From: Bacteroidales bacterium
GTDB taxonomy: Bacteria > Bacteroidota > Bacteroidia > Bacteroidales > UBA932
DNA: 64,000 bases
Reading direction: 5' to 3'
NCBI GenBank assembly: GCA_017428725.1
Contig: JAFRQH010000002.1
Coordinates: forward strand, 1-64,000
Position 1 is the stretch's first letter, and the number at the start of each line of letters is the position of its first letter. Both the position numbers and the translations under genes were made by a program. Below are positions 1-64,000 of the stretch, in pieces. The notes under the pieces are model-generated. The model searched no databases, was not told the origin of the DNA, and worked only from the letters and a program-made list of their open reading frames with translations.

Positions 1-2
1 CC

Positions 3-1940
3 GACCGCCGCGTGCGGCAGAGCCTGACGCTGCGCGCCGGCGCCCGCGGGGCCCTGGCGGAGGCCTCTCCCCGCCTTCAATTTGGCGCTCCGGCGGCGGT
101 CGGGGGCGTCAAGTACGAGCTGGCCGCCGGGGAGCGCGCGGCGCTGTACTGGTCGACGCGGACGACGTACAGCGAGCCGCGCCTCACGGCGGGGACCTTC
201 AGCGCGGCGTGGTACGGGCGCCGGGCGCTGGGGCAGCTGATCGTCGGCAACTTCGGGGCGCGATTCGGGCAGGGGCTGGTGCAGTGGAGCGGCTTTGCGC
301 TGAGCGGGTACAACTCGCTCGGCGCCTTCCGCCGCAACGGCACCGGCTTCTCCCCCACCGGCTCCTGGTCGCCGGCCTTGTTCGGCCTGGCGTCGGACTG
401 GCATTTCGGGCCCTGGCGCCTCTCGGTGGCTTATTCGCTCGGGGCTTCGGTGACGGAAGTTTTTTCGAAAATCGGCGCTTTAGCTTCTTCTGACCATTTA
501 TCCATTGCATCGATTTCACCGTCATTAAGTCCGACTATTCTATTTACGAAAAGCAGTTTGACTTCTTCAGTTTCTCTGATGCCTGCTGGCGGACTGGGGT
601 CTGCTTTGGATCCTGTTTTGTTGTTATCAGCTAACGAATCTATTCCTTCTCCGGGGCGGGGGCTTGCTGCTTTTTTCTTGCAGGGCCAGCCGATATTTAA
701 TCTGACGCGGACATGGCGGCGCGCCACGGCGGGGCTGACGGCCACGGGCCAGGCAGCCTCGCTGGAGGCGCACGCCGCCTTGCCGGGCTGGAGCCTCTTC
801 GGCGAATTCGCCCTCCGCTACCCCCGCTCCCTGCAGTCTCTCCTCACCGACTCCCCCGCCGTCTCTTCGATTTCCGCTGGTTCTTCCAGTCCCCTTTCCT
901 ATTCTGCCACTGGCGCTGGTTCCCCTATTTCTTCTTTGGTCTCCGGTGCTTCTTCCAGCATTCCTTCTGCTGCTTCCGGCGCCAACTTCTGGGATCGGTG
1001 GCCGGTGCGGGCCGTGGCCGGGGCTATTTGGGTCCCGGCGTACGGCCACCGGGCGGGGATCGTGGCGCGGTGGCTGGGGGTCGGCAAGGACTACAGCGGC
1101 GTGGCGGCCGGCTACGAGGGCCCCGCCCTCTCCGCCACCGCCGACGCCTCCGTCCGCCCCGACACCCGCGCCTCCCAACTGAAATCCGTCCTCCAGTGGC
1201 GCCCCACCCTGACGCTCTCGGCGCCGGACAGCTTGTCCCGATCTCGTCGCTTGACCTTTGTGTCCGCCACGCCATCCGACGACACCTCAGCCACATCGCC
1301 CCTCACCCTCCAGCCCCTGCTCCGCGCCCAACTCCGCTGGCGCCCCACTGACGCCATTCCTCTGCCAGCCGCAATCTCCGTCCTTCCATTATTTGTCACC
1401 ACCTCGACTCAGCCATCCACCAAGGCCGTTTCCCAACCTTCTGTCGCCACCACCACACCATCCATCGGTGCCAATTTCCTACCGTCCGTCGCCGCGGCGG
1501 AAACTGGCGAGGGAGCGTTTCCCTTCGCGGCAGCGGGCGTCCGCCTGGACCTCCGCGGGATGCTGACCGCCACCTTCGGCCCGTGGATCCTGGCCGGACG
1601 CTACGACGCGGTGCTGGGCCGGAGCTTCGCCTGGAACTGGTACCTCGAGGCCGGCTGGAAGACGGAGCCCTTCGCGGTCTACGCGCGGGGCGGCCTCTTC
1701 AAGGTGGACGACTGGGACGACCGGATCTATGTCTACGAGCGGGACGCGCCGGGCTCCTTCACGGTGCCGGCGCGCTACGGGCGAGGCTGGGACGCCGCGC
1801 TCTACGCGGCTTGGCGCCCCGCCCGCCGCCACAGCCTCTGGCTCCGCCTCGAGACCGTCCGCTACCCCGCCCCCTGGGCACTCACCCCCAAGGACGGCCG
1901 CCTGGAGCTCCGCCTCCAGTACCGCTATCAATCTCGATGA
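3..1940 (+). CDS. ComEA/helix-hairpin-helix family protein, barrel-like C-terminal part (5' end outside window)
   Basis: The frame is open to the window edge, so this is a C-terminal fragment of about 645 residues; the GTG at 12 is only the first start-like codon. No helix-hairpin-helix motif is visible in the part present. Motifs such as ARFGQGLVQWSGF and, near the C-terminus, IYVYERDAPGSF followed by YGRGWDAALYAAWR resemble, from memory, the long Bacteroidota proteins annotated as helix-hairpin-helix/ComEA-like, whose C-terminal region is rich in amphipathic beta strands and probably sits in the outer membrane. Three Ser/Thr/Pro/Ala-rich stretches interrupt the strands (about 462-690, 850-985 and 1230-1500), and the first is visibly more AT-rich than its surroundings. 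It ends YRYQSR, an aromatic-rich terminus compatible with a barrel. The family call is moderate and the true function is unknown. Confidence 0.55.
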   Translation, partial: DRRVRQSLTLRAGARGALAEASPRLQFGAPAAVGGVKYELAAGERAALYWSTRTTYSEPRLTAGTFSAAWYGRRALGQLIVGNFGARFGQGLVQWSGFALSGYNSLGAFRRNGTGFSPTGSWSPALFGLASDWHFGPWRLSVAYSLGASVTEVFSKIGALASSDHLSIASISPSLSPTILFTKSSLTSSVSLMPAGGLGSALDPVLLLSANESIPSPGRGLAAFFLQGQPIFNLTRTWRRATAGLTATGQAASLEAHAALPGWSLFGEFALRYPRSLQSLLTDSPAVSSISAGSSSPLSYSATGAGSPISSLVSGASSSIPSAASGANFWDRWPVRAVAGAIWVPAYGHRAGIVARWLGVGKDYSGVAAGYEGPALSATADASVRPDTRASQLKSVLQWRPTLTLSAPDSLSRSRRLTFVSATPSDDTSATSPLTLQPLLRAQLRWRPTDAIPLPAAISVLPLFVTTSTQPSTKAVSQPSVATTTPSIGANFLPSVAAAETGEGAFPFAAAGVRLDLRGMLTATFGPWILAGRYDAVLGRSFAWNWYLEAGWKTEPFAVYARGGLFKVDDWDDRIYVYERDAPGSFTVPARYGRGWDAALYAAWRPARRHSLWLRLETVRYPAPWALTPKDGRLELRLQYRYQSR

Positions 1941-2083
1941 CCGCAAACCCCACAAATCGCCGTGAGCTGCAACTCATTCAAGTCCATGGTATTGCGAAAA
2001 CATTATGCAACGAAACGGCTGCAATTTGATATTACAATCAGTTGACAGTTAATCATTTATCACTCACAGTCAAATCTTACTTA

Positions 2084-3013
2084 ATGATGAAAAACGACAA
2101 ACGCAGAGTCCCATCGGACTCGTTTCAACACATTTTCAAGATTACCGCTGACAGCGGAGTTTTGTTTTACAGAACGGTGGACCACCTTGTATACTACACG
2201 ATAGAATCCGTGATGTGTCGCCGTTACAAGGTCCCCGTGGTCGTGGGTTGCCATATGTTCACCCATACGCACAAAGTCGCGGTCCCGCTTGATCCAGCAC
2301 AGATGGCTGCGTGCGAATCCAACATCAACATCGCTTTCACCCGTGAGTACAACAAGGAGGTGGGCCGGACCGGACGCTTGTTCAAGCGCCCGTATGGCAG
2401 CGCGCCCAAACGCTCAGACAGAGATAAGCGCTCCGTCATGATCTATGTCCTGAACAATCCGGTGGAGAAGAAACTCTGTACGAGCGCCATCCAGGACCGC
2501 TGGACCTTCCTGGCCTATTTCGAGCGGGAGTATCCCTTCTCGGAGCGACCCGTGCTCCGTCGCTGCCGCTGGGCTCTCAGGAATGCGATGACCGAAGTCG
2601 AAATGGAGTTCAAATGTGGCCGGTACCTGAAGTATGCGATGCTCCACAGACTCTTCGCCGGATTGAATCCGACGGAACGGGAGCAGTTGACGGACTACAT
2701 CATCCAACTGTACTTCTATTTCGATCGCGATGCTTGTTATCAATTGTTCGGAAGTTTGGAGAAAATGATCCAGGCTACGGACTATTCCGTTGGCAAGGAG
2801 TTCGATGTCGGGGAGGTATTTGAGTCCTTTTCCGACACTCCGTTCCGCGAGATGTGCCAGATCGCAACAAAGTATCGTTTGCTCGAACCGGGACTGCCGC
2901 TCCTGCACCTGCCGGTGAACCGCCAGCGGTCATTGGCGCTCTACTTGCATCAGCACACCTCAGCAACTGAAACATTGGTCGCGCGGTTCCTGCACTACCA
3001 GTTAGGAGCGTGA
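2084..3013 (+). CDS. Y1-family (REP-associated/IS200-like) transposase
   Basis: About 309 residues from ATG 2084; a TTG 42 bases upstream is in frame but less likely. The N-terminal half follows the TnpA_IS200/RAYT plan: an opening strand, then VGCHMFTHTHKVAV where the HTH triplet takes the place of the metal-binding HUH motif, then a helix with RSVMIYVLNNPVEKK, in which the Tyr before VLNNPV matches the catalytic Tyr of the YIxxNPV motif in RAYTs. The C-terminal 150 residues (RYLKYAMLHRLFAGLNPTER and onward) are an extension I do not recognise beyond its frequent presence in Bacteroidota members. Such proteins nick and rejoin single-stranded DNA at hairpins. The base composition is clearly lower in GC than the flanking genes, consistent with acquisition. 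No accessory gene (tnpB) is present. The frame is intact from start to stop. Confidence 0.75.
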   Translation: MMKNDKRRVPSDSFQHIFKITADSGVLFYRTVDHLVYYTIESVMCRRYKVPVVVGCHMFTHTHKVAVPLDPAQMAACESNINIAFTREYNKEVGRTGRLFKRPYGSAPKRSDRDKRSVMIYVLNNPVEKKLCTSAIQDRWTFLAYFEREYPFSERPVLRRCRWALRNAMTEVEMEFKCGRYLKYAMLHRLFAGLNPTEREQLTDYIIQLYFYFDRDACYQLFGSLEKMIQATDYSVGKEFDVGEVFESFSDTPFREMCQIATKYRLLEPGLPLLHLPVNRQRSLALYLHQHTSATETLVARFLHYQLGA

Positions 3014-3048
3014 GCAATAACGGATTTAGCATTAATTCTTTACAACTT

Positions 3049-3076
3049 CATTATGCGGCTGGCCTGAGGCATAATG
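3049..3076 (+). repeat. Hairpin directly 3' of the transposase (candidate right end)
   Basis: CATTATGC at 3049-3056 and GCATAATG at 3069-3076 form a perfect 8-bp stem with a 12-nt loop, 35 bases after the transposase stop codon. The same ATTATGC/GCATAAT stem with a 12-nt loop recurs at 3489-3528. Confidence 0.7.
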
Positions 3077-3140
3077 TCTATCGAAGTGATTCTGATTCAG
3101 TTAGATATAGTTCACGGTCAAAATAATCATCCGCTCGCCG

Positions 3141-3349
3141 TGGCGCGCATAGCCGCTGCGGGCTCCCGGGGAGAGTGCCGTAATCGCAGCCGCGCATTAC
3201 GGGGCGCGGCTGCTCCCGGGGTTGGAGTCGTTTGGGGCGAGGGATCTGGATTTCGGAGGGTCAGTTCGGCACCACCGCCGCGCATACCGGAGCGCGGCGG
3301 TTAGCGGAGGTGGCGGAGAGAGCTTTGGGAGCTCACTCCGCCCCTCCGC
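3141..3349. repeat. Cluster of GC-rich REP-like palindromes
   Basis: Two palindromes have identical architecture, 10-bp arms and an 8-nt loop. At 3186-3213 the arms are GCAGCCGCGC and GCGCGGCTGC, with loop ATTACGGG. At 3274-3301 they are ACCGCCGCGC and GCGCGGCGGT, with loop ATACCGGA. A degenerate related copy containing GCGCGCATA lies at about 3141-3163, and a longer imperfect hairpin (GCGGAGG.. to ..CCTCCGC) at 3304-3349. The decamer GCTCCCGGGG occurs at 3162-3171 and 3212-3221. The loop of the first palindrome (ATTACGG) is also complementary to CCGTAAT at 3178-3184, so two alternative folds are possible. There is no coding signal here. Confidence 0.7.
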
Positions 3350-3488
3350 TTGCCGGATCCGGGTTGCCAGACAGACCCTTCAGACAGGAAAAGGCATGAA
3401 TCCTGCTCGGAACTCTTCAATATTGCAGGGGAAAGGTGTCAGTCTGTAAAATGGCGTGAAGGGTAAGGCGTTGAATCTTATTGAATTA

Positions 3489-3528
3489 AGGAACTATTAT
3501 GCAGCCATTCCGGAGCATAATAGTTCCT
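3489..3528. repeat. 14-bp hairpin related to the transposase end hairpin
   Basis: Perfect arms AGGAACTATTATGC (3489-3502) and GCATAATAGTTCCT (3515-3528) enclose a 12-nt loop. The ATTATGC core and loop length match the hairpin at 3049-3076, suggesting a second, non-autonomous copy of the same end. The arm is too AT-rich and lacks the U-tract of an ordinary terminator. Confidence 0.65.
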
Positions 3529-3608
3529 GTTATTATTGAGTATCAACCACTTCTATCTCACGAGGCTGGGGAATGGTGGGTGCAAGGTAGAAGGGTGAGG
3601 TAAGGGTT

Positions 3609-3710
3609 GGGGTGAGAATGTGGGGCTGGCGCATCCCGGGTGGTGGAGATGGTGGGGTCGGGGTGAGAATGTGGCTATGGCGCACCCCGAGATGTGGGCT
3701 TCGGGGTGTC
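3609..3710. repeat. G-rich degenerate tandem repeat, about 51-nt period
   Basis: GGGGTGAGAATGTGG begins at 3609 and again at 3660, each followed by a similar TGGCGCA(T/C)CCC block; the copies then diverge. The rest of 3529-3769 is purine-rich on this strand and holds no plausible gene. Confidence 0.5.
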
Positions 3711-3769
3711 GGGGCGTGGGCCAAAAGGCGTCAGGGCGGCGGATGTGGGCCTAGCGAAAGTGGGCCGGC

Positions 3770-5080
3770 CTAGAGGCGGTCGAGGACGCGCTCCATCTGG
3801 ATGGAGTGGGAGCCTTTGATCAGCAGGACGGTGTCGGTGACGGGGTCGGCGGCCAGGGCGTCGGCGAGGGCGGCGGAATCCGGATACCAATGGAATTGCC
3901 CGGGAGTGGGCTGGAGCTGATCGAGGGCCTGGCGGAACTCGTCGCCGACGAGGCAGGCGGGGATGCCGGCGTCGAGCAGCAGGCGGAGGACCTTGGTGTG
4001 CTCGGTGAGGGACTCGGCGCCGAGCTCGCGCATGTCGCCCAGCAGGGCGAGCTTGCGCGGGGCCTCGACGAGGCGGAAGTTGTCGAGGGCGGCGTGCATC
4101 GAGGAGGGGTTGGCGTTGTACGCGTCGACGATGAGGGTGTTGCGCGCGGTGCGCACCATCTGGGAGCGGTTGTTGTCGGGGATGAAGCCCTCGACCGCCT
4201 CGATGGCGTCGCGTCGCGCCACGCCGAAGTACTCGCCCACCGCCAGGGCGGCGAGGACGTTGGTGGCGTTGTACGCGCCGACGAGGTGCGTGCGGATCAC
4301 GTCCTCGCCCAGGCGCAGGCGCAGGAAGGGCTCGGCGGGCGTGGCGGGGAGCACCTCGGCGCCCTGGTACTTGAGGCCGTAGCCGAAGACGTGGCAGGGC
4401 TGCTTGGCGGCCATCTCCCGCAGGTCGGGGTCGTCTTCGTTCAGGAAGATGAGCGAGCCGCGGTGCGAGCCCAGCCAGTTGTAGAGTTCGCCCTTGGCGG
4501 CCTTGACGCCCTCGAAGGAGCCGAAGCCGAGGAGGTGCGCCCGGCCGACGTTGGTGATCAGGCCGTAGTCGGGCTGGCTCACGCGCACGAGCTTGGCGAT
4601 GTCGTCGGGGTGGTTGGCGCCCATCTCGATCACGGCGAATTCCGTGTCGGGGGTGATGCTGAGCAGCGACAGGGGCACGCCGATGTCGTTGTTAAGATTG
4701 CCGCGCGTGGCCGTGACGCGGAACTTGCGGGCCAGCACGGCGGCGATGAGGTTCTTGGTGGTGGTCTTGCCGTTGGTGCCGGTCAGGCCGAGCACGGGCA
4801 GCTGCCCGCCGCGGACGTGGGTCCGGTGCCAGATGGCGAGGTCGCGCAGCGTGGCCATCGGGTCGGCGACCCGGATCAGGCGCGCGTCGCCCTCGGGCAG
4901 GCCGGCGTCGGCCGCCACGACGGCTGCGGCGGCGCCGGCCTCCAGCGCGCGCATCGCATAGTCGTTGCCGTCGAAATTCTCTCCCCGCAGGGCGAAGAAA
5001 ATCTCCCCGCCGCGGATGGCCCGGCTGTCGGTGGTGACCCGGTAGCCGCAGGCGCAGTATCTCTCGTATAATCTCTCCAT
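3770..5080 (-). CDS. murF: UDP-N-acetylmuramoyl-tripeptide--D-alanyl-D-alanine ligase
   Basis: A 436-residue Mur ligase, the normal length for MurF. It adds D-Ala-D-Ala to UDP-MurNAc-tripeptide using ATP, the last cytoplasmic step in making the peptidoglycan precursor. The N-terminal domain (about 1-95) has the TDSRAIRGGEIFFAL substrate-binding motif; the ATP-binding GTNGKTTTKN is at 101-110; the central IEMGANHPDDI and NVGRAHL motifs follow; the C-terminal domain carries DAYNANPSSM. It is the last gene of the minus-strand run tgt-lptG-dut-murF, 12 bases after dut. No terminator is obvious; the next 750 bases downstream are the repeat-rich gap. Confidence 0.95.
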   Translation of the reverse strand: MERLYERYCACGYRVTTDSRAIRGGEIFFALRGENFDGNDYAMRALEAGAAAAVVAADAGLPEGDARLIRVADPMATLRDLAIWHRTHVRGGQLPVLGLTGTNGKTTTKNLIAAVLARKFRVTATRGNLNNDIGVPLSLLSITPDTEFAVIEMGANHPDDIAKLVRVSQPDYGLITNVGRAHLLGFGSFEGVKAAKGELYNWLGSHRGSLIFLNEDDPDLREMAAKQPCHVFGYGLKYQGAEVLPATPAEPFLRLRLGEDVIRTHLVGAYNATNVLAALAVGEYFGVARRDAIEAVEGFIPDNNRSQMVRTARNTLIVDAYNANPSSMHAALDNFRLVEAPRKLALLGDMRELGAESLTEHTKVLRLLLDAGIPACLVGDEFRQALDQLQPTPGQFHWYPDSAALADALAADPVTDTVLLIKGSHSIQMERVLDRL

Positions 5081-5092
5081 AAAACAGAATTG

Positions 5093-5523
<431 letters not shown>

Positions 5524-5527
<4 letters not shown>

Positions 5528-6612
5528 TTGCGGGCTTTGTTATAGAGGAAAGCTGCGACGACCGTGAAGAGCACGTTGGGCAGCCACATCGCGATCCAGG
5601 GCGGGAGCGTGTCGGTGTAGACGAACATCTCGCTGATGCGCAGGAAGAAGATGTAGGAGAAGGCCAGCGCGATGCCGATGCCGATGTTCCAGCCGATGGC
5701 GCCGCGGCGCTTGCGCGCCGACAGCGACACGCCGATGATCGTCAGGATGATGGCCGAGAAGGGCATCGTCAGGCGGCGCTGCTGCTCGATGGTGGCGTAC
5801 ATCACGTTGGCGTCCCCGCGCATCCGCTGGGTGCGGATCAGGTCGTTGAGCTGGCGGATGGTCAGCGACTCCACCGTCTTCTCGTTGTTGAACAAGTCCT
5901 TGATCTTGAGGGCGATGACGGTGTCCATCCGCTCCTTGACGACCACCTGGTCCCCCAGGCCCTCGCTGTAGTCGCGGATGACGACCTTGCGCATATGCCA
6001 GCCGTCCATCGTGGAGTCCCAGGCGGCCGTCTCGGCGCTGACCTTGCGGCGCAGCCGGTGCCCGTCGAAGTCCTCGATGGTGAAGCGGTTGGCGGTGTTG
6101 TTCCAGCGGCTGAAGGACTCGATGTAGATGAACTGTCCCGGGGATATCTGGTAGTGGATGTTCTGCAGCTTGTAGGTGTTGTGGCGCTTGATGTACTGGG
6201 CCTCGAACTCGAGGCGCGTGACGTTGGAGCGCGGGATGACGAAGAGGTTGAGCCCCAGCGAGAGCAGGGCGATCAGCAGCGCCGTGGCCAGGTAGGGCAT
6301 CATCATCCGGTGGAAACTCACCCCGCAGGACAGGATGGCGATGATCTCGGAGTTCGACGCCATCTGCGAGGTGAAGAAGATCACCGTGATGAAAACGAAC
6401 AGCGAGGCGAACATGTTGACCAGGTATGGGATGTAGTTGACGTAGTACTTGAAGATGATCTCCTTGAGCGGGGCCTCGTTCTTGATGAAGTAGTCGATCT
6501 TCTCCGAGAGGTCGAAGATGATGATGATCACGATGATGAGCAGCAGCGACAGGAAGAAGGTCATGATGAACTTCTTCGCGATGTACCAGTCTATGCGCGT
6601 GATCCCCTGCAT
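5524..6612 (-). CDS. LptF/LptG-family permease (YjgP/YjgQ)
   Basis: A 362-residue inner-membrane protein of the LptF/LptG family, which extracts lipopolysaccharide from the inner membrane for transport to the outer membrane. It starts with [30 protein letters not shown] (first membrane helix, with the usual RIDRYI-like opening), has two further helices near 60 and 105, a large periplasmic beta-rich middle domain (about 130-255, including [11 protein letters not shown]), and three C-terminal helices. Conserved [26 protein letters not shown] marks the return to the membrane. It is four bases after tgt, as in many Bacteroidota. Whether it acts as LptF or LptG cannot be read from sequence alone. 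Confidence 0.9.
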
Positions 6613-6616
6613 CGTC

Positions 6617-7747
6617 TCAGATCCTCCGGGTTATGCGTTCGATCGCCGAATCCTTCCACGCGGCGAAGTCGCCGGCCTCGATGTGCGCGCGCGCCGTGCG
6701 CACCAGGTCGAGGTAGAAGGCGAGGTTGTGCTCGCTGGCGAGCATCGCGGCGAACATCTCGCCGGCGATGAACAAATGGTGCAGGTAAGCGCGCGTATAC
6801 GCATGATCCACAAAGGATGCGCCCTGCGGGTCGATCTCCGTGAAGTCCTGCGCCCACTTGGCGTTGCGCATATTGATGATGCCGTCCCAGGTGAAGAGCA
6901 TCCCGTTGCGGCCGTTGCGCGTGGGCATCACGCAGTCGAACATGTCCACGCCGCGCGCGATGGCCTCCAGGATGTTGGCGGGCGTGCCGACGCCCATCAG
7001 GTAGCGCGGGCGGTCGTCGGGCAGCAGCGGGCACACGAGCTCGAGCATCTCGTACATCTTCTCGGTGGGCTCCCCCACCGCCAGGCCGCCGATCGCGTAC
7101 CCGTCCGCGCCCAGCGCGACGGCGTGGTCCGCCGCCTCGCGGCGCAGGTCGGGGTACACGCAGCCCTGCAGGATCGGGAAGAAGGTCTGCTCGTAGCCGT
7201 AGAGCGGGTCCGTGTCCCGGAAGCGCCGCGCGAAACGCTCGAGCCAGCCCTTGGTCAGGTCCAGGCTCTTGCGGGCGTAGGCGTGGTCGGCGTCGCCGGG
7301 GCAGCATTCGTCGAGCGCCATGCAGATGTCGGCGCCGATGATGCGCTGCGTGTCGACGTTGTTCTCGGGGGTGAAGGTGTGGCGCGAGCCGTCGATATGG
7401 CTCCGGAAGGTGCAGCCGTCGGGGGTGAGCTTGCGGATCGGGCTCAGGGAGAAGACCTGGAAGCCGCCGCTGTCGGTCAGGATCGGGCGGTCCCAGGCCT
7501 CGAACGCGTGCAGGCCGCCGGCCGCGCGGAGCGTCTCCAGGCCGGGGCGCAGATAGAGGTGATACGTGTTGCCGAGGATGATCTCCGCCCGGATGTCGTC
7601 ACGAAGGTCGCGGTGATACACCCCCTTGACGGAGCCGACGGTCCCGACGGGCATGAAGATGGGGGTATGGATCCGGCCGTGGGCCGTCTCGAGCACGCCG
7701 GCGCGGGCGCTCGAGCGGGGGTCGGCCGCTGTCTTCGTTAATTTCAT
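6617..7747 (-). CDS. tgt: Queuine/preQ1 tRNA-guanine transglycosylase, lacking zinc cysteines
   Basis: A 376-residue TIM-barrel enzyme that swaps guanine 34 of GUN-anticodon tRNAs for preQ1. ARAGVLETAHGRIHTPIFMPVG opens the barrel; the proton-abstracting Asp is in DSGGFQVFSL (D92); the nucleophilic Asp is in FDCVMPTRNGRNG (D271). The CxCxxC part of the zinc site, expected just after D305, is absent: the aligned residues are Gly, Ser and Asp in IDPQGASFVDHAYTRAY, while the fourth ligand (EHN, H340) is kept. I believe this loss is common in Bacteroidota homologues. It heads the operon tgt-lptG-dut-murF and has a -7 box only 4 bases before its ATG. Confidence 0.95.
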   Translation of the reverse strand: MKLTKTAADPRSSARAGVLETAHGRIHTPIFMPVGTVGSVKGVYHRDLRDDIRAEIILGNTYHLYLRPGLETLRAAGGLHAFEAWDRPILTDSGGFQVFSLSPIRKLTPDGCTFRSHIDGSRHTFTPENNVDTQRIIGADICMALDECCPGDADHAYARKSLDLTKGWLERFARRFRDTDPLYGYEQTFFPILQGCVYPDLRREAADHAVALGADGYAIGGLAVGEPTEKMYEMLELVCPLLPDDRPRYLMGVGTPANILEAIARGVDMFDCVMPTRNGRNGMLFTWDGIINMRNAKWAQDFTEIDPQGASFVDHAYTRAYLHHLFIAGEMFAAMLASEHNLAFYLDLVRTARAHIEAGDFAAWKDSAIERITRRI

Positions 7748-7751
7748 CCTT

Positions 7752-7788
7752 CAAAGGTAGTGAAAATCCCCCGAAAATTGTACTTTTG
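7752..7788. promoter_or_regulatory. Divergent -7 boxes for tgt (minus) and the nucleoside transporter (plus)
   Basis: Minus strand: TACCTTTG at 7759-7752, ending 4 bases before the tgt ATG at 7747. Plus strand: TACTTTTG at 7781-7788, 30 bases before the ATG at 7819. Both fit the Bacteroidota -7 consensus TAnnTTTG; neither has a clear -33 TTTG at the usual distance. Confidence 0.6.
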
Positions 7789-7818
7789 TGGATGCAATTG
7801 CAATAATTCGAAACGTGT

Positions 7819-9129
7819 ATGAATAAATCCAACGTCACCGTCAAGCTCATCCTGATGAACTTCCTGGAGTTCGCCGCCTGGGGGGCTTACCTCACCTCGA
7901 TGGGCAGTTTCCTCGCCCGCTCCGGCTTCGGCCCGCAGATCTGGCTCTTCTTCGCCACGCAGGGTTTCGTGTCCATCTTCATGCCCGCGCTGATGGGCAT
8001 CGTGGCCGACAAGTGGATCCCCGCGCAGAAGGTCCTGTCGCTGTGCCAGGGCGTCGCCGGCCTGGCGATGCTGGCCGCCGGCTTCTACGCGATGCGCGCC
8101 GGCGCCGACATCCAGTTCGGTCCGTTCTATGCGCTGTACACGCTGAGCATCGCCTTCTATATGCCCACGATCGCCATCTCCAACTCCGTGGCTTACAATG
8201 CGCTGGAGAAGGCCGGCAAGGACCCCGTCAAGGATTTCCCGCCCATCCGCGTGTTCGGCACGGTGGGCTTCATCCTCACGATGCTCTTCGTCAACTTCGT
8301 CAAGGGCGGTGACGGCGTGCAGTTCCAGCACACGTACAACCAGTTCTTCGTGTCCGGCATCCTGAGCCTGGTGCTCTGCGGCTATGCGCTCACGCTCCCC
8401 AACTGCCCGTGCAAGCCCAAGTCCGCCGGGTCGCAGTCCTTTGCAGAGGCCACGGGCCTGAGCGCCTTCCGCCTCTTCAAGCAGGGCCAGTTCGCGATCT
8501 TCTTCATCTTCTCGATGCTGCTCGGCGCCTCCCTGCAGGTGACCAACGGCTACGCCAACACCTTTATCACCTCCTTCCAGGAGAATCCCCTCTACGCCAA
8601 TGCGTGGGGTGCCCACAACGCCAATGCGCTGATCTCCATCAGCCAGATTTCCGAGACGCTCTGCATCCTGCTGATCCCCTTCTTCATGAAGAAGTTCGGC
8701 ATCAAGAAAGTGATGCTCATCGCGATGTTCGCGTGGGTGTTCCGCTTCGGCTTCTTCGGCGCCGGCAACCCCGGCCCGGGCGTGTGGATGTTCATCCTCA
8801 GCTGCATCGTCTACGGCGTGGCTTTCGACTTCTTCAACATCTCCGGCTCGCTGTTCGTCAACGAGAACACCGACAAGGGCATCCGCTCCTCGGCACAGGG
8901 CCTCTTCATGCTGATGACCAACGGCCTGGGCGCCTCCATCGGCACGTGGGCCGCCGGGCGCGTGGTCAACCACTTCGTCTACAACGCGGCGGAGCCTTCC
9001 TGGAGCACGGCCTGGTTCATCTTCGCCTGCTACTCGCTGGTGGTCGGCGTGCTCTTCGCCATTCTCTTCAAGGATCCGCAGAAAGCTGCGAAGAAAGAAA
9101 AAGAGGCTGTCCGGAACGTCGAAGCCTGA
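7819..9129 (+). CDS. Nucleoside:H+ symporter-type MFS transporter (NupG family)
   Basis: A 436-residue protein with about 12 hydrophobic segments. The opening VKLILMNFLEFAAWGAYLTSMGSFLA, then FFATQGFVSIFMPALMGIVADKW, resembles the NupG/XapB nucleoside permease family; YNALEKAGKDPVKDFPPIRVFGTVGFI is the family's characteristic loop between helices 4 and 5. It probably imports purine or pyrimidine nucleosides across the inner membrane. The C-terminus is lysine-rich and cytoplasmic (KKEKEAVRNVEA). Transcribed divergently from tgt with its own -7 box at 7781; MATE follows after 16 bases, so the two may be cotranscribed. The exact nucleoside cannot be inferred. Confidence 0.85.
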   Translation: MNKSNVTVKLILMNFLEFAAWGAYLTSMGSFLARSGFGPQIWLFFATQGFVSIFMPALMGIVADKWIPAQKVLSLCQGVAGLAMLAAGFYAMRAGADIQFGPFYALYTLSIAFYMPTIAISNSVAYNALEKAGKDPVKDFPPIRVFGTVGFILTMLFVNFVKGGDGVQFQHTYNQFFVSGILSLVLCGYALTLPNCPCKPKSAGSQSFAEATGLSAFRLFKQGQFAIFFIFSMLLGASLQVTNGYANTFITSFQENPLYANAWGAHNANALISISQISETLCILLIPFFMKKFGIKKVMLIAMFAWVFRFGFFGAGNPGPGVWMFILSCIVYGVAFDFFNISGSLFVNENTDKGIRSSAQGLFMLMTNGLGASIGTWAAGRVVNHFVYNAAEPSWSTAWFIFACYSLVVGVLFAILFKDPQKAAKKEKEAVRNVEA

Positions 9130-9145
9130 TCTCCTTTCGGCCTGT

Positions 9146-10477
9146 ATGGAGTACAGACTGGACGGACACTATGGCTATGGGAGGCTGATGAGATCGTCGG
9201 TCCCGTTGATCGGGATGATGGTGCTCATCAGCCTCTACAGCATCGTGGACGGCCTGTTCGTGTCCAATCTGGTGGGCACGACGGCCTTTGCGGCGCTGAA
9301 CCTCATCTGGCCGGCGCTGGGGCTCGTGGGTGCCCTGGGGCTGATGGTGGGGACGGGCGGTGCCGCGCTCGTCTCCAAGACCTTCGGCGAAGGAGACGAG
9401 ACGCTCGCCCGGCGCTATTTCAGTATGTCCGTGGAGGCGGTCCTGCTGCTGTCGGTCGTCACGGCGGTGCCGCTGTTCATCTGGATGGAGCCGCTGTCCG
9501 TGGCGCTTGGGGCGCGCGGGGCGATGGTGGAGCAGTGCGTGATCTACGGGCGGATCTGCGCGGCCGGGATGCCCGCATTTATGATGCAGATGGGCATCCA
9601 GCCGTTCTTCATGGTAGCGGAGCGGCCGCAGCTCGGGACGTGGGTGTCGCTGGCTTCCGGACTGGTCAACATTGCGCTGGATGCGCTCTTCATCATCGGC
9701 TTCGGCTGGGGGCTCGCCGGGGCGGCGGCCGGGTCGATGTGCGCGTGTTGCGTGGGCGGCTTCCTGCCGCTGGCGCTGTTTGCGCGGCGGCGCGGCCACG
9801 GCCGGCTGCGCTTCTCCCCTGCCCGGCTGCAGGGGCCGCCGCTCGCGCGGGCCTGCGCCAACGGGCTGTCGGAGTTCGTGGGGAACATCTCGTTCAACGT
9901 GGTGGCGATGTGCTACAACCTGCAGCTGATGTCGTTCTATGGCGAGAACGGCGTGGCGGCGTATTCGGTCATCCTGTACCTGGGATTCATCTTCATCGCC
10001 GTCTTCACGGGCTTCAATATGACGGTGACGCCGCTCGTGGCGTTCAATTACGGCGCCGGACAGGCGGGCGAGCTGCGCAGCCTGCTGCGCCGCAGCCTCA
10101 CGCTGATGCTCGCGCTCGGGGTGGTGCTGGCGGGCGCGGCGGAGCTGCTCGCCGGGCCGGTGGCGCGGCTCTTCGTGGGGTACGATCCGGACTTGACCAA
10201 GCTGACGGTCTATGCCACGCGCTGCTATGCGCCCTGCTTCCTGCTGAGCGGCGTGACGATGTTCGTATCTGCCTGGTTCACAGGACTGAATAACGGGCCG
10301 GTGTCGGCGCTGGTGTCGTTCTCGAAGGCCTTTGTCTTCGAGCTGGGATGCGTCTTCCTGCTCCCGGCGCTGCTGGGCGCCGACGGCATCTGGTTCTCCG
10401 CCAGCGCCGCCGAGGTGCTCGCCCTCGCCCTGGGCGCCACCCTCCTCCGCCGCTTCCGTTCCCGCTACAGCTATTGA
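9146..10477 (+). CDS. MATE family efflux transporter
   Basis: A 443-residue integral membrane protein with about 12 helices in two homologous halves. The first half begins LMRSSVPLIGMMVLISLYSIVDGLFVSNLVGTTAFAALNL, the usual MATE signature with its conserved Pro and Asp. The second half repeats the pattern from LARACANGLSEFVGNISFNVVAM. MATE proteins extrude cationic compounds using Na+ or H+ gradients; the substrate is unknown. The stop codon directly abuts the stop of the convergent kbl gene with no intervening base, and I see no terminator between them. Confidence 0.9.
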   Translation: MEYRLDGHYGYGRLMRSSVPLIGMMVLISLYSIVDGLFVSNLVGTTAFAALNLIWPALGLVGALGLMVGTGGAALVSKTFGEGDETLARRYFSMSVEAVLLLSVVTAVPLFIWMEPLSVALGARGAMVEQCVIYGRICAAGMPAFMMQMGIQPFFMVAERPQLGTWVSLASGLVNIALDALFIIGFGWGLAGAAAGSMCACCVGGFLPLALFARRRGHGRLRFSPARLQGPPLARACANGLSEFVGNISFNVVAMCYNLQLMSFYGENGVAAYSVILYLGFIFIAVFTGFNMTVTPLVAFNYGAGQAGELRSLLRRSLTLMLALGVVLAGAAELLAGPVARLFVGYDPDLTKLTVYATRCYAPCFLLSGVTMFVSAWFTGLNNGPVSALVSFSKAFVFELGCVFLLPALLGADGIWFSASAAEVLALALGATLLRRFRSRYSY

Positions 10478-11668
10478 TTATTTCAGGACGCCGAGTTCGC
10501 GGCCGACTTTGACGAAGGCGGCGATGGCTTTGTCCAGCTGCTCACGCGTGTGGGCGGCGGAGAGCTGGACGCGGATGCGGGCCTGGCCCTTGGGGACCAC
10601 CGGGTAGTAGAAGCCGGTCACGAAGATGCCCTCTTTGGCCATCGCGGCGGCGAAGCGCTGGCTGAGCGGCGCGTCGTAGAGCATCACGGCGCAGATGGCG
10701 CTCTGCGTGGGCTTGATGTCGAAGCCGGCGGCGATCATCCTGTCGCGGAAATAGGCCACGTTCTCCTGCTGGCGGTCGTGGAGCTCGTCGGACTCGCCGA
10801 GCATCTTGAAGAGCTCGACGCCGGCGGCGCAGATCATCGGCGGCAGGGAGTTGGAGAAGAGGTACGGGCGGGAGCGCTGGCGGAGCATGTCGATGATCTC
10901 CTGGCGGCCGGTGGTGAAGCCGCCCACGGCGCCGCCGAAGCTCTTGCCGAGCGTGCCGGTGTGGATGTCGATGCGGCCGTAGAGGTCGAAGAGTTCGGCC
11001 ACGCCGCGGCCGTGCTTGCCCACGACACCGGCGCTATGGCTCTCGTCCACCATCACGAGCGCGTCGTACTTCTCGGCGAGCGCGCAGATCTTGTCCATCG
11101 GGGCCACGTTGCCGTCCATCGAGAACACGCCGTCCGTGACGATGATGCGGAAACGCTGGGCCTGGGCCTCCTGGAGGCACTTCTCCAGCTCGGCCATGTC
11201 GGCGTTGGCGTAGCGGTAGCGGACGGCCTTGCAGAGGCGCACGCCGTCGATGATGGAGGCGTGGTTGAGCGCGTCGGAAATGATGGCGTCCTCGGCCGTC
11301 AGAAGCGGCTCGAACACGCCGCCGTTGGCGTCGAAACAGGCGGCGTAGAGGATGGTGTCGTCGGTATGGAAATAGGCGGAGATGGCTTTCTCCAGCTCGC
11401 GGTGCAGGTCCTGCCGGCCGCAGATGAAGCGGACGGAGGACATCCCGAAGCCGCGCTCGTCCATCGCCTTCTTGGCGGCGGCGATCAGGCGCGGGTTGTC
11501 GGAGAGTCCGAGGTAGTTGTTGGCACAGAAATTCAGGGCTTTGCTGCCGTCCTCGAGGGTGATCTCGGCACCCTGGGGCGAGCAGATGGTGCGTTCGCGT
11601 TTGTAGAGTCCGGCCTCGTCGATGGCCTGGAGTTCCTTCTGCAGATAGGATTGGAATTTCCCGTACAT
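10478..11668 (-). CDS. kbl: Glycine C-acetyltransferase (2-amino-3-ketobutyrate CoA ligase)
   Basis: A 396-residue PLP enzyme of the alpha-oxoamine synthase family, almost identical in length to E. coli Kbl (398). It cleaves 2-amino-3-ketobutyrate with CoA to glycine and acetyl-CoA. Visible motifs: NFCANNYLGLSDNP near 46, DALNHASIIDGVRL near 132, the PLP aspartate and histidine in VMVDESHSAGVVGKHGRG near 205-222, and the Schiff-base lysine K242 in TLGKSFGGAVGG. It is divergent from tdh, which makes its substrate, giving a two-gene threonine-to-glycine pathway from one control region. Confidence 0.96.
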   Translation of the reverse strand: MYGKFQSYLQKELQAIDEAGLYKRERTICSPQGAEITLEDGSKALNFCANNYLGLSDNPRLIAAAKKAMDERGFGMSSVRFICGRQDLHRELEKAISAYFHTDDTILYAACFDANGGVFEPLLTAEDAIISDALNHASIIDGVRLCKAVRYRYANADMAELEKCLQEAQAQRFRIIVTDGVFSMDGNVAPMDKICALAEKYDALVMVDESHSAGVVGKHGRGVAELFDLYGRIDIHTGTLGKSFGGAVGGFTTGRQEIIDMLRQRSRPYLFSNSLPPMICAAGVELFKMLGESDELHDRQQENVAYFRDRMIAAGFDIKPTQSAICAVMLYDAPLSQRFAAAMAKEGIFVTGFYYPVVPKGQARIRVQLSAAHTREQLDKAIAAFVKVGRELGVLK

Positions 11669-11698
11669 AATTATGTGGATTTAGTCATTTTTCTTCCA

Positions 11699-11715
11699 CA
11701 AATTTAATAAATTTG
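11699..11715. promoter_or_regulatory. Palindromic divergent promoter of kbl and tdh
   Basis: CAAATTTAATAAATTTG is a 17-base palindrome with one central base. The left arm read on the minus strand is TAAATTTG, a perfect TAnnTTTG -7 box for kbl (ATG at 11668, 31 bases away). The right arm, TAAATTTG on the plus strand (11708-11715), is the -7 box for tdh (ATG 11748). The two boxes lie face to face with a single base between them. Confidence 0.6.
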
Positions 11716-11747
11716 TATGATTTTTTAATGCATAATTAATAACTCGA

Positions 11748-12710
11748 ATGAAAAACGTACTCGTCATCGGTTCGACCGGCCAGATCGGCTCCGAGCTCAC
11801 GATGAACCTCCGCAAGATCTATCGCCACGGCCGCATCGTGGCCGGCTATATCCCCGGTTCCGCCCCCACGGGCGAGCTGCTCGAGAGCGGCCCCTCCGAG
11901 CAGGCCAACGTCTGCAATGCCAAGCAGATCGCCGAGATCGTGGACAAATACGACATCGACACCATCTACAACCTCGCGGCGCTGCTCTCCGCCACGGCGG
12001 AGCGCCTGCCGCTCAAGGCCTGGGACATCCAGATGAACGGCCTGATCAACGTGCTGGAGGTGGCGCGCGAGAAGCATTGCGCCGTCTTCACGCCCTCCTC
12101 CATCGGTTCCTTCGGCCCCGACACGCCGCGCGACAACACGCCCCAGGACACCATCCAGCGCCCGACCTCGATGTACGGCGTCACGAAGGTAGCCACCGAG
12201 CTGCTGAGCGACTATTATTTCCACAAATACGGCGTGGACACGCGCTCGGTGCGCTTCCCGGGCCTGATCTCCTACAAGACCCTGCCGGGCGGCGGGACCA
12301 CGGACTATGCCGTGGAGATCTACTACGCCGCCGTCAAGGGCGAGGAGTTCGTCTGTCCGCTGGCCCACGGCACCTACCTCGACATGATGTATATGCCGGA
12401 CGCCATCAAGGCCGCCATCAAGCTGATGGAGGCGGACCCGCGCTACCTGGTGCACCGCAACTCCTTCAACATCGCCTCGATGAGCTTCGACCCCGAGGGG
12501 GTCTACGAAGCCATCCGCAAGCACGTCCCCAATTTCCGGATGCGCTACGAGGTGGACCCGGTCCGCCAGGCCATCGCGGACTCCTGGCCCAACAAGATGG
12601 ACGACGTGTGCGCCCGCAAGGAGTGGGGCTGGACGCCGTCCTACAACCTCGAGTCGATGACCCGCGACATGCTCAAGCACCTGCGGGAGAAGCTCCTGCC
12701 AAAGGAATGA
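11748..12710 (+). CDS. tdh: NAD-dependent epimerase/dehydratase-family L-threonine 3-dehydrogenase
   Basis: A 320-residue short-chain dehydrogenase with the nucleotide-binding GSTGQIGSELT at 8-18 and the catalytic YxxxK as MYGVTK (Y143, K147). The Rossmann fold plus PGLISYKTLPGGGTTDYAVEIYYAAVKG matches the epimerase-type L-threonine dehydrogenases of Bacteroidota and animals, which oxidise threonine to 2-amino-3-ketobutyrate with NAD+. Databases often call them UDP-glucose 4-epimerase; the divergent kbl gene decides the function here. The stop codon overlaps the start of the SprT-like gene by 4 bases. Confidence 0.9.
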   Translation: MKNVLVIGSTGQIGSELTMNLRKIYRHGRIVAGYIPGSAPTGELLESGPSEQANVCNAKQIAEIVDKYDIDTIYNLAALLSATAERLPLKAWDIQMNGLINVLEVAREKHCAVFTPSSIGSFGPDTPRDNTPQDTIQRPTSMYGVTKVATELLSDYYFHKYGVDTRSVRFPGLISYKTLPGGGTTDYAVEIYYAAVKGEEFVCPLAHGTYLDMMYMPDAIKAAIKLMEADPRYLVHRNSFNIASMSFDPEGVYEAIRKHVPNFRMRYEVDPVRQAIADSWPNKMDDVCARKEWGWTPSYNLESMTRDMLKHLREKLLPKE

Positions 12711-13342
12711 TCCCCACGGTCGGATACCTCGAAGAGCGCTTCGACACGTTCAACCGGATGTGTTTCGACGGCGCTCTTCCGCGTATTCCGGTCAAGCTGA
12801 GCCGTGCGCAGAGCTTCGTGGGGCGCCTGCAGTACCGCCCGGTGCGCGACTGGCTGGGGCGGACCGTCCGCTACGAGGACTTCGTCATCCGGATCAGCAC
12901 GCGCTTCGACCTGCCGGAGACGGAGGTCGAAGACACGCTGATCCACGAGATGATCCACTATTGGATTGCCTGGAAAGGACTGAAGGACAGTTCGACGCAC
13001 GGGCGGCTCTTCCGTGCCAAGATGCAGGAGATCAATGCGCAGTACGGGCGTCACATCACCATCTCACACAGGAGTTCTCCGGAGGAACTGGACCGCGACA
13101 CGCGCATCCGCACGCACCACGTCTGCGTGTCGCAGCTCGCCGACGGGCGCACGGCGGTCACGGTCTGTGCGAGCACGCGCGTGCGGGCGATCCGCCGCGT
13201 CTTCGCGCTCTCCCCGACCATCCGCCGCACCACGTGGTTCACCACCGTCGATCCGTGGTTCAACCGTTTCCCGCGCTGTCGCGCGCCCAAGATCTTCCCG
13301 GTCGACGCCGCTGAACTCGCCCCGCACCTGCCCGCCGCCTAG
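12707..13342 (+). CDS. SprT-like zinc metalloprotease-domain protein
   Basis: A 211-residue protein starting at ATG 12707, inside the ATGA overlap with tdh. The SprT-like signature is clear: YLEERFDTFNRMCFDGALP at the N-terminus and the zinc motif HEMIHYW (H80, E81, H84) in DTLIHEMIHYWIAWKGLKDSSTHGRLF. SprT/Spartan-like proteins are related to proteases acting on DNA-protein crosslinks in eukaryotes; bacterial members are poorly characterised. The C-terminal half has neither the Cys4 zinc ribbon of E. coli SprT nor any other domain I recognise. It converges on potD, with the two stop codons overlapping. Confidence 0.85.
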   Translation: MIPTVGYLEERFDTFNRMCFDGALPRIPVKLSRAQSFVGRLQYRPVRDWLGRTVRYEDFVIRISTRFDLPETEVEDTLIHEMIHYWIAWKGLKDSSTHGRLFRAKMQEINAQYGRHITISHRSSPEELDRDTRIRTHHVCVSQLADGRTAVTVCASTRVRAIRRVFALSPTIRRTTWFTTVDPWFNRFPRCRAPKIFPVDAAELAPHLPAA

Positions 13343-14640
13343 CGGCGACGCTTCTTGCCGCCGCGGCGCTTGCTGGCGAAGCGCTTGTAGAGCGCGAAGC
13401 CCAGCGCGGCGAGGATCGCCACGCCGATGACGATGCCCGTCATCGCGTTGGCGCTCTCCCCCTTCACGCGGCTCCACATCTCCACGAGCTGCGGGGTGCG
13501 CGCACCCCAGTCGTGCTCCTGCGTGCTGCGCTCGATGTCGGCGCGGTCCGGATAGAGCACCGGGTTGACGCACGCGGAGTCGGCCTGCGGGCCGAAGAAA
13601 TAGGTCAGGTTGATGGGATCGTATTCCTCGTCGGTGAAGGCCTCCAGCACCTCAGGGGCGCCGCTGACGGACACATAGCCCGTCTCCTCGACGTTGCGGA
13701 TCACGATGTCCGGCCGGCTCATGAAGTTGATCCAGTACTTGGCGGCCTTGACGTTCTTTGCGTACTTGGGGATCACCCAGCCGTCGAACCACACGGTGAA
13801 GCCTTCCTTGGGCAGGGAGTAGCGCAGGTCCACGCCCACCTCGGCGGCTTCCTCGATGGCCCAGACGCCGTCGCCGCTCCAGTTGAGACTGATCCAGCCG
13901 CGCTCCTGGGTCATCTGGTCCTTGCCGAAATCGGCCTCCCAGCCGGCCACGAGCGGCTTGACCTGGCGCATGAAGGCCTCCACGGCGGCCATCGCCTCGT
14001 CGGAGGAGTCGAGCATCAGCTCGTCCAGCGTGACCTTGCCGCTCTTGAGGTCGTCCTGACGCAGGTAGATGATGACCTGGGAGAAGACGTCGCGGGCGGA
14101 GTCCTTGATGAAGATCTTGTCGGCGAACTTGGGGTTGCGCAGGATGTCCCAGCTGGAAGCCTCCTCGTCCGTGACATACTTGGCGTTGTAGAGGAGTCCC
14201 GTGGTGCCCCACATATAGCCCACGGCATAGTCGTTGGCATTCTGTCCGGGCTTGCCCACCATCTTGTCGAAGCAGGCGCGGATATAGGGCGCGAGGTTGG
14301 CGTCGATATAGTTGGGCGTGTCGCCGAAATCGCGGTCGATCGGCAGCAGCAGGTCGCTCTGGAGCATCCGCTCGATGATGTAGTCGGACGGGCACACCAC
14401 GTCGTAGTCCTCCTGTCCCTTCTCGATCTTGGAGAGCATCGTCTCGTTGACGTCGAAGGTCTGGTAGATCACGCGGACGGTCTCGCCGGTCTGCTCGTGG
14501 TACCACTCCTCGAACTCGGGGATGACGGATTCGTCGATGTAGTCCGACCAGTTGTACACCTTGAGGATCTGGTCGCGGTCCTGGCCGCAGCCGCACAGCA
14601 GCAGGGCTGCAGCCGCCAGGATGGAAAGGGTTTTCTTCAT
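13339..14640 (-). CDS. potD: Spermidine/putrescine ABC transporter, substrate-binding lipoprotein
   Basis: A 433-residue PotD-family binding protein that captures polyamines in the periplasm and passes them to PotBC. The N-terminus is a lipoprotein signal (LLLCGC, lipidated Cys18), followed by LKVYNWSDYIDESVIPEFEEWY, the family's opening, and DYDVVCPSDYIIERMLQ. It is about 80 residues longer than E. coli PotD because of a C-terminal extension: a predicted membrane helix (TGIVIGVAILAALGFALY, about 400-418) and a basic tail ending KRRGGKKRRR. Two membrane anchors on one binding protein are unusual. It is the last gene of the minus-strand porin-potA-potB-potC-potD run, 4 bases after potC. Confidence 0.92.
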   Translation of the reverse strand: MKKTLSILAAAALLLCGCGQDRDQILKVYNWSDYIDESVIPEFEEWYHEQTGETVRVIYQTFDVNETMLSKIEKGQEDYDVVCPSDYIIERMLQSDLLLPIDRDFGDTPNYIDANLAPYIRACFDKMVGKPGQNANDYAVGYMWGTTGLLYNAKYVTDEEASSWDILRNPKFADKIFIKDSARDVFSQVIIYLRQDDLKSGKVTLDELMLDSSDEAMAAVEAFMRQVKPLVAGWEADFGKDQMTQERGWISLNWSGDGVWAIEEAAEVGVDLRYSLPKEGFTVWFDGWVIPKYAKNVKAAKYWINFMSRPDIVIRNVEETGYVSVSGAPEVLEAFTDEEYDPINLTYFFGPQADSACVNPVLYPDRADIERSTQEHDWGARTPQLVEMWSRVKGESANAMTGIVIGVAILAALGFALYKRFASKRRGGKKRRR

Positions 14641-14644
14641 ATCG

Positions 14645-15442
14645 CTAGACGGTTTTCTTCATTTTGGCCTGGCGGACGTTGATCACGACCAGCAGGACGA
14701 GGATGATCAGGAAGATCAGGGTCATCAGCGGACGCAGCTCGGGCGTGAGGCCGCCCTTGCGCGCATCCGTATAGATGTAGGTGGACAGGGTGTCGAGGCC
14801 GATCGTGCCGCGCGTGAAGAAGGTCACGGCGAAGTCGTCCAGCGACATCGTGAAGGCGAGGATGAATCCGGAGACCATCCCGGGACGCAGCTGCGGGATG
14901 AGCACCTTGCGCATCGCCTGGCCGGGCGTGGCGCCCAGGTCCACCGCCGCTTCGTAGATGTTGGGATTCATCTGGCGGAGCTTGGGCAGCACGCTGAGCA
15001 CGACGTAGGGCGTGCAGAAGGTGATGTGGGCCAGCACCACCGTGGCGTAGCCCTGGCTGATGTGCAGGAACACGAAGAGCAGGAACAGCGACACGCCGGT
15101 GATGATGTCCGGGTTGATCATCGGGATGTTGTTCAGGAAGGTGACCGCCTGCTTCTTGCGGGCGGACAGGTTGTGGATGCCCACCGCCGCGACCGTGCCG
15201 AGGAGCGTGGAGAAGGCGGCGGCGATCAGCGCGATCAGCAGCGTGTTCTCCACCGCGGAGATCAGCGAGCTGCTCCCCTGCATGTCGCCGGTGAAGAGGT
15301 TGGCATAGAGCTTCGTGGAGAAGCCCGTCCAGTTGCCGAGGACCCGGCTCTCCGTGAAGGAGAAGACGGCGATGAAGACGAGCGGCGCGTACAAGAGCAC
15401 CAACAGCAGGTAGATGTAGGCCTGGGCCAAGAACTTCTTCAT
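14645..15442 (-). CDS. potC: Spermidine/putrescine ABC transporter permease PotC
   Basis: A 265-residue inner-membrane permease with six predicted helices. The ABC permease coupling motif appears as EAAVDLGATPGQAMRKVLIPQLRPG (about 170-195), the EAA loop that contacts PotA. The opening AYIYLLLVLLYAPLVFIAVFSF and FSTKLYANLF match PotC/PotI. It forms a heterodimer with PotB. It lies between potB (3 bases upstream) and potD (4 bases downstream). Confidence 0.94.
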   Translation of the reverse strand: MKKFLAQAYIYLLLVLLYAPLVFIAVFSFTESRVLGNWTGFSTKLYANLFTGDMQGSSSLISAVENTLLIALIAAAFSTLLGTVAAVGIHNLSARKKQAVTFLNNIPMINPDIITGVSLFLLFVFLHISQGYATVVLAHITFCTPYVVLSVLPKLRQMNPNIYEAAVDLGATPGQAMRKVLIPQLRPGMVSGFILAFTMSLDDFAVTFFTRGTIGLDTLSTYIYTDARKGGLTPELRPLMTLIFLIILVLLVVINVRQAKMKKTV

Positions 15443-15445
15443 ATC

Positions 15446-16210
15446 CTAGATAAGCCCTCCTTCGACTTCCTTGCGCTCGTCGGTGAACAGCGTGCTGATG
15501 CCGATGATCACGAGCATGATCAGGGCCAGCGCCGCGCCGTAGTTCCACATCGAGGAGTTGATGTTCTCCTGGATGATGGTACCGAAGAGCTTGATCTTGT
15601 TGTTGGTCAGGAATTCCGAGATCGCGAAGGTGCTCACCGTAGGCATGAACACCATCAGGATGCCGCTGGACACGCCGGGCATCGAGAGCGGGACCGTGAC
15701 CTTCCAGAACACCTCCCACGGCTTGGCGCCCAGGTCCTGGGCGGCCTCGGAGTAGGATTTGTCCATCTTGTTGAGCACGTTGTAGATCGGGTAGATCATG
15801 AACGGCAGGTAGTCGTAGACCATACCGAAGAGGAGCGTCCCCTTGCCGAGCGTGATGCCGAGCATGTTGAAGAGCTCGGCCGTGGCGAGGGTGCGCATCA
15901 GCGCGTTGATCCACATCGGCATGATGAACAGGATGATGGTCACGGCGCTGCGGTTGAGATCCTTGTTGGCGAGGATCCAGGCGGCGGGATAGCCCAGCAG
16001 GATGCAGATGAGCGTGTTCTCGATGGCGACTTCGATGGACACGGCGAAGGTGCTGAGCGCGTCGGAGTCGGTGAAGAACTTCGTGATGTTGGCAAAGGTG
16101 AAGTGGCCGCTGCCGTCCTGGAAGGCATAGACCAGCACGAGCACCAGCGGCAGCACCACGAAGATGGTCAGGAAGACCACGTAAGGGATACTCCAGTGGC
16201 TACGCTTCAT
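15446..16210 (-). CDS. potB: Spermidine/putrescine ABC transporter permease PotB
   Basis: A 254-residue permease with six predicted helices, starting [25 protein letters not shown]. The coupling loop is [26 protein letters not shown]. It pairs with PotC in the membrane. Its start overlaps the 3' end of potA by 11 bases, implying coupled translation. Confidence 0.94.
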
Positions 16211-17591
16211 CGCTGCGGCTGATCTTGAGGTCCTCGGGGGCGATGTTGACGCCCACCAGGTCGCCCTTGTCCCAGATGTCGTTGGTGTCCACCCAGATAT
16301 GGAAGCCGTCCTCGGTGAGGATCGTCAGGTGGTAGTGGTCTCCCTTGTAGAGCAGGAAATGCACCTCACCGGCGACCACGCCGTCCTCCTGGTGGTCCTG
16401 CAGGTCCACCTTCTCGAAGCGGACCTCCACGCGCACGTGGTCGCCGGCTGCGAGTCCCGCCTGCGGCAGGCACTCGAACACGCCGCCGATCATCTCCACG
16501 TGGTTCTCGTCCACCATCGTCCCCTCGAAGACGTTGCGGATGCGCTCCTTGTGCATCACCTGGATGTCGTCAGGGTCTATGTAGAGCATCACTTCCGAAC
16601 CCACGGGATACGGGTCGTAGTTCTGGATCATCAGCTCATATCCGGTGTCGGTGTCCACCCACATCTCGTAGTGGACGCCCTTGAAGATGCAGGAGTTGAC
16701 CGTGGCCTTGAACTGGCACTTGGCGGGGTCCGTGGTGAAGTAGATGTCCTCGGGCCGCACCACCACGTCCACCGGGACGTCCTCGCCGAAGCCTTCGTCC
16801 ACGCAGTCGAACTCGTGCTTGATGAAGGCCACGCGGCGGTCGCGGAGCATCCGCCCCTTCAGGATGTTGCTCTCGCCGATGAAGTCGGCCACGAAGCAGT
16901 TGACGGGCTCGTTGTAGATGTCCGTGGGCGTGCCGATCTGCTGGATCTTGCCTTCGTTCATTACCACGATGGTGTCGGACAGGGTCAGGGCCTCCTCCTG
17001 GTCGTGGGTGACGTAGATGAAGGTGATGCCCAGCTCGCGGTGCATCTCCTTGAGCTCGATCTGCATGTCCTTGCGCATCTTGAGGTCGAGTGCGGCGAGG
17101 GGCTCGTCGAGCAGCAGGATCTGCGGGCGGTTGACCAGCGCGCGGGCGATGGCCACGCGCTGCTGCTGCCCGCCGGACAGGGACTCCACGTCGCGGTCCT
17201 CGTAGTCCGTCATGGACACGAGCTTGAGGACCTTGCGAACGCGGGCGCTGATCTCGTCCTCGGGGACTTTCTGGAGTTTGAGGCCGAAGGCGATGTTGTC
17301 GTAGACGTCCAGGTGCGGGAAGAGCGCATAGCGCTGGAACACCGTGTTGAACGGGCGCTTGTAGGGCGGGATGCCGGAGATGTCCTTGCCGTCGAGCAGG
17401 ATCTCCCCCTCGTCGGGGGCCAGGAAACCGGAGATCATCCGCAGGGTCGTGGTCTTGCCGCAGCCCGAGGGGCCGAGCAGGGTCACGAATTCGCCTTTGC
17501 GGATATAGAGGTTGATATCATCGAGGACGACCTTGTCGCCGAATCGCTTGCTGACGTGCTTGAGGTCGATGATGTGGTCGGAGGATGCCAT
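16200..17591 (-). CDS. potA: Spermidine/putrescine ABC transporter ATPase with extended C-terminus
   Basis: A 463-residue ATPase that powers polyamine import. Walker [10 protein letters not shown] is at 40-48, the Q-loop near 86, the signature LSGGQQQR at 138-145, and Walker [13 protein letters not shown] at 159-170, then the switch His in THDQEEAL. After the ATPase domain there are two beta-rich segments resembling TOBE domains (about 285-345 and 375-460) rather than one, which explains the roughly 85 extra residues over E. coli PotA (378). I recall this long form from other Bacteroidota. It is 3 bases downstream of the barrel-protein gene. Confidence 0.93.
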
Positions 17592-17594
17592 CTT

Positions 17595-18632
17595 CTACCA
17601 GAGTTTGAGGCGGAGGTTGTAGAGGATGCCCACGCTGAGCTCGAGCGCATCCAGGAGCGAGTCGTATTCAGCCACGGCGTGCAGGCGGAGGTCCTGCGAG
17701 TCGCGCAGCGGGTAGAACTGGAGGACGGTGCCGAGGTTCCACCAGTTGGACTCGTAGAACTCCTTGTCGGTGGTGACGTAGTTGCCGCGCAGGGAGATGT
17801 CCCAGCGGTCGGAGGGGGCATAGTCGACGCGGCCGTGGAAGGTGTTGCCGCGGAGCAGGCGGGTATAATCCCAGTCGAGGCCGCAGGTGTTGGACCAGTC
17901 CATGGTCACGGTCCAGTCGCCGAGCAGGAGTTGGTTGCCCAGCGAGACGAGCCAGTTGTACTGGCCTTTGTCGATGCCCAGGGCGGACACGCTCCACAGC
18001 GGGGAATACCAGTCGTAATCACCGTGCCACTGGGCGGAATAGGTCCAGAGGCCGCTGCCGAAGGGGCGCTCGCCGAAGGGCGAGGTGGTCATCTGCACGC
18101 TGAAGGTGCTCAGCTCGGAGGGCGTGGTCCAGGCGACCTTGCCTCCCCACTGGTAGCAGGTCAGGTTGTTCCACAGGGGCGTGGCCAGGATCGGGTGTAC
18201 CTCCCAGTCCCAGTCTTCGTATTCGTGGCCGCCGGTGGCGATGCAGTCCTTGCCGAGCGTGAAGGTCCAGCTGCCGAAGGTCAGGTCCACCTTGGCGAAG
18301 TCGAACAGGTTGTTGGTGTCGGAGAAGCCGATGCCTTTGTAGAGCGCAACGTTGTCCTCCTTGAACCACTCGATCGCGGAGCAGGTGAGCCAATGGTTCG
18401 CCAGGGTCCAGGAGAAATGCTCTGAAGCTTTGCCTTCAAAAAGGGTGTAGATGGAAGAATTGCCGAGGTCGAAGCCGAATTCTTTAGGGGAAGAGTACCA
18501 GCCGGGATTCAGGTCCAGGCGCGGGATGATGCTGAACTCGGCATAGTTACCGAGTTCGTCAGCCTCTTGCGAGTGCGCAAGCAAGCCGAGCAGCAAAGCT
18601 GCGATCGATAAAAGGTATTTCTTCATTTCCAA
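17595..18632 (-). CDS. Outer-membrane beta-barrel (porin-like) protein heading the pot operon
   Basis: Up to 345 residues (MEMKKYLL; the ATG two codons later is equally plausible). A signal peptide (KKYLLSIAALLLGLLAHSQ) is followed by short alternating strands rich in Trp and Tyr: FSWTLANHWL, LTFGSWTFTLGKD, ATPLWNNLTCYQWGGKVAW, WTVTMDWSNTCG. The last strand is VGILYNLRLKLW, ending in the terminal aromatic typical of barrels. I do not recognise a named family. It lies 3 bases upstream of potA on the same strand with the operon's -7 box in front of it, so it may be the outer-membrane pore for polyamines. That role is inferred from position only. Confidence 0.7.
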   Translation of the reverse strand: MEMKKYLLSIAALLLGLLAHSQEADELGNYAEFSIIPRLDLNPGWYSSPKEFGFDLGNSSIYTLFEGKASEHFSWTLANHWLTCSAIEWFKEDNVALYKGIGFSDTNNLFDFAKVDLTFGSWTFTLGKDCIATGGHEYEDWDWEVHPILATPLWNNLTCYQWGGKVAWTTPSELSTFSVQMTTSPFGERPFGSGLWTYSAQWHGDYDWYSPLWSVSALGIDKGQYNWLVSLGNQLLLGDWTVTMDWSNTCGLDWDYTRLLRGNTFHGRVDYAPSDRWDISLRGNYVTTDKEFYESNWWNLGTVLQFYPLRDSQDLRLHAVAEYDSLLDALELSVGILYNLRLKLW

Positions 18633-18663
18633 CCATAAAAAGGGGTTTGGTGAAACTTTGGCG

Positions 18664-18692
18664 CAAAGATATGCATTTTTTCAGTAAATTTG
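18664..18692. promoter_or_regulatory. Divergent -7 boxes for the porin-pot operon (minus) and patB (plus)
   Basis: Minus strand TATCTTTG at 18671-18664, 31 bases before the barrel-protein ATG. Plus strand TAAATTTG at 18685-18692, 27 bases before the ATG at 18720. A TTTG at 18657-18660 could be the plus -33 element, although the 24-base gap is long. Confidence 0.6.
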
Positions 18693-18719
18693 ACCCCGCC
18701 ATCTTTTTATTTTCGCGCG

Positions 18720-19907
18720 ATGTACAATTTCGACGAAATCATCGACAGGCGCGGTACGCGCTGCATCAAGTATGACACGCTCGAGGCCGAGTTCGGCCGG
18801 GCGGACCTCAATGCCCTGTGGGTCGCGGACATGGATTTCGCCACCCCGCCCTTCATCATCGACGCGCTGAAGCGCCGCCTGGAGCACCCCATCCTCGGCT
18901 ACCCCACCACGGGCGCCGACTATTTCGAGATCGTCTCGAAGTGGGTGGAGGACCTGCACGGCTGGAAGGTCCCTGCAGACTGCTTCCGCTATGTGCCGGG
19001 CATCGTCAAGGGTTTCGGCTTCGCCCAGCGCTGCCTGCTGCAACCCGGCGACAAGGTGATCATCCAGAAGCCGGTGTACCACCCGTTCCGCATCGTCACG
19101 GAGGAGAGCGGCTTCGAGGTCGTCAACAATCCCCTGAAGCCCGTCTATGACGACGAGGGCTTCGTCCAGGGCTATGAGATGGACCTGGAGGACTTCGAGC
19201 GCAAGATCGACGCCCGCACGAAGATGCTGATCCTGTGCAACCCGCACAACCCCGGCGGCGTGGTCTTCCCGGAGGAGACGCTGCGCCGCCTGGCGGAGAT
19301 CTGCGACCGCCACGGGATCATCGTCCTCTCGGACGAGATTCACTGCGAGATGCTCCTGGGCGGCCGCCGGCACCATCCTTTCGCCTCCGTCAGCGAGGCG
19401 GCGGCGCGCTGCACCATCACCTTCATGGCCCCGTCCAAGACCTTCAACATCGCCGGCGTGGTGAGTTCCTATGCCATCGTGCAGAATCCCGCCTTGGCGC
19501 AGCGGTTCTTCAAGTACCTGGAGTCCAACGAGACGGACTATCCGCCGATCTTCTCGGCCGAGGCCACGCGCGCGGCATATACGCCCGCCGGCAAGGGTTG
19601 GCGGGCCGAGATGCTGGACTATGTGCAGGGCAACGTGGACTTCGTGGACGGCTGGCTGCGCGCCAACCTCCCGCAGATCCGTGCCGTGCGTCCGCAGGCT
19701 TCGTTCCTCGTGTGGCTGGACTGCCGCAAGCTGGGTCTCCCCCAGCCCGCGCTCGTGGACCTGTTCGTGAGCAAGGCCCGCCTCGCGCTCAACGACGGGG
19801 TCGTCTTCGGCGAGGAGGGCCTCGGGTTCATGCGGCTCAATGTCGGCTGTCCGCGGGAGAATCTGCGTGCGGCCCTCGAATCCTTGCGGGACGCCGTCCG
19901 CGCCTAG
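18720..19907 (+). CDS. PatB/MalY-family PLP-dependent C-S lyase (cystathionine beta-lyase type)
   Basis: A 395-residue fold-type I PLP enzyme. The ATG at 18720 is chosen over a TTG 30 bases upstream because the family opens YNFDEIIDRRGTRCIKYD. Family motifs: LWVADMDFATPPFI near 33, HPILGYPTTG near 56, LCNPHNPGG near 172, DEIHCEML near 205, and the PLP lysine K240 in APSKTFNIAG. Members cleave cystathionine or cysteine S-conjugates to a thiol, pyruvate and ammonia; MalY in E. coli also has a regulatory role. The stop codon overlaps that of the convergent response regulator by 4 bases. Confidence 0.9.
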   Translation: MYNFDEIIDRRGTRCIKYDTLEAEFGRADLNALWVADMDFATPPFIIDALKRRLEHPILGYPTTGADYFEIVSKWVEDLHGWKVPADCFRYVPGIVKGFGFAQRCLLQPGDKVIIQKPVYHPFRIVTEESGFEVVNNPLKPVYDDEGFVQGYEMDLEDFERKIDARTKMLILCNPHNPGGVVFPEETLRRLAEICDRHGIIVLSDEIHCEMLLGGRRHHPFASVSEAAARCTITFMAPSKTFNIAGVVSSYAIVQNPALAQRFFKYLESNETDYPPIFSAEATRAAYTPAGKGWRAEMLDYVQGNVDFVDGWLRANLPQIRAVRPQASFLVWLDCRKLGLPQPALVDLFVSKARLALNDGVVFGEEGLGFMRLNVGCPRENLRAALESLRDAVRA

Positions 19908-20557
19908 ACGCTCACGAGACCGTCCGCCACGGCGCGAGCCACGCATTCCACGATGCTGTCCAGGCCGAATTTCTCTTTGATACGCTCTTTGTAGCTGTCC
20001 ACGGTGTTGAGGGAGATCTCCAGGGCCGAGGCTATCTGGGTGTTGCTATAGCCGGACGTGGTGAGCTGCAGTACTTCCAACTCCCTGGGTGTCAGGCCCA
20101 TGGGCTTGCGGACCGCGAGGTTCCGTGCGTCGCCGAAAAGCCGCAGGATTTCCGCTTCGTTGATGGTCTCGCCGAAGAAGAGGCATCTGCCGTCGGCGAC
20201 GTCGCAGATGGCCCGGATGATGGATTCCGGCGCAGAATCCTTGGCCAGATAGGCCGCGGCGCCGGAACTTATAGCCTTGAGGATATAGGCCGGTTTCTTG
20301 TAGTGGGACAGGACCAGCGAACGCACGGCAGGAAAGGCTTTCCGGAAGATGCCCAGCAGGGTCAGGCCGTCCGTCTCGGTTTCCAGTGAAATGTCCACCA
20401 CTGCGACGTGTGTCTCCGGATGGGCGTTCAGGAAGGCAACGGCGGCGCCGGGAGAAGATACGTGTTCCACCGAGCCGATGGCGGAATCGGCCGAAAGGGC
20501 CAGTTTGAGCCCCATCACGAAGACGGCGGAATCTTCGATGAGCAGTACGTTTATCAT
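19904..20557 (-). CDS. NarL/LuxR-type response regulator
   Basis: A 217-residue two-domain regulator. The receiver domain has the acidic pair ED at 8-9, the phosphoacceptor D55 in VAVVDIS and the conserved lysine K106 in YLAKDS. The C-terminal LuxR helix-turn-helix spans LTPRELEVLQLTTSGYSNTQIASALEISLNTVDSYKERIKEKFGL (about 154-198). It is expressed with the sensor kinase immediately upstream (start overlaps the kinase stop by 4 bases), so the two form a cognate pair. Its target promoters are unknown; the divergent exported-protein cluster at 23439 is the obvious candidate. Confidence 0.93.
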   Translation of the reverse strand: MINVLLIEDSAVFVMGLKLALSADSAIGSVEHVSSPGAAVAFLNAHPETHVAVVDISLETETDGLTLLGIFRKAFPAVRSLVLSHYKKPAYILKAISSGAAAYLAKDSAPESIIRAICDVADGRCLFFGETINEAEILRLFGDARNLAVRKPMGLTPRELEVLQLTTSGYSNTQIASALEISLNTVDSYKERIKEKFGLDSIVECVARAVADGLVSV

Positions 20558-23322
20558 AAATGTATCGTTATCTCAAGTCCTTTCCCGGGCAGGTTCCGGG
20601 CCTGCATCGTGGCATCCATCTTTCCCAGCAGTTCGTGCGTGATGACCAGGCCAAGCCCGTGACCCCACGCGGAGCCTTCCTTCTTCCCCGGGCCTTCATC
20701 CGTGATGGTAATGGTCCGCTCCCGGGCCTTCAGGCTTACTTTTCCGCCTGTAGGCGAGGCTTTCACGGCATTGTCCAGCACGTTCCGCAGGCAGGTCAGC
20801 AGCATGTTCCGGTCGGTGCGGACCGTCAGCGTGGGTGGAATGTCAAGTTCGATGAGCTCGCTGTCCTGCACGCTCCCGGCAGCCTCGGCAGCCAGTTCCC
20901 GGAGATTTTCTTCGCGCATGGCCGGTTCCAGCATTCCTTTCTGGTTCAGGGACCAGAGCAGGAGGTTCTCCAGCAGGGCACCGGTATTTTCGGCCGAGGC
21001 GCTCAGGGCCTGTAGCCCCTCCTTCATCTGGGCCGGGGAGAGTTTGTCGACCTGCTCCAGCAGCTGCCGGGCGAGCAATCGGTTGCCGGAGACGGGGTTT
21101 CGGAGGTCGTGGGAGATGATGGAGAAGAAGCGGTTGCGGGTGTCGAGCTGGGCCATGAGCAGCCGGCGTTCGCGCTGGTGGATGATCGTCCAGACGAGGG
21201 CGCCGATCAGCAGCAAGTAAAGCAGCAGGAAAGGCCAGCGAAGCCACAGCGGCAATGGGACACGGATCTCCCGGCAGGTGGATGTGCCTTTTTCCCAGCG
21301 GCCGAAGAGGTCCGAGTCTTGTTCCTCCAGGGTATAGCGGCCGGGGGTGGTACCCTCCGGCATGCCGGAGAAGCGACCGGGCGTCCACGCTCCCCTGTTG
21401 AGGCGATAGCGGTGTTGAACAAACTTCTGCAGGGGCAGGTTGCCCGTCGTGCGGATGGCGAGCAGGCTGTCCGGGTGGAATACCGCCGCTCCCTCGAGGC
21501 CCCCGAATGCCAAGCGGCCGTCGGTGAGGACACAGGCGGTCTTCTCGCCGAAGATGTCCGAGGGGAAGCCCAGCTCTTTCCGCACCCGGCCGATGCTGCC
21601 GTCGGTATCCACGAAATAGAGGCCCTCCTCCGTTCCGGCCCAGAGGCGGCCTTTAGCGTCGGCACGGACGGACTGGACCAGCTTGCCTTTGAGCAGCGGC
21701 GCCCGGCCGGGCGTCCACAGCCCCGCGCGGGTGGCTACCCAAAGCGTTCCGTTTGGGGCGAGGCAGAGGTCCGTGACATAGTTGTCCGGGATGGACAGAC
21801 TGTCCAGCGGATTGGGTAAATATTTGGTAACCAGCCGAGTAGATTTGTCGATGAGATTAAGGCCTGCCTCCGTGGTGCCATAGGCCAGGTTCCCCTTGGC
21901 ATCTTCGATGAGCCGGCTTCCCAGGCGGGAACTCAGGTAGATGGCAGAGTCCAGCGGGGGCTGCGGATAGAAGAAGGGACTCAGCCATTCGGGCGGCAGC
22001 GTCCGGCCGGTTTCCCGGTCCCATTCGTTGATGCCGACGCCCTCCCAGCTGACCACGTAGAAGCGTCCGTCGCGGCTCTCCAGGAAGTCCGCGATCCAGT
22101 TGTAGGAACTGCGGTCCTCCCAGGCCACGTTGTGTTGTTTGGGGTCAATGGGGCCGCTTATCTTGCCGTGGCGCCGCTTCCCGTCCTGGATGATGTCGAA
22201 ACCGGTATTGTTCCAATAGCCGATGTACACGGCCCCTTCCCTATCCTCATACAAGCTGGATACGCGCTCGTCGTGGGTGCCGATCCAGAGTTTCCCGTCC
22301 CGGGTCTGCAGGAGGGCGGTGACCTGGCCGGTCGAGATTGTCTGCACTTGCTGCAGGCCCGGACAGAGCAACGAAAGGCCGTTGTCGCCGCCCGCCCAGA
22401 GGTTGCCCTGGCGGTCTTCGAAGAGGCAGTAGAGTTCGGCGGAAGAGAGACTGGCGGGGTCGTTCGGATCGTGGGTGAATACCCGGGTCGCTTCCGGGTT
22501 CTCAGGATTGACCAGACCCATTCCATAGGAGCCGGCGACCCAGAGTCGGCCCTGGCTGTCCGCCAGCAGACGGGCATGGGAGATGGGCAGTCGCCCGTGG
22601 TCGATCAGATCCGTTTCGCCGAAACTGTTCAGCGTGCCGCGGCTGTCGTCGAAGGCATAGAGCGTGCCGCCGACTTCGGCGTAACTGCCCGTGCAGCAGC
22701 TGTCGGAGTAGCGGAGGTGGGCCCGGGGATGATTCCGGTCTTGGACGAACTGCGTCCGGACAATCCGTCCGCCCAGCCACAATGTCCCTTCGCGATCTTC
22801 GTATAACTGAAAATAAGGGTAATCGCCTTCGTGGTAGCGTTTGTTATAGGGGGTTCGCGCCTCTTCCCGGATGCCGTTCTCCGGCGAGAAGGAGAGTTTC
22901 ACCAGCAGGCTGTCCCCCACAGTCGCCCAGACATATCCGGCGGAATCCGCCAGCAGGGCGCGGATATTTCCGCCCCGGTAAGCTTCGGACACGGCCAGCC
23001 CAGGCATCTCAATGACTTGCAGCCCTTCGGTGGTGCCGGCCCAGATCCGGTTCCCGGGGTCCACAGCCAGGGCGTTGATGCGTTTCCCGGGAATCAGGGT
23101 CCGGAAATGCTCCCCATCAAAGCGGCTCAAGCCGCCCCGCGTGCCTACCAGCAGGGCTCCGAGCATGTCTTGAGCGAGGGCGTACACCGTATTGGAGGGC
23201 AGTCCTTCGGCCGAGAGATAGTTCACAAATCGGGGCTGGCAGGGCTCCGTAGGACCCGGTGCGGGCCGGGCATTCATCCCGATTGCGAACAGCAGCGTGA
23301 ATATGACGGAGAATGGACACAT
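20554..23322 (-). CDS. Membrane sensor histidine kinase with periplasmic beta-propeller
   Basis: A 922-residue protein. Residues 1-18 form a signal sequence; about 30-630 contain many propeller repeats of the two-component regulator type (for example GLPSNTVYALAQDMLGALLVGTRGGLSRFDG, GNRIWAGTTEGLQV, DRQGNLWAGGDNGL, KGRLWAGTEEGLYF); a Y_Y_Y-like strand domain follows (YTLEEQDSDLFGRWEKG). A single membrane helix spans about 696-714. The kinase core has H738 in IISHDLRNPV, the N box RNVLDNAVKASPTGG near 846-860 and G boxes DEGPGKKEG and WGHGLGL. Unlike the hybrid systems that sense polysaccharides in Bacteroides, it has no fused receiver or AraC domain; the regulator is the next gene. A -7 box lies 7 bases before its ATG. 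Confidence 0.9.
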   Translation of the reverse strand: MCPFSVIFTLLFAIGMNARPAPGPTEPCQPRFVNYLSAEGLPSNTVYALAQDMLGALLVGTRGGLSRFDGEHFRTLIPGKRINALAVDPGNRIWAGTTEGLQVIEMPGLAVSEAYRGGNIRALLADSAGYVWATVGDSLLVKLSFSPENGIREEARTPYNKRYHEGDYPYFQLYEDREGTLWLGGRIVRTQFVQDRNHPRAHLRYSDSCCTGSYAEVGGTLYAFDDSRGTLNSFGETDLIDHGRLPISHARLLADSQGRLWVAGSYGMGLVNPENPEATRVFTHDPNDPASLSSAELYCLFEDRQGNLWAGGDNGLSLLCPGLQQVQTISTGQVTALLQTRDGKLWIGTHDERVSSLYEDREGAVYIGYWNNTGFDIIQDGKRRHGKISGPIDPKQHNVAWEDRSSYNWIADFLESRDGRFYVVSWEGVGINEWDRETGRTLPPEWLSPFFYPQPPLDSAIYLSSRLGSRLIEDAKGNLAYGTTEAGLNLIDKSTRLVTKYLPNPLDSLSIPDNYVTDLCLAPNGTLWVATRAGLWTPGRAPLLKGKLVQSVRADAKGRLWAGTEEGLYFVDTDGSIGRVRKELGFPSDIFGEKTACVLTDGRLAFGGLEGAAVFHPDSLLAIRTTGNLPLQKFVQHRYRLNRGAWTPGRFSGMPEGTTPGRYTLEEQDSDLFGRWEKGTSTCREIRVPLPLWLRWPFLLLYLLLIGALVWTIIHQRERRLLMAQLDTRNRFFSIISHDLRNPVSGNRLLARQLLEQVDKLSPAQMKEGLQALSASAENTGALLENLLLWSLNQKGMLEPAMREENLRELAAEAAGSVQDSELIELDIPPTLTVRTDRNMLLTCLRNVLDNAVKASPTGGKVSLKARERTITITDEGPGKKEGSAWGHGLGLVITHELLGKMDATMQARNLPGKGLEITIHL

Positions 23323-23329
23323 GGTGTCG

Positions 23330-23422
23330 CAAATATATCAATTCCCACCGGATTATCCACGGTTATTTGGGCGTCCGTGGCGGATTCCGCCACAAGGATG
23401 AATGCGGCGAAAGGTATCTTTG
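23330..23422. promoter_or_regulatory. Divergent -7 boxes for the sensor kinase (minus) and exported-protein cluster (plus)
   Basis: Minus strand TATATTTG at 23337-23330, 7 bases before the kinase ATG (23322). Plus strand TATCTTTG at 23415-23422, 16 bases before the ATG at 23439. No matching -33 element is clear on either side. Confidence 0.55.
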
Positions 23423-23438
23423 TCAAAAACCTCAGGGT

Positions 23439-24887
23439 ATGAAAAAAATGCTTTCCATTCTAGCTGTTTTGCTGCCGCTGACACTCCTGCCGGCCGGCGG
23501 GCAGAATGTAAAAATCGTGAGCCAGACCTGCCCCGATTGTGGCGTGACGGTCTATGGACGGCTGCTCGAGCCTTCCGATCATAAGCCCGGATGCCAATGG
23601 TATGTCGGTGCAGAAACGGAGTCTTCGGCAGACAGCCCGGCCTATTCAGACAGCAACTCATTCGGCCTGATCGAAGGTAAACCACTGACCGACAAAGAAT
23701 ACTATGAGCTCCTGCTTCGGACTCATTGCGACTACTGCGGAGGTGAAGGCACCAACCACAAGGCCGACTGCATCATCGGGAAAACCTATCTTCTCTGGCA
23801 GGATGCCATGCATGCCGGGCAGGAATGGGGCGCAATCCGGCTGCGGGACAATGTGGTTACACTCATGCTCGGGACCGGTTCCGGGATGGACAAGATCCAC
23901 GCGATGCGCGGCACGGCCGCCCCGAAACCCGTCCCGGTGCCGGCCGCCGGGGAGTCCAGTACCAAACTCAAGGATTATACGCCCGCACCTGAGAAAGCTG
24001 CCGTCAGCGTCAGCGCACCGCTCATTCCCTGCCCGCTGGCGCAGCCCGCTCCCCAGTTCTCCGGCATCAATGAGCATGACATCGTCTATGACAAGCCCCA
24101 AGGCCTGGCAGCGCAACATCCTTGGGGCGAGGTTGATATGGATTGGATGCGCCGGATGAAGAGCCGGGGATACGATTACCTGTCGGATTATGATATCGAG
24201 CGATACAGCAATACGCCCGGGGGTACTGTATGTCTGGGAAAACGCACGGCCGAAGGACACGTTTTGTGGATGAGCCTGATGCTTGACAAAGACAGCGGCA
24301 AGTACATCGGGAGCGTGCTGAAAGATACCGAAGACAATGCCGGGAAAAGGGTTTCTATCCAGGATATCCGTTTCGAGGCGGAAGGGGACCTCGTCGTGTG
24401 GGAGTATTCAGGTGGACATAAAGTGGTCAGAAAGAACCTGGGAGGAGAAGTGGTCCGGGGCTACAACATAGAAGTTCTTCCCATCAGGGTCGATGGCCAT
24501 CCTATAGTAGCGTACGGACCGGACCCCACCCGGAAAGGAATCATCGCCAAAGAAACGTGGTTGTATAATGACAAAGGGCAGAAAATTGCAGGTGGAGAAC
24601 AACTTGAGTACTATGATGATGCCATCATTGCAAGGAATAGTGACGGGACCCGGACTACGCTTTACAATTGGCAGGGCGGATTTATCCGTTTCGATGTGGG
24701 CGGCCGGATTTCTGAATGGCTGGATGACATCCAGTGCTACAACAGTGACCGGGGGTCATATTATGTCATAAAAATTCGCGAAGGCCGTTTTGCTCTCTTA
24801 GCCAGCGGATTCCGCCAGGTGGGCGGTATCTATGCTTCGGCCGATGAGGCCCACGCAGCTTGGAAAAACATTAAAACAGACGAATAA
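23439..24887 (+). CDS. Exported protein with two N-terminal CxxC...HxxxC motifs, unknown function
   Basis: 482 residues from ATG 23439, with a signal peptide (KKMLSILAVLLPLTLLPAGGQ). Two similar cysteine/histidine clusters follow: CPDCG ... HKPGC (about 33-52) and CDYCG ... HKADC (about 97-114), each CxxC then HxxxC, the pattern of a zinc ribbon repeated twice. A proline/alanine-rich linker (about 160-200) separates them from a C-terminal beta-rich domain (about 215-480) with segments such as DLVVWEYSGGHKVVRKNLGG and GRISEWLDDIQCYNSDRGSYYVIKIREGRFALLASGFRQVGG. I know no family for it. Its stop overlaps the next start by one base. Cysteine motifs in an exported protein imply either metal binding or disulfides in the periplasm. 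Confidence 0.75.
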   Translation: MKKMLSILAVLLPLTLLPAGGQNVKIVSQTCPDCGVTVYGRLLEPSDHKPGCQWYVGAETESSADSPAYSDSNSFGLIEGKPLTDKEYYELLLRTHCDYCGGEGTNHKADCIIGKTYLLWQDAMHAGQEWGAIRLRDNVVTLMLGTGSGMDKIHAMRGTAAPKPVPVPAAGESSTKLKDYTPAPEKAAVSVSAPLIPCPLAQPAPQFSGINEHDIVYDKPQGLAAQHPWGEVDMDWMRRMKSRGYDYLSDYDIERYSNTPGGTVCLGKRTAEGHVLWMSLMLDKDSGKYIGSVLKDTEDNAGKRVSIQDIRFEAEGDLVVWEYSGGHKVVRKNLGGEVVRGYNIEVLPIRVDGHPIVAYGPDPTRKGIIAKETWLYNDKGQKIAGGEQLEYYDDAIIARNSDGTRTTLYNWQGGFIRFDVGGRISEWLDDIQCYNSDRGSYYVIKIREGRFALLASGFRQVGGIYASADEAHAAWKNIKTDE

Positions 24888-25366
24888 TGAAACGATTCCT
24901 GATTGTTTTCTCGGCAGTTCTGCTGGTCTTTTCCGCCTGCAGCGGCGGGAAGAAGGACTACTTCACCGACCTGTCCAAGGGCGAGACTCACCTCTGTCTG
25001 ATCGCCTTCGAGGGCGGAAGCCAGAAGGGCTATACGGTCATCTCGGATGTCCTGTATGCCGGCACAGACACCTCGTCCCGCTACAAAATGATCTTTTATC
25101 TGCCCGACGGATGGGACGACGGCTATCCGATCTTCCTGGACCGCTATGTGCCGCAAAGCGGGGCTGCGTGGACCGCTTACCAGGGGGTCCCTGTGGCCGA
25201 GGCTGCACTCAAAGAGGGCAATATGATCGTCGTCCTCGTGGCGTATGACGAGTGGACGGCCATCCCGGACATCCTGCTGGCCCAAAACTTCCTGGTGGAG
25301 AACGATGCCGTCCTTCCGGGAGACAGCGAGCATATCCTTACCTCCGCTTCTTTTGAATTCGAATGA
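24887..25366 (+). CDS. Predicted lipoprotein, unknown function
   Basis: A 159-residue protein with a lipoprotein signal (FLIVFSAVLLVFSACSGGK, lipidated Cys at about 18). The mature part has no motif I recognise; it looks like a compact alpha/beta domain (THLCLIAFEGG, YKMIFYLPDGWDDGYPIFLDRYVPQ, NMIVVLVAYDEW). The start codon shares a base with the preceding stop, and the end overlaps the next start by 4 bases, so it belongs to a tightly coupled set of four genes. Confidence 0.75.
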   Translation: MKRFLIVFSAVLLVFSACSGGKKDYFTDLSKGETHLCLIAFEGGSQKGYTVISDVLYAGTDTSSRYKMIFYLPDGWDDGYPIFLDRYVPQSGAAWTAYQGVPVAEAALKEGNMIVVLVAYDEWTAIPDILLAQNFLVENDAVLPGDSEHILTSASFEFE

Positions 25367-25821
25367 TGAAAACGATTGTTGTCTTGTTGATGGCGTCCGC
25401 CCTGCTTCATAGCGCAGGGAACCAGGACCGCGTGACTTTCGTGGACAAGGGTGTGGAGAAGTGCGCCCTCAAATCCGGGGATCGCAACGGAGACGGGGTG
25501 CTGAGCCGTGCGGAGGCCGATGCCCTGGAGGTGCTGAACCTGACCCCCTACCGCATCGATATGTTCGAGGTGGGCAGCTATGCCGATTTGGAGCAATTTC
25601 CCCATCTGAAGCAGCTGTGGCTGGGAGAGAGCGATGTGCAGGAGTTGGATTTGTCGGCCAACTACCAACTGGAGCAGGTCTGTGTCCAGAGCGAGGCGCT
25701 CCGGGTGCTGACCCTGGCCGTCGGCTGCTCCCCCAAACTGATCACGCCGAATCGGGAAGGAGTACTCGTTGTCCGCCGGAAGTACAGCCGGAACGACCCC
25801 AATTCAATTTGGTACCAATAG
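25363..25821 (+). CDS. Small exported protein with EF-hand-like loop and leucine-rich repeat-like segment
   Basis: 152 residues with a short signal (TIVVLLMASALLHSAG). GDRNGDGVLSRAEADAL (about 38-54) is a canonical DxNxDG calcium-binding loop as in EF-hands and dockerins. It is followed by about three leucine-rich repeat-like strands (FPHLKQLWLGESDVQELDLSANYQLEQVCVQSEALRVLTL). Surface-protein fragments of this style are common in Bacteroidota. The start at 25363 overlaps the upstream stop; the ATG three bases later is equally possible. Function unknown. Confidence 0.7.
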   Translation: MMKTIVVLLMASALLHSAGNQDRVTFVDKGVEKCALKSGDRNGDGVLSRAEADALEVLNLTPYRIDMFEVGSYADLEQFPHLKQLWLGESDVQELDLSANYQLEQVCVQSEALRVLTLAVGCSPKLITPNREGVLVVRRKYSRNDPNSIWYQ

Positions 25822-25831
25822 ACGCCGTGCC

Positions 25832-26278
25832 GTGAAAAGATTGTTGTTATTGACCCTTATGGTCGGCGGTATCGCTGCCGCGCAGACGCCGGAAGAACTC
25901 TATCAGGAGTATGTCACGCCGGAGACCCAGGCTATCCTGGACCGTTTCGAGGAGGCGGAGCGGCTGGCGCAGGATGCCGAGGAGGCCGCCCGTGCCCGCA
26001 AGACGCTGGCGCTGACGGCGGCCATCCTCATCGGTCTGATACCTGTGGGGGCGACCGTGCGGAGCATCATCCGGAAGAAGAGTTGGAGAGAGAATCCGTC
26101 CGGCACACGCAAAGTGCTGGGGCTCAGCCTGCTCGGCGGGGCCTCGCTGTTCGCGTTCAACTACAGCCTGTTCCTGCTGAAGATCCGGATGGGTAATGCA
26201 TTCAACACAGCCTTCGTCTTCTTGATCGTGGCTGTGTTGATCGCAGGGAGTATTTATCTGTACCGGAAGAAGGGCTGA
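25832..26278 (+). CDS. Small membrane protein with coiled-coil segment (GTG start)
   Basis: 148 residues. No ATG fits: the frame's signal-like stretch VKRLLLLTLMVGGIAAAQ begins at GTG 25832, ten bases after the previous stop, so I take that as the start. A charged Glu/Ala-rich helix (ILDRFEEAERLAQDAEEAARARK, about 35-57) precedes three hydrophobic segments (LALTAAILIGLIPVG, VLGLSLLGGASLFAFNYSLFLL and TAFVFLIVAVLIAGSIYLY). Last gene of the cluster, convergent with the symporter gene 4 bases away. No family recognised. Confidence 0.65.
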   Translation: MKRLLLLTLMVGGIAAAQTPEELYQEYVTPETQAILDRFEEAERLAQDAEEAARARKTLALTAAILIGLIPVGATVRSIIRKKSWRENPSGTRKVLGLSLLGGASLFAFNYSLFLLKIRMGNAFNTAFVFLIVAVLIAGSIYLYRKKG

Positions 26279-26282
26279 GAAG

Positions 26283-27485
26283 CTATTCTTTCGCTTCGCA
26301 CAGGTCCTTGTCCGTCATCGCGCAGACGCAGGAGTCTGACCAGACGTTCTCCGCGGTCTCGATCATATCCACGATCGTGTAGACGGGCAGGATCATGCCC
26401 ATCACTTCCACCGGCGCACCCATCCCCGTCATCAGGGAGAGGGTCAGGAAGAAGCAGCCCATCGGCACGCCGGCGTTGCCGACGGCCGAGATGACGGCGA
26501 TCAGCACCCACAACAGCATCTGCCAGATGCTCAGCTCCATCCCGCCGCAGCGCATCACGAACAGCGAGGTCACGAGGATGAAGGCCGCGCAGCCGTTCAT
26601 GTTGATCGTGGTGCAGATCGGCAGCACGAAACGCGATACTTTCTCGTCCACACCCAGCCGGTCCTCGGCCGAGGAGAGCGTGACGGGGAGCGTGGCGGCG
26701 GAGCTCTTGGTGAAGAGGGCCATCAGCACGGCCGGGCTCATCGCCCGGAACACCTTGACGGGGTTGAGCCCCCGGAGCAGCAGGAAGAGCGGCAGGATGA
26801 TGAACATCTGGGCCAGGTTGCCGACCAGGATGACGAGCGCCCAGCGTACGAGCGTGCCGAGGATGACACCGTTAGCGATCTGCGCGCTGAGCTGGGCCGA
26901 GAAAGCCACGATGCCGAGCGGGAGGGTCCGGATGAGGGCCTTGATCAGGATGAAGAACACCTCCTGGAGCCCGTGGATGCCCTTGATGAGCACGCTCTTG
27001 CGGTCGGATTCGGGCATCACCGAGATCGCCAGGCCGAAGGCCACGGCGATCAGCAGGATGGACAGCACGTTGCCGGTCAGCAGCGGCTGGACCAGGTTGT
27101 TGGGGATCGTGGAGATGATGTGTTCGTAGAAGGTCTCCGAGGTCTCGGGCGCGGGCTGCGAGAGCATCGAGGACGGGATGGGCGCCGGATTGATCAGCAG
27201 ATACAGGCCCAGGCCTACGGCCGCGGCCACGAAGGTGGTCGCGAGCGTGTAGGTGATGGTGTGCGTGAAGATCCGGCGCGTGCTCGCCTGCCGCCCGAAG
27301 GAGATGAGCGTGGTCAGGATGGCCAGGGCCACCGTGGGGATGGCCAGGAACTGGAAGAGGCGCGTGTAGACCGTGGCGATGAACGTGCACACGGCGTCGA
27401 TGGCGTCAACGTGCAGCAGGCCCAGGACGACGCCGAGCACCAGCGCGCCGATCCACCAAAGGAGCTGGCGGTTGGACTCTTTCAT
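26283..27485 (-). CDS. Dicarboxylate/amino acid:cation symporter (DAACS family)
   Basis: 400 residues with eight or so membrane helices of the glutamate-transporter fold. The serine-rich hairpin appears in LFTKSSAATLPVTL, and the helical hairpin plus NMNGCAAFILVTSLFVMRC resembles the NMDGTA-containing helix 7 of GltPh/DctA, with Met-Asn-Gly-Cys in place of Met-Asp-Gly-Thr. This deviation may alter substrate or cation binding. Likely substrates are C4-dicarboxylates, glutamate/aspartate or serine/threonine; the sequence does not decide. Directly follows the MgtC-like gene (no gap) on the same strand. Confidence 0.88.
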   Translation of the reverse strand: MKESNRQLLWWIGALVLGVVLGLLHVDAIDAVCTFIATVYTRLFQFLAIPTVALAILTTLISFGRQASTRRIFTHTITYTLATTFVAAAVGLGLYLLINPAPIPSSMLSQPAPETSETFYEHIISTIPNNLVQPLLTGNVLSILLIAVAFGLAISVMPESDRKSVLIKGIHGLQEVFFILIKALIRTLPLGIVAFSAQLSAQIANGVILGTLVRWALVILVGNLAQMFIILPLFLLLRGLNPVKVFRAMSPAVLMALFTKSSAATLPVTLSSAEDRLGVDEKVSRFVLPICTTINMNGCAAFILVTSLFVMRCGGMELSIWQMLLWVLIAVISAVGNAGVPMGCFFLTLSLMTGMGAPVEVMGMILPVYTIVDMIETAENVWSDSCVCAMTDKDLCEAKE

Positions 27486-28124
27486 CTATTCGAGGCTCTC
27501 AAGCTGGACGTCCGGGATCTGCTCCAGGCGTTCGAGCAGCTGGAGCACGCTCTCGCTCTTCTGGACGCGGAGCTGGAGCTCCACCTTGTACTTGGACTCC
27601 GTGCGCATCAGGGTGAAGTCGGCGACCTGCCCGCCCAGCCCCCTCACGGCGCTGGCCAGCGCGGCGCGGTCCTCCGAGACCAGCACGGCCTTGACTTCCC
27701 GGTCACCCACCTTGATGGAATGGAAATGCAGGGCCTCCAGCGAGATGAGCACCAGCGCCGTGCACAGGGCGCCCATCAGGTACAGGCCGCTGCCAGCCGC
27801 CAGGCCGATGGCGCCCGTGACCCAGAGTCCGGCCGCCGTGGTGAGGCCGCTGACGTGTTTGTTCTTCATGATGATACCGCCGCCGAGGAAACCCAGGCCC
27901 CCGACGACACCGGCCGCCACGCGCGCCGCGTCGAAGCGGGCCGCACCTTCGAAACCGTATTGGGAGATGATCATGAACAGGGCGGCGCCCAGCGACACGA
28001 GGACGTGGGTGCGCAGGCCGGCGCCCTTGGAGCGGAGCTCGCGCTCATAGCCGATGGCGGCGCCCAGCAGGCCGGCCGCCAGCAGGCGCAGGGAGAGTTG
28101 CAATGCAAAAGGAAGTTCAGACAT
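27486..28124 (-). CDS. MgtC/SapB family membrane protein
   Basis: 212 residues. The N-terminal MgtC domain has about four helices with the family motifs RLLAAGLLGAAIGYERELRSKGAGLRTHVLVSLGAALFM and VVGGLGFLGGGIIMKNK. The C-terminal cytoplasmic domain (about 145-212) is ACT-like (VLVSEDRAALASAVRGLGGQVADFTLMRTESKYKVELQLRV). MgtC proteins help survival at low magnesium in pathogens, but many homologues have other or unknown roles. The stop abuts the start of the symporter gene, so they share a transcript from the -7 box at 28158-28151. Confidence 0.9.
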   Translation of the reverse strand: MSELPFALQLSLRLLAAGLLGAAIGYERELRSKGAGLRTHVLVSLGAALFMIISQYGFEGAARFDAARVAAGVVGGLGFLGGGIIMKNKHVSGLTTAAGLWVTGAIGLAAGSGLYLMGALCTALVLISLEALHFHSIKVGDREVKAVLVSEDRAALASAVRGLGGQVADFTLMRTESKYKVELQLRVQKSESVLQLLERLEQIPDVQLESLE

Positions 28125-28150
28125 ATCTGGTCTTTTTGTCAGGATTCTTG

Positions 28151-28158
28151 CAAAGATA
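28151..28158 (-). promoter_or_regulatory. -7 box for the MgtC-symporter pair
   Basis: TATCTTTG on the minus strand, 26 bases before the ATG at 28124. It lies in the 39-base gap after the DUF418 gene, so mgtC need not depend on upstream transcription. Confidence 0.55.
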
Positions 28159-28163
28159 GCAAA

Positions 28164-29351
28164 TTATTTCTGGATGGCGTTCCGCCCGGAGCCCAGCCAG
28201 GTCAGGCGCTTCCACACGTACTCCAGCGGGCCGTGGGTGTGGGATTTCATCCACCAGCGGCAGAAGGCGAGCTGCAGGACGAAGAGCACGATACCGAGCG
28301 CCAGGCTCTCCGTGGTGCCGAGCCGCAGGAAGAGGCCCCAGTGGTAGTAGAGCGCGGAGCCGACGATGCTCTGGGTCACGTAGTTGGTCAGGCTCATCCG
28401 CCCGTAGGGCGCCAGGCCCATCAGGCTCTTCTTCATCTTCGTGTCATAGAAGGCGAAGATGATGCCGGACACGAGGATGAGCATGAAGGCGAACTTGTGC
28501 AGGGAGTTGATGATGAGCAGGAGCGGGCGCAGGACGTTGCGGTTCTCGATGTATCCGGGCAGCAGGTTGCTCAGGCCGTAGAGCGGGAAGAAAGCGATCA
28601 GGCCAACGGCGAGGATGTGGCCCCAGGCGTAGTGCTTCTCCTCAAGGAAGAGCCCGCGCCGGCCGATCAGCAGGCCGAAGATGAACAGGGCCGCCGTCTG
28701 GAAGACGCGCGCATTGTCCCAGGCCCAGGCCAGGCTCGCGAGCTGGCCCTGCCAGAGGTTCACGCGCACCATCTGCAGGAAGGTGCCGCCGTTCTGCATC
28801 TCGCCGGCGGCGCCCCAGAGTGCGCCGGACGGGATGGCGGGCGTGACGAAGGAGGCGTCCGTGGCGGCGCGCAGCACGTAGTACAGCGCCACGGGCTGTA
28901 TCAGCAGGATGCACGCCAGGATGAAGAGCGTGCGGTCCTTGAAGCGGCAGACCAGCGGCAGGATGAAGCCCACGAGCGAATAGAGCACCAGCACCTCCCC
29001 GGTGAAGAAGGCGGCATTGAGGTTGCCGATCACGAAGAGCAGGACCATCCGCCAGCAGAAGCGCAGGCGGAAGTCCCCGCCGCGCCGCCGCTCGTTGTCG
29101 TCCATGATGAAGAAACTGAATCCGAACAGCAGGGCGAAAATGGCGTAGCCCTTGCCGCCGAACAGGAAGAACATCCCGTCCCAGATGGCCTTGTCGCAGA
29201 AGCGCAGGAAGGTGCTGCGCGTCGCGGGGTCGGGAAACCAGTAGAAATTGAAATGCTCGATGCTGTGCAGCAGGATGATGCCCATCACGGCAAAGCCGCG
29301 CAGCACGTCGGCGACGTCGATGCGGGGGTGTTTCTTAAGCGACTGTTCCAT
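28164..29351 (-). CDS. DUF418/YeiB-family membrane protein
   Basis: 395 residues from ATG 29351; a TTG nine bases upstream lies inside the -7 box and is rejected. It has about ten hydrophobic segments. The opening PRIDVADVLRGFAVMGIILLHSIEHFNFY is typical of DUF418/YeiB and the related acyltransferase-like proteins, and the C-terminal DUF418 region includes GRMSLTNYVTQSIVGSALYYHWGLFLRLG and FCRWWMKSHTHGPLEYVWKRLTW. Function unknown; members are proposed transporters or membrane acyltransferases. The -7 box TATCTTTG ends 6 bases before this ATG. Confidence 0.88.
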   Translation of the reverse strand: MEQSLKKHPRIDVADVLRGFAVMGIILLHSIEHFNFYWFPDPATRSTFLRFCDKAIWDGMFFLFGGKGYAIFALLFGFSFFIMDDNERRRGGDFRLRFCWRMVLLFVIGNLNAAFFTGEVLVLYSLVGFILPLVCRFKDRTLFILACILLIQPVALYYVLRAATDASFVTPAIPSGALWGAAGEMQNGGTFLQMVRVNLWQGQLASLAWAWDNARVFQTAALFIFGLLIGRRGLFLEEKHYAWGHILAVGLIAFFPLYGLSNLLPGYIENRNVLRPLLLIINSLHKFAFMLILVSGIIFAFYDTKMKKSLMGLAPYGRMSLTNYVTQSIVGSALYYHWGLFLRLGTTESLALGIVLFVLQLAFCRWWMKSHTHGPLEYVWKRLTWLGSGRNAIQK

Positions 29352-29357
29352 ATGCGG

Positions 29358-29365
29358 CAAAGATA
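29358..29365 (-). promoter_or_regulatory. -7 box of the DUF418 gene
   Basis: TATCTTTG on the minus strand, 6 bases before the ATG at 29351. With transcription starting about 5-7 bases after the box, the mRNA would begin at or next to the start codon. Confidence 0.55.
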
Positions 29366-29410
29366 AGCAATGCCGCGTGAAAGACGCTTTTTTTTCTGAA
29401 AAATAATTCT

Positions 29411-29418
29411 TACTTTTG
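29411..29418 (+). promoter_or_regulatory. -7 box of the arginine operon
   Basis: TACTTTTG fits TAnnTTTG. A T-run with CTTTT at about 29387-29391 could serve as a degenerate -33 element. The first gene starts 178 bases downstream, an exceptionally long leader for this window. Confidence 0.55.
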
Positions 29419-29439
29419 TAACCGTTATGTTGTATGTGT

Positions 29440-29511
29440 ATTACCAGATTTCCCGACGAGGCCGAAGATAGGAGGCGTAGAACCCTCCCACATCCCCGGA
29501 AATTCGGTAAT
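29440..29511 (+). promoter_or_regulatory. Structured leader of the arginine operon (candidate cis-regulatory RNA)
   Basis: ATTACC + AGATTTCC (29440-29453) pairs with GGAAAT + TCGGTAAT (29498-29511): 14 base-pair positions with a single A-C mismatch and one G-U pair. The enclosed 44 bases contain a second hairpin, GGAGG (29471-29475) with CCTCC (29484-29488) around an 8-nt loop. A third possible stem, CCCG (29558-29561) with CGGG (29577-29580) plus flanking CAATTG copies, lies just before the ATG. I do not recognise a known riboswitch class, and there is no terminator-like U-tract. Confidence 0.5.
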
Positions 29512-29595
29512 TTATCCCTTTATCAAGAATTTTCGCCCAGCAATTGCAATTGACAATCCCGGTTTGTCTTGCCATTCGGGCAATTGTATACCATA

Positions 29596-30156
29596 ATGAG
29601 CATCAATGTGATGGTGGCCGACCAGAGCCACACCCGCTTTGCGGAAGAAATCTGCCAGGAGATTTACATTTCATCCCTGGAGCGCAAGACCGGCATCGCC
29701 AAGCGCACGCCGGAATACATCAACGAGAAGATCCTCGCCGGCAAGGCGGTGATCGCCCTCACGGATGAGGGCGAGTTCGCAGGATTCTCCTACATAGAGT
29801 CCTGGGGCGGCAAGAGCTTCGTGGCCAACTCCGGACTGATCGTAGCCCATAAGTTCCGCGGACAGGGCATCGCCAAGCGCATCAAGGAGCAGACCTTCAT
29901 CCTGTCCCGCAAGCTCTTCCCGGACGCCAAGATCTTCTCCATCACCACCGGCGCGGCGGTGATGAAGATGAACTACGAATTCGGCTTCCGCCCCGTCCCC
30001 TACACCGAGCTCACGGACGACCCTGAGTTCTGGAAGGGCTGCGAGGGCTGCCGCCACTTCGACATCCTGCAGAGCCACGACTACAAGATGTGCATCTGCA
30101 CCGGCCTGCTCTACGACCCCAAGGAGCACCTGGAGATCCATCACCCCGGAGAATAA
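29596..30156 (+). CDS. GNAT-family acetyltransferase at the head of the arginine operon
   Basis: 186 residues. The GNAT core includes GKAVIALTDEGEFAGFSYIESWGGKSFVANSGLIVAHKFRGQGIAKRIKEQTFILSR, where RGQGIAKRI is the acyl-CoA pyrophosphate loop. A cysteine cluster near the C-terminus (KGCEGCRHF ... KMCICTG) may bind metal. This gene precedes argG in other Bacteroidota too. As the only acyltransferase in a pathway that needs an N-acylated glutamate, it is the natural candidate for the first step (N-succinyl- or N-acetylglutamate synthase). That is inferred from context. ATG 29596 is preferred over one at 29569 by homology. argG follows after 12 bases. Confidence 0.8.
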   Translation: MSINVMVADQSHTRFAEEICQEIYISSLERKTGIAKRTPEYINEKILAGKAVIALTDEGEFAGFSYIESWGGKSFVANSGLIVAHKFRGQGIAKRIKEQTFILSRKLFPDAKIFSITTGAAVMKMNYEFGFRPVPYTELTDDPEFWKGCEGCRHFDILQSHDYKMCICTGLLYDPKEHLEIHHPGE

Positions 30157-30168
30157 AAACTGCTGTCT

Positions 30169-31383
30169 ATGGAAAAGAAAAAGAAAGTCGTCGTCGCATT
30201 CAGCGGAGGCCTCGACACCTCCTATACCGTGATGTACCTCGCCAAGGAGAAGGGCTACGAGGTCCACGCCGCCTGTGCCAACACCGGCGGGTTCAGCCCT
30301 GAGCAGCTCCGCACCAACGAGGAGAACGCATACAAGCTGGGCGCCACCAAATACGTGACCCTGGACGTCACGCAGGAATACTACGCCAAGAGCCTCAAGT
30401 ATATGGTCTACGGCAACGTGCTCCGCAATGGCACGTATCCCATCTCGGTGTCCTCCGAGCGCATCTTCCAGGGAATGGCCATCGCCCGCTATGCCAACGA
30501 GATCGGCGCGGACGCCATCGCGCACGGCTCCACGGGCGCCGGCAACGACCAGGTCCGCTTCGACATGACCTTCCTGGTGATGTGCCCGCAGATGGAGATC
30601 ATCACCCTCACCCGCGACGGCAATCTCAGCCGCAAGGACGAGGTGGACTACCTCAATGCGCACGGCTTCAAGGCCGACTTCGCCAAGCTCAAGTACTCCT
30701 ACAACGTGGGCATCTGGGGCACCTCCATCTGCGGCGGGGAGATCCTCGACTCGCGCCAGGGCCTGCCCGAGAGCGCCTACCTCAAGCAGGTCAGCAAGAG
30801 CGGCTCGGAAATCCTGAACCTGGGCTTCGAGCAGGGCGAACTCAAGAGCGTCAACGGCGTGGACTACGCCGACAAGATCGCCGCCATCCAGGCCGTGGAG
30901 GCCGTGGGCGCCCCCTACGGCATCGGCCGCGACATGCACGTGGGCGACACGATCATCGGCATCAAGGGCCGCGTGGGCTTCGAGGCCGCCGCCCCGATGC
31001 TCATCATCGGCGCACACAAGTTCCTGGAGAAATTCACCCTCTCCAAGTGGCAGCAATACTGGAAGGACCAGGTGGCCAACTGGTACGGGATGTTCCTGCA
31101 CGAGAGCCAGTACCTCGAGCCCGTGATGCGGGACATCGAGGCGATGCTCGAGAGCAGCCAGCGCAACGTCACGGGCACCGTGACGCTGGAGCTGCGCCCC
31201 TACGGCTTCTCCACCGTGGGCGTCGACTCCCCCTACGACCTGCTCAAGAGCAAGCTCGGCGAGTACGGCGAGACCCAGAAGGGCTGGACGGCCGCCGAGG
31301 CCAAGGGCTTCATCAAGGTCACGTCCACCCCGCTGCGCGTCTACTACGGCTCGCACCCGGACGAATTCAAGGAGGCCGAGTGA
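30169..31383 (+). CDS. argG: Argininosuccinate synthase
   Basis: 404 residues, normal length. It condenses citrulline with aspartate using ATP. The pyrophosphatase loop SGGLDTSYT (about 11-19) opens the nucleotide-binding domain; later AHGSTGAGNDQVRFD (citrulline/aspartate site) and EVGAPYGIGRDMHVGDTI-type segments follow. In a pathway with N-succinylcitrulline, argE must act before this enzyme. The stop and the argC start share one base (TGATG). Confidence 0.96.
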   Translation: MEKKKKVVVAFSGGLDTSYTVMYLAKEKGYEVHAACANTGGFSPEQLRTNEENAYKLGATKYVTLDVTQEYYAKSLKYMVYGNVLRNGTYPISVSSERIFQGMAIARYANEIGADAIAHGSTGAGNDQVRFDMTFLVMCPQMEIITLTRDGNLSRKDEVDYLNAHGFKADFAKLKYSYNVGIWGTSICGGEILDSRQGLPESAYLKQVSKSGSEILNLGFEQGELKSVNGVDYADKIAAIQAVEAVGAPYGIGRDMHVGDTIIGIKGRVGFEAAAPMLIIGAHKFLEKFTLSKWQQYWKDQVANWYGMFLHESQYLEPVMRDIEAMLESSQRNVTGTVTLELRPYGFSTVGVDSPYDLLKSKLGEYGETQKGWTAAEAKGFIKVTSTPLRVYYGSHPDEFKEAE

Positions 31384-32327
31384 TGGTACGGGTCGGCATC
31401 ATCGGCGGGGCCGGCTACACGGCGGGCGAGCTGCTGCGCATCCTGGTCAACCACCCGGAGGTGGAGATTGTCTTCGTGCACTCCACCAGCAACGCCGGCA
31501 ACTACCTGTACGAAGTCCACGGCGGCCTGTTCGGGGACACGGAGTTGCGCTTCAGCGACAGCTACGACCTCACGGCCGTGGACGTGCTCTTCCTCTGCTC
31601 GGCCCACGGCCGGAGCCGCGAGTTCTGGGCGGAGAACGCCCGCCCCGCGGGCCTGAAAGTCGTGGACCTGGCGCAGGACTTCCGCGACGAGTCCGAAGGG
31701 TACGTATACGGCCTGCCGGAGTGGCAACGCGAGCGGATCCGCACCGCGGACCTGGTGGCCAATCCCGGCTGCTTCGCAACGGCCATCCAGCTGGCGCTGC
31801 TGCCGCTTGCGCGCGCCGGCCTGCTGCACTCCCCCGTCCACGTGACGGCCGTCACGGGCTCCACGGGCGCTGGCGTCAAGCCCTCGGCCACCACGCATTT
31901 CAGCTGGCGCAGCGACAACCTGTCGACTTACAAGGTGTTCGAGCATCAGCACTTGAAGGAGATCTGCCGCAACCTGGGCTTCGATGACATCCGGTTCGTG
32001 CCGATGCGCGGGGACTTCACGCGCGGGATCTTCGCCTCCGTGACGGTGGACTGCCCGCTGTCCGGCGAGCAGGCGCTCGCGCTCTACAAAGACTACTATG
32101 CCGACGCGGCGTTCACCTTCGTGTCCGACCGCCCGGTGGACCTCAAGCAGGTGGTCAACACCAACAAATGCATCGTGGCGCTGGAGAAACACGGCGACAC
32201 GCTGGTCGTCTCGTCCGTGATCGACAACCTCCTCAAGGGGGCGTCAGGCCAGGCGGTCCAGAACATGAACCTGATTTTCGGACTTCCCGAGACAACGGGC
32301 CTCAAGCTGAAGGCATCAGCATTCTAG
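31383..32327 (+). CDS. argC: N-acetyl(succinyl)-gamma-glutamyl-phosphate reductase
   Basis: 314 residues from ATG 31383. NADPH-dependent reduction of the acyl-glutamyl phosphate to the semialdehyde. The nucleotide-binding GGAGYTAGELLR is at 8-19; the catalytic cysteine is C130 in VANPGCFATAIQLALLPL; SGAGVKPSATTHFSWRSDNLSTYKVFEHQH-like signatures follow. Shorter than the E. coli enzyme (334) but in the normal range. argD starts 6 bases downstream. Confidence 0.95.
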   Translation: MVRVGIIGGAGYTAGELLRILVNHPEVEIVFVHSTSNAGNYLYEVHGGLFGDTELRFSDSYDLTAVDVLFLCSAHGRSREFWAENARPAGLKVVDLAQDFRDESEGYVYGLPEWQRERIRTADLVANPGCFATAIQLALLPLARAGLLHSPVHVTAVTGSTGAGVKPSATTHFSWRSDNLSTYKVFEHQHLKEICRNLGFDDIRFVPMRGDFTRGIFASVTVDCPLSGEQALALYKDYYADAAFTFVSDRPVDLKQVVNTNKCIVALEKHGDTLVVSSVIDNLLKGASGQAVQNMNLIFGLPETTGLKLKASAF

Positions 32328-32333
32328 ACGGAT

Positions 32334-33461
32334 ATGGAACTTTTCGATGTCTACTCCCTCTTTGACGTCACGCCCGTACGGGCGCGCGGGTGCACCGTGT
32401 GGGATGACAAGGGGCAGGAATACCTCGACCTCTACGGCGGCCACGCCGTCATCTCCGTGGGCCACTCGCATCCGCACTACGTGGAGGCGCTGAAGGCCCA
32501 GCTGGACAAGATCGGCTTCTACTCCAACAGCGTGCGCAACCCGCTGCAGGAGGAGCTGGCGCACCGCCTCGGCGCCGCCAGCGGCTATGAAGATTACTCC
32601 CTGTTCCTGGACAACAGCGGCGCGGAGTCCAACGAGAACGCCGTCAAGCTGGCGTCCTTCCACACCGGCAAGGACCGCGTGATCGCCTTCCGGCGGAGCT
32701 TCCACGGCCGCACTTCCGGCGCCGTGGCCCTGACGGACAACCCGGCCATCGTCTCCCCCTTCAACAAGCACCACCGCGTGACCTTCTGCGAACTGAACGA
32801 CGGCGACGCCGTGGCCGAGGAGCTCGCCAAGGGCGACGTCGCGGCCGTGATCGTGGAGGGCATCCAGGGCTGCGGCGGGATCCACGTCCCTGAGCCCGGC
32901 TTCCTGCAGGCGCTCTCCCGCCTGTGCGAGCGCTACCACGCCGTGCTGGTCCTGGACGAGGTCCAGAGCGGCTACGGCCGCACGGGCAAGTTCTTTGCGC
33001 ACCAGTGGGCCGGCATCCGCCCGGGCATCATCACGCTGGGCAAGGGCATCGCCAACGGCTTCCCCTGCGGAGGCATCCTCATCGCGCCCGAATTCCAGGC
33101 CCGCAAGGGGATGCTCGGCACCACCTTCGGTGGCAACTACCTTGCCTGCGCCGGCGCGCTGGCGGTGCTCGACATCATCGAGCAGGAGGGCCTGGTGGAA
33201 AACGCCCGCCTCGTGGGCGACTACCTCAAGCAGCACATCCCGGCGAGCCCGCGCATCAAGGAGGTGCGCGGCCGCGGCCTGATGCTCGGCATCGAGTTCT
33301 GCGAGAGCGTGGCTCCCCTGCGTCGCAAGCTCCTCTACGACAAGCACATCTTCACCGGCGTGGCCGGACAGGACATGATCCGGCTGCTCGCCCCGCTCTG
33401 CCTGACGCAGGCCGAGGCGGACCGGTTCCTCGAAGCATTCACTGAAGTACTCGGACAATGA
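32334..33461 (+). CDS. argD: Acyl-ornithine aminotransferase
   Basis: 375 residues, class-III PLP aminotransferase. It makes N-acyl-ornithine from the semialdehyde with glutamate. Visible: DLYGGHAVISVGHSHPHYVEAL near 33-54, NSGAESNENAVKLA near 94-107, the PLP-contacting VLDEVQSGYGRTG near 207-218 and the Schiff-base lysine K237 in TLGKGIANGFP. The stop overlaps the argF' start by 4 bases. Acetyl versus succinyl preference is not readable here; argF' suggests succinyl. Confidence 0.95.
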   Translation: MELFDVYSLFDVTPVRARGCTVWDDKGQEYLDLYGGHAVISVGHSHPHYVEALKAQLDKIGFYSNSVRNPLQEELAHRLGAASGYEDYSLFLDNSGAESNENAVKLASFHTGKDRVIAFRRSFHGRTSGAVALTDNPAIVSPFNKHHRVTFCELNDGDAVAEELAKGDVAAVIVEGIQGCGGIHVPEPGFLQALSRLCERYHAVLVLDEVQSGYGRTGKFFAHQWAGIRPGIITLGKGIANGFPCGGILIAPEFQARKGMLGTTFGGNYLACAGALAVLDIIEQEGLVENARLVGDYLKQHIPASPRIKEVRGRGLMLGIEFCESVAPLRRKLLYDKHIFTGVAGQDMIRLLAPLCLTQAEADRFLEAFTEVLGQ

Positions 33462-34420
33462 AATCATTCTTCCACGTCAGCGACATCGGCGACCTCGGCG
33501 CAGCGCTCGCGGAGGCCCGGCAGGTCAAGGCCACGCCCTTTGCCTGGAAACACCTCGGCCAGGACAAGACCATCATGCTGGTCTTCTTCAACAGCAGCCT
33601 GCGCACGCGCCTGAGCAGCCAGAAGGCCGCGCTCAACCTGGGGATGAACCCCATCGTGCTCAACATCGGCCAGGACAGCTGGAAGCTGGAGACGGAGATG
33701 GGCGTGGTGATGGACGGCGACAAGTCCGAGCACCTGCGCGAGGCCATCCCCGTGATGACCAGCTACTGCGACCTGATCGGCATCCGCTCCTTCGCGGGGC
33801 TGACCGACCGGGAATACGACTACAACGAGACGGTGCTCCGCCAGTTCATCGAGTACGGCGGCAAGCCCGTGATCAGCCTCGAATCCGCCACGGTGCACCC
33901 GTGCCAGGCTTTCGCGGACCTGATCACGATCGACGAATACAAGGAAACGAAGCGCCCCAAGGTCGTGATGACCTGGGCCCCGCATCCGCGGGCGCTCCCC
34001 CAGGCCGTGCCGAACTCCTTCGCGGAGTGGATGAACGCCGCGGACGTGGACTTCGTCATCACGCACCCCCACGGGTACGAACTGGATCCGGCCTTCGTGG
34101 GCGGCGCCCGCGTGGAGTACGACCAGATGAAGGCCCTGGAGGGCGCCGACTTCGTCTACGCCAAGAACTGGAGCTGCCCGGGCGTGACCAACCCCGCGCA
34201 GTACGGCCAGGTCCTCAGCAAGGACATGGGCTGGACCGTGGACGCGAAGCACATGGCCGTGACCAACAACGCCTACTTCCTGCACTGCCTGCCCGTGCGC
34301 CGCAACATGATCGTCTCCGACGAGGTGATCGACTCGCCGCGCAGCCTGGTGATCCCCGAGGCGGCCAACCGCGCCGTCTCCGCACAGGTGGTGATGAAAC
34401 GGATGCTCGAGAGCCTATGA
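33458..34420 (+). CDS. argF': N-succinylornithine-type carbamoyltransferase (ArgF')
   Basis: 320 residues. The carbamoyl-phosphate loop is FFNSSLRTRLSSQKAALNLGM (SLRTR near 47-51), as in the acetyl/succinylornithine branch and unlike STRTR of ordinary OTCase. KLETEMGVVMDGDKSEHLREA, TWAPHPRALPQAVPNSFAEWMN and HCLPVRRNM match the Bacteroides fragilis enzyme closely as I recall it. The residue that separates acetyl- (Glu92 in Xanthomonas) from succinyl-specific enzymes (Pro90 in B. fragilis) is Ser90 here. Published swaps of Glu92 to Ser gave succinylornithine activity, so a succinyl substrate is more likely. Carbamoyl phosphate comes from carAB in the same operon. ATGA overlaps at both ends. 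Confidence 0.93.
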   Translation: MKSFFHVSDIGDLGAALAEARQVKATPFAWKHLGQDKTIMLVFFNSSLRTRLSSQKAALNLGMNPIVLNIGQDSWKLETEMGVVMDGDKSEHLREAIPVMTSYCDLIGIRSFAGLTDREYDYNETVLRQFIEYGGKPVISLESATVHPCQAFADLITIDEYKETKRPKVVMTWAPHPRALPQAVPNSFAEWMNAADVDFVITHPHGYELDPAFVGGARVEYDQMKALEGADFVYAKNWSCPGVTNPAQYGQVLSKDMGWTVDAKHMAVTNNAYFLHCLPVRRNMIVSDEVIDSPRSLVIPEAANRAVSAQVVMKRMLESL

Positions 34421-35193
34421 TCAGCGTCTACAAGGTGGGAGGCAACGTGGTGGACGATCCGGCGGCGCTGGAGCGCTTCTGCCGCGATTTCGCCGCGGTG
34501 GAGGGGCCCAAGGTGCTCGTCCACGGCGGCGGCGTGCGCGCCAGCCAGGTCCAGAAGGCGCTGGGCCAGGAGCCGGTCAAGGTCGAGGGGCGCCGCGTCA
34601 CGGACGCGCAGACCCTCGAGGTCGTGACGATGGTCTATGCCGGCTGGTGCAACAAGGACATCGTGGCCCGCCTGCAGGCCGAGGGCTGCAACGCCATCGG
34701 ACTGGCCGGCTGCGACGGCGGGGTCATCACGGCCCGCCGCCGGCCGCCGAAGACCCTCTCCGACGGGGTCACGAAGGTGGACTACGGCTTCGTTGGCGAC
34801 GTCACACCGGCCTCGGTCAACCGGGACTTCCTCCTGCAACTGCTCTCGGCCGGACTCGTGCCCGTGCTGAGTGCCATCAACCACGACGGCGCCGGACAAC
34901 TGCTCAACACCAATGCCGACACCGTGGCGGCTGCGATTTGTGTCGCGCTGGGCGCAAAACTATTTTATTGTTTCGAAAAAAATGGCGTACTTTGTGACCG
35001 GAATGACGACCAGAGCGTGATTCCCGTCCTCGATCCGCAGGCCTATCAGCGGCTCAAAACCGAAGGACGCGTCGCCGACGGGATGATCCCCAAGATCGAC
35101 AACGCGTTCCAGGCCTTGCGGGACGGTGCGGCCGGGGTCGTCATCCGGAGCGCCGACCTGTCGGCGCCGGGCGGTACGAGTTTGACCTTATGA
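34417..35193 (+). CDS. argB: Acyl-glutamate kinase
   Basis: 258 residues from ATG 34417, inside the ATGA overlap with argF'. Amino-acid-kinase fold: YKVGGNVVDDP (phosphate-binding lysine and glycines) at the N-terminus, VHGGGVRASQVQKALG near 35-50, EVVTMVYAGWCNKDIVARL near 68, VLSAINHDGAGQLLNTNADTVAAAICVALGAKLFYCFEKNGVL in the ATP domain, and RVADGMIPKIDNAFQALRDGA. A short stretch around 34935-34995 is AT-richer than its surroundings but in frame. No N-terminal helix for arginine feedback is present. argE overlaps by 4 bases. Confidence 0.94.
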   Translation: MISVYKVGGNVVDDPAALERFCRDFAAVEGPKVLVHGGGVRASQVQKALGQEPVKVEGRRVTDAQTLEVVTMVYAGWCNKDIVARLQAEGCNAIGLAGCDGGVITARRRPPKTLSDGVTKVDYGFVGDVTPASVNRDFLLQLLSAGLVPVLSAINHDGAGQLLNTNADTVAAAICVALGAKLFYCFEKNGVLCDRNDDQSVIPVLDPQAYQRLKTEGRVADGMIPKIDNAFQALRDGAAGVVIRSADLSAPGGTSLTL

Positions 35194-36281
35194 ATTTGTA
35201 CGAAGAATCCATACAGCTGCTGCGGCAGATGGTCCGCATCCCCTCCCTCTCCGGGGAGGAGGCGGGCGTAGCCGCCTGCATCGGAGCGGCCCTGGACGCC
35301 TGGGGCATCCCTTATGAGCTGGTCCGGGGCAACGTGCTGGCGCGCAACCGACGTTTCGATCCCGGCAAGCCCACCCTCGCCCTCGACGCCCACCTCGACA
35401 CGGTCCCCGTCAGCAGCGGTTATTCTCGCGACCCGTTCGATTCCGGCAACGATCCCGATATCATTTACGGACTGGGTTCCAATGACGATGGCGGAAGTGT
35501 AGTGTCTATGATTGCTGCATTCCGCCATTTCTATGACGCGCAGATGCCCTTCAACCTGGTGCTGGCCCTCACCCGCCAGGAGGAGGTGGCCGGTCCGGAC
35601 GGCGCGCGCTGGCTCTACGCCCCGGATGGGCTGTTCGCCACCGACCCGCGCTGGCCGATGCCGCGCCGCGTGATCGTGGGCGAGCCCACGGGGATGCGCC
35701 CCGCCACGAGCGAACGCGGCCTGCTGGTGCTGGACGGACTTGCCCTGGGCGTGAGCGGCCACGCCGCCCGCGGCGAGGGCGTCAATGCGCTCTACATCGC
35801 CCTGGACGACATCGCCGCCCTGCGTGCCCACCAATTCTCCCGTCCCTCCCCGCTGATGGGCGAGGTACACCTCAATGTGACGCAGATCGCCGCCGGCCAC
35901 GCCCACAACGTCATCCCCGACCGCTGCAGCTTCGTGGTGGACATCCGCCCCACGGAGCAGTACACCAACGAGGAGATCCTCGCGGAACTGCAGGCGCTCT
36001 GCCGCAGCAGCCTCAAGGCGCGCAACCTCACCAACCGCTCTTCGGCCACGGCCGCGGACTCTCCCCTGCTGCAGGCCGCTGCGGCGCTCGGGCTCGAGAC
36101 CTACTCCTCGCCGACCACATCCGACTGGATGCGCATCCCCTGCGATGCCGTCAAGCTGGGTCCCGGCGAGTCCGCCCGCTCCCACAAGGCCGACGAATAC
36201 ATCCTCGCGCGCGAAATCGCGCAAGGCATAGATGGATATATAGCTTTTATTGAGACACTATATGGCTACTCTTTGGAATAA
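35190..36281 (+). CDS. argE: N-acyl-ornithine/citrulline deacylase (M20 family)
   Basis: 363 residues, M20 zinc peptidase fold. Metal-binding motifs: ALDAHLDTVPVS (about 67-78), GLGSNDDGGSVVSM (about 94-107), RQEEVAGPDG with the catalytic Glu pair, and a late histidine-containing segment (ARSHKADEYI). It removes the acetyl or succinyl group. Because argF' carbamylates the acylated ornithine, the true substrate is probably N-succinylcitrulline or N-acetylcitrulline rather than acylornithine. Overlaps argB by 4 bases and argH by 20 bases. Confidence 0.92.
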   Translation: MNLYEESIQLLRQMVRIPSLSGEEAGVAACIGAALDAWGIPYELVRGNVLARNRRFDPGKPTLALDAHLDTVPVSSGYSRDPFDSGNDPDIIYGLGSNDDGGSVVSMIAAFRHFYDAQMPFNLVLALTRQEEVAGPDGARWLYAPDGLFATDPRWPMPRRVIVGEPTGMRPATSERGLLVLDGLALGVSGHAARGEGVNALYIALDDIAALRAHQFSRPSPLMGEVHLNVTQIAAGHAHNVIPDRCSFVVDIRPTEQYTNEEILAELQALCRSSLKARNLTNRSSATAADSPLLQAAAALGLETYSSPTTSDWMRIPCDAVKLGPGESARSHKADEYILAREIAQGIDGYIAFIETLYGYSLE

Positions 36282-37593
36282 AGGGACTTCCGCCACGGAA
36301 GCCGTTGAGCGTTTCACGGTCGGCAACGACCGCGTGCTCGACCTCGCCCTGGCCCGCTACGACGTGCAGGGCTCCCTGGCGCACATCCGGATGCTGGAGC
36401 GCATCGGCCTGCTGACGGCCGACGAGCTGACGGCGCTCAGCGCCGCGCTCGAGCGCATCGCCGCGCGCATCGAGTCCGGTGACTTCGTGCTGGAGGACGA
36501 CGTGGAGGACATCCACTCCCAGGTGGAGCTGCTCCTCACGCGCGAGCTCGGAGAGATGGGCAAGAAGATCCACTCCGGGCGGTCCCGCAACGATCAGGTC
36601 CTCGTGGACATCAAGCTCTTCCTGCGCGACGAGCTGCGCTCCGTGCGCGGAGAGGTCCTGACCCTGTTCCGGACCCTGCAGGGCCTCAGCGACCGCTACA
36701 AGGAGGTGCTGCTGCCCGGCTACACGCACGCGCAGGTGGCGATGCCCTCTTCCTTCGGCCTGTGGTTCGGCGCCTATGCCGAGGCGCTCGTGGACGACAT
36801 GTACCTGCTGGGCGGGGCCTACAAGGTGGTGGACCGCAATCCGCTCGGCTCCGCCGCCGGCTACGGCAACTCCTTCCCGCTGGACCGCCAGCTGACCACG
36901 GACCTGCTGGGCTTCGCCTCGCCGGTCTACAACAGCGTGGCCGCCCAGATGCAGCGCGGGCGCACGGAGCGCGCCGTGGCGTCGGCCCTGGGCTCCGTGG
37001 CGCTGACACTCAACAAGTTCGCCTCCGACTGCTGCCAGTATATGTGTCCGAACTTCGGCTTCATCAAGTTCCCGGACGAGCTGACCACGGGCTCCAGCAT
37101 CATGCCGCACAAGAAGAATCCCGACGTCTGGGAGATCCTGCGCGGCAAGTGCAACCGCATCCTCGCCGCGGAGAACGAGATCTCCCTGCTGTGCAGCAAC
37201 ATGCCCCACGGGTACCACCGCGACTACCAGCTCCTCAAGGACATCCTCTTCCCCACCCTGGAGCTGATGCACGACTGCCTGCAGATGGCGGACTATATGC
37301 TGCAATACATAGAGGTGAACACCCACATCCTGGACAATCCCCTCTACGACTACCTCTTCACGGTCGAGGAGGTGAACCGCCGTACGCTCGCCGGCACGCC
37401 TTTCCGCGAGGCCTACCGGCAGGTGGGCGTGGAGGTCAACGAAGGCCGCTTCCAGTACGGCGGCGGCCGGGGCCACGGCGACCTCAAGGCCTCCGACCTG
37501 GGCCACACGCACCTGGGGAGCCTGGGCAACCTGTGCAACGACCGGATCGCCGCCCTGATGGACGCGGCGGCCGACTGGCAGAAAGCAAGATAA
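36262..37593 (+). CDS. argH: Argininosuccinate lyase
   Basis: 443 residues from ATG 36262 (ATLWNKG); a TTG 12 bases upstream is less likely. It splits argininosuccinate to arginine and fumarate. Family signatures: DVEDIHSQVELLLTRELGEMGKKIHSGRSRNDQV near 80-113, YTHAQVAMPSSFGLW near 155-169, and the fumarase/aspartase loop TTGSSIMPHKKNPDVWE near 275-291, which holds the catalytic serine. It overlaps argE by 20 bases, and carA follows 12 bases later. Confidence 0.96.
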   Translation: MATLWNKGTSATEAVERFTVGNDRVLDLALARYDVQGSLAHIRMLERIGLLTADELTALSAALERIAARIESGDFVLEDDVEDIHSQVELLLTRELGEMGKKIHSGRSRNDQVLVDIKLFLRDELRSVRGEVLTLFRTLQGLSDRYKEVLLPGYTHAQVAMPSSFGLWFGAYAEALVDDMYLLGGAYKVVDRNPLGSAAGYGNSFPLDRQLTTDLLGFASPVYNSVAAQMQRGRTERAVASALGSVALTLNKFASDCCQYMCPNFGFIKFPDELTTGSSIMPHKKNPDVWEILRGKCNRILAAENEISLLCSNMPHGYHRDYQLLKDILFPTLELMHDCLQMADYMLQYIEVNTHILDNPLYDYLFTVEEVNRRTLAGTPFREAYRQVGVEVNEGRFQYGGGRGHGDLKASDLGHTHLGSLGNLCNDRIAALMDAAADWQKAR

Positions 37594-37605
37594 CATACTT
37601 ACGAT

Positions 37606-38685
37606 ATGACAACACGCAAAAAAGCGACACTCGTCCTGCAGAACGGACGCAAAATGGAGGGCTGGGCCTTCGGCTACGACGGCCCGTGCGACGGAGAGGT
37701 GGTCTTCTCCACGGCGATGGTGGGATACACCGAGAGCCTGACGGATCCTTCCTTCTCCGGCCAGATCCTCTGTGCCACCTACCCGCTCCTCGGCAATTAC
37801 GGCATCTCCCCGATGGAGACCGACCGGGACGGCCTGCTCAAGAGCTTCGAATCCGAGAAAATCCACATCCGCGGCCTGGTCGTGACCGACTACAGCGAGG
37901 AATACAGCCACTGGGACGCCGTCAAGAGCCTGGGCGACTGGATGGCGGAGCAGAAGGTCCCGGGCGTCTCCGGCATCGACACCCGCCTGCTCACGCAGAT
38001 CCTGCGCGAGGAGGGCTCGATGCTTGGCAAGATCGTGCCCGAAGGGATGGACGACGGTACGTTCGACGTGGCCGACCCGAACCTGGAGAACCAGGCGGCC
38101 ATCGTCAGCTGCAAGGAGGTGATCCGCTACGGCAGCGGCGACAAGAAGGTCGTGCTGGTGGACTGCGGCGTCAAGCACCAGATCCTGCGCTGCCTGGTGC
38201 GGCGCGGCGTGGAGGTGATCCGCGTCCCCTGGGACTATGATTTCAACCAGATGGAGTGGGACGGCCTGTTCATCTCCAACGGCCCCGGCAATCCGATCCA
38301 CTGCAAGGCCACGGTGGAGCACATCCGCCAGGCCATGCAGACCGGCAAGCCGATCTGCGGCATCTGCCTGGGCAACCAGCTCCTCGGGATCGCCGCCGGC
38401 GCGTCGACCTACAAGCTCAAATACGGCCACCGCTCCCACAACCAGCCCGTGCGCCAGGTGGGCACGGACCGCTGCTACATCACGGCCCAGAACCACGGCT
38501 ATGCGCTGGACGAGAGTACCCTCCCCGCTGGCTGGGAGCCGTATTTCACCAATATGAACGACGGCACCAACGAGGGCATCCGGCACAAGACCAAGCCCTT
38601 CTTCACCGCCCAGTTCCATCCTGAGGCCTCCAGCGGCCCCGAGGACACCGAATTCATCTTTGACGACTTTATCTCCCTGTTATGA
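37606..38685 (+). CDS. carA: Carbamoyl-phosphate synthase small (glutaminase) subunit
   Basis: 359 residues. N-terminal CPSase small domain (ATLVLQNGRKMEGWAFG ... MVGYTESLTDPSFSGQIL), then a class-I glutamine amidotransferase with the nucleophile C254 in CGICLGNQLLG and the His-Glu pair in AQFHPEASSGPEDTEF. It hydrolyses glutamine and channels ammonia to CarB. Its position directly after argH in the arginine operon ties carbamoyl-phosphate supply to arginine synthesis, although pyrimidines need the same product. The stop overlaps the carB start by 4 bases. Confidence 0.97.
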   Translation: MTTRKKATLVLQNGRKMEGWAFGYDGPCDGEVVFSTAMVGYTESLTDPSFSGQILCATYPLLGNYGISPMETDRDGLLKSFESEKIHIRGLVVTDYSEEYSHWDAVKSLGDWMAEQKVPGVSGIDTRLLTQILREEGSMLGKIVPEGMDDGTFDVADPNLENQAAIVSCKEVIRYGSGDKKVVLVDCGVKHQILRCLVRRGVEVIRVPWDYDFNQMEWDGLFISNGPGNPIHCKATVEHIRQAMQTGKPICGICLGNQLLGIAAGASTYKLKYGHRSHNQPVRQVGTDRCYITAQNHGYALDESTLPAGWEPYFTNMNDGTNEGIRHKTKPFFTAQFHPEASSGPEDTEFIFDDFISLL

Positions 38686-41600
38686 TCTACCCCCATATCA
38701 AAAAAGTACTGGTGCTCGGATCGGGCGCCCTCAAGATCGGCGAGGCCGGCGAATTCGACTACAGCGGCTCCCAGGCCCTCAAAGCCCTGCGCGAAGAGGG
38801 CATCAAGACGGTCCTGATCAACCCCAACATCGCCACCGTGCAGACCTCGGAAGGCGTTGCGGACAAGGTCTACTTCCTGCCGGTCACCCCTTTCTTCGTG
38901 GAGCAGGTCATCAAGAAGGAGCAGCCGCAGGGCATCCTGCTGGCCTTCGGCGGCCAGACGGCGCTCAACTGCGGCGTGGAGCTGTACAAGAACGGCATCC
39001 TCGAAGCCAACGGCGTGCAGGTGCTCGGCACCCCGGTGCAGGCCATCATCGACACGGAGGACCGCGAGTTCTTCGTGGACCGGATGGACGAGATCGGCAT
39101 CAAGACCATCAAGTCGCACCCGGCCTCCAATATGGAGGAAGCCCGCGCCGCCGCCCGCGAGGTCGGCTACCCGGTGATCCTGCGCGCAGCCTATGCGCTG
39201 GGCGGCCAGGGCTCCGGCTTCTGCGAGAATGAGGCGGAGCTGGAGGTGATGGCCCCCAAGGCCTTCTCCTTCTCCCCGCAGGTCCTGGTGGAGAAGTCCC
39301 TGCGCGGCTGGAAGGAGATCGAGTTCGAGGTGATGCGCGACCGCTTCAACAACTGCATCGCCGTCTGTAACATGGAGAATTTCGACCCGCTCGGGATCCA
39401 CACCGGCGAGAGCATCGTGGTGGCGCCCTGCCAGACGCTCACCAACGACGAGTGCAACTTCCTCCGCAAGAAGGCCATCGAGATCGTGCGCCACGTGGGC
39501 ATCGTCGGTGAGTGCAACGTGCAGTATGCCTTCAGCCCCGACGGCGAGGACTACCGCGTGATCGAGATCAACGCCCGGTTGAGCCGCTCCTCTGCGCTGG
39601 CCTCCAAGGCCACGGGCTATCCCCTCGCCTTCATCGCCGCCAAGATCGGCCTGGGCTACGGCCTGCACGAGCTCAAGAACACCGTCACCAAGACCACACC
39701 CGCCTTCTTCGAGCCTGCGCTGGACTATGTGGTCTGCAAGATCCCCCGCTGGGACCTCGCCAAGTTCAAGGGCGTCTCCCGCGAGATCGGTTCCAGCATG
39801 AAGAGCGTCGGCGAGGTGATGGCCATCGGCCGCACCTTCGAGGAAGCGATGCAGAAGGGCCTCCGGATGATCGGCCAGGGCGCCAACGGCTTCGTGTGCA
39901 ACAAGCCCTTCCGGGGCGAGGACCTCGACGACCTGCTGCGCCACCCCACGGACGTGCGCATCTTCGCCATCGCCGCGGCCTTCGAGGCCGGCTATTCCGT
40001 GGACCGCATCTACGAGCTGACCAAAATCGACCGGTGGTTCCTGGACAAGCTGTACAACATCGAGCGCACCTACCAGGAGCTCGAGGCCTGCAAGGGCCTG
40101 ACGGACATTGGCATCGACCTGCTCCGCAAGGCCAAGTGCCAGGGCTTCTCCGACATCCAGATCGCGCGCGTGCTCGGCACGCCCGAGGCCAAGGTGCGCG
40201 AATACCGCGCCTTCCTGGGGCTGCGCCCGTATGTCAAGCAGATCGACACGCTGGCGGCGGAGTTCCCCTCCTCCACCAACTACCTCTACCTCACCTACAA
40301 CGGCGAGGTGGACGACATCAGTTTCGACGACGGCTCCAATACCGTCATCGTCCTGGGCTCCGGCGCCTACCGCATCGGCAGCAGCGTGGAGTTCGACTGG
40401 TGCGGGGTCAACGCGCTCAACACCCTGCGTGCGAGCGGCTACAAGGCCGTGATGATCAACTACAACCCCGAGACCGTCTCCACGGACTACGACGTCTGCG
40501 ACCGGCTCTATTTCGACGAGCTCAGCTTCGAGACCGTGATGGAGATCTGCGGGATGGAGAAGCCTTACGGCGTGATCGTGAGCGTGGGCGGCCAGATCCC
40601 CAACAACCTGGCCGTGCCGCTGATGCGCGCCGGCGTGCACATCCTCGGGACCACGGCCCACGACATCGACCGGGCCGAGGACCGCAACAAGTTCTCCCAG
40701 ATCGTGGACAAGCTCGGCATCGACCAGCCGCGCTGGAGCGAGCTCACCACGATGGAAGATGTGGACCGCTTCGTCGACGAGGTCGGTTTCCCGGTGCTGG
40801 TGCGCCCGTCCTACGTGCTCTCCGGCGCCGCGATGAACGTGTGCTACAGCAAGGAAGACCTGCGCATCTTCCTCGGGATGGCCGTGGAGGTCTCCGAGGA
40901 GCATCCGGTGGTCATCAGCTCCTTCATGCAGCGCTGCAAGGAGCTGGAATGCGACGCGGTGGCCGACGGCGGCAAGGTGATCGCCTACGCGATCTCCGAG
41001 CACATCGAGTTCGCCGGCGTCCACTCCGGCGACGCCACGATCCAGTTCCCGCCGCAGAAGATCTACGGCATCACGGCCGCCAAGATCCGCAAGACCACGG
41101 CCGCCATCGCGGCGGAGCTGCACATCACGGGACCGTTCAACATCCAGTTCCTGGCCACGGACAACTACATCAAGGTGATCGAGTGCAACCTGCGCGCTTC
41201 GCGCAGCTTCCCCTTCGTGTCCAAGGTCCTCAAGGTCAACTTCATCGACCTGGCCACGCGCTGTATGCTCGGCCAGCGGCCCGAGCGCATCGACATCGAC
41301 CCGTTCGAGCTGGACTACGTGGGCATCAAGTGCTCGCAGTTCTCCTTCGCCCGCCTGGGCAAGGCGGACCCGGTGCTGGGCGTGGACATGGCTTCCACCG
41401 GCGAGGTGGGCTGCATCGGCGACACCCTCGACGAGGCCCTGCTCAAGTCGATGCTCTCCGTGGGGCACCGCATCCCGAAGAAGTCCATCCTGATCTCTTC
41501 CGGCAACCCGATCCAGAAGGCCGACCTGCTGCGCGCCTGCCAGCTGCTGGCCAAGAAGGAGTACACGATCTACGCCACGGGCGGCACCTGCAAGTACCTG

Positions 41601-41885
41601 GTCGACAACGGCGTACCGGCGCTGCGTGCCCTTTGGCCGAACGAGATGGAGGAGGGCGTGCCTGCGGCGCTGGACCTGATCCGTACGCACCAGGTCGAGC
41701 TGGTGATCAACATCCCCAAGAATTTCACTCGCAAGGAGCTCAGCAATGGCTACTTGATGCGGCGCGCCGCCATCGACTTCAACGTCCCGCTGATCACCAA
41801 CAGCCGGCTGGCGACCGCCTATATCCGGGCCTTCTGCTCGACCCCGCTGGAGAAGATCTCCATCAAGAGCTGGGACGAGTATTAG
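38682..41885 (+). CDS. carB: Carbamoyl-phosphate synthase large subunit
   Basis: 1067 residues, full length (E. coli 1073). Two homologous ATP-grasp halves are visible: KKVLVLGSGALKIGEAGEFDYSGSQALKAL at the N-terminus and NTVIVLGSGAYRIGSSVEFDWCGVNALNTL near 552, each followed by IDPN/YNPET loops, ATP-grasp motifs and REFDEVM/ECD segments. The last about 120 residues form an MGS-like allosteric domain (SILISSGNPIQKADLLRACQLLAKKEYTIYATGGTCKYL). It is the last gene of the arginine operon; the EamA gene follows after 12 bases and may be read through. No terminator seen. Confidence 0.97.
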   Translation: MIYPHIKKVLVLGSGALKIGEAGEFDYSGSQALKALREEGIKTVLINPNIATVQTSEGVADKVYFLPVTPFFVEQVIKKEQPQGILLAFGGQTALNCGVELYKNGILEANGVQVLGTPVQAIIDTEDREFFVDRMDEIGIKTIKSHPASNMEEARAAAREVGYPVILRAAYALGGQGSGFCENEAELEVMAPKAFSFSPQVLVEKSLRGWKEIEFEVMRDRFNNCIAVCNMENFDPLGIHTGESIVVAPCQTLTNDECNFLRKKAIEIVRHVGIVGECNVQYAFSPDGEDYRVIEINARLSRSSALASKATGYPLAFIAAKIGLGYGLHELKNTVTKTTPAFFEPALDYVVCKIPRWDLAKFKGVSREIGSSMKSVGEVMAIGRTFEEAMQKGLRMIGQGANGFVCNKPFRGEDLDDLLRHPTDVRIFAIAAAFEAGYSVDRIYELTKIDRWFLDKLYNIERTYQELEACKGLTDIGIDLLRKAKCQGFSDIQIARVLGTPEAKVREYRAFLGLRPYVKQIDTLAAEFPSSTNYLYLTYNGEVDDISFDDGSNTVIVLGSGAYRIGSSVEFDWCGVNALNTLRASGYKAVMINYNPETVSTDYDVCDRLYFDELSFETVMEICGMEKPYGVIVSVGGQIPNNLAVPLMRAGVHILGTTAHDIDRAEDRNKFSQIVDKLGIDQPRWSELTTMEDVDRFVDEVGFPVLVRPSYVLSGAAMNVCYSKEDLRIFLGMAVEVSEEHPVVISSFMQRCKELECDAVADGGKVIAYAISEHIEFAGVHSGDATIQFPPQKIYGITAAKIRKTTAAIAAELHITGPFNIQFLATDNYIKVIECNLRASRSFPFVSKVLKVNFIDLATRCMLGQRPERIDIDPFELDYVGIKCSQFSFARLGKADPVLGVDMASTGEVGCIGDTLDEALLKSMLSVGHRIPKKSILISSGNPIQKADLLRACQLLAKKEYTIYATGGTCKYLVDNGVPALRALWPNEMEEGVPAALDLIRTHQVELVINIPKNFTRKELSNGYLMRRAAIDFNVPLITNSRLATAYIRAFCSTPLEKISIKSWDEY

Positions 41886-41897
41886 CGGCTCGCTGAC

Positions 41898-42839
41898 GTG
41901 GCGCGGACGAAGTTCTTCTATCACCTGCTTGCCCTGGCCGTCGTGGCGGTCTGGGGCGTCACCTTCGTCTGCACCAAGGAACTGATCCGCGCCGGCCTGA
42001 TGCCGGCGCAGATCTTTGCCATCCGCTTCACGCTCGCCTACCTGGGCATCCTGGCGCTCTCGCTCGTCCAGGGGCGCGGGCGGATGCGGCTGTGGAGCCG
42101 CGACTGGAAGGACGAGCTGCTCTTCGTCTTCCTGGGCATTACCGGCGGGTCGTTCTACTTCCTGACGGAGAACACCGCACTCGCCTACACGCAGGCCAGC
42201 AACGTGGCCTTCCTGGTGTGCAGTGCGCCGCTGATCACGGCCCTGCTGAGCCTGGCCTACAGCCGGCTCCGCAGGGACCGCTTCTCCGCGGCGCTGGAGG
42301 ACGTGCGGCTGGACTTCCCGCTGGTCGGGGGCACGGTCCTGGCAATGGCTGGGATGGCGTTGATGCTCTTCGACGGTGCCCGCCTGCAGGTGTCGCTGCG
42401 CGGCGACCTGCTGGCGGTCGGCGCCGCCGTATGCTGGGCGCTCTACAGCCTGTTCATGGGCAAGATGACCGAGGAGTACGGCGCCGTGTTCGCCACGCGC
42501 AAGGTCTTCATCTACGGCCTGCTGACCATCATCCCCTTCCTCGTCGGGCGGGGCGGTTTCCCGCTGGAGGCCCTGCAGCGGCCGGCGGTCATCCTGAACC
42601 TGCTTTTCCTCGCGCTGATTGCCTCGCTCGCCTGTTTCGTGGTCTGGAACCTGGTGATGTCAAAGCTCGGCAACATCACGTCCACCAACTACGTCTACCT
42701 CAATCCGGTCTTCACCCTCATCACGGCGATGATCTTCCTGGGCGAGCGGATGACCCTCGCCGGAGCCGTGGGCTCCGCCCTGATCCTGGGCGGGGTCATC
42801 CTCGCCGGCCAGCACGGGCGGCGCCCCCGCCGCTCCTGA
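41898..42839 (+). CDS. EamA/DMT-superfamily transporter (GTG start)
   Basis: 313 residues with ten predicted helices in two EamA repeats; the first opens HLLALAVVAVWGVTFVCTKELIRAGLMPAQIFAIRFTLAYLG, the second from LLAVGAAVCWALYSLFMGKM, ending YVYLNPVFTLITAMIFLGERMTLAGAVGSALILGGVILAG, the classic DMT C-terminal motif. Start is GTG 41898. The substrate is unknown; relatives export amino acids or metabolites. Twelve bases after carB, it could be cotranscribed with the arginine operon, which would make an arginine-pathway metabolite a reasonable guess but no more. Confidence 0.88.
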   Translation: MARTKFFYHLLALAVVAVWGVTFVCTKELIRAGLMPAQIFAIRFTLAYLGILALSLVQGRGRMRLWSRDWKDELLFVFLGITGGSFYFLTENTALAYTQASNVAFLVCSAPLITALLSLAYSRLRRDRFSAALEDVRLDFPLVGGTVLAMAGMALMLFDGARLQVSLRGDLLAVGAAVCWALYSLFMGKMTEEYGAVFATRKVFIYGLLTIIPFLVGRGGFPLEALQRPAVILNLLFLALIASLACFVVWNLVMSKLGNITSTNYVYLNPVFTLITAMIFLGERMTLAGAVGSALILGGVILAGQHGRRPRRS

Positions 42840-42887
42840 CGTCCTGCCCGGCCCGCACTTGACGTCATGCCCGGCTCGACCGGGCAT
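42838..42887. repeat. GACGTC(A/C)TGCCCGGC direct repeats with a palindromic end
   Basis: GACGTCCTGCCCGGC at 42838-42852 and GACGTCATGCCCGGC at 42861-42875. The second copy is the left arm of a perfect hairpin, ATGCCCGG (42867-42874), loop CTCGA, CCGGGCAT (42880-42887), followed by CTCC. The GTCATGCCCGG...CCGGGCATCTCC layout resembles dispersed extragenic palindromes found in many bacterial genomes. It may also help terminate the transcript of the EamA gene, though there is no U-tract. Confidence 0.6.
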
Positions 42888-42931
42888 CTCCCTCCCCGGA
42901 CCATTTTTTTTGCAGTCAGCAAATGTTTTTT

Positions 42932-42962
42932 TTTGCAAATCAGCAAAAAGTGCCTATATTTG
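42932..42962 (+). promoter_or_regulatory. Promoter of tRNA-Phe
   Basis: TTTG at 42932-42935, a 19-base spacer, then TATATTTG at 42955-42962: an exact match to the Bacteroidota -33/-7 promoter. The tRNA begins 14 bases after the -7 box. It lies in an AT-rich stretch with poly-T runs (42903-42934). Confidence 0.8.
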
Positions 42963-42975
42963 CAGTCCAAACCTC

Positions 42976-43048
42976 GGTGCTGTAGCTCAGATGGTAGAGC
43001 AAAGGACTGAAAATCCTTGTGTCGGCAGTTCGATTCTTCCCAGCACCA
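42976..43048 (+). tRNA. tRNA-Phe (anticodon GAA)
   Basis: 73 bases fold into a standard cloverleaf. The acceptor stem is GGTGCTG with CAGCACC, discriminator A at 43048; the D-arm contains AGCTCAGATGGTAGAGC; the anticodon arm is AAGGA-CTGAAAA-TCCTT with GAA at 43009-43011; the T-arm contains GTTCGATTC. CCA is not encoded, as the next bases are CG. Confidence 0.97.
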
Positions 43049-43053
43049 CGCAG

Positions 43054-43085
43054 ACCCGCTCGACAGAGCGGGTTTTCTTTTTTTT
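43054..43085 (+). terminator. Rho-independent terminator of tRNA-Phe
   Basis: ACCCGCTC (43054-43061), loop GACA, GAGCGGGT (43066-43073), followed by a run of T broken by a single C to 43085. Confidence 0.9.
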
Positions 43086-43109
43086 CCTGAATGCTGCTCG
43101 CAGTCAGGG
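43086..43109 (+). repeat. Left arm of a 24-nt inverted repeat bounding a four-gene module
   Basis: This arm starts with the base after the tRNA-Phe terminator T-run and contains GAATGCTGCTCGCAG. Its reverse complement matches 45999-46022 in 22 of 24 positions. A partial extra copy of the core, AATGCTCCTCG, lies at 43166-43176. CAGGGTCCTT (43105-43114) and AAGGACCCTG (43176-43185) form a further 10-bp inverted repeat. The stretch 43110-43264 contains no gene. Confidence 0.65.
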
Positions 43110-43264
43110 TCCTTTTCGTCGCACGCGCATCCACGCTTCGCTGACTGCGGCCCTACCCGGGCAAAATGCTCCTCGAAGGACCCTGCCTGTCTCACGGACG
43201 CATTCTGGGACCTGACTCGGATGAGGGTGCAGCATAGCACGAATCCCAAAGGTTTGGATCGAAA

Positions 43265-43305
43265 TTTTACGAAAATCGTATATTAATTTTATGTTTTTCG
43301 TAAAA
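43265..43305. promoter_or_regulatory. Inverted repeat, candidate operator of the DUF2975-HTH pair
   Basis: TTTTACGAAAA (43265-43275) and TTTTCGTAAAA (43295-43305) are perfect 11-base arms separated by 19 AT-rich bases. It lies just before the DUF2975/HTH genes and overlaps the in-frame ATG at 43291, which argues for a later translation start. The HTH protein is the obvious candidate binder. Confidence 0.5.
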
Positions 43306-43353
43306 CTGGCATCGTCTTTGTTAACTGAGGTGGCAGAACAAATGCATGACAAC

Positions 43354-43830
43354 ATGAATCACTCAACGCAAAAGAGCATCAAGCGGCTCTCCGTCGCCAC
43401 CCTTATCATAGGAGGAATCACACTCGCTTATCTTTACTGGGAGATGATTGCCCAGCTGTGGGTGGACAGCTACATTTATCCCCTGACCTGGAACCCTGAC
43501 ATCAAGGGTTGGCAGATCTTTATCCTGGCGGCCCGTTTCATCGGCATCACGGCGCTATTCATCCTGTGCTGCATTTTCCTGTACCGGACCAACAAGGGGC
43601 TGGCAGATGGTGAAATCTTCCCGAAATCCAACATTTCCCTCATTCGATGGACGGCCCTGGTCGCCGGGCTCCTCGCCTTTGTCCACTCCAATTACGCCGC
43701 CGTCGTGAAAGGAGAATCGCAGCTGACGCTCGATTCCAACACCATCCTGGTTCCGCTCATCGTCCTCCTGTTTGCGGGACTTTACAAAATGGCATACCTG
43801 GCCGCGCAAGACAGCAAGCTCGCGATATGA
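43354..43830 (+). CDS. DUF2975-family membrane protein
   Basis: 158 residues from ATG 43354 (NHSTQKSIKRLS). In-frame ATGs at 43291 and 43342 exist, but the first lies between the operator arms. Four hydrophobic segments are visible: LIIGGITLAYLYWEMIAQL, FILAARFIGITALFILCCIFLY, IRWTALVAGLLAFVHSNYAAVV and ILVPLIVLLFAGLYKMAYL, a DUF2975-like layout. GLADGEIFPKSNISLIRWTA resembles the conserved loop of that family. DUF2975 genes are very often paired with a small YozG-like HTH gene, as here (4-base overlap). The function of the pair is unknown. Confidence 0.75.
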   Translation: MNHSTQKSIKRLSVATLIIGGITLAYLYWEMIAQLWVDSYIYPLTWNPDIKGWQIFILAARFIGITALFILCCIFLYRTNKGLADGEIFPKSNISLIRWTALVAGLLAFVHSNYAAVVKGESQLTLDSNTILVPLIVLLFAGLYKMAYLAAQDSKLAI

Positions 43831-44069
43831 TTACCGTCAACCTCGACAAGATGCTCTGGGAGCGGCACATGAAGCTCTCGGAACTGTCAGACAAGATCGG
43901 CATCTCGATGACCAACCTTTCCCTGCTCAAAACGGGGAAAGGCCGGGCCATCCGCTTCACCACGCTCAACAAGCTCTGCAAGGTGCTCGAGTGCCTGCCC
44001 GGCGACATCCTGGACTACCAACCCGACCCGGAAGATGCTGAAATGGAAGAGGATATCTATGCGGATTGA
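43827..44069 (+). CDS. Small Xre/YozG-like helix-turn-helix regulator
   Basis: 80 residues, almost all one Cro/C1-type HTH: ITVNLDKMLWERHMKLSELSDKIGISMTNLSLLKTGKGRAIRFTTLNKLCKVLECLPGDILDY, followed by an acidic tail (PDPEDAEMEEDIYAD). The pattern with CxxLxCxPGDIL-like ending is that of YozG regulators associated with DUF2975. The inverted repeat at 43265-43305 may be its binding site (autoregulation). It overlaps the next gene by 11 bases. Confidence 0.88.
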   Translation: MITVNLDKMLWERHMKLSELSDKIGISMTNLSLLKTGKGRAIRFTTLNKLCKVLECLPGDILDYQPDPEDAEMEEDIYAD

Positions 44070-44889
44070 ATTGCTTGCCGTCCTGGCGCTGTTCCCTACC
44101 CTGCTGGCAGCGCAGGAACACGTCACCGTGAAAGGGCGTATCGTCAACAGGCAGGGCGAAGCCGTCGAGTACGTGCAGATCGGCGTGCCCAAACATCAAA
44201 TAGGCACGATATCTGACGCTGAAGGCCGTTTTGAGATCGAAGTCCCCCGTGACACGCTGGTTTTTTTCCACGTGTCTTATCAGCAGACTTCGTTTCCCGT
44301 CACGGGCCCTGCCGACGACGTGACCATCGTCCTTCATGAGCAGGAACTGCCGCCGGCCGTATCCATCGGCGGGAACGCCAAAGAGAAGTATCTGATGCGT
44401 CCCGGGATGAATGTGTTGAAGGATATCGGAGTCATCAGCACGTCCCTGAAAGATGGGCATCCGTCAGGTCGGGAACTGGGATCGGTCGCCAAGGCGGCAA
44501 AGCCCTTCCTCGTGAAAGAGATCCTGTTCTCCATACGCAGCAACCACATCCCCGGTTGCGTCGCGTCGATCAACATCTATCGGATCGAAGGGAAGACGGA
44601 GTCGTTTGTCAACGTGCTCCACCGCCCCATTTATTTCGATGTCGCCGTCTCGGACGGCCCACAGCACTTCGACATCCGTCCTGAGGAGCCCCTTCTTCTG
44701 GAACCAGGACGATATTTCATCGCCTTCCAGGTCGTCGGGTATGACGGGCAGGCCCCGCAAACCGGAGAGCCGGCCATGGACTTCAATGTCTTCCTGAAGA
44801 ACAGTTACCTCCGGGAAACGGCCCTGGGCAGAATGGAACATTTCCCCGTCAACATAGGCATAGCCGTAAAAGGCTTTGAATATCAATGA
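44059..44889 (+). CDS. Exported protein with CarboxypepD_reg-like N-terminal domain
   Basis: 276 residues from ATG 44059 (RIELLAVLALFPTLLAAQE signal). HVTVKGRIVNRQGEAVEYVQIGVPKHQIGTISDAEGRFEIEVPRDTLVFFHVSYQ (about 21-76) is the beta-sandwich carboxypeptidase-regulatory-like domain that precedes TonB-dependent receptors and other surface proteins in Bacteroidota. The remaining 180 residues form a beta-rich domain (KPFLVKEILFSIRSNHIPGCVASINIYRIEG, EPLLLEPGRYFIAFQVVGYDG) without a name I can give. No TonB-dependent barrel follows. The HTH gene overlaps its start; the TlpA gene lies 13 bases downstream. Confidence 0.75.
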   Translation: MRIELLAVLALFPTLLAAQEHVTVKGRIVNRQGEAVEYVQIGVPKHQIGTISDAEGRFEIEVPRDTLVFFHVSYQQTSFPVTGPADDVTIVLHEQELPPAVSIGGNAKEKYLMRPGMNVLKDIGVISTSLKDGHPSGRELGSVAKAAKPFLVKEILFSIRSNHIPGCVASINIYRIEGKTESFVNVLHRPIYFDVAVSDGPQHFDIRPEEPLLLEPGRYFIAFQVVGYDGQAPQTGEPAMDFNVFLKNSYLRETALGRMEHFPVNIGIAVKGFEYQ

Positions 44890-44902
44890 TAAATGAATAT
44901 AA

Positions 44903-45997
44903 ATGAGACACCTTTTTTCTCTGCCAGTCTCCTGCATCCTGCTCGCGGGTTTATGCGCCTGTAAGCCGCAAGTCCCTGAGACCACGCACATCCACGGACG
45001 CATCGAAGGTGGCACTGCCGACCTGGTCACGGTCACTGTTTTGGATTACGACATTTTGAATGAGTCCGTCGAGGTCAGGGACGGTGCATTCGACTATGAT
45101 CTGGATACCAATCCCGCGGTCTCTGCGCTATTTACCTGCTTCCTCGACGGCGTTCCCATCCAGCAACCCCTGATCCCGGACGGGTCGGAGCTGACGGTCG
45201 TTTTCTCGCGTGAAGGATCCACGCTGGCTTCCTCGGACAGGAAATCCCTCAACCACCGCTTCGCGGAGGAGGATCGCCTGGCGCGCGAGATTGCCCCCTG
45301 GAACAGGCAGTATATGGAGCTTCTGCGCGCCGGCGCTCCCCAGGAGAGTCTCGATTCGCTGTTCGCCCTTTTCCGCCCCGCCCTTGAGAAACAGCATGCG
45401 TACTCCCTGGAAGATTTCGAGAAGCAGAAAGACAATTACCTCGGAGTCCAGGCATTGCTGAACCTGAGCGGGGGCGTGACGGAGGAACAGTTGGATTCGA
45501 TGATTTCCACGCTGGTCCCCGGTGTCATCAGCACCGTCAGTATCCAGGTGCTCTTGGAGCAGATACACGGTGCAATAGAAACGAGACCGGGGATGCCGTT
45601 CGTGGACTTTAGCGTCGATACGGAGAACGGGACGGTCCGGCTTTCCGATTACGTCGGCAAGGGAAAATATGTACTCGCCGATTTCTGGGCCAGTTGGTGC
45701 GAACCTTGCCTGGCAGAGATGCCCTATCTCAAAGAAGCCTACGAGAAGTACAACGGACCGGACTTTACCATCCTGGGGATTGCGGTCGGTGATGATCCGG
45801 AAGACAGCCGGGCGGCCGTCCGGGAGCACGGATTGCCCTGGGAGCAGATCCTTGTCGGAATGCACACGGACGTGATCGAAGCCTACGATATCAAGGCCAT
45901 CCCGGAAATGATCCTCTTCGGTCCCGACGGCACGATCCTGCAGCGCGGTATCCGTGGGGCAGATATCGACATCAGGGTAAAAGAATACCTGGACTGA
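44903..45997 (+). CDS. TlpA/ResA-like thioredoxin lipoprotein with DUF4369-like N-terminus
   Basis: 364 residues. Lipoprotein signal SLPVSCILLAGLCAC (lipidated Cys20). The N-terminal beta domain (about 25-130: THIHGRIEGGTADLVTVTVLDYD) resembles DUF4369; a helical middle follows (about 110-215). The C-terminal thioredoxin domain contains PGMPFVDFSVDTENGTVRLSDYVGKGKYVLADFWASWCEPCLAEMPYLKEAY with the WCEPC redox site, and the cis-proline in AIPEMILFGPDG. It acts in the periplasm as a thiol-disulfide reductase. It is the last gene inside the 24-nt inverted repeats; the right arm starts one base after its stop. Confidence 0.9.
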   Translation: MRHLFSLPVSCILLAGLCACKPQVPETTHIHGRIEGGTADLVTVTVLDYDILNESVEVRDGAFDYDLDTNPAVSALFTCFLDGVPIQQPLIPDGSELTVVFSREGSTLASSDRKSLNHRFAEEDRLAREIAPWNRQYMELLRAGAPQESLDSLFALFRPALEKQHAYSLEDFEKQKDNYLGVQALLNLSGGVTEEQLDSMISTLVPGVISTVSIQVLLEQIHGAIETRPGMPFVDFSVDTENGTVRLSDYVGKGKYVLADFWASWCEPCLAEMPYLKEAYEKYNGPDFTILGIAVGDDPEDSRAAVREHGLPWEQILVGMHTDVIEAYDIKAIPEMILFGPDGTILQRGIRGADIDIRVKEYLD

Positions 45998-45998
45998 T

Positions 45999-46022
45999 CC
46001 CTGCCTGCGAGCAGCATTCCGG
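45999..46022 (-). repeat. Right arm of the 24-nt inverted repeat
   Basis: Contains CTGCGAGCAGCATTC and is the reverse complement of 43086-43109 with two mismatches. It sits in the 36-base gap between the TlpA stop (45997) and the convergent lipoprotein gene. Confidence 0.65.
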
Positions 46023-46033
46023 AGGAGCGCTTC

Positions 46034-46471
46034 CTATTTGTAGCGGCGGAAGGTGTAGCGGGTTCCGGAACCCACGGATTCTTTTTGGATGACAAGCGTC
46101 GTGCGGCTCATTTCAAGGACTTTGTAGGTCCCGGAGAGACGCATCTCATATTGGAGACCTTGCGTGAGCCAGAGCGTCTTGGTGAAACTGATCTGCTTGC
46201 TGGTGGCGTCGTAGGAGAACTGCGCGCCGTCCACATCCACATCCTTGAGGTCGAACAGCGTGAAACTGCCCTTCTTGGCCAGGGCGATGCGGGGTTCGCT
46301 CAAGGAAAGGTAGAAATGGACGCCGGAGTAATCGACCTTGTCACGGGAAACAAGCTCCCAGACTCCGTAAATGGAACCGGTGAGATCTCCGGTATGCCTG
46401 ACATTCGATACGCTGCAGGAGGTAAACAGAGCCAGACAGGCAATAAAAGCCGCAAATAAAAATTTCTTCAT
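46034..46471 (-). CDS. Small predicted lipoprotein, unknown function
   Basis: 145 residues from ATG 46471 (KKFLFAAFIACLALFTSCSVSNV, lipidated Cys18). Longer in-frame readings upstream overlap the DUF6440-like gene and are rejected. The mature part looks like a small lipocalin-like beta barrel: YGVWELVSRDKVDYSGVHFYLSLSEPRIALAKKGSFTLFDLKD ... QYEMRLSGTYKVLEMSRTTLVIQKES. Function unknown. It lies 19 bases downstream of the DUF6440-like gene on the same strand and converges on the TlpA gene. Confidence 0.7.
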   Translation of the reverse strand: MKKFLFAAFIACLALFTSCSVSNVRHTGDLTGSIYGVWELVSRDKVDYSGVHFYLSLSEPRIALAKKGSFTLFDLKDVDVDGAQFSYDATSKQISFTKTLWLTQGLQYEMRLSGTYKVLEMSRTTLVIQKESVGSGTRYTFRRYK

Positions 46472-46490
46472 AGCGTTCCGATCCAGGCCA

Positions 46491-46679
46491 TCACTTCCAC
46501 TCCACGACCTTCGTGACGATGGGTTTGCCCGCGGAGTCCAGGAGCGGGGTGAGACCGCCGCCGTAGCCGCGATGGACATAAAGGTAATTCACGCCGGTCT
46601 CCTTGTCGACGATGACCACCGCCTCCGTCAGCAGGTTGACGGTTTCTTTCTCTTGGATGTCGAATCTGTCTGTTGCCAT
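46491..46679 (-). CDS. Small DUF6440-like protein
   Basis: 62 residues: RFDIQEKETVNLLTEAVVIVDKETGVNYLYVHRGYGGGLTPLLDSAGKPIVTK. The VDKETGVNYL...GYGGGLTPLLDxxGKPIV pattern is what I recall for DUF6440, a short family of unknown role. A variant -7 box, TATCTTCG, lies at 46720-46713 on the minus strand, 33 bases before the ATG. Confidence 0.8.
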   Translation of the reverse strand: MATDRFDIQEKETVNLLTEAVVIVDKETGVNYLYVHRGYGGGLTPLLDSAGKPIVTKVVEWK

Positions 46680-46741
46680 ATTTCAAGTTTTAGTCATTGA
46701 TTCCTGTATCTGCGAAGATAGTCATTTTCCGGGGATAACGG

Positions 46742-46772
46742 TTGCTCGTACGGTCAATAATTCATATCTTTG
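46742..46772 (+). promoter_or_regulatory. Promoter of the esterase gene
   Basis: TTG at 46742-46744 and TATCTTTG at 46765-46772 with a 20-base spacer. The ATG is at 46814. Confidence 0.6.
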
Positions 46773-46813
46773 GTTCCGTAAGACACAGCCAAATCCGTTT
46801 AACCCAACCACAT

Positions 46814-47995
46814 ATGAAAAGGACTGTCTTTATTGTCTTGATGCTTGCAGCCTTGTCTGCAGGCGCCCAGCAGCGAAACAACGTCGTGCCGTCCGTGACC
46901 GGGGCCGTCGAGGATTTCAAGCCGGGCATCACCAACCAGCCGGGTCGCCAGTACCCGATGGTGAACTCCCAAGGTGCCGTACGCACCCAGCTCCGCGCCC
47001 CGCAGGCCTCCTCCGTGCAGCTGGACATCGGCGGCGTGCGCTACGAAATGGTCAAGGACGAGAATGGCGTGTGGACCGGCACGTCCCGTCCCCAGGACGT
47101 GGGCTTCCACTATTACCAGCTGAACGTGGACGGCGTGTCGTTGCCCGATCCCGGGACCATCTCCTTCTTTGGCGCCGGCCGCTGGGGCAGCGGCATCGAG
47201 ATCCCCTCGGCCGACATGGATTTCTGGCAGGTCAAGAACGTGCCCCAGGGCGCCGTCGAGGAGAAGTACTACTGGTCCAAGGCCACGGAGAGCATGCGCC
47301 GCTGCTACGTCTACCTGCCCGCTGAGTACCAGAACAATCCCGGCAAGCGCTACCCCGTCCTGTATCTGCAGCACGGCAATGCCGAGAACGAAGTCGGCTG
47401 GTCCTCCCAGGGCCACACCGCCCAGATCCTGGACAACCTGATCGCCGAAGGCAAGGCGGTGCCCTTCATCGTGGTGATGGACTACGGCCAGAGCCAGAAC
47501 ATCCACCTCGTCCCGCCGTATGCCCCCCAGCAGCCTGCGCAGCCGCAGCAACCCCGCCAGGGCCAGCCGGGCGCCCGCGCAGCGGGGCCTGACGCCTTCC
47601 AGGTGGTCCTGCTCACGGACATCATCCCGATGGTCGAGAGGGAGTACCGCGTGGTCGCCGACGCCCAGCACCGGGCCCTGGCCGGCCTGTCGATGGGCGG
47701 CGGCCAGACCCGCCGGATCACCCTCGCCAACCCCACCAAGTTTGCGTACGTGGGGATGTTCAGCGGCGGCGTGATGAGCGTCGAGGACATCCAGGCCGCG
47801 GCCGGATTCCAGCAGACCAACAAGGTCGTCTTCATGAGCAGCGGCAGCAAGGAGAATCCCCGCGTGATGGAAGCCGCCGAGAGCCTGCGCAAGATCGGCG
47901 TCAACGCCGTCGGCTACATCTCCGAGGGCACGGCGCACGAGTGGCACACCTGGCGCCGCAGCCTCTTCGAGTTCGCCCAGATCCTCTTCAGATAA
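46814..47995 (+). CDS. Exported esterase (CE1-like alpha/beta hydrolase with N-terminal E-set domain)
   Basis: 393 residues from ATG 46814, signal peptide KRTVFIVLMLAALSAGAQ. An immunoglobulin-like E-set/CBM48-type domain (about 45-125: VNSQGAVRTQLRAPQASSVQLDIGG ... GFHYYQLNVDGVSLPDPG) precedes the hydrolase: RRCYVYLPAEYQNNPGKRYPVLYLQHGNAENEVGWSSQG, the nucleophile elbow GLSMGGGQ, and the late catalytic His in GTAHEWHTWRRSLFEFAQ. The arrangement matches feruloyl/acetyl xylan esterase-like CE1 enzymes of gut Bacteroidota. A Gln/Pro-rich insert (PYAPQQPAQPQQPRQGQPG) sits between the core strands. The acyl substrate is not determined. Confidence 0.88.
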   Translation: MKRTVFIVLMLAALSAGAQQRNNVVPSVTGAVEDFKPGITNQPGRQYPMVNSQGAVRTQLRAPQASSVQLDIGGVRYEMVKDENGVWTGTSRPQDVGFHYYQLNVDGVSLPDPGTISFFGAGRWGSGIEIPSADMDFWQVKNVPQGAVEEKYYWSKATESMRRCYVYLPAEYQNNPGKRYPVLYLQHGNAENEVGWSSQGHTAQILDNLIAEGKAVPFIVVMDYGQSQNIHLVPPYAPQQPAQPQQPRQGQPGARAAGPDAFQVVLLTDIIPMVEREYRVVADAQHRALAGLSMGGGQTRRITLANPTKFAYVGMFSGGVMSVEDIQAAAGFQQTNKVVFMSSGSKENPRVMEAAESLRKIGVNAVGYISEGTAHEWHTWRRSLFEFAQILFR

Positions 47996-48001
47996 GAGGG
48001 T

Positions 48002-48907
48002 CTATCGGAGCAGCGCTACGACGAGGACGACGACACTGACCAGCAGGATCATCAAGCCGTAGAGAAGGCCGTAATCCACACCGGTCCGGACCGCCCGCCA
48101 GAAGCTCTTTTTCCACGGAAGCCCCAGCCACTGGTGGTAATCGATCACCAGCAGGGCCAGCATCAGGAGCACGCTGATGGACGTCTTCCCGCCCCAAGTG
48201 AGCAGCAAGGCGAACAGCATGAAGAAACTGAACTGGCACAGCACGTAGGCCGAAGCGGCGGCGCAGGCCGACGCACCCAGCCTGAAGCGCCGGAGAGCCA
48301 GCATCATCGCCAGCCAAAGAAACAGGAACTCGCTCAGGAACAAGGGAATACCTTGGCTCCTGAGCGTGCTTTCCATTGCGGCGATTGCCGCCTCATGCTG
48401 CGTGTCGACGAGCTCGGGATACTGATCCAGGTGCAGATAGACATAGCCCTTCTCTACAATCTTGACGATGTTCAAGGTAAGATTCCGGGCCAAGGAGTCT
48501 TGAACCCCTTCGACTGCGACTTCCGTGCTATCCTCGAATACCTGCGGCAGTTCGCTCCTTTGCTGCACGGGCTGCAGGATGGCGGAAAGCAGGGCGAAAA
48601 ACGCATAAAAGACAATGAGGGCCGTCAACGGTGCGAGGTACCGCTCGTGCTGCCCGTTGATATAGTCGCGGATCATGTAACCGGGGCGCAGCAACAGATG
48701 GCTGAAGGTGCGCTTGGCATCCTGGTTCAGGAAAGGAATGCTGTCGAAAGCCCCCTTGTAAAAGTCCCCAGTGCCTCGTTTCTTCTTGGACTTCTGCTCT
48801 TTTTTGGGGTTTTTCCAGGGGAAATATCCTAAATGCTGCCAGATGGCGAACGCACGTTTCCGAACATTAAGCAAATGCTTTATCTCTTTTTTGCTGCACC
48901 GATACAT
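48002..48907 (-). CDS. DUF3667 membrane protein
   Basis: 301 residues. LLRPGYMIRDYINGQHERYLAPLTALIVFYAFFALLSAI (about 72-110) is the DUF3667 signature: a short amphipathic region, RDYIxGxRxxYxxPL, then the first helix. Three or four further hydrophobic segments occupy the C-terminal half. The N-terminus is unusually basic (KNPKKEQKSKKKRG), and it lacks the zinc-ribbon start seen in many DUF3667 proteins. Function unknown. The -7 box ends 4 bases before the ATG. Confidence 0.85.
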   Translation of the reverse strand: MYRCSKKEIKHLLNVRKRAFAIWQHLGYFPWKNPKKEQKSKKKRGTGDFYKGAFDSIPFLNQDAKRTFSHLLLRPGYMIRDYINGQHERYLAPLTALIVFYAFFALLSAILQPVQQRSELPQVFEDSTEVAVEGVQDSLARNLTLNIVKIVEKGYVYLHLDQYPELVDTQHEAAIAAMESTLRSQGIPLFLSEFLFLWLAMMLALRRFRLGASACAAASAYVLCQFSFFMLFALLLTWGGKTSISVLLMLALLVIDYHQWLGLPWKKSFWRAVRTGVDYGLLYGLMILLVSVVVLVVALLR

Positions 48908-48911
48908 GGTT

Positions 48912-48949
48912 CAAAGTTACGGAAAATATGCTGAATTTGCGTATCTTCG
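48912..48949. promoter_or_regulatory. Divergent -7 boxes for the DUF3667 gene (minus) and the deoxyribosyltransferase-like gene (plus)
   Basis: Minus strand TAACTTTG at 48919-48912, 4 bases before the ATG at 48907. Plus strand TATCTTCG at 48942-48949 (one mismatch to TAnnTTTG), 23 bases before the ATG at 48973. Confidence 0.5.
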
Positions 48950-48972
48950 TACCAAACAAGCATTATCGAGTC

Positions 48973-49398
48973 ATGGCCAAGATCTATGTCGCCTCCAGTT
49001 GGAGGAACCAGTACTACCCGGAGGTCGTCAAGTCGCTCCGCGAGGCGGGCCACGATGTCTATGACTTCCGCAATCCGCCGCACGGCGGCAACGGCTTCCG
49101 CTGGACCGACATCGACCCGGACGCCTTCCGGTGGACCTTCGACCAATACGCCCGGGGGCTGACGCATCCGCTGGCCGAGCGGCAGTTCGCCGCCGACCTG
49201 GAGGCGCTGGAATGGGCCGATACCTGCGTCCTCGTACTCCCCTGCGGACGCAGCGCCCACACCGAGGCCGGCTGGCTGGCCGGCCATGGCCGGCGCGTCA
49301 TCGTGTACATTCCGGAAATGGTCGAGCCGGAACTGATGTACAAACTCTTCGACCGGGTCGTCGACAACCTGGACGATCTGTGTAAAACCCTCGCCTGA
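48973..49398 (+). CDS. Nucleoside 2-deoxyribosyltransferase-like protein
   Basis: 141 residues from ATG 48973. The start AKIYVASSWRNQYYPEVVKSLREAGHDVYDFRNP and the middle LEALEWADTCVLVLPCGRSAHTEAGWLAGHGRRVIVYIP follow the Rossmann-like nucleoside deoxyribosyltransferase (NDT-like/DUF4406) fold; the Glu in SAHTEAGWLAG sits where the catalytic Glu is in NDTs. Members cleave N-glycosidic bonds of nucleosides or nucleotides, but this subgroup (AS-W-RN start) is uncharacterised to my knowledge. One base separates its stop from the next start. Confidence 0.75.
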   Translation: MAKIYVASSWRNQYYPEVVKSLREAGHDVYDFRNPPHGGNGFRWTDIDPDAFRWTFDQYARGLTHPLAERQFAADLEALEWADTCVLVLPCGRSAHTEAGWLAGHGRRVIVYIPEMVEPELMYKLFDRVVDNLDDLCKTLA

Positions 49399-49399
49399 G

Positions 49400-50404
49400 A
49401 TGCAGCCAGAGATGCGGATCAAGACACCGGTGCCGTTCCTGCAGGACAGGACGGTCCTGTATGTCGGTGACGGCGCCGAGCGGGCGAAACTGCCCGGGCG
49501 GTTCCGCGATGCGGGCTACAAGTTCCTCTTCCTGCCGGAGTTGGCGGAGAGCCTCGGACCCGCCCTGCTGGGGTATCTGTGCCCCGGAAACGAAGGACCG
49601 GTGTCCGTCGAGGACATGTACCGGCGGGTTCGGGATCTCGCCGGACTGGGAGAGCGGACGGGATTCCTGTACAAGCGGAACGGTGTCACCCGCTTCTGCG
49701 CCCTCCCGGATTCGAGTCCAGGGAGAGGCGCCGGCTTTGCGTCCGAGGCTTTCGAAAAGCATTTCTCCACGTCGAGGCCTCCCGTCCTCCGTTCCCGGAA
49801 GCGGGCGCCGGACCCGGTGGAGGAATCCTACGATGGTCTGGAAGAAGGCGGCGTCTTCTACGATGCGCTCGAGTGCCCCGTCCCGGAGGCCGAGGAGCCG
49901 CTGGATGCGCGCACGCAGCAGATCCTCCGTGCCTGGGAGCAGATCGAGCGCGAGTACGGCATCACGATCGAGGACCTCGACATCATCCTCGGCTACCGGG
50001 TCAAACTCAGCCGGCTGAGCATCTCCACGGCCGGCCGGATCGTCCTGACGGACTGGGACGGCCGCCCGGAGGTCCGGATGGACGACCTCACCAAGGCGCT
50101 GTATTTCTTCTACCTGCGCCATCCGGAGGGCGTGGCGCTCAAGGGCCTGACCACATACCGGGATGAGATCCTGCGTTACTACGCGGGCATAACGGGCCGC
50201 GATGACCCGAAGGCCATCGCGGAGAGTGTGGACAAGCTGCTCAGTCCGTTCGACAACAATCTCAATGTGAGCATCTCCCGGATCAAGAAAGCCTTCAGGG
50301 ATATCGTCGGCGAGCGCGTCGCGCGGTTCTACTACGTAGACGGGCGCTATGCCGAGGCGCGCCGGGTGGCCCTGGACCGCGACCTTGTGATCTGGGAGCA
50401 CTGA
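49400..50404 (+). CDS. Uncharacterised protein, possible C-terminal winged helix
   Basis: 334 residues, not recognised as a named family. The N-terminal part (about 1-130) is poorly structured in motif terms, with basic and proline-rich segments. The C-terminal 170 residues (RTQQILRAWEQIEREYGITIEDLDIILGYRVKLSRLSIS, then MDDLTKALYFFYLRHPEGVALKGLTTYRDEILRYYAGITG and DNNLNVSISRIKKAFRDIVGERVARFYYVDGRYAEARRVALDRDLVIWE) look like a conserved module; ISRIKKAF...YYV recalls winged-helix output domains but without clear proof. It is directly downstream of the deoxyribosyltransferase-like gene (1 base) and converges on the vWA gene (4 bases). Confidence 0.6.
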   Translation: MQPEMRIKTPVPFLQDRTVLYVGDGAERAKLPGRFRDAGYKFLFLPELAESLGPALLGYLCPGNEGPVSVEDMYRRVRDLAGLGERTGFLYKRNGVTRFCALPDSSPGRGAGFASEAFEKHFSTSRPPVLRSRKRAPDPVEESYDGLEEGGVFYDALECPVPEAEEPLDARTQQILRAWEQIEREYGITIEDLDIILGYRVKLSRLSISTAGRIVLTDWDGRPEVRMDDLTKALYFFYLRHPEGVALKGLTTYRDEILRYYAGITGRDDPKAIAESVDKLLSPFDNNLNVSISRIKKAFRDIVGERVARFYYVDGRYAEARRVALDRDLVIWEH

Positions 50405-50408
50405 CCCC

Positions 50409-51056
50409 CTACGACTCCGGCCCGTCGGCAAACAGGTCGCTCAAGGCCTCGCACGCCTGTGCGTCTTCCTGCAGGGAGAACAGGACGCTCGCCTTGGCGC
50501 GGGCGCGGTTCATCCGCAGGCTCATGATCTCCACACCCTGTCCGGTGGCATTGAAATTCAGCGCATTGTCGATGTGCAGGTCGCGCGCCACCTCGACGGC
50601 GTCCTGGTTGGCGCCGATGTAGGCAAGCGTCCAGCCCTTGGAGCGCAGCCGGTCCACCAGGGCCTTGACGGTCTTGCCGGAATACTCCCGGGAAGCGTTC
50701 TCGTAGCCGTCGGTGATCACGGTTGCCATCACCCGGTCCCCTGCGGACACGAGACCTTCCAGTTCGTTCAGGGTCTTGCCCATCGCATCGTAGAGCGGCG
50801 TGCAACCGCCGGGTCTGTAGTCCCGGTCGGAGAAATCGGCGACGGCCTCGATGGGCACGCGGTCCCGGCGCGTCTTGACCCCGCGCAGGCCGTCGCCTTC
50901 GAAGGTCACGATGGTCACGTAGTTCTTCTGGTCCGGGAAGTCCTCCTGGGTCTTGCGGATGCCGTTGAGCACCTCGTTCATACTGGTCAGGGTCTCTCGA
51001 TAGATGGACGACATGCTCCCGCTCTCGTCCAGGATGATTACGTTGTAGATGTTCAT
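50409..51056 (-). CDS. von Willebrand factor A-domain protein
   Basis: 215 residues, a single vWA domain. The metal-ion-dependent adhesion site is present: DESGSMSSI near residues 10-18 (DxSxS), TPLYDAMG near 88, and ITDGYENAS near 115. There is no signal peptide, so it is cytoplasmic. The late segment ALNFNATGQGVEIMSLRMNRARAKASVLFSLQEDAQACEALSDLF resembles tails of small vWA proteins of unknown role. The gene has its own promoter on the minus strand (TTG, 21-base spacer, TAATTTTG). Confidence 0.88.
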   Translation of the reverse strand: MNIYNVIILDESGSMSSIYRETLTSMNEVLNGIRKTQEDFPDQKNYVTIVTFEGDGLRGVKTRRDRVPIEAVADFSDRDYRPGGCTPLYDAMGKTLNELEGLVSAGDRVMATVITDGYENASREYSGKTVKALVDRLRSKGWTLAYIGANQDAVEVARDLHIDNALNFNATGQGVEIMSLRMNRARAKASVLFSLQEDAQACEALSDLFADGPES

Positions 51057-51086
51057 TTCGCAGATCGTTTTAAAGGTTTACGACTG

Positions 51087-51118
51087 CAAAATTAGCCCGG
51101 TTCCGCGCCAGCGCACAA
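51087..51118 (-). promoter_or_regulatory. Promoter of the vWA gene
   Basis: On the minus strand TTG at 51118-51116, a 21-base spacer, and TAATTTTG at 51094-51087, 30 bases before the ATG at 51056. Confidence 0.6.
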
Positions 51119-51120
51119 TT

Positions 51121-51137
51121 CCTGCAAGGCTTGCAGG
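51121..51137. promoter_or_regulatory. 17-base palindrome between divergent promoters (candidate AbrB operator)
   Basis: CCTGCAAGGCTTGCAGG has perfect 8-base arms around one G. It lies directly upstream of the vWA -33 element and about 16 bases before the -33 region of the AbrB promoter, where a dimeric regulator could affect both genes. Confidence 0.45.
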
Positions 51138-51153
51138 GCTTTGGTCCTTCCGC

Positions 51154-51184
51154 TTGTCCCGGATCGGAACAATCGTTATATTTG
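51154..51184 (+). promoter_or_regulatory. Promoter of the AbrB-acyltransferase pair
   Basis: TTG at 51154-51156, a 20-base spacer, TATATTTG at 51177-51184; ATG at 51210. Confidence 0.65.
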
Positions 51185-51209
51185 TGGGAAATTTCTAACA
51201 TTTCTCACA

Positions 51210-51419
51210 ATGCAAGAGAACGACGGCAAATACATTTTCGGCGTGGTGAAGGTGGGAGACAAAGGACAGATCGTCATCCCCCGCGACGCCCGCAAGATTT
51301 ACGACATCAAACCCGGCGACGCCCTGCTGCTCCTCGGCGACCAGAAGGGCATGGCGCTCCTGAAGACGGAGATCTTCCAGGGCGCGGTGGACCAAATGAT
51401 GGAGGGGCTCACCAAATGA
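51210..51419 (+). CDS. AbrB/SpoVT-type transcriptional regulator
   Basis: 69 residues. GVVKVGDKGQIVIPRDARKIYDIKPGDALLLLGDQKGMALLKTEIF is the swapped-hairpin AbrB/SpoVT fold, with the GQIVIPxxxRxxxxIxPGD signature. The start is ATG 51210, which follows the promoter. Such proteins bind DNA as dimers or tetramers; here the 17-base palindrome upstream is a candidate site. It overlaps the acyltransferase start by 4 bases and probably controls it. Not a toxin-antitoxin pair, since no toxin gene is adjacent. Confidence 0.92.
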   Translation: MQENDGKYIFGVVKVGDKGQIVIPRDARKIYDIKPGDALLLLGDQKGMALLKTEIFQGAVDQMMEGLTK

Positions 51420-52498
51420 GACGCCACTGGATCGACAACCTGCGCTGGGTGACCGTGCTCCTGGTGCTGTTCTACCACGTCATCTATTTCTACAACGGCA
51501 AGGGCGTCTTTGGCGGGATCGGCGGATTCGGCGGTCCGCAGTATCAGGATGTCGTCATGTATATCCTTTACCCTTGGTTCATGCCCCTGCTCTTCCTGCT
51601 CGCCGGTGTCAGCGCGCGGTACTCGCTCGAGCGGCGCACGCCGCGGGAGTTTTTCAGGAACCGTACGCGCAAGCTTCTGGTCCCGGGGACCCTCGGCCTG
51701 TTCGTATTCCACTGGATGGTGGGATACTTCAACACGGTCGTGGCGGCGCGGGAAGGCGTCTTCGACGGCCTGCCCGCCGTGGGCCGGTATCTCGTGATGG
51801 TCTTCAGCGGCATCGGCCCGCTCTGGTTTGTCCAGGTGCTGTGGCTGCTGTGCGTGGTACTCCTCGCAGTGCGGGCGCTGGACCGCAAGGACCGGTTCTG
51901 GAGCTGGTGCGGGAAAGCCGGCATCGTCTGGATCATCCTGCTGGGCGTACTGTTCTGGGCCGGAGAGCATACGCTCATCCAGCATCCCCGCGAGGGCACG
52001 ATGGACGGGCTGTACAACCTCTACAAGCCGCTATTCTACCTGATTCCGTTCCTGATGGGCTACTTCGTCTTCTCCCACGACGCGGTGCAGGAGCGCGTGG
52101 CCGGGGCCTGGATCCCCCTGATGGCGTGCGCCGCCGTGGCCGGCATCGCCCTGGCCGTGACGACTTTCGGACAGGACAACACCACGCCCCAGTATCTCGG
52201 CTCGCCCCTGAACTGCCTATACGGCTGGCTGATGTGCCTGGCCATGATGGGCTGGTTCAAGGCGCGGTTCGACCGGACGGGTCCGGTGGCTGCGTACCTG
52301 ACGAAGAGCAGCTACGGTATCTATATCACGCACTACCTGGTCGTGGCTTCGCTGGGGTATATGATGAAGACCTACACTTCCCTGCCCCCCGTGGCGATGT
52401 ATCTCATCCTGGCCGTGGCGGTATTCGTCCTCTCGCCGGCCCTCTACGAGTTGCTGCGGCGCATCCCGGTCGTCCGCTGGTGCGTATTCGGGGAATGA
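51416..52498 (+). CDS. Acyltransferase 3-family membrane protein
   Basis: 360 residues with about ten helices. RHWIDNLRWVTVLLVLFYHVIYFYNG holds the R..D..R and catalytic-type His of the acyltransferase 3 (OatA/NodX-like) family. FFRNRTRKLLVPGTLGLFVFHWMVGY, IGPLWFVQVLWLLCVVLL and SSYGIYITHYLVVASLGYMMKTY follow in the usual order. Members transfer acyl groups to sugars of surface polysaccharides or peptidoglycan from the inner membrane. No glycan gene cluster is adjacent; the only neighbour in the operon is the AbrB-like regulator. Confidence 0.88.
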   Translation: MRRHWIDNLRWVTVLLVLFYHVIYFYNGKGVFGGIGGFGGPQYQDVVMYILYPWFMPLLFLLAGVSARYSLERRTPREFFRNRTRKLLVPGTLGLFVFHWMVGYFNTVVAAREGVFDGLPAVGRYLVMVFSGIGPLWFVQVLWLLCVVLLAVRALDRKDRFWSWCGKAGIVWIILLGVLFWAGEHTLIQHPREGTMDGLYNLYKPLFYLIPFLMGYFVFSHDAVQERVAGAWIPLMACAAVAGIALAVTTFGQDNTTPQYLGSPLNCLYGWLMCLAMMGWFKARFDRTGPVAAYLTKSSYGIYITHYLVVASLGYMMKTYTSLPPVAMYLILAVAVFVLSPALYELLRRIPVVRWCVFGE

Positions 52499-52524
52499 CC
52501 TGACCACTGATAGCCGATATTTGT

Positions 52525-52532
52525 TATCTTTG
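52525..52532 (+). promoter_or_regulatory. -7 box of the LolA-like gene
   Basis: TATCTTTG ending 5 bases before the ATG at 52538, so the expected transcription start is at or beside the start codon. No -33 TTTG at the usual distance. Confidence 0.55.
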
Positions 52533-52537
52533 CGGCT

Positions 52538-53161
52538 ATGAAACGCATCTTCACACTTGTTCTCGCCCTGGCCGGTACGCTGGTGGCGATGGCGCAGACC
52601 CCGGAGGAGATCATCTCCCGGATGGAAGCCGCGATGAAAGGCTACGAAGAGAAAGGCGTCGTGATGACAGCAGACATCAAGATACCCATCGTGGGCACGC
52701 TCAGCATGAAAAACTCCTCACTCGGCGACAAGTCCTATTCCGAGGGCCGCATGTTGGGCCGTGAAGTCCGGATCTGGGACGACAAGACGACCACTTGGAC
52801 CTACGATTCCTCGGACAACACGCTTACGATCGAGAACAAAACCACCGGCAAGGAACGCTCCACGGAAGCCGACGCCGACTTGTTCTCCGGCATCACGGAC
52901 GGCTACGACGTCTCCATCAGGAAGCAGACCGCCACCGAGTGGCACCTCCTCTGCCGCAAGTCCCGCTCCAACACCGACAAGGACGCCCCGCGGACGATGA
53001 ACCTCGTGGTGGCCAAGGACACCTACTACCCGGTCAGCCTGAGCGCCTCGATGTCCGGCGTGACGCTGACGATGCACGACCTCTCCTTCGGTGTGGAACC
53101 GGAGACCGTGACCTTCAACCCGTCCGACTTCCCGGATGCGAAAGTCATCGACAAGCGCTGA
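52538..53161 (+). CDS. LolA-like periplasmic lipoprotein-binding protein
   Basis: 207 residues. Signal peptide KRIFTLVLALAGTLVAMAQ, then TPEEIISRMEAAMKGYEEKGVVMTADIKIPIVGTLSMKNSSLGDKSYSEGRMLGREVRIWDDKTTTWTYDSSDNTLTIE, which follows the LolA/LppM half-barrel (helix, then strands, then DxxTxWxYxxxxxxVxI). In Bacteroidota these proteins are assumed to shuttle lipoproteins or related lipids from the inner to the outer membrane, although this one is diverged. The propeller lipoprotein follows after 27 bases. Confidence 0.82.
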   Translation: MKRIFTLVLALAGTLVAMAQTPEEIISRMEAAMKGYEEKGVVMTADIKIPIVGTLSMKNSSLGDKSYSEGRMLGREVRIWDDKTTTWTYDSSDNTLTIENKTTGKERSTEADADLFSGITDGYDVSIRKQTATEWHLLCRKSRSNTDKDAPRTMNLVVAKDTYYPVSLSASMSGVTLTMHDLSFGVEPETVTFNPSDFPDAKVIDKR

Positions 53162-53188
53162 CAGATTTATCTTCATTAAAAAACCCAT

Positions 53189-54424
53189 ATGAAACCGTTA
53201 TTCAAAACAATCCTCCTGGGCGGTGCGCTCCTCGCCACCGCCTGCCAGGGCATCAAGACGCCCGAACAATCCAAACTCTTCGAACCGTTCGTGGATCCCG
53301 AGTCCGGCGTCGTCTCCTACGTGCTCAAGTATGGCGCCCCGGACGACAACCGCCAGTCCATCTACTTCACCTCCAAGTCGATGACCAACGACGGCCGTTT
53401 CCTCGTCTTCTGGTACACCGAAGGCAATGAGAAGAAGCCGGGCGGCGCGGGCCCGCGCCACCAAATGCTGGCCGATCTCAAGACCGACAAGGTCTACGAC
53501 ATGGGCCTGGAGACGATGACCCCGTTCGTCGAGATCAACCAGGACTATATGGTCTACGGCGATACCAAGCGCGGATTCTTCCGCCGCAATTTCACGGATC
53601 CCCTCAATGAGATCAAGCTCTGCGACGTCCCGGCCGAGCTGCAGGCCATCGGCGATGTGCGCCGCCTCGCCACGCACCTCACGCTGACCAGCGACCGCAA
53701 ACGCGCCTTCCTCGACACCGAGATCCGCACCGCCGAGGGCCAGAACCGCTATATCCAGGGCATGCTGGACCTCGAGACCGGCGCCTGGGACCAGTGGAAC
53801 GAGACCGAGTGGAACTGCGACCACGGGCAGGTCAATCCCGCTGACGACAGCCTCGCTATGGTGGCCTGGGAGAACGCCTGGTCCGGCCTCGGCAAAGAGT
53901 ATATGGACTCCACCGGTCTGTATCCCCGTATGTGGCTGATGCGCAAGGGCGAGAAGACGATGATCCCGGCCAAGACCATCAACTTCGCCTCCCACGAGAT
54001 CTGGGACGACGACGGCAAGGGCTTCTCCTGGTGCGGCCACGGCTATATGGTCGACGAGCACTGCGTCTACCACCACGACCTCGCCACGGGCGAGGAGGAG
54101 GTTTGGGCAGCCGTGCCTGGCGCCCGCCACAACAGCTGCTCCCCGGACAACAAGTACGTCGTCACCGACCAGGCCCCCGAGACCTGGTGGCGCGGCGGCA
54201 AGTGGCGTGTGGCCTTCTACAACCGCGAGACCGGCAAGTATGTCTGGCTGTACTCCACGCGTGAGCCGCTGATGCCGCAGGACAACCAGTCCCGCCTGCA
54301 TCCGGACCCGCACCCGCACTTCGTGATGAACGGCAAGTATGTCGTGTCCACGGCCAACAACGCCGACGGCCACATGGACGTCTTCGTGACCCCGGTCGCC
54401 CAGATGATCGAGATGACGAAGTAA
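53189..54424 (+). CDS. Beta-propeller lipoprotein, oligogalacturonate-lyase-like
   Basis: 411 residues. Lipoprotein signal LFKTILLGGALLATACQ (Cys at about 19). The body shows repeated propeller blades: QSIYFTSKSMTNDGRFLVFWYTEG, GQVNPADDSLAMVAWENAW, FASHEIWDDDGKGFSWCGHGYMVDEHCVYHHDLATGEEEVW, RHNSCSPDNKYVVTDQAPE and DNQSRLHPDPHPHFVMNGKYVVSTANNADGHMDVFV. The histidine-rich HPDPHPHF and the NHxxHxxxSPD-like blade ends resemble family PL22 oligogalacturonate lyases, which use a manganese-binding propeller. A catalytic role is likely but not proven. A strong bidirectional terminator follows. Confidence 0.65.
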   Translation: MKPLFKTILLGGALLATACQGIKTPEQSKLFEPFVDPESGVVSYVLKYGAPDDNRQSIYFTSKSMTNDGRFLVFWYTEGNEKKPGGAGPRHQMLADLKTDKVYDMGLETMTPFVEINQDYMVYGDTKRGFFRRNFTDPLNEIKLCDVPAELQAIGDVRRLATHLTLTSDRKRAFLDTEIRTAEGQNRYIQGMLDLETGAWDQWNETEWNCDHGQVNPADDSLAMVAWENAWSGLGKEYMDSTGLYPRMWLMRKGEKTMIPAKTINFASHEIWDDDGKGFSWCGHGYMVDEHCVYHHDLATGEEEVWAAVPGARHNSCSPDNKYVVTDQAPETWWRGGKWRVAFYNRETGKYVWLYSTREPLMPQDNQSRLHPDPHPHFVMNGKYVVSTANNADGHMDVFVTPVAQMIEMTK

Positions 54425-54442
54425 GCGCATCTCCCCCACGAC

Positions 54443-54475
54443 AAGAAAGCCCGCCGGATCACGGCGGGCTTTCTT
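54443..54475. terminator. Bidirectional terminator
   Basis: Perfect arms AAGAAAGCCCGCCG (54443-54456) and CGGCGGGCTTTCTT (54462-54475) with a 5-nt loop, placed between the convergent propeller-lipoprotein and NudC genes. Confidence 0.9.
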
Positions 54476-54497
54476 CGTCTGCATGCATCCGCGAATC

Positions 54498-55277
54498 TTA
54501 TTTGTCGAAACAGCCGTTGATCAGCCGCCAGGCAAGGGATCCGGGATTGGGGATCTTCGGGAGGGCGTCCCGCCGGAACCAGCGCGCGTCGGCGATCTCG
54601 GACTCCTGGATGCGGATCTCGCCGCTCTTGTAGTCGCAGTAGTACCCGACCATCAACTGGTCCGGGAAGGGCCAGCCCTGGCTCCCGGCGTAGCGGATGT
54701 TCTCCACCTCGAGGGCCGTCTCTTCGCGGACCTCGCGGCGCAGCGCCTGCTCCAGCGTCTCGCCGATCTCCACGAAGCCTGCCAGGCAGGCGTAGATCCC
54801 GGCCGTGTCGCGTACGTTGCGCAACAGCAGGATCTCCTCCCCGCGGCTCACCAGCGTGATGATGCAGGGCTCGATCCGGGGATAATGCAGCCGGCCGCAG
54901 GCCGGGCACTCCAGGGCGTTCTCCGTGGCGTGGAGCTGCAGCGGATGGCCGCAGTACGGACAGAAGCGGGTGCTGTCCAGCCACCCGGCAAAGCCTTTCA
55001 TCCGGGCAGCCAGCGCGTTCGTCTGCTCGTCGTGGGTGTGGAAGAAATAGGGCGTGGGGATGAAACGGCTGCCGGCGGGAGCCTCCGCGCCAGGGGCGAG
55101 CAGCACGCCCACAGCGCCGGTGAGCGTGTCCTCACAGGCCTGGGAGATGGCATCCGGCGGGAAATCCGCCGGGGTGAGCTCTGCCGGATTGCCTTGCCCG
55201 TCCACCAGGATCTCCCGGTTGCGGCAGAAGAAGACACGTTTCCCCGCCCAGGAGTCGATATTTGTCAGCAGTGCCAT
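54498..55277 (-). CDS. nudC: NAD+ diphosphatase / NADH pyrophosphatase (NudC)
   Basis: 259 residues, NudC length. A central zinc ribbon CPYCGHPLQLHATENALECPACG precedes the Nudix domain, RIEPCIITLVSRGEEILLLRN, with the Nudix box GFVEIGETLEQALRREVREETALEV and, after it, SQGWPFPDQLMVGYY, the SQPWPFPxS-like motif typical of NADH pyrophosphatases. It hydrolyses NAD(H) to NMN(H) and AMP and, in E. coli, removes NAD caps from RNA. Divergent from the DUF6298 gene. Confidence 0.94.
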   Translation of the reverse strand: MALLTNIDSWAGKRVFFCRNREILVDGQGNPAELTPADFPPDAISQACEDTLTGAVGVLLAPGAEAPAGSRFIPTPYFFHTHDEQTNALAARMKGFAGWLDSTRFCPYCGHPLQLHATENALECPACGRLHYPRIEPCIITLVSRGEEILLLRNVRDTAGIYACLAGFVEIGETLEQALRREVREETALEVENIRYAGSQGWPFPDQLMVGYYCDYKSGEIRIQESEIADARWFRRDALPKIPNPGSLAWRLINGCFDK

Positions 55278-55295
55278 ACAGTCGGATAACTATCC

Positions 55296-55324
55296 CAAAT
55301 ATAGGAAAAAACTTCCTATTTTTG
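55296..55324. promoter_or_regulatory. Divergent promoter of nudC and the DUF6298 gene, embedded in an inverted repeat
   Basis: Arms CAAATATAGGAA (55296-55307) and TTCCTATTTTTG (55313-55324) match in 11 of 12 positions around five bases. Read outward, the left arm on the minus strand begins the -7 box TATATTTG for nudC (ATG 55277, gap 18 bases) and the right arm ends in TATTTTTG for the plus gene (ATG 55348, gap 23 bases). Confidence 0.55.
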
Positions 55325-55347
55325 TAGAAACACCACCACCAAGCGCT

Positions 55348-58300
55348 ATGAACAAATGGTTCCTCCCCTGCCTGGTCCTGTGTCTGGGGCCCCTCGTGGC
55401 CGCCCAGCCACCCCAGGCGCTGACCGTCACGCCGGACCGCCAGATCCGGTATAACACCTACGACAACGGCGACCGCGTCCCGGATTATTCCTACTGCGGC
55501 TATCTTGCCAGCGAGGCGCCGATACCCGACCTGCTGGCCGATCCGGACGTGCCCGTGGTCCGGGTCGCCCCCTCTGGCCGGGACGACACGCAGCGCATCC
55601 AGGATGCGCTCGACTACGTCGGCGGCCTGCCGCTGCGCCCGGACGGATTCCGCGGCGTGGTCTTGCTGGAGCGCGGGAACTTCCCCGTGGAGGGCTCGCT
55701 CGTGATGCGTTGCAGCGGCGTCGTTATCCGCGGCAGCGGAGCGCTTGAAACAAGTTTGTTCGCAGCCGGACAGGGCCGGGAGACCGTGGTACAGGTGCGT
55801 GGCGTCAACGACGCCGCGCCAGAAACCGCCCTGCAGGTCCAGGCGGATTATCTGCCGGTCAATGCTGCTGTCGTCCCCCTGCCGGCAGGCCACGGACTGC
55901 AAGCCGGAGATCGCGTGCGCGTCACCCGTCCCGCCACGCGGGAATGGATCCACCTGCTGGGGATGGACAACATCGGGATGAGTGCGGACTACCAGCACTG
56001 GCTCTGGGCCCCCGGAGACTACGACCTGGTTTTCGACCGGACGGTCGTGGCGGCGGACGCAGGCTCCGTCACGCTGGACGTTCCGCTGCCGGTCGCCCTG
56101 GACGGACGCTACGGCGGCGGCACGCTCGCGCGCTACACCTGGCCCGGCCGCATCTCCCACGTGGGCGTGGAGAACCTGAGGATCCTCTCCGACTGCGACC
56201 CCGCCCTCCCCAAGGACGAGGACCATCGCTGGATGGCCATCACCTTCGAGAATGTCGAAGACGCCTGGGCGCGGCGCATCGTGGCGGAACATTTCGTCAG
56301 TTCGCTCGCAGCCGTCTGGGAGACGGCCCGGCGCGTGACCGTCGAGGACTGCAAGAACCTCGCGCCCGTCGGCGAGATCGGCGGCTACCGCCGCCTGGCC
56401 TTCCAGACGCGGGGCCAGCAGACCCTCTTCCAGCGCTGCTGGTCCGAGGAGGGCTGGCACGATTTCTCCGTGGGAGAGAACGCCGCCGGGCCGAACGCCT
56501 TCGTCCAGTGCTGGGCCGAAAGGCCGCACAGCTGGAGCGGCGCCCTGGGCGGCTGGTCCTGCGGCACGCTCTTCGACCGCACCACCGTCTCCTCCGCCGC
56601 CATCAAGTTCACCAACGTCTGGCTGGACAACATGGGCGGCGGCTGGGCCTCGGCCAATGCGCTCTGCTGGATGTGCCGCACCCCGGAGCTGTACCTGGAG
56701 GATCCGCCCCTGGCGCACAACTGGGCTTTCGGGACCAGCGGCCAGAGCTACGGCGCAGGCTCGCACGGCGAGCACAAGATCAACCACCCGGAGAGTTTCT
56801 ACTACTACCAGCTCGCGCAGCGGGGCGTCCGTTCCGCCGAGGCGGACAAGGTCATCCGCTATGAGCGCATCTTCGGCGAGAACGACCCCCTGAAGCGGGT
56901 CTTCCCGGAGGAGGCCGTGGCGGAGGGCCGGCGCAGCGTGGAGCCCGCCGAGACGATGGACCGCTGGATCGATGCGATGACCGCCCGCCACCCCCTTGCA
57001 CAGAGCGACCGCGGCGTGGACATCGGATCGCTGGGCATCCGGCATCCGGCGCCGGCGCCGGCCAAAGCGCGTCCGATCGCTCTCGCAGAGGGCAAGCTCG
57101 TACGCGAGGGCGCCTACCTGCCGGGCGGCACGGCCCGCACGCAGATGTGGCAGGGGATGCTCCGCCGGAGCTACCTGCGGCGCGCTTCCGACAACATCAA
57201 CCGCTTCGTGCCCGGACGCACGGGGCGCGGCTATACCGACGACCTGGACAGCGTCGTGTTCCACCTGCAGCAGCGCGGCCAGGCGGGGCTCTACCACTTC
57301 CCCGCCCTGTGGTACGAGCGCCGGCGCGACGACCACGGCCGGATGATGCGCGCCGACGCCGAGGTGTGGGCGCCCTTCCTCGAGCAGCCCTTCGCCCGCA
57401 GCGGACAGGGCGAAGCCTACGACCGGCTGAGCCGCTATGACCTCGAGCGTCCGAACCCCTGGTACTGGAGCCGCATCGCGGCGTTCTGCCAGCGTGCGGA
57501 CGCCGCCGGGCTGTTCCTCGTGAGCGAACACTACCTGCAGCACAACATCATCGAGGAAGGCGCGCACTGGGCGGACTATCCCTGGCGCGCCGCCAACAAT
57601 GTCAATGACCCGGGCTTCGCGGAGGAGACCTACTACCAGGCCGACAAACGCGTCTTCATGGCGGAGCAGTTCTACGACGTGGAGCACAATGCCCGCCTGG
57701 CGGCGTTGCACCGCCGGTATATCCGCCAGCAGCTGGACGCCGTGGCCCCGTACAGGAACGTGATCCACCACATCGGCACGGAATACACCGGACCGCTGCA
57801 TTTCATCCGCTTCTGGCTGGACTGCATCGCCGAATGGGAGCAGGAGCACGGACAGGACGTCTACGTGATGCTGAGCGCCACCAAGGATGTGCAGGACGCC
57901 ATCCTCGCCGATCCGGAATACCGCAGCCGGGTGGAGCTGGTCGACATCCGCCAGTGGCAGCGCACCGCCGACGGCGCCTTCTATGAGCCGGAAGGCGGGG
58001 TCAACCTCGCCCCGCGCCAGTATTCGCGGCTGCTCGACGCGCCGGCGACCAGCGGAGACGACGCCGTCTGGCGGCAGGTCGCCGAGTACCGCCTGCGCTA
58101 TCCCGGCATCGCCGTCGTCTCCAACGCCGGCCGTGCGCAGGGCGGCGCCTGGGTCAGTTTCGTGGCCGGCGGCTCGATGTGTGCGCTGCCGCCCGTCCCG
58201 GACGCTTCGTTCTGGCAGAAGACCCTGCCGATGGCGCCGATGGAGGCCCTGGCTTCCAGCGGAGCGCAATGGGGTATGGGACGGCCCGGCAGCGGCTATG

Positions 58301-58485
58301 TCGTCTATTGCGCCGGCGAAAGCCTGGTGCTGCCCCTCGGCGCGGACAGCACCGGCTATCGCCTGCGCTGGATCGATCCGGTCACGGGCGCCTGGATCGG
58401 CCGCCCGCAGCGCGTACGCGGCGGGGCGGACCTGACCCTGCCCACCCCGAAGCCCGGCGCCGTGGCCTGGCTGGACAGGAGCTGA
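55348..58485 (+). CDS. Exported beta-helix / DUF6298 protein
   Basis: 1045 residues from ATG 55348 (signal KWFLPCLVLCLGPLVAAQ); longer upstream readings run through nudC and are rejected. About 45-600 is a right-handed beta-helix of the pectate-lyase type: PVVRVAPSGRDDTQRIQDALDYV, then GVVIRGSG, FENVEDAWARRIVAEHFVSS, RRVTVEDCKNLAP, FQRCWSEEGWHDFSVGENAAG. About 690-1045 is the DUF6298 region with a barrel-like pattern: LDSVVFHLQQRGQAGLYHFPALWYERRRDDHG, NPWYWSRIAAFCQRADAAGLFLVSEHYLQHNII, YRNVIHHIGTEYTGPLHFIRFWLDCIAEWEQEHGQDVYVMLSATKDVQDAI. This looks like a glycan-active enzyme with two catalytic-type folds, but no activity can be assigned. Single gene with its own promoter and terminator. Confidence 0.8.
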   Translation: MNKWFLPCLVLCLGPLVAAQPPQALTVTPDRQIRYNTYDNGDRVPDYSYCGYLASEAPIPDLLADPDVPVVRVAPSGRDDTQRIQDALDYVGGLPLRPDGFRGVVLLERGNFPVEGSLVMRCSGVVIRGSGALETSLFAAGQGRETVVQVRGVNDAAPETALQVQADYLPVNAAVVPLPAGHGLQAGDRVRVTRPATREWIHLLGMDNIGMSADYQHWLWAPGDYDLVFDRTVVAADAGSVTLDVPLPVALDGRYGGGTLARYTWPGRISHVGVENLRILSDCDPALPKDEDHRWMAITFENVEDAWARRIVAEHFVSSLAAVWETARRVTVEDCKNLAPVGEIGGYRRLAFQTRGQQTLFQRCWSEEGWHDFSVGENAAGPNAFVQCWAERPHSWSGALGGWSCGTLFDRTTVSSAAIKFTNVWLDNMGGGWASANALCWMCRTPELYLEDPPLAHNWAFGTSGQSYGAGSHGEHKINHPESFYYYQLAQRGVRSAEADKVIRYERIFGENDPLKRVFPEEAVAEGRRSVEPAETMDRWIDAMTARHPLAQSDRGVDIGSLGIRHPAPAPAKARPIALAEGKLVREGAYLPGGTARTQMWQGMLRRSYLRRASDNINRFVPGRTGRGYTDDLDSVVFHLQQRGQAGLYHFPALWYERRRDDHGRMMRADAEVWAPFLEQPFARSGQGEAYDRLSRYDLERPNPWYWSRIAAFCQRADAAGLFLVSEHYLQHNIIEEGAHWADYPWRAANNVNDPGFAEETYYQADKRVFMAEQFYDVEHNARLAALHRRYIRQQLDAVAPYRNVIHHIGTEYTGPLHFIRFWLDCIAEWEQEHGQDVYVMLSATKDVQDAILADPEYRSRVELVDIRQWQRTADGAFYEPEGGVNLAPRQYSRLLDAPATSGDDAVWRQVAEYRLRYPGIAVVSNAGRAQGGAWVSFVAGGSMCALPPVPDASFWQKTLPMAPMEALASSGAQWGMGRPGSGYVVYCAGESLVLPLGADSTGYRLRWIDPVTGAWIGRPQRVRGGADLTLPTPKPGAVAWLDRS

Positions 58486-58487
58486 AC

Positions 58488-58520
58488 AAAAAAACCGACC
58501 CCCTGAGGGGCCGGTTTTTT
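58488..58520. terminator. Bidirectional terminator
   Basis: AAAAAACCG-A-CCCC and GGGG-C-CGGTTTTTT around CTGA: a long stem with one mismatch, flanked by A- and T-runs, between the convergent DUF6298 and aquaporin genes. Confidence 0.85.
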
Positions 58521-58534
58521 AATGTTGGAGTCGC

Positions 58535-59203
58535 TTATTCCTTGGCGAGGAATTTCCACACGCAGGCGGAGAGCGCCGCACCGACGAGCGGGCCGACGAA
58601 GAACACCCACACATCCTTGAGGGCTGCGCCACCGGCGAAGATGGCCGGGCCGAGGGAACGGGCCGGGTTGACGGAGGTGCCGGTCAGGTTGATGCAGACC
58701 AGGTGTACGAGAATCAGGGTGAGACCGATGGCAAGGCCCGCAGGCTTGCCGGCTCCCAGTTTCTCGTCCGTAGCGCCGAGCACGACGAGCACGAAGATGA
58801 AGGTGGCGATGCACTCTACGAGGAGGGCTCCACCCACGCCGCCGGCATTGGCCACGCCGTTGGAGCCGAGACCGCCGGTCAGGTCCGGAGCGGCGACGAC
58901 CTTCGTGAGGAGCAGCAGGATGGCACCGGCGATGATGCCGCCGATGATCTGGCCGCACCAGTAGCCACAGGCGTCCTTCCACGTCATCTTGCCGGACAGG
59001 GCGACGGCGAACGTGATGGCGGGATTGATGTGGCATCCCGAGATGTTGCCGATCGTGTAGGCCATGGCGACGACGGTCAGACCGAAAGCAATGGCGGTAC
59101 CCACGACACCGGCAGGGGTGTTGCAGCCGAGGAACATTGCGGTCCCGCAGCCAAGGAGCGTCAGGACGAAGGTCCCGATGCATTCAGCAATGTACTTTTT
59201 CAT
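58535..59203 (-). CDS. aqpZ: Aquaporin Z-type water channel
   Basis: 222 residues with six helices and both NPA half-helices: SGCHINPAITFA (NPA 60-62) and TGTSVNPARSLGPA (NPA 179-181). The selectivity filter residues that mark water channels are present: an aromatic in TAIAFGLTV (F40), His in ILVHLV (H167) and R182. This fits AqpZ rather than a glycerol facilitator (GlpF has Asp after the second NPA region). It equalises osmotic pressure across the inner membrane. Transcribed alone; a terminator lies just past its end. Confidence 0.93.
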   Translation of the reverse strand: MKKYIAECIGTFVLTLLGCGTAMFLGCNTPAGVVGTAIAFGLTVVAMAYTIGNISGCHINPAITFAVALSGKMTWKDACGYWCGQIIGGIIAGAILLLLTKVVAAPDLTGGLGSNGVANAGGVGGALLVECIATFIFVLVVLGATDEKLGAGKPAGLAIGLTLILVHLVCINLTGTSVNPARSLGPAIFAGGAALKDVWVFFVGPLVGAALSACVWKFLAKE

Positions 59204-59300
59204 CTGAAATTGGTTTTAGGGTTTTGTTTCACGATGCTAATTTAAAAAAAATCCCCGATTATTGTTAACTTTACACGTTAGAATTAAAACACCACATTTT

Positions 59301-60932
59301 ATGTACGACGCCACCCACGGACTCTATGTCGCCCACGGCCCCAACGGGCCGATCTCCATCATCGGCAAGATGGCCAACCGCCACGGATTGATCGCAGGTG
59401 CCACTGGCACCGGCAAGACGGTGACCCTGCAAGTGCTCGCCGAATCCTTCAGCAAGGCAGGCGTCCCCTGCTTCATGGCTGACATGAAGGGCGACCTGTC
59501 GGGCATCAGCCAGGCCGGCAGGCTGAGTGGCTTCATCGAGAAGCGCCTGCCCGAGTTCGGCATCGAGAACCCGCAGTTCGCAGGCTGCCCCACCCGCTTC
59601 TACGACGTCTTCGGCGAGCAGGGGCACCCGATGCGCACGACCATCTCCAACATGGGGCCGATGCTCCTCAGCCGCCTGCTCGGACTCAACGAAGTCCAGT
59701 CCGGCGTGATGGACATCGTCTTCCGCGTGGCGGACGACAAGGGCCTGCTGCTCATCGACATGAAAGACCTGCGTGCGATGCTCGGCTACGTGGCCGAGCA
59801 CGCCGAGGAGTATACCCGGATGTACGGCAACGTATCTATTTCGAGCGTCGGCGCCATCCAGCGCTCGCTTCTTTCGCTGGAGAACCAGGGCGCGGAGAAG
59901 TTCTTCGCCGAGCCTTCCTTCGACATCCAGGACCTGTTCGCCGTGGACGAAGAGGGCCGGGGCGTGATGAGCGTGCTGGCAGCCGACAAGCTGATGCTCA
60001 ATCCCAAGCTCTACTCCACCTTCCTGCTGTGGCTGCTCTCTGACATCTATGCCGCGATGCCCGAAGTCGGCGACCAGGATCTGCCCAAGCTGGTGTTCTT
60101 CTTCGACGAGGCGCACACCCTCTTCACGGACACGGCCCCGGCGCTCGTGAGCAAGATCGAGCAGGTGGTCCGCCTGATCCGAAGCAAGGGTATCGGCGTC
60201 TACTTCATCACGCAGAACCCTTCCGACATCCCCGACAGCGTCCTGGGCCAGCTCGGCAACCGCGTCCAGCACGCCCTGCGCGCCTATACGCCCAAGGACC
60301 AGAAGGCCGTCCGGGCCGCGGCAGAGACCTTCCGGGTCAACCCTTCCTTCAAGACGGAGGACGCCATCATGGCCCTGGAGACGGGCGAGGCGCTGGTCAG
60401 CTTCCTCGACGCCAAGGGTGCGCCGTCCATCGTCGAGCGCGCCAAGATCCTCTTCCCGCTCAGCCAGATCGGTCCCATCACCGCCGGGCAGCGCCTGGAC
60501 ATCAACAATGCCTCTCCCGTGGGCGGCAAGTACGACCACGTCATCGACCGCGAGTCCGCCTTCGAGGTGCTCCTCGCAGACCAGCAGAAGGCCGCCGAGA
60601 CCCAGGCCAAGCAGCAGGAGGAGGTCGAGAAGCAGAAGCAGGAGGCCGCCAAGCCCAAATACAACGACGCCCAGCCCGCCACGAAGGCTGCGTCCACCAA
60701 GGCCGCCAAGCCCGCCAAGGCCAAGAAGAGCATCGCGGCGGCAGTCGCGGCCGCTGCGGCTTCCGCCGCCATCTCCAGCGTGACCCGCAGCGCCGGCACG
60801 GCCGCCGCCAACGCGATCACCGGCAAGAAGCCCAAGGGCGGCAAGAGCGCAGCCGAGAAAGCGATCTCCAGTGCCACGTCCACGGCGCTCCGCACCCTCA
60901 CCCGCAGCATTCTCGGCAGCCTGATCAAGTAG
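59301..60932 (+). CDS. HerA-like DUF853 ATPase
   Basis: 543 residues from ATG 59301. Walker A is GATGTGKTV at 33-41, with ADMKGDLSGISQAG and FYDVFGEQGHPMRTTISNMGPMLLSRLLGLNEVQ in the order of the DUF853 (YjgR-like) family, and Walker B FFFDEAHTLF at 266-275. VVRLIRSKGIGVYFITQNPSDIPDSVLGQLGNRVQHALRAYTPKDQKAV is the conserved sensor region. HerA-type ATPases are hexameric DNA-translocating motors; the biological role of DUF853 members is unsettled. The last about 100 residues are extremely Ala/Lys-rich (KAASTKAAKPAKAKKSIAAAV...), like a histone H1 tail, and probably bind nucleic acid or are disordered. The M23 gene starts 8 bases downstream. Confidence 0.9.
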   Translation: MYDATHGLYVAHGPNGPISIIGKMANRHGLIAGATGTGKTVTLQVLAESFSKAGVPCFMADMKGDLSGISQAGRLSGFIEKRLPEFGIENPQFAGCPTRFYDVFGEQGHPMRTTISNMGPMLLSRLLGLNEVQSGVMDIVFRVADDKGLLLIDMKDLRAMLGYVAEHAEEYTRMYGNVSISSVGAIQRSLLSLENQGAEKFFAEPSFDIQDLFAVDEEGRGVMSVLAADKLMLNPKLYSTFLLWLLSDIYAAMPEVGDQDLPKLVFFFDEAHTLFTDTAPALVSKIEQVVRLIRSKGIGVYFITQNPSDIPDSVLGQLGNRVQHALRAYTPKDQKAVRAAAETFRVNPSFKTEDAIMALETGEALVSFLDAKGAPSIVERAKILFPLSQIGPITAGQRLDINNASPVGGKYDHVIDRESAFEVLLADQQKAAETQAKQQEEVEKQKQEAAKPKYNDAQPATKAASTKAAKPAKAKKSIAAAVAAAAASAAISSVTRSAGTAAANAITGKKPKGGKSAAEKAISSATSTALRTLTRSILGSLIK

Positions 60933-60940
60933 CGTCGTCC

Positions 60941-62155
60941 GTGAGAGTCTCCCGCGTCTTCTGTCTGCTCACGCTGGCCCTGTCGCTCGCAGCCTGCCGA
61001 CCCAAGGTACAGGAGGAGCCGGCCGTGGAGCCCGAACCCCCGGTGCCCGCGCTCGGATTCCGTCCGGAGGGCCTGGCCGTGGATTCGCTTGTGGTTCGGA
61101 GCGGAGAGACCTTCACCGGCCTGATGACGCGCCTGGGAATGAGCCAGGAGGATGCCTTTGAACTCGGGCAGCTGTGCGACAGCACCTTCGATGTCCGCAA
61201 GCTCCGCGCCGGCAACGCCGTCCTGGCCTATTACGATTCCACCGGCAGCGCCCGCCGGCTCCGCTACGCCGTCTACCAGCACGGCATCGTCCGCTCGACC
61301 GTCTTCCAATGCGCTGATTCTCTCGCGCTCTGGAACGTCGACAAACCGGTCGTCCACGAGCGCAAGCTCACCGACGTGACCATCAGCAGCTCCCTATGGA
61401 ATGACATGGTCGCCGCCGGCGCCTCCCCCAACCTGATCATGTCCCTGGCCGACATCTACCAGTGGAGCGTCAATTTCTTCGGCCTGCAGGACGGAGACCG
61501 CTTCCGGATGATCTACGACCAGACGCTTTGCGAGGGGCAGCTCGTATCCATCGACACGGTCCATTTCTGCCTCTTCTCCACACCGGAAGGCAAGGAGGTG
61601 GCCGCCGTGCGCTTCGAGACCACCGAGGGCGGTTCCAACACCTATTGGGACAAAGGCGGCGAGAGTCTCAAGCGGATGTTCCTGAAGGCTCCGCTCAAGT
61701 ACAACCGCATCAGCAGCCGCTTCTCCTATGCGCGCCGGCACCCTGTGACGGGCGTCGTGCGGCCGCATACGGCGGTGGACTACGCCGCGCCCACGGGCAC
61801 GCCCGTCCACGCCATCGGCGACGGCACGGTCACCAAACTGGGATGGGACGGCGGCGGGGGCGGCAACCGCATCCGCATCAAGCACGCGCAGGGATACGAG
61901 AGCAGCTATATGCACCTGTCCCGTTACGCGCCGGGGCTCAAGACCGGCTCCCGGGTCTCGCAGGGAGACCTCATCGGCTATGTCGGCGCCACCGGCACGG
62001 CCACGGGCCCGCACCTGGATTTCCGGGTGTTCCAGAACGGCCGGGCCATCGACCCGCTGTCGCTGAACTCCCCCGCCTCAGAGCCCCTGGACACGGCCTA
62101 CCTGGCCGATTTCAACCGCCTGTACGAGCAATATATGGCGCAAATGCCAGACTGA
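60941..62155 (+). CDS. M23-family peptidase lipoprotein (GTG start)
   Basis: 404 residues from GTG 60941. Lipoprotein signal RVFCLLTLALSLAACRP (Cys19) and a Pro/Glu-rich linker. The middle (about 50-250) resembles the OapA/LysM-like region of MepM-type proteins: VVRSGETFTGLMTRLGMSQEDAFELGQLCD. The C-terminal LytM domain has RFSYARRHPVTGVVRPHTAVDYAAPTGTPVHAIGDGTV with the HxxxD zinc pair, then SSYMHLSRYAPGLKTGSRVSQGDLIGYVGATGTATGPHLDFRV with HLxF. It likely cuts peptidoglycan cross-links (endopeptidase). Anchored to a membrane by the lipid. The aspartates and histidines expected for an active enzyme are all present. Confidence 0.9.
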   Translation: MRVSRVFCLLTLALSLAACRPKVQEEPAVEPEPPVPALGFRPEGLAVDSLVVRSGETFTGLMTRLGMSQEDAFELGQLCDSTFDVRKLRAGNAVLAYYDSTGSARRLRYAVYQHGIVRSTVFQCADSLALWNVDKPVVHERKLTDVTISSSLWNDMVAAGASPNLIMSLADIYQWSVNFFGLQDGDRFRMIYDQTLCEGQLVSIDTVHFCLFSTPEGKEVAAVRFETTEGGSNTYWDKGGESLKRMFLKAPLKYNRISSRFSYARRHPVTGVVRPHTAVDYAAPTGTPVHAIGDGTVTKLGWDGGGGGNRIRIKHAQGYESSYMHLSRYAPGLKTGSRVSQGDLIGYVGATGTATGPHLDFRVFQNGRAIDPLSLNSPASEPLDTAYLADFNRLYEQYMAQMPD

Positions 62156-62198
62156 ACAACCTACCACTGACCTAATAACTAACCTTCTTTCTAACCCT

Positions 62199-62864
62199 AT
62201 GGAAATTAAACCTATCGCTTACTTCCGCTCCCCGCTGCCGGAGAAATTCGGCGTGCCGCGCCAGGCCGGCCTCGCCGGCTCGCTGCAAGGCACCGTGGTC
62301 CTGGAGCCGGAATACCGCGCACCCGAAGCGCTGCGCGGTCTAGAAGACTTTGACTTCATCTGGCTGATCTGGGACTTCCACCTCAACCGGGAGACGGCCT
62401 CCGAGGGGCTGACCGTCCGGCCGCCCCGTCTGGGCGGCAACGAGCGCGTGGGCGTCTTCGCCTCCCGCTCTCCCTACCGGCCCAACCAGTTGGGACTCAG
62501 TTCCGTACAAATCGCCTCCGTGGATGCCGCCGCCGGCGAGATCCACGTCCTGGGTGCGGACCTCGCCGACGGCACGCCCATCTATGACATCAAGCCCTAC
62601 GTGACCTACGCTGACTGCCATTCCGGCGCCCGCAGCGGCTTCGTGGACGGACGCGAATGGAAGCCGCTCGAGGTGCGGCTGCCCCGGGAGTTTTTCCCCT
62701 GCTTCACGCCGGACAACATCGACGGCCTGCTGGAGATCCTCGCCCAGGACCCCCGGCCGCAGTACCAGGACGACCCGGAGCGCATTTACGGCCTCCTGTA
62801 CGAAGGATGCAATGTGAAGTTCAAGGTCGCGGACGGGGTCCTGACCGTCATCGGAGTCGATTAA
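62199..62864 (+). CDS. trmO: tRNA m6t6A37 methyltransferase-family protein (TrmO/TsaA)
   Basis: 221 residues. The TsaA fold opens IKPIAYFRSPLPEKFGVPRQAGLAGSLQGTVVLEPEY, followed by DFDFIWLIWDFHLN, RLGGNERVGVFASRSPYRPNQLGLSSVQI and GTPIYDIKPYVTYADCHSGARSGFVDGREWKPLEV, all TrmO hallmarks. TrmO uses S-adenosylmethionine to methylate t6A at position 37 of threonine tRNAs. Length is normal for the single-domain form (E. coli 235). The 43-base leader is a pyrimidine/A-rich stretch with no promoter box that I can see. Confidence 0.93.
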   Translation: MEIKPIAYFRSPLPEKFGVPRQAGLAGSLQGTVVLEPEYRAPEALRGLEDFDFIWLIWDFHLNRETASEGLTVRPPRLGGNERVGVFASRSPYRPNQLGLSSVQIASVDAAAGEIHVLGADLADGTPIYDIKPYVTYADCHSGARSGFVDGREWKPLEVRLPREFFPCFTPDNIDGLLEILAQDPRPQYQDDPERIYGLLYEGCNVKFKVADGVLTVIGVD

Positions 62865-62883
62865 CCACTAACAGTATCCAGAT

Positions 62884-64000
62884 ATGAAAAGATTGATCCT
62901 GACCGTACTGCTCGGTCTCTCCGTGACGGCCGTCCTCTCCGCCCAGGGCCGCCGTCCGGACGAGCCGCTCCCCAAGTGGGAGGGGCTGGCTGAGACGCCC
63001 CAGATGGGGTGGAATTCCTGGAACAAGTTCGCCACCAACATCAACGAAGAATTGATCAAGGCCACGGCGGACAAAATGGTCGAGTTGGGGCTCGTCGACG
63101 CCGGCTACATCTATCTCAACCTCGACGACGGATGGCACGGAGAGCGGGACGAGCGGGGGTTTATCCACGAAGATCCCGTCAAGTTCCCCTCTGGGATCAA
63201 GGCGCTGGCCGACTACCTGCACGCGCGCGGTCTCAAGCTCGGCATCTACAGCGATGCCGGGACCAACACCTGCGCCTGCTATGCAGGCAGCCTCGGCCAC
63301 GAGTACCAGGATGCCTATACTTATGCCTCCTGGGGCGTGGACTACCTCAAATACGACTGGTGCTACACCAACAACCTCAATCCCAAAGGAGCCTATACCC
63401 TGATGCGCAGCGCCCTGCGCAAGGCCGGGCGTCCGATCCTGTTCAGCATGTGCGAGTGGGGCTCCTCCAAGCCGTGGGAATGGGCGGCGGACGTGGGACA
63501 TTCCTGGCGGACGACCGGCGACATCGGCGCGTCCTTCCTTCCCATCCCGCAGACCTACGACGAGAACGGCAAGCCGAAGTGGAAAGCGCTCGGCGTACTG
63601 GAGATCGTGGAGATGAACGAGCGCCTGCGCGAGTACGCCGGCCCGGGACACTGGAACGACCCCGACATGCTCGAGGTTGGCAACGGACTGACAGACAGCG
63701 AGAACCGTGCTCACTTCACGCTCTGGTGCATGATGGCGGCACCCTTGATCCTGGGAAATGACCTGACTAGCATGTCGGCCGAGACCCTCTCGGTCATCAC
63801 CAACAAGGAGGTCATCGCCATCAATCAGGATCCCCTCGGTATCCAGGGCCTGCGGCTCAAGAAAGACGGCGACCTCCAGTACTGGTTCAAGCCCCTGTCC
63901 GACGGGGACTGGGCCTTCTGCCTGCTCAATGCCGGCGAGACGGAGCAGGAGGTTGGCCTGAACTGGGAGGCTCTTGAGTTCAAGGACAAACTTAGCGGCC
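62884..64000 (+). CDS. GH27 alpha-galactosidase (3' end outside window)
   Basis: The first 372 residues, open to the window edge. Signal peptide KRLILTVLLGLSVTAVLSAQ. The GH27 opening TPQMGWNSWNKFATNINEELIKATADKMVELGLVDAGYIYLNLDDGWHG, the nucleophile D158 in YLKYDWCYTNN and the acid/base D259 in PGHWNDPDMLEVGNGLT are all present, as are the family's paired cysteines (TCACY and SMCEW). It should release terminal alpha-linked galactose, or N-acetylgalactosamine in relatives, in the periplasm or outside. A beta-sandwich C-terminal domain begins around residue 320 (LRLKKDGDLQYWFKPLSDGDWAFCLLNAGE). It follows trmO by 19 bases, probably by chance. Confidence 0.92.
   Translation, partial: MKRLILTVLLGLSVTAVLSAQGRRPDEPLPKWEGLAETPQMGWNSWNKFATNINEELIKATADKMVELGLVDAGYIYLNLDDGWHGERDERGFIHEDPVKFPSGIKALADYLHARGLKLGIYSDAGTNTCACYAGSLGHEYQDAYTYASWGVDYLKYDWCYTNNLNPKGAYTLMRSALRKAGRPILFSMCEWGSSKPWEWAADVGHSWRTTGDIGASFLPIPQTYDENGKPKWKALGVLEIVEMNERLREYAGPGHWNDPDMLEVGNGLTDSENRAHFTLWCMMAAPLILGNDLTSMSAETLSVITNKEVIAINQDPLGIQGLRLKKDGDLQYWFKPLSDGDWAFCLLNAGETEQEVGLNWEALEFKDKLSG

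Follow-up and report, generated by a model that had tools for sequence, protein, structure and literature searches.

The 64,000-nucleotide stretch of DNA analysed here (the window) comes from a Cryptobacteroides-like gut Bacteroidales bacterium, and comparison with its relatives indicates that the long leader in front of its arginine operon is probably a ribosome-mediated arginine attenuator that replaces ArgR and controls GNAT-argG-argC-argD-argF'-argB-argE-argH-carA. The leader encodes a short peptide rich in rare Arg codons, and the likely sensor is therefore the translating ribosome and not an aptamer. An earlier note on this DNA had proposed a new regulatory RNA at this place. A conserved RNA with covarying helices before the arginine operon is indeed present; a purely structural RNA or a riboswitch-like read-out is not supported.

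The features of the leader and operon are collected in Table 1. TAnnTTTG is the consensus of the Bacteroidota -7 box, and from this box to the ATG of the GNAT gene at 29596 there are 177 bases, as had been counted; that ATG is not the first, since one at 29427 precedes it, 8 bases past the box. The NCBIfam scores of argG, argD and the argE-like protein lie under the curated cut-offs of the models. The previously described hairpin of GGAGG (29471-29475) with CCTCC (29484-29488) and stem of CCCG (29558-29561) with CGGG (29577-29580) are both present in the sequence. The folding energy of the leader is only slightly better than that of shuffles (z = -1.9 and -1.7) and is by itself unconvincing support for structure. 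We regard as decisive for the reality of the folded leader the comparative sequence evidence across relatives, drawn from 5′ regions of the GNAT-argG operon.

Table 1. Leader and operon features in window coordinates, with the basis or a comment for each.
Feature	Position	Strand	Basis or comment
-7 promoter element TACTTTTG, Bacteroidota TAnnTTTG type	29411..29418	+	direct reading
Leader peptide ORF MLYVYYQISRRGRR, 14 codons, near-leaderless	29427..29471	+	stop TAG 29469-29471; in-frame comparison across relatives
Helix X (stem of the earlier note)	29440-29453 : 29498-29511	+	matched versus swapped pairing, compensatory pairs
Helix P1	29462-29469 : 29492-29499	+	three pairs changed on both sides; 76% of cells paired
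Hairpin A, GGAGG/CCTCC	29471..29488	+	begins at the G of the leader stop codon; 99% of cells paired
Helix P2	29498-29505 : 29527-29534	+	two pairs changed on both sides; 92% of cells paired
Hairpin B, 35 nt	29542..29576	+	near-invariant; AAU-u-GCAA-uu-GACAA-u-C-nmg-G-u-UUGUC-UUGC-c-RUU
Mini-hairpin UUGCC-AUUCG-GGCAA	29569..29583	+	overlaps the 3′ arm of B; read directly, relatives carry variants
GNAT-like acetyltransferase, first gene of the operon	29596..30156	+	Pfam Acetyltransf_7, sub-cut-off (22.9 vs 27 bits)
argG, argC, argD, acetyl/succinylornithine carbamoyltransferase (argF'), argB, argE-like, argH, carA	30169..38685	+	NCBIfam matches

The leader ORF and its Arg codons had been overlooked in the earlier reading. 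In the window these codons are CGA at 29454, 29457 and 29463 and AGA at 29466, and in a set of ten window genes the two codons make up 3 of 182 Arg codons (one CGA, two AGA). The ORF was evaluated in 43 non-redundant loci, for which the only anchor was a stop codon followed by GAGG, upstream of hairpin B. In 42 of them the first ATG past a strict -7 box was in frame, and in 40 it was both in frame and open (p=3e-16 against 1/3); the penultimate codon was CGA in all 43. A search pattern that itself required CCGA gave this codon at the same position in 48/48 leaders, a requirement absent from the 43/43 result. In those 48 leaders 93 of 156 Arg codons are CGA, and in the GNAT genes the figure is 7 of 406 (p=1e-54); when the penultimate codons are removed, CGA still accounts for 45 of 108 (p=2e-27). 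Arg contributes 17.6% of leader peptide residues. Inosine reads CGA inefficiently, and of the 30 tRNAs (out of 39) with a determined anticodon, tRNA-Arg(ACG) alone can decode it. The sequence comparison points to a short, probably translated ORF that lies between the promoter and the GNAT gene, in which rare Arg codons, probable control codons for the operon's own amino acid, stand ahead of an arginine pathway operon.

The start of the ORF lies 6-10 nt past the -7 box in the 43 non-redundant leaders, so the mRNA from which the peptide is translated probably has no 5′ leader, or almost none. The peptides of relatives have about 11 to 30 residues and end mostly in SRRxRR or VR(I/L/M/V), with the stop codon at the foot of hairpin A and I, R, L, V or M as last residue; the upstream residues are unconserved, and several lineages have a single Arg codon, as in MMKTGNIFVRL. 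The C-terminal VR(I/L/R) and stop are kept across leaders, yet the stop has been lost in three (L066, L183 and L192), where reading continues 3-5 codons further and the CGA is retained.

Downstream of its start the ORF overlaps a set of helices. The 14-position stem described previously, here helix X, was confirmed by direct reading and consists of 12 Watson-Crick pairs, one G-U and one A.C around a 44-nt interior; no stem as good appeared in 300 mononucleotide shuffles of the leader, but the 64 kb window holds 11 of them. Helix X pairs the ORF start region with the segment after P1, and its sequence changes between lineages as its position is kept. Matched arms pair at -10.7 kcal/mol versus -8.2 kcal/mol for arms swapped between lineages (p<5e-5, N=24; p=0.001, N=15), with compensatory differences such as AAUACAAGA/UCUUUGUAUU in L055 vs AAUACGAGA/UCUUCGUAUU in L063 and AAUCGUAU/AUACGAUU in L134 vs UUGUAUGU/ACAUACAA in L095. 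P1 carries two A.C mismatches in the window, is intact in several relatives and is broken in many sequences, and hairpin A hardly varies and so supplies little covariation evidence. In a 32-sequence alignment the covariation score of P1, A, P2 and B together was 0.076 against 0.058 +/- 0.003 in shuffles, 0 of 500 of which scored as high, and 13 cells had changed on both sides versus 3.8 in shuffles; this signal is modest, and the sequences counted are related.

Helix X and P2 have bases 29498-29505 of the window in common and are mutually exclusive there, and covariation together with masked folding predicts that the leader can adopt either of them, X being the one that overlaps the ORF. Masking a ribosome footprint at the CGA codon in 31 sequences lowered the mean expected pairs of X from 2.9 to 0.2-1.0 and raised those of P2 from 5.3 to 6.7-7.6 and of hairpin B from 5.7 to 8.1-8.5, such that P2 is preferred over X in the masked state. 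In lineages other than the window's, X and P2 are compatible only as a pseudoknot, and the second main clade, with a GNAT about 70% identical, mostly lacks X and P1. A pairing of CCCU in hairpin A with AGGG in the tail of B was unconserved on inspection and was dropped.

Hairpin B has near-invariant stems and most of its loop positions are likewise near-invariant, and the remaining leader has diverged. Its sole compensatory change is GCAA/UUGC to GUAA/UUAC in L081 and L202. Each genome has a single copy, which precedes the GNAT gene in the matches within the genus. A coding stretch was rejected as the explanation, as loop and downstream substitutions would alter amino acids and stops without pattern. 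The hairpin is retained without the peptide in three groups (L019, L029, L102 and L133; L065 and L128; L118 and L119), so it must have a role independent of the peptide. In L019-like loci B begins about 10 nt past the promoter box, and in the four members of that group a AAAAAUUUUC/GAAAAUUUUU stem lies downstream, immediately ahead of the start codon; inside it is a copy-like segment, GGCAAG..GACAAAC, that is complementary to the 3′ arm of B. In L118 and L119 the sequence after B has changed from CNUUAGGG to AAGUGAGGC, and in L118 a CCCUCA upstream of B could pair with UGAGG.

Several candidate partners of hairpin B were considered. Segments complementary to its 3′ arm occur downstream in some relatives (17 of 74 at p<0.05 vs 7 in the control); as a general element this downstream segment was rejected, being significant only in some lineages and absent from the window's clade. 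Within the ORF, the Arg codons are predicted to pair with the same arm (helix Y) in 8 of 44 leaders at p<0.05, with 0 for the 5′ arm and for reversed controls. Helix Y occurs in leaders that have C as the second variable base in the loop of B. It can form in free RNA of the main clade, for example in L124 (-14 kcal/mol), and would couple ribosome position to hairpin B; we keep it as a suggestive lead. The mini-hairpin that overlaps the 3′ arm is a weak candidate for a weak terminator or pause, and in some relatives the corresponding GCC/GGC hairpin is followed by a U-rich stretch.

Searches for known elements gave little. Rfam returned no match for the leader of the window or of 13 relatives at gathering or relaxed thresholds beyond weak matches attributable to chance, and the leader thus matches no known riboswitch family, in agreement with the earlier impression that no riboswitch consensus fits. 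As had also been remarked, the window leader contains no intrinsic terminator (0 found), and terminator-like sites were not enriched in relatives (7 of 78 leaders vs 5 of 78 shuffles). Because an intrinsic terminator is missing, we do not class the leader as a classical terminator attenuator.

The model of hairpin B finds matches in three genera of one GTDB family, with one marginal match in a fourth; matches elsewhere in the order are weak (E 2e-4 to 7e-3), and the outside-family loci that were retrieved gave no match to the GNAT protein. The absence of argR, noted previously for the window, extends to the entire genome (98.2% complete, PF02863 absent), and with no ArgR gene in the genome the operon is not a member of an ArgR regulon. 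ArgR is present in 76 of 200 congeners. The 132 genomes of the genus with GNAT divide into 1 with both B and ArgR, 51 with B only, 67 with ArgR only and 13 with neither (Fisher p=5e-23), and those of high quality into 0, 20, 30 and 4, respectively (p=3e-11); because of the relatedness of the species, these p-values make the independent events look more numerous than they are. ArgR is therefore absent in 51 of 52 B-bearing genomes. In the sole exception, G153, it lies beside a second, distant GNAT on another contig, which is possibly contamination. An adjacent argR was found at 0 of 126 B-bearing loci vs 44 of 76 others, counts in which some loci are repeats of one genome, and in loci that lack B argR often stands immediately before GNAT, is transcribed divergently from it or forms a fusion with it. 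With the leader RNA almost confined to ArgR-less genomes, it is probably the switch that replaces ArgR. A GNAT tree (midpoint root, many weak branches) has ArgR in a deep outgroup, the leader throughout a large ingroup and ArgR again in nested clades, which suggests that ArgR was replaced and that a later reversal occurred.

Rearranged loci were seen as well. In L035, a MAG record (1294-3001), the leader and B are intact and a 5′-nucleotidase/metallophosphatase gene (1524-2987) precedes GNAT-argG; the leader still heads the operon with a new first gene, which fits control at the level of the operon. A single ORF of 325 aa at L238:169-1146 (G018 contig C45) fuses ArgR to GNAT, with similar frames in G030, G043, G158 and G178, and one of 584 aa at L237:102-1856 (G080 contig C2) fuses GNAT to ArgG, with frames of similar size in G116, G169, G012 and others.

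The folding shifts under the footprint, the exclusion of X and P2, and helix Y together lead us to read the leader as an arginine attenuator. The sensor would be the 14-codon near-leaderless ORF with the rarest Arg codons, CGA and AGA, right before its stop. When Arg-tRNA is plentiful the ribosome would complete the ORF and depart, the ORF RNA would pair downstream as helix X and expression of the operon would be low; in some lineages the Arg codons may also pair with the 3′ arm of B at high arginine. When arginine is scarce the ribosome is expected to stall at CGA, covering the ORF, P1 and hairpin A, such that P2 and B form and the operon is expressed. We infer the stalling from the codons and the direction of the response from the biosynthetic nature of the operon. 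For the output we favour premature transcription termination, perhaps Rho-dependent, and next mRNA decay or translation; control at translation of the first gene, as raised in the earlier note, is thus possible. Several observations count against an attenuator. No intrinsic terminator was found, three groups have hairpin B and no peptide, covariation is modest, the single Arg codon of several lineages is weak for codon counting, P1 is degraded in the window, 13 genomes have neither ArgR nor B, and the conservation of hairpin B exceeds that expected of a plain attenuator hairpin.

Part of this evidence could be accommodated by an arginine-sensing arrest peptide similar to fungal AAP, TnaC or SpeFL. 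At high arginine, a nascent chain ending in VR(I/L/R) would bind free arginine or a similar compound, halt the ribosome at the stop codon and switch off the operon. The strict placing of the last codons, the invariant penultimate Arg in the 43 loci, the stop at the foot of hairpin A and the many peptides with just one or two Arg residues would all fit. We nevertheless judge this unlikely, since an arrest peptide has no need for a rare codon and yet Arg is encoded almost only by CGA, the three leaders that lost the original stop kept the CGA, and residues further upstream are unconserved. About equally improbable is that hairpin B is the true sensor, as a protein-binding site or small aptamer, with the leader peptide merely modulating. 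Its near-invariance against a diverging remainder, its persistence in three groups that lack the peptide and the downstream complements to its 3′ arm in some relatives argue for such a role; a trans factor would however have a single site per genome, most lineages retain the peptide and its rare codons, and the window's clade is without the downstream complement.

A more specific version, to which we give very little weight, is that hairpin B itself binds arginine as an aptamer, which would make the leader a natural bacterial arginine riboswitch that most lineages combine with a leader-peptide sensor. The core of B, A-UU-GA paired with UC-U, resembles the argininamide-binding bulge of HIV-2 TAR RNA; the first U of the bulge never varies, nor do the G-C and A-U pairs above it, and the second bulged base is U, C or G. 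The persistence of B without the peptide in ArgR-less genomes also counts toward this reading. Least credible of all, and close to negligible in our estimate, is that an unknown transcription factor recognises the conserved sequence as a DNA operator or promoter-proximal element, with no RNA device. The strong conservation of B near the promoter, down to about ten nucleotides from the box, could be explained in this way, but the in-frame rare-codon ORF, the compensatory pairs and the position-kept helix X demand RNA and translation, and the distance from promoter to B is highly variable. Ribosome-mediated attenuation is thus the reading we prefer.

We know of no arginine attenuator on a bacterial biosynthetic operon. 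The his, trp, leu and ilv attenuators likewise combine a short ORF with codons for the product, exclusive helices that overlap the ORF and a biosynthetic operon downstream (theory in PMC1183508). The present leader differs from them in that the amino acid is arginine, no intrinsic terminator was found, there are often one or two control codons, the ORF is near-leaderless, a near-invariant hairpin B is added and the device stands in for ArgR. The Salmonella orf34/SpeFL leader of speF has two consecutive Arg codons at which ribosome pausing at low arginine refolds the mRNA, with Rho and RNase G acting (PMC6386406). It shares an Arg-codon leader ORF with the present leader, whereas its target is ornithine decarboxylase and not arginine synthesis, and sequence, structure and host phylum are different (PMC6386406). 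In the rbfL uORF of Staphylococcus aureus, rare Arg codons in a short upstream ORF detect arginine limitation, but this ORF overlaps the rbf ribosome-binding site, represses at low arginine and has a biofilm regulator as its target (PMC13009471). Within the same phylum, leader-peptide attenuation has been suggested before amino-acid operons of Flavobacterium psychrophilum, with leader peptides and structured 5′ regions, and the passage on them names no arginine leader (PMC9723704). Control by ArgR acts on the same target operon in sister lineages, where argR is upstream of, divergent from or fused to GNAT; that system consists of a protein and a DNA operator, unlike an RNA leader.

Leader-peptide attenuation is already known as a kind of regulation, and the new part is an arginine-biosynthetic version that swaps with ArgR; an arginine leader attenuator on an arginine biosynthetic operon that exchanges with ArgR was not found among the open-access papers searched. 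If true, this would to our knowledge be the first case of leader-peptide attenuation at an arginine biosynthetic operon. It would also be a clear case of the ArgR protein and an RNA device swapping at one operon within a genus, apparently several times. The proposal is unusual and testable in its often single CGA sensor codon, its near-leaderless ORF and a 35-nt hairpin that is near-constant beside diverging coding sequence. Cryptobacteroides-like rumen and gut bacteria are widespread in metagenomes, and we know of no gene-regulation study of them. Since close relatives carry either ArgR or the RNA, the switch of regulator would be open to direct study.
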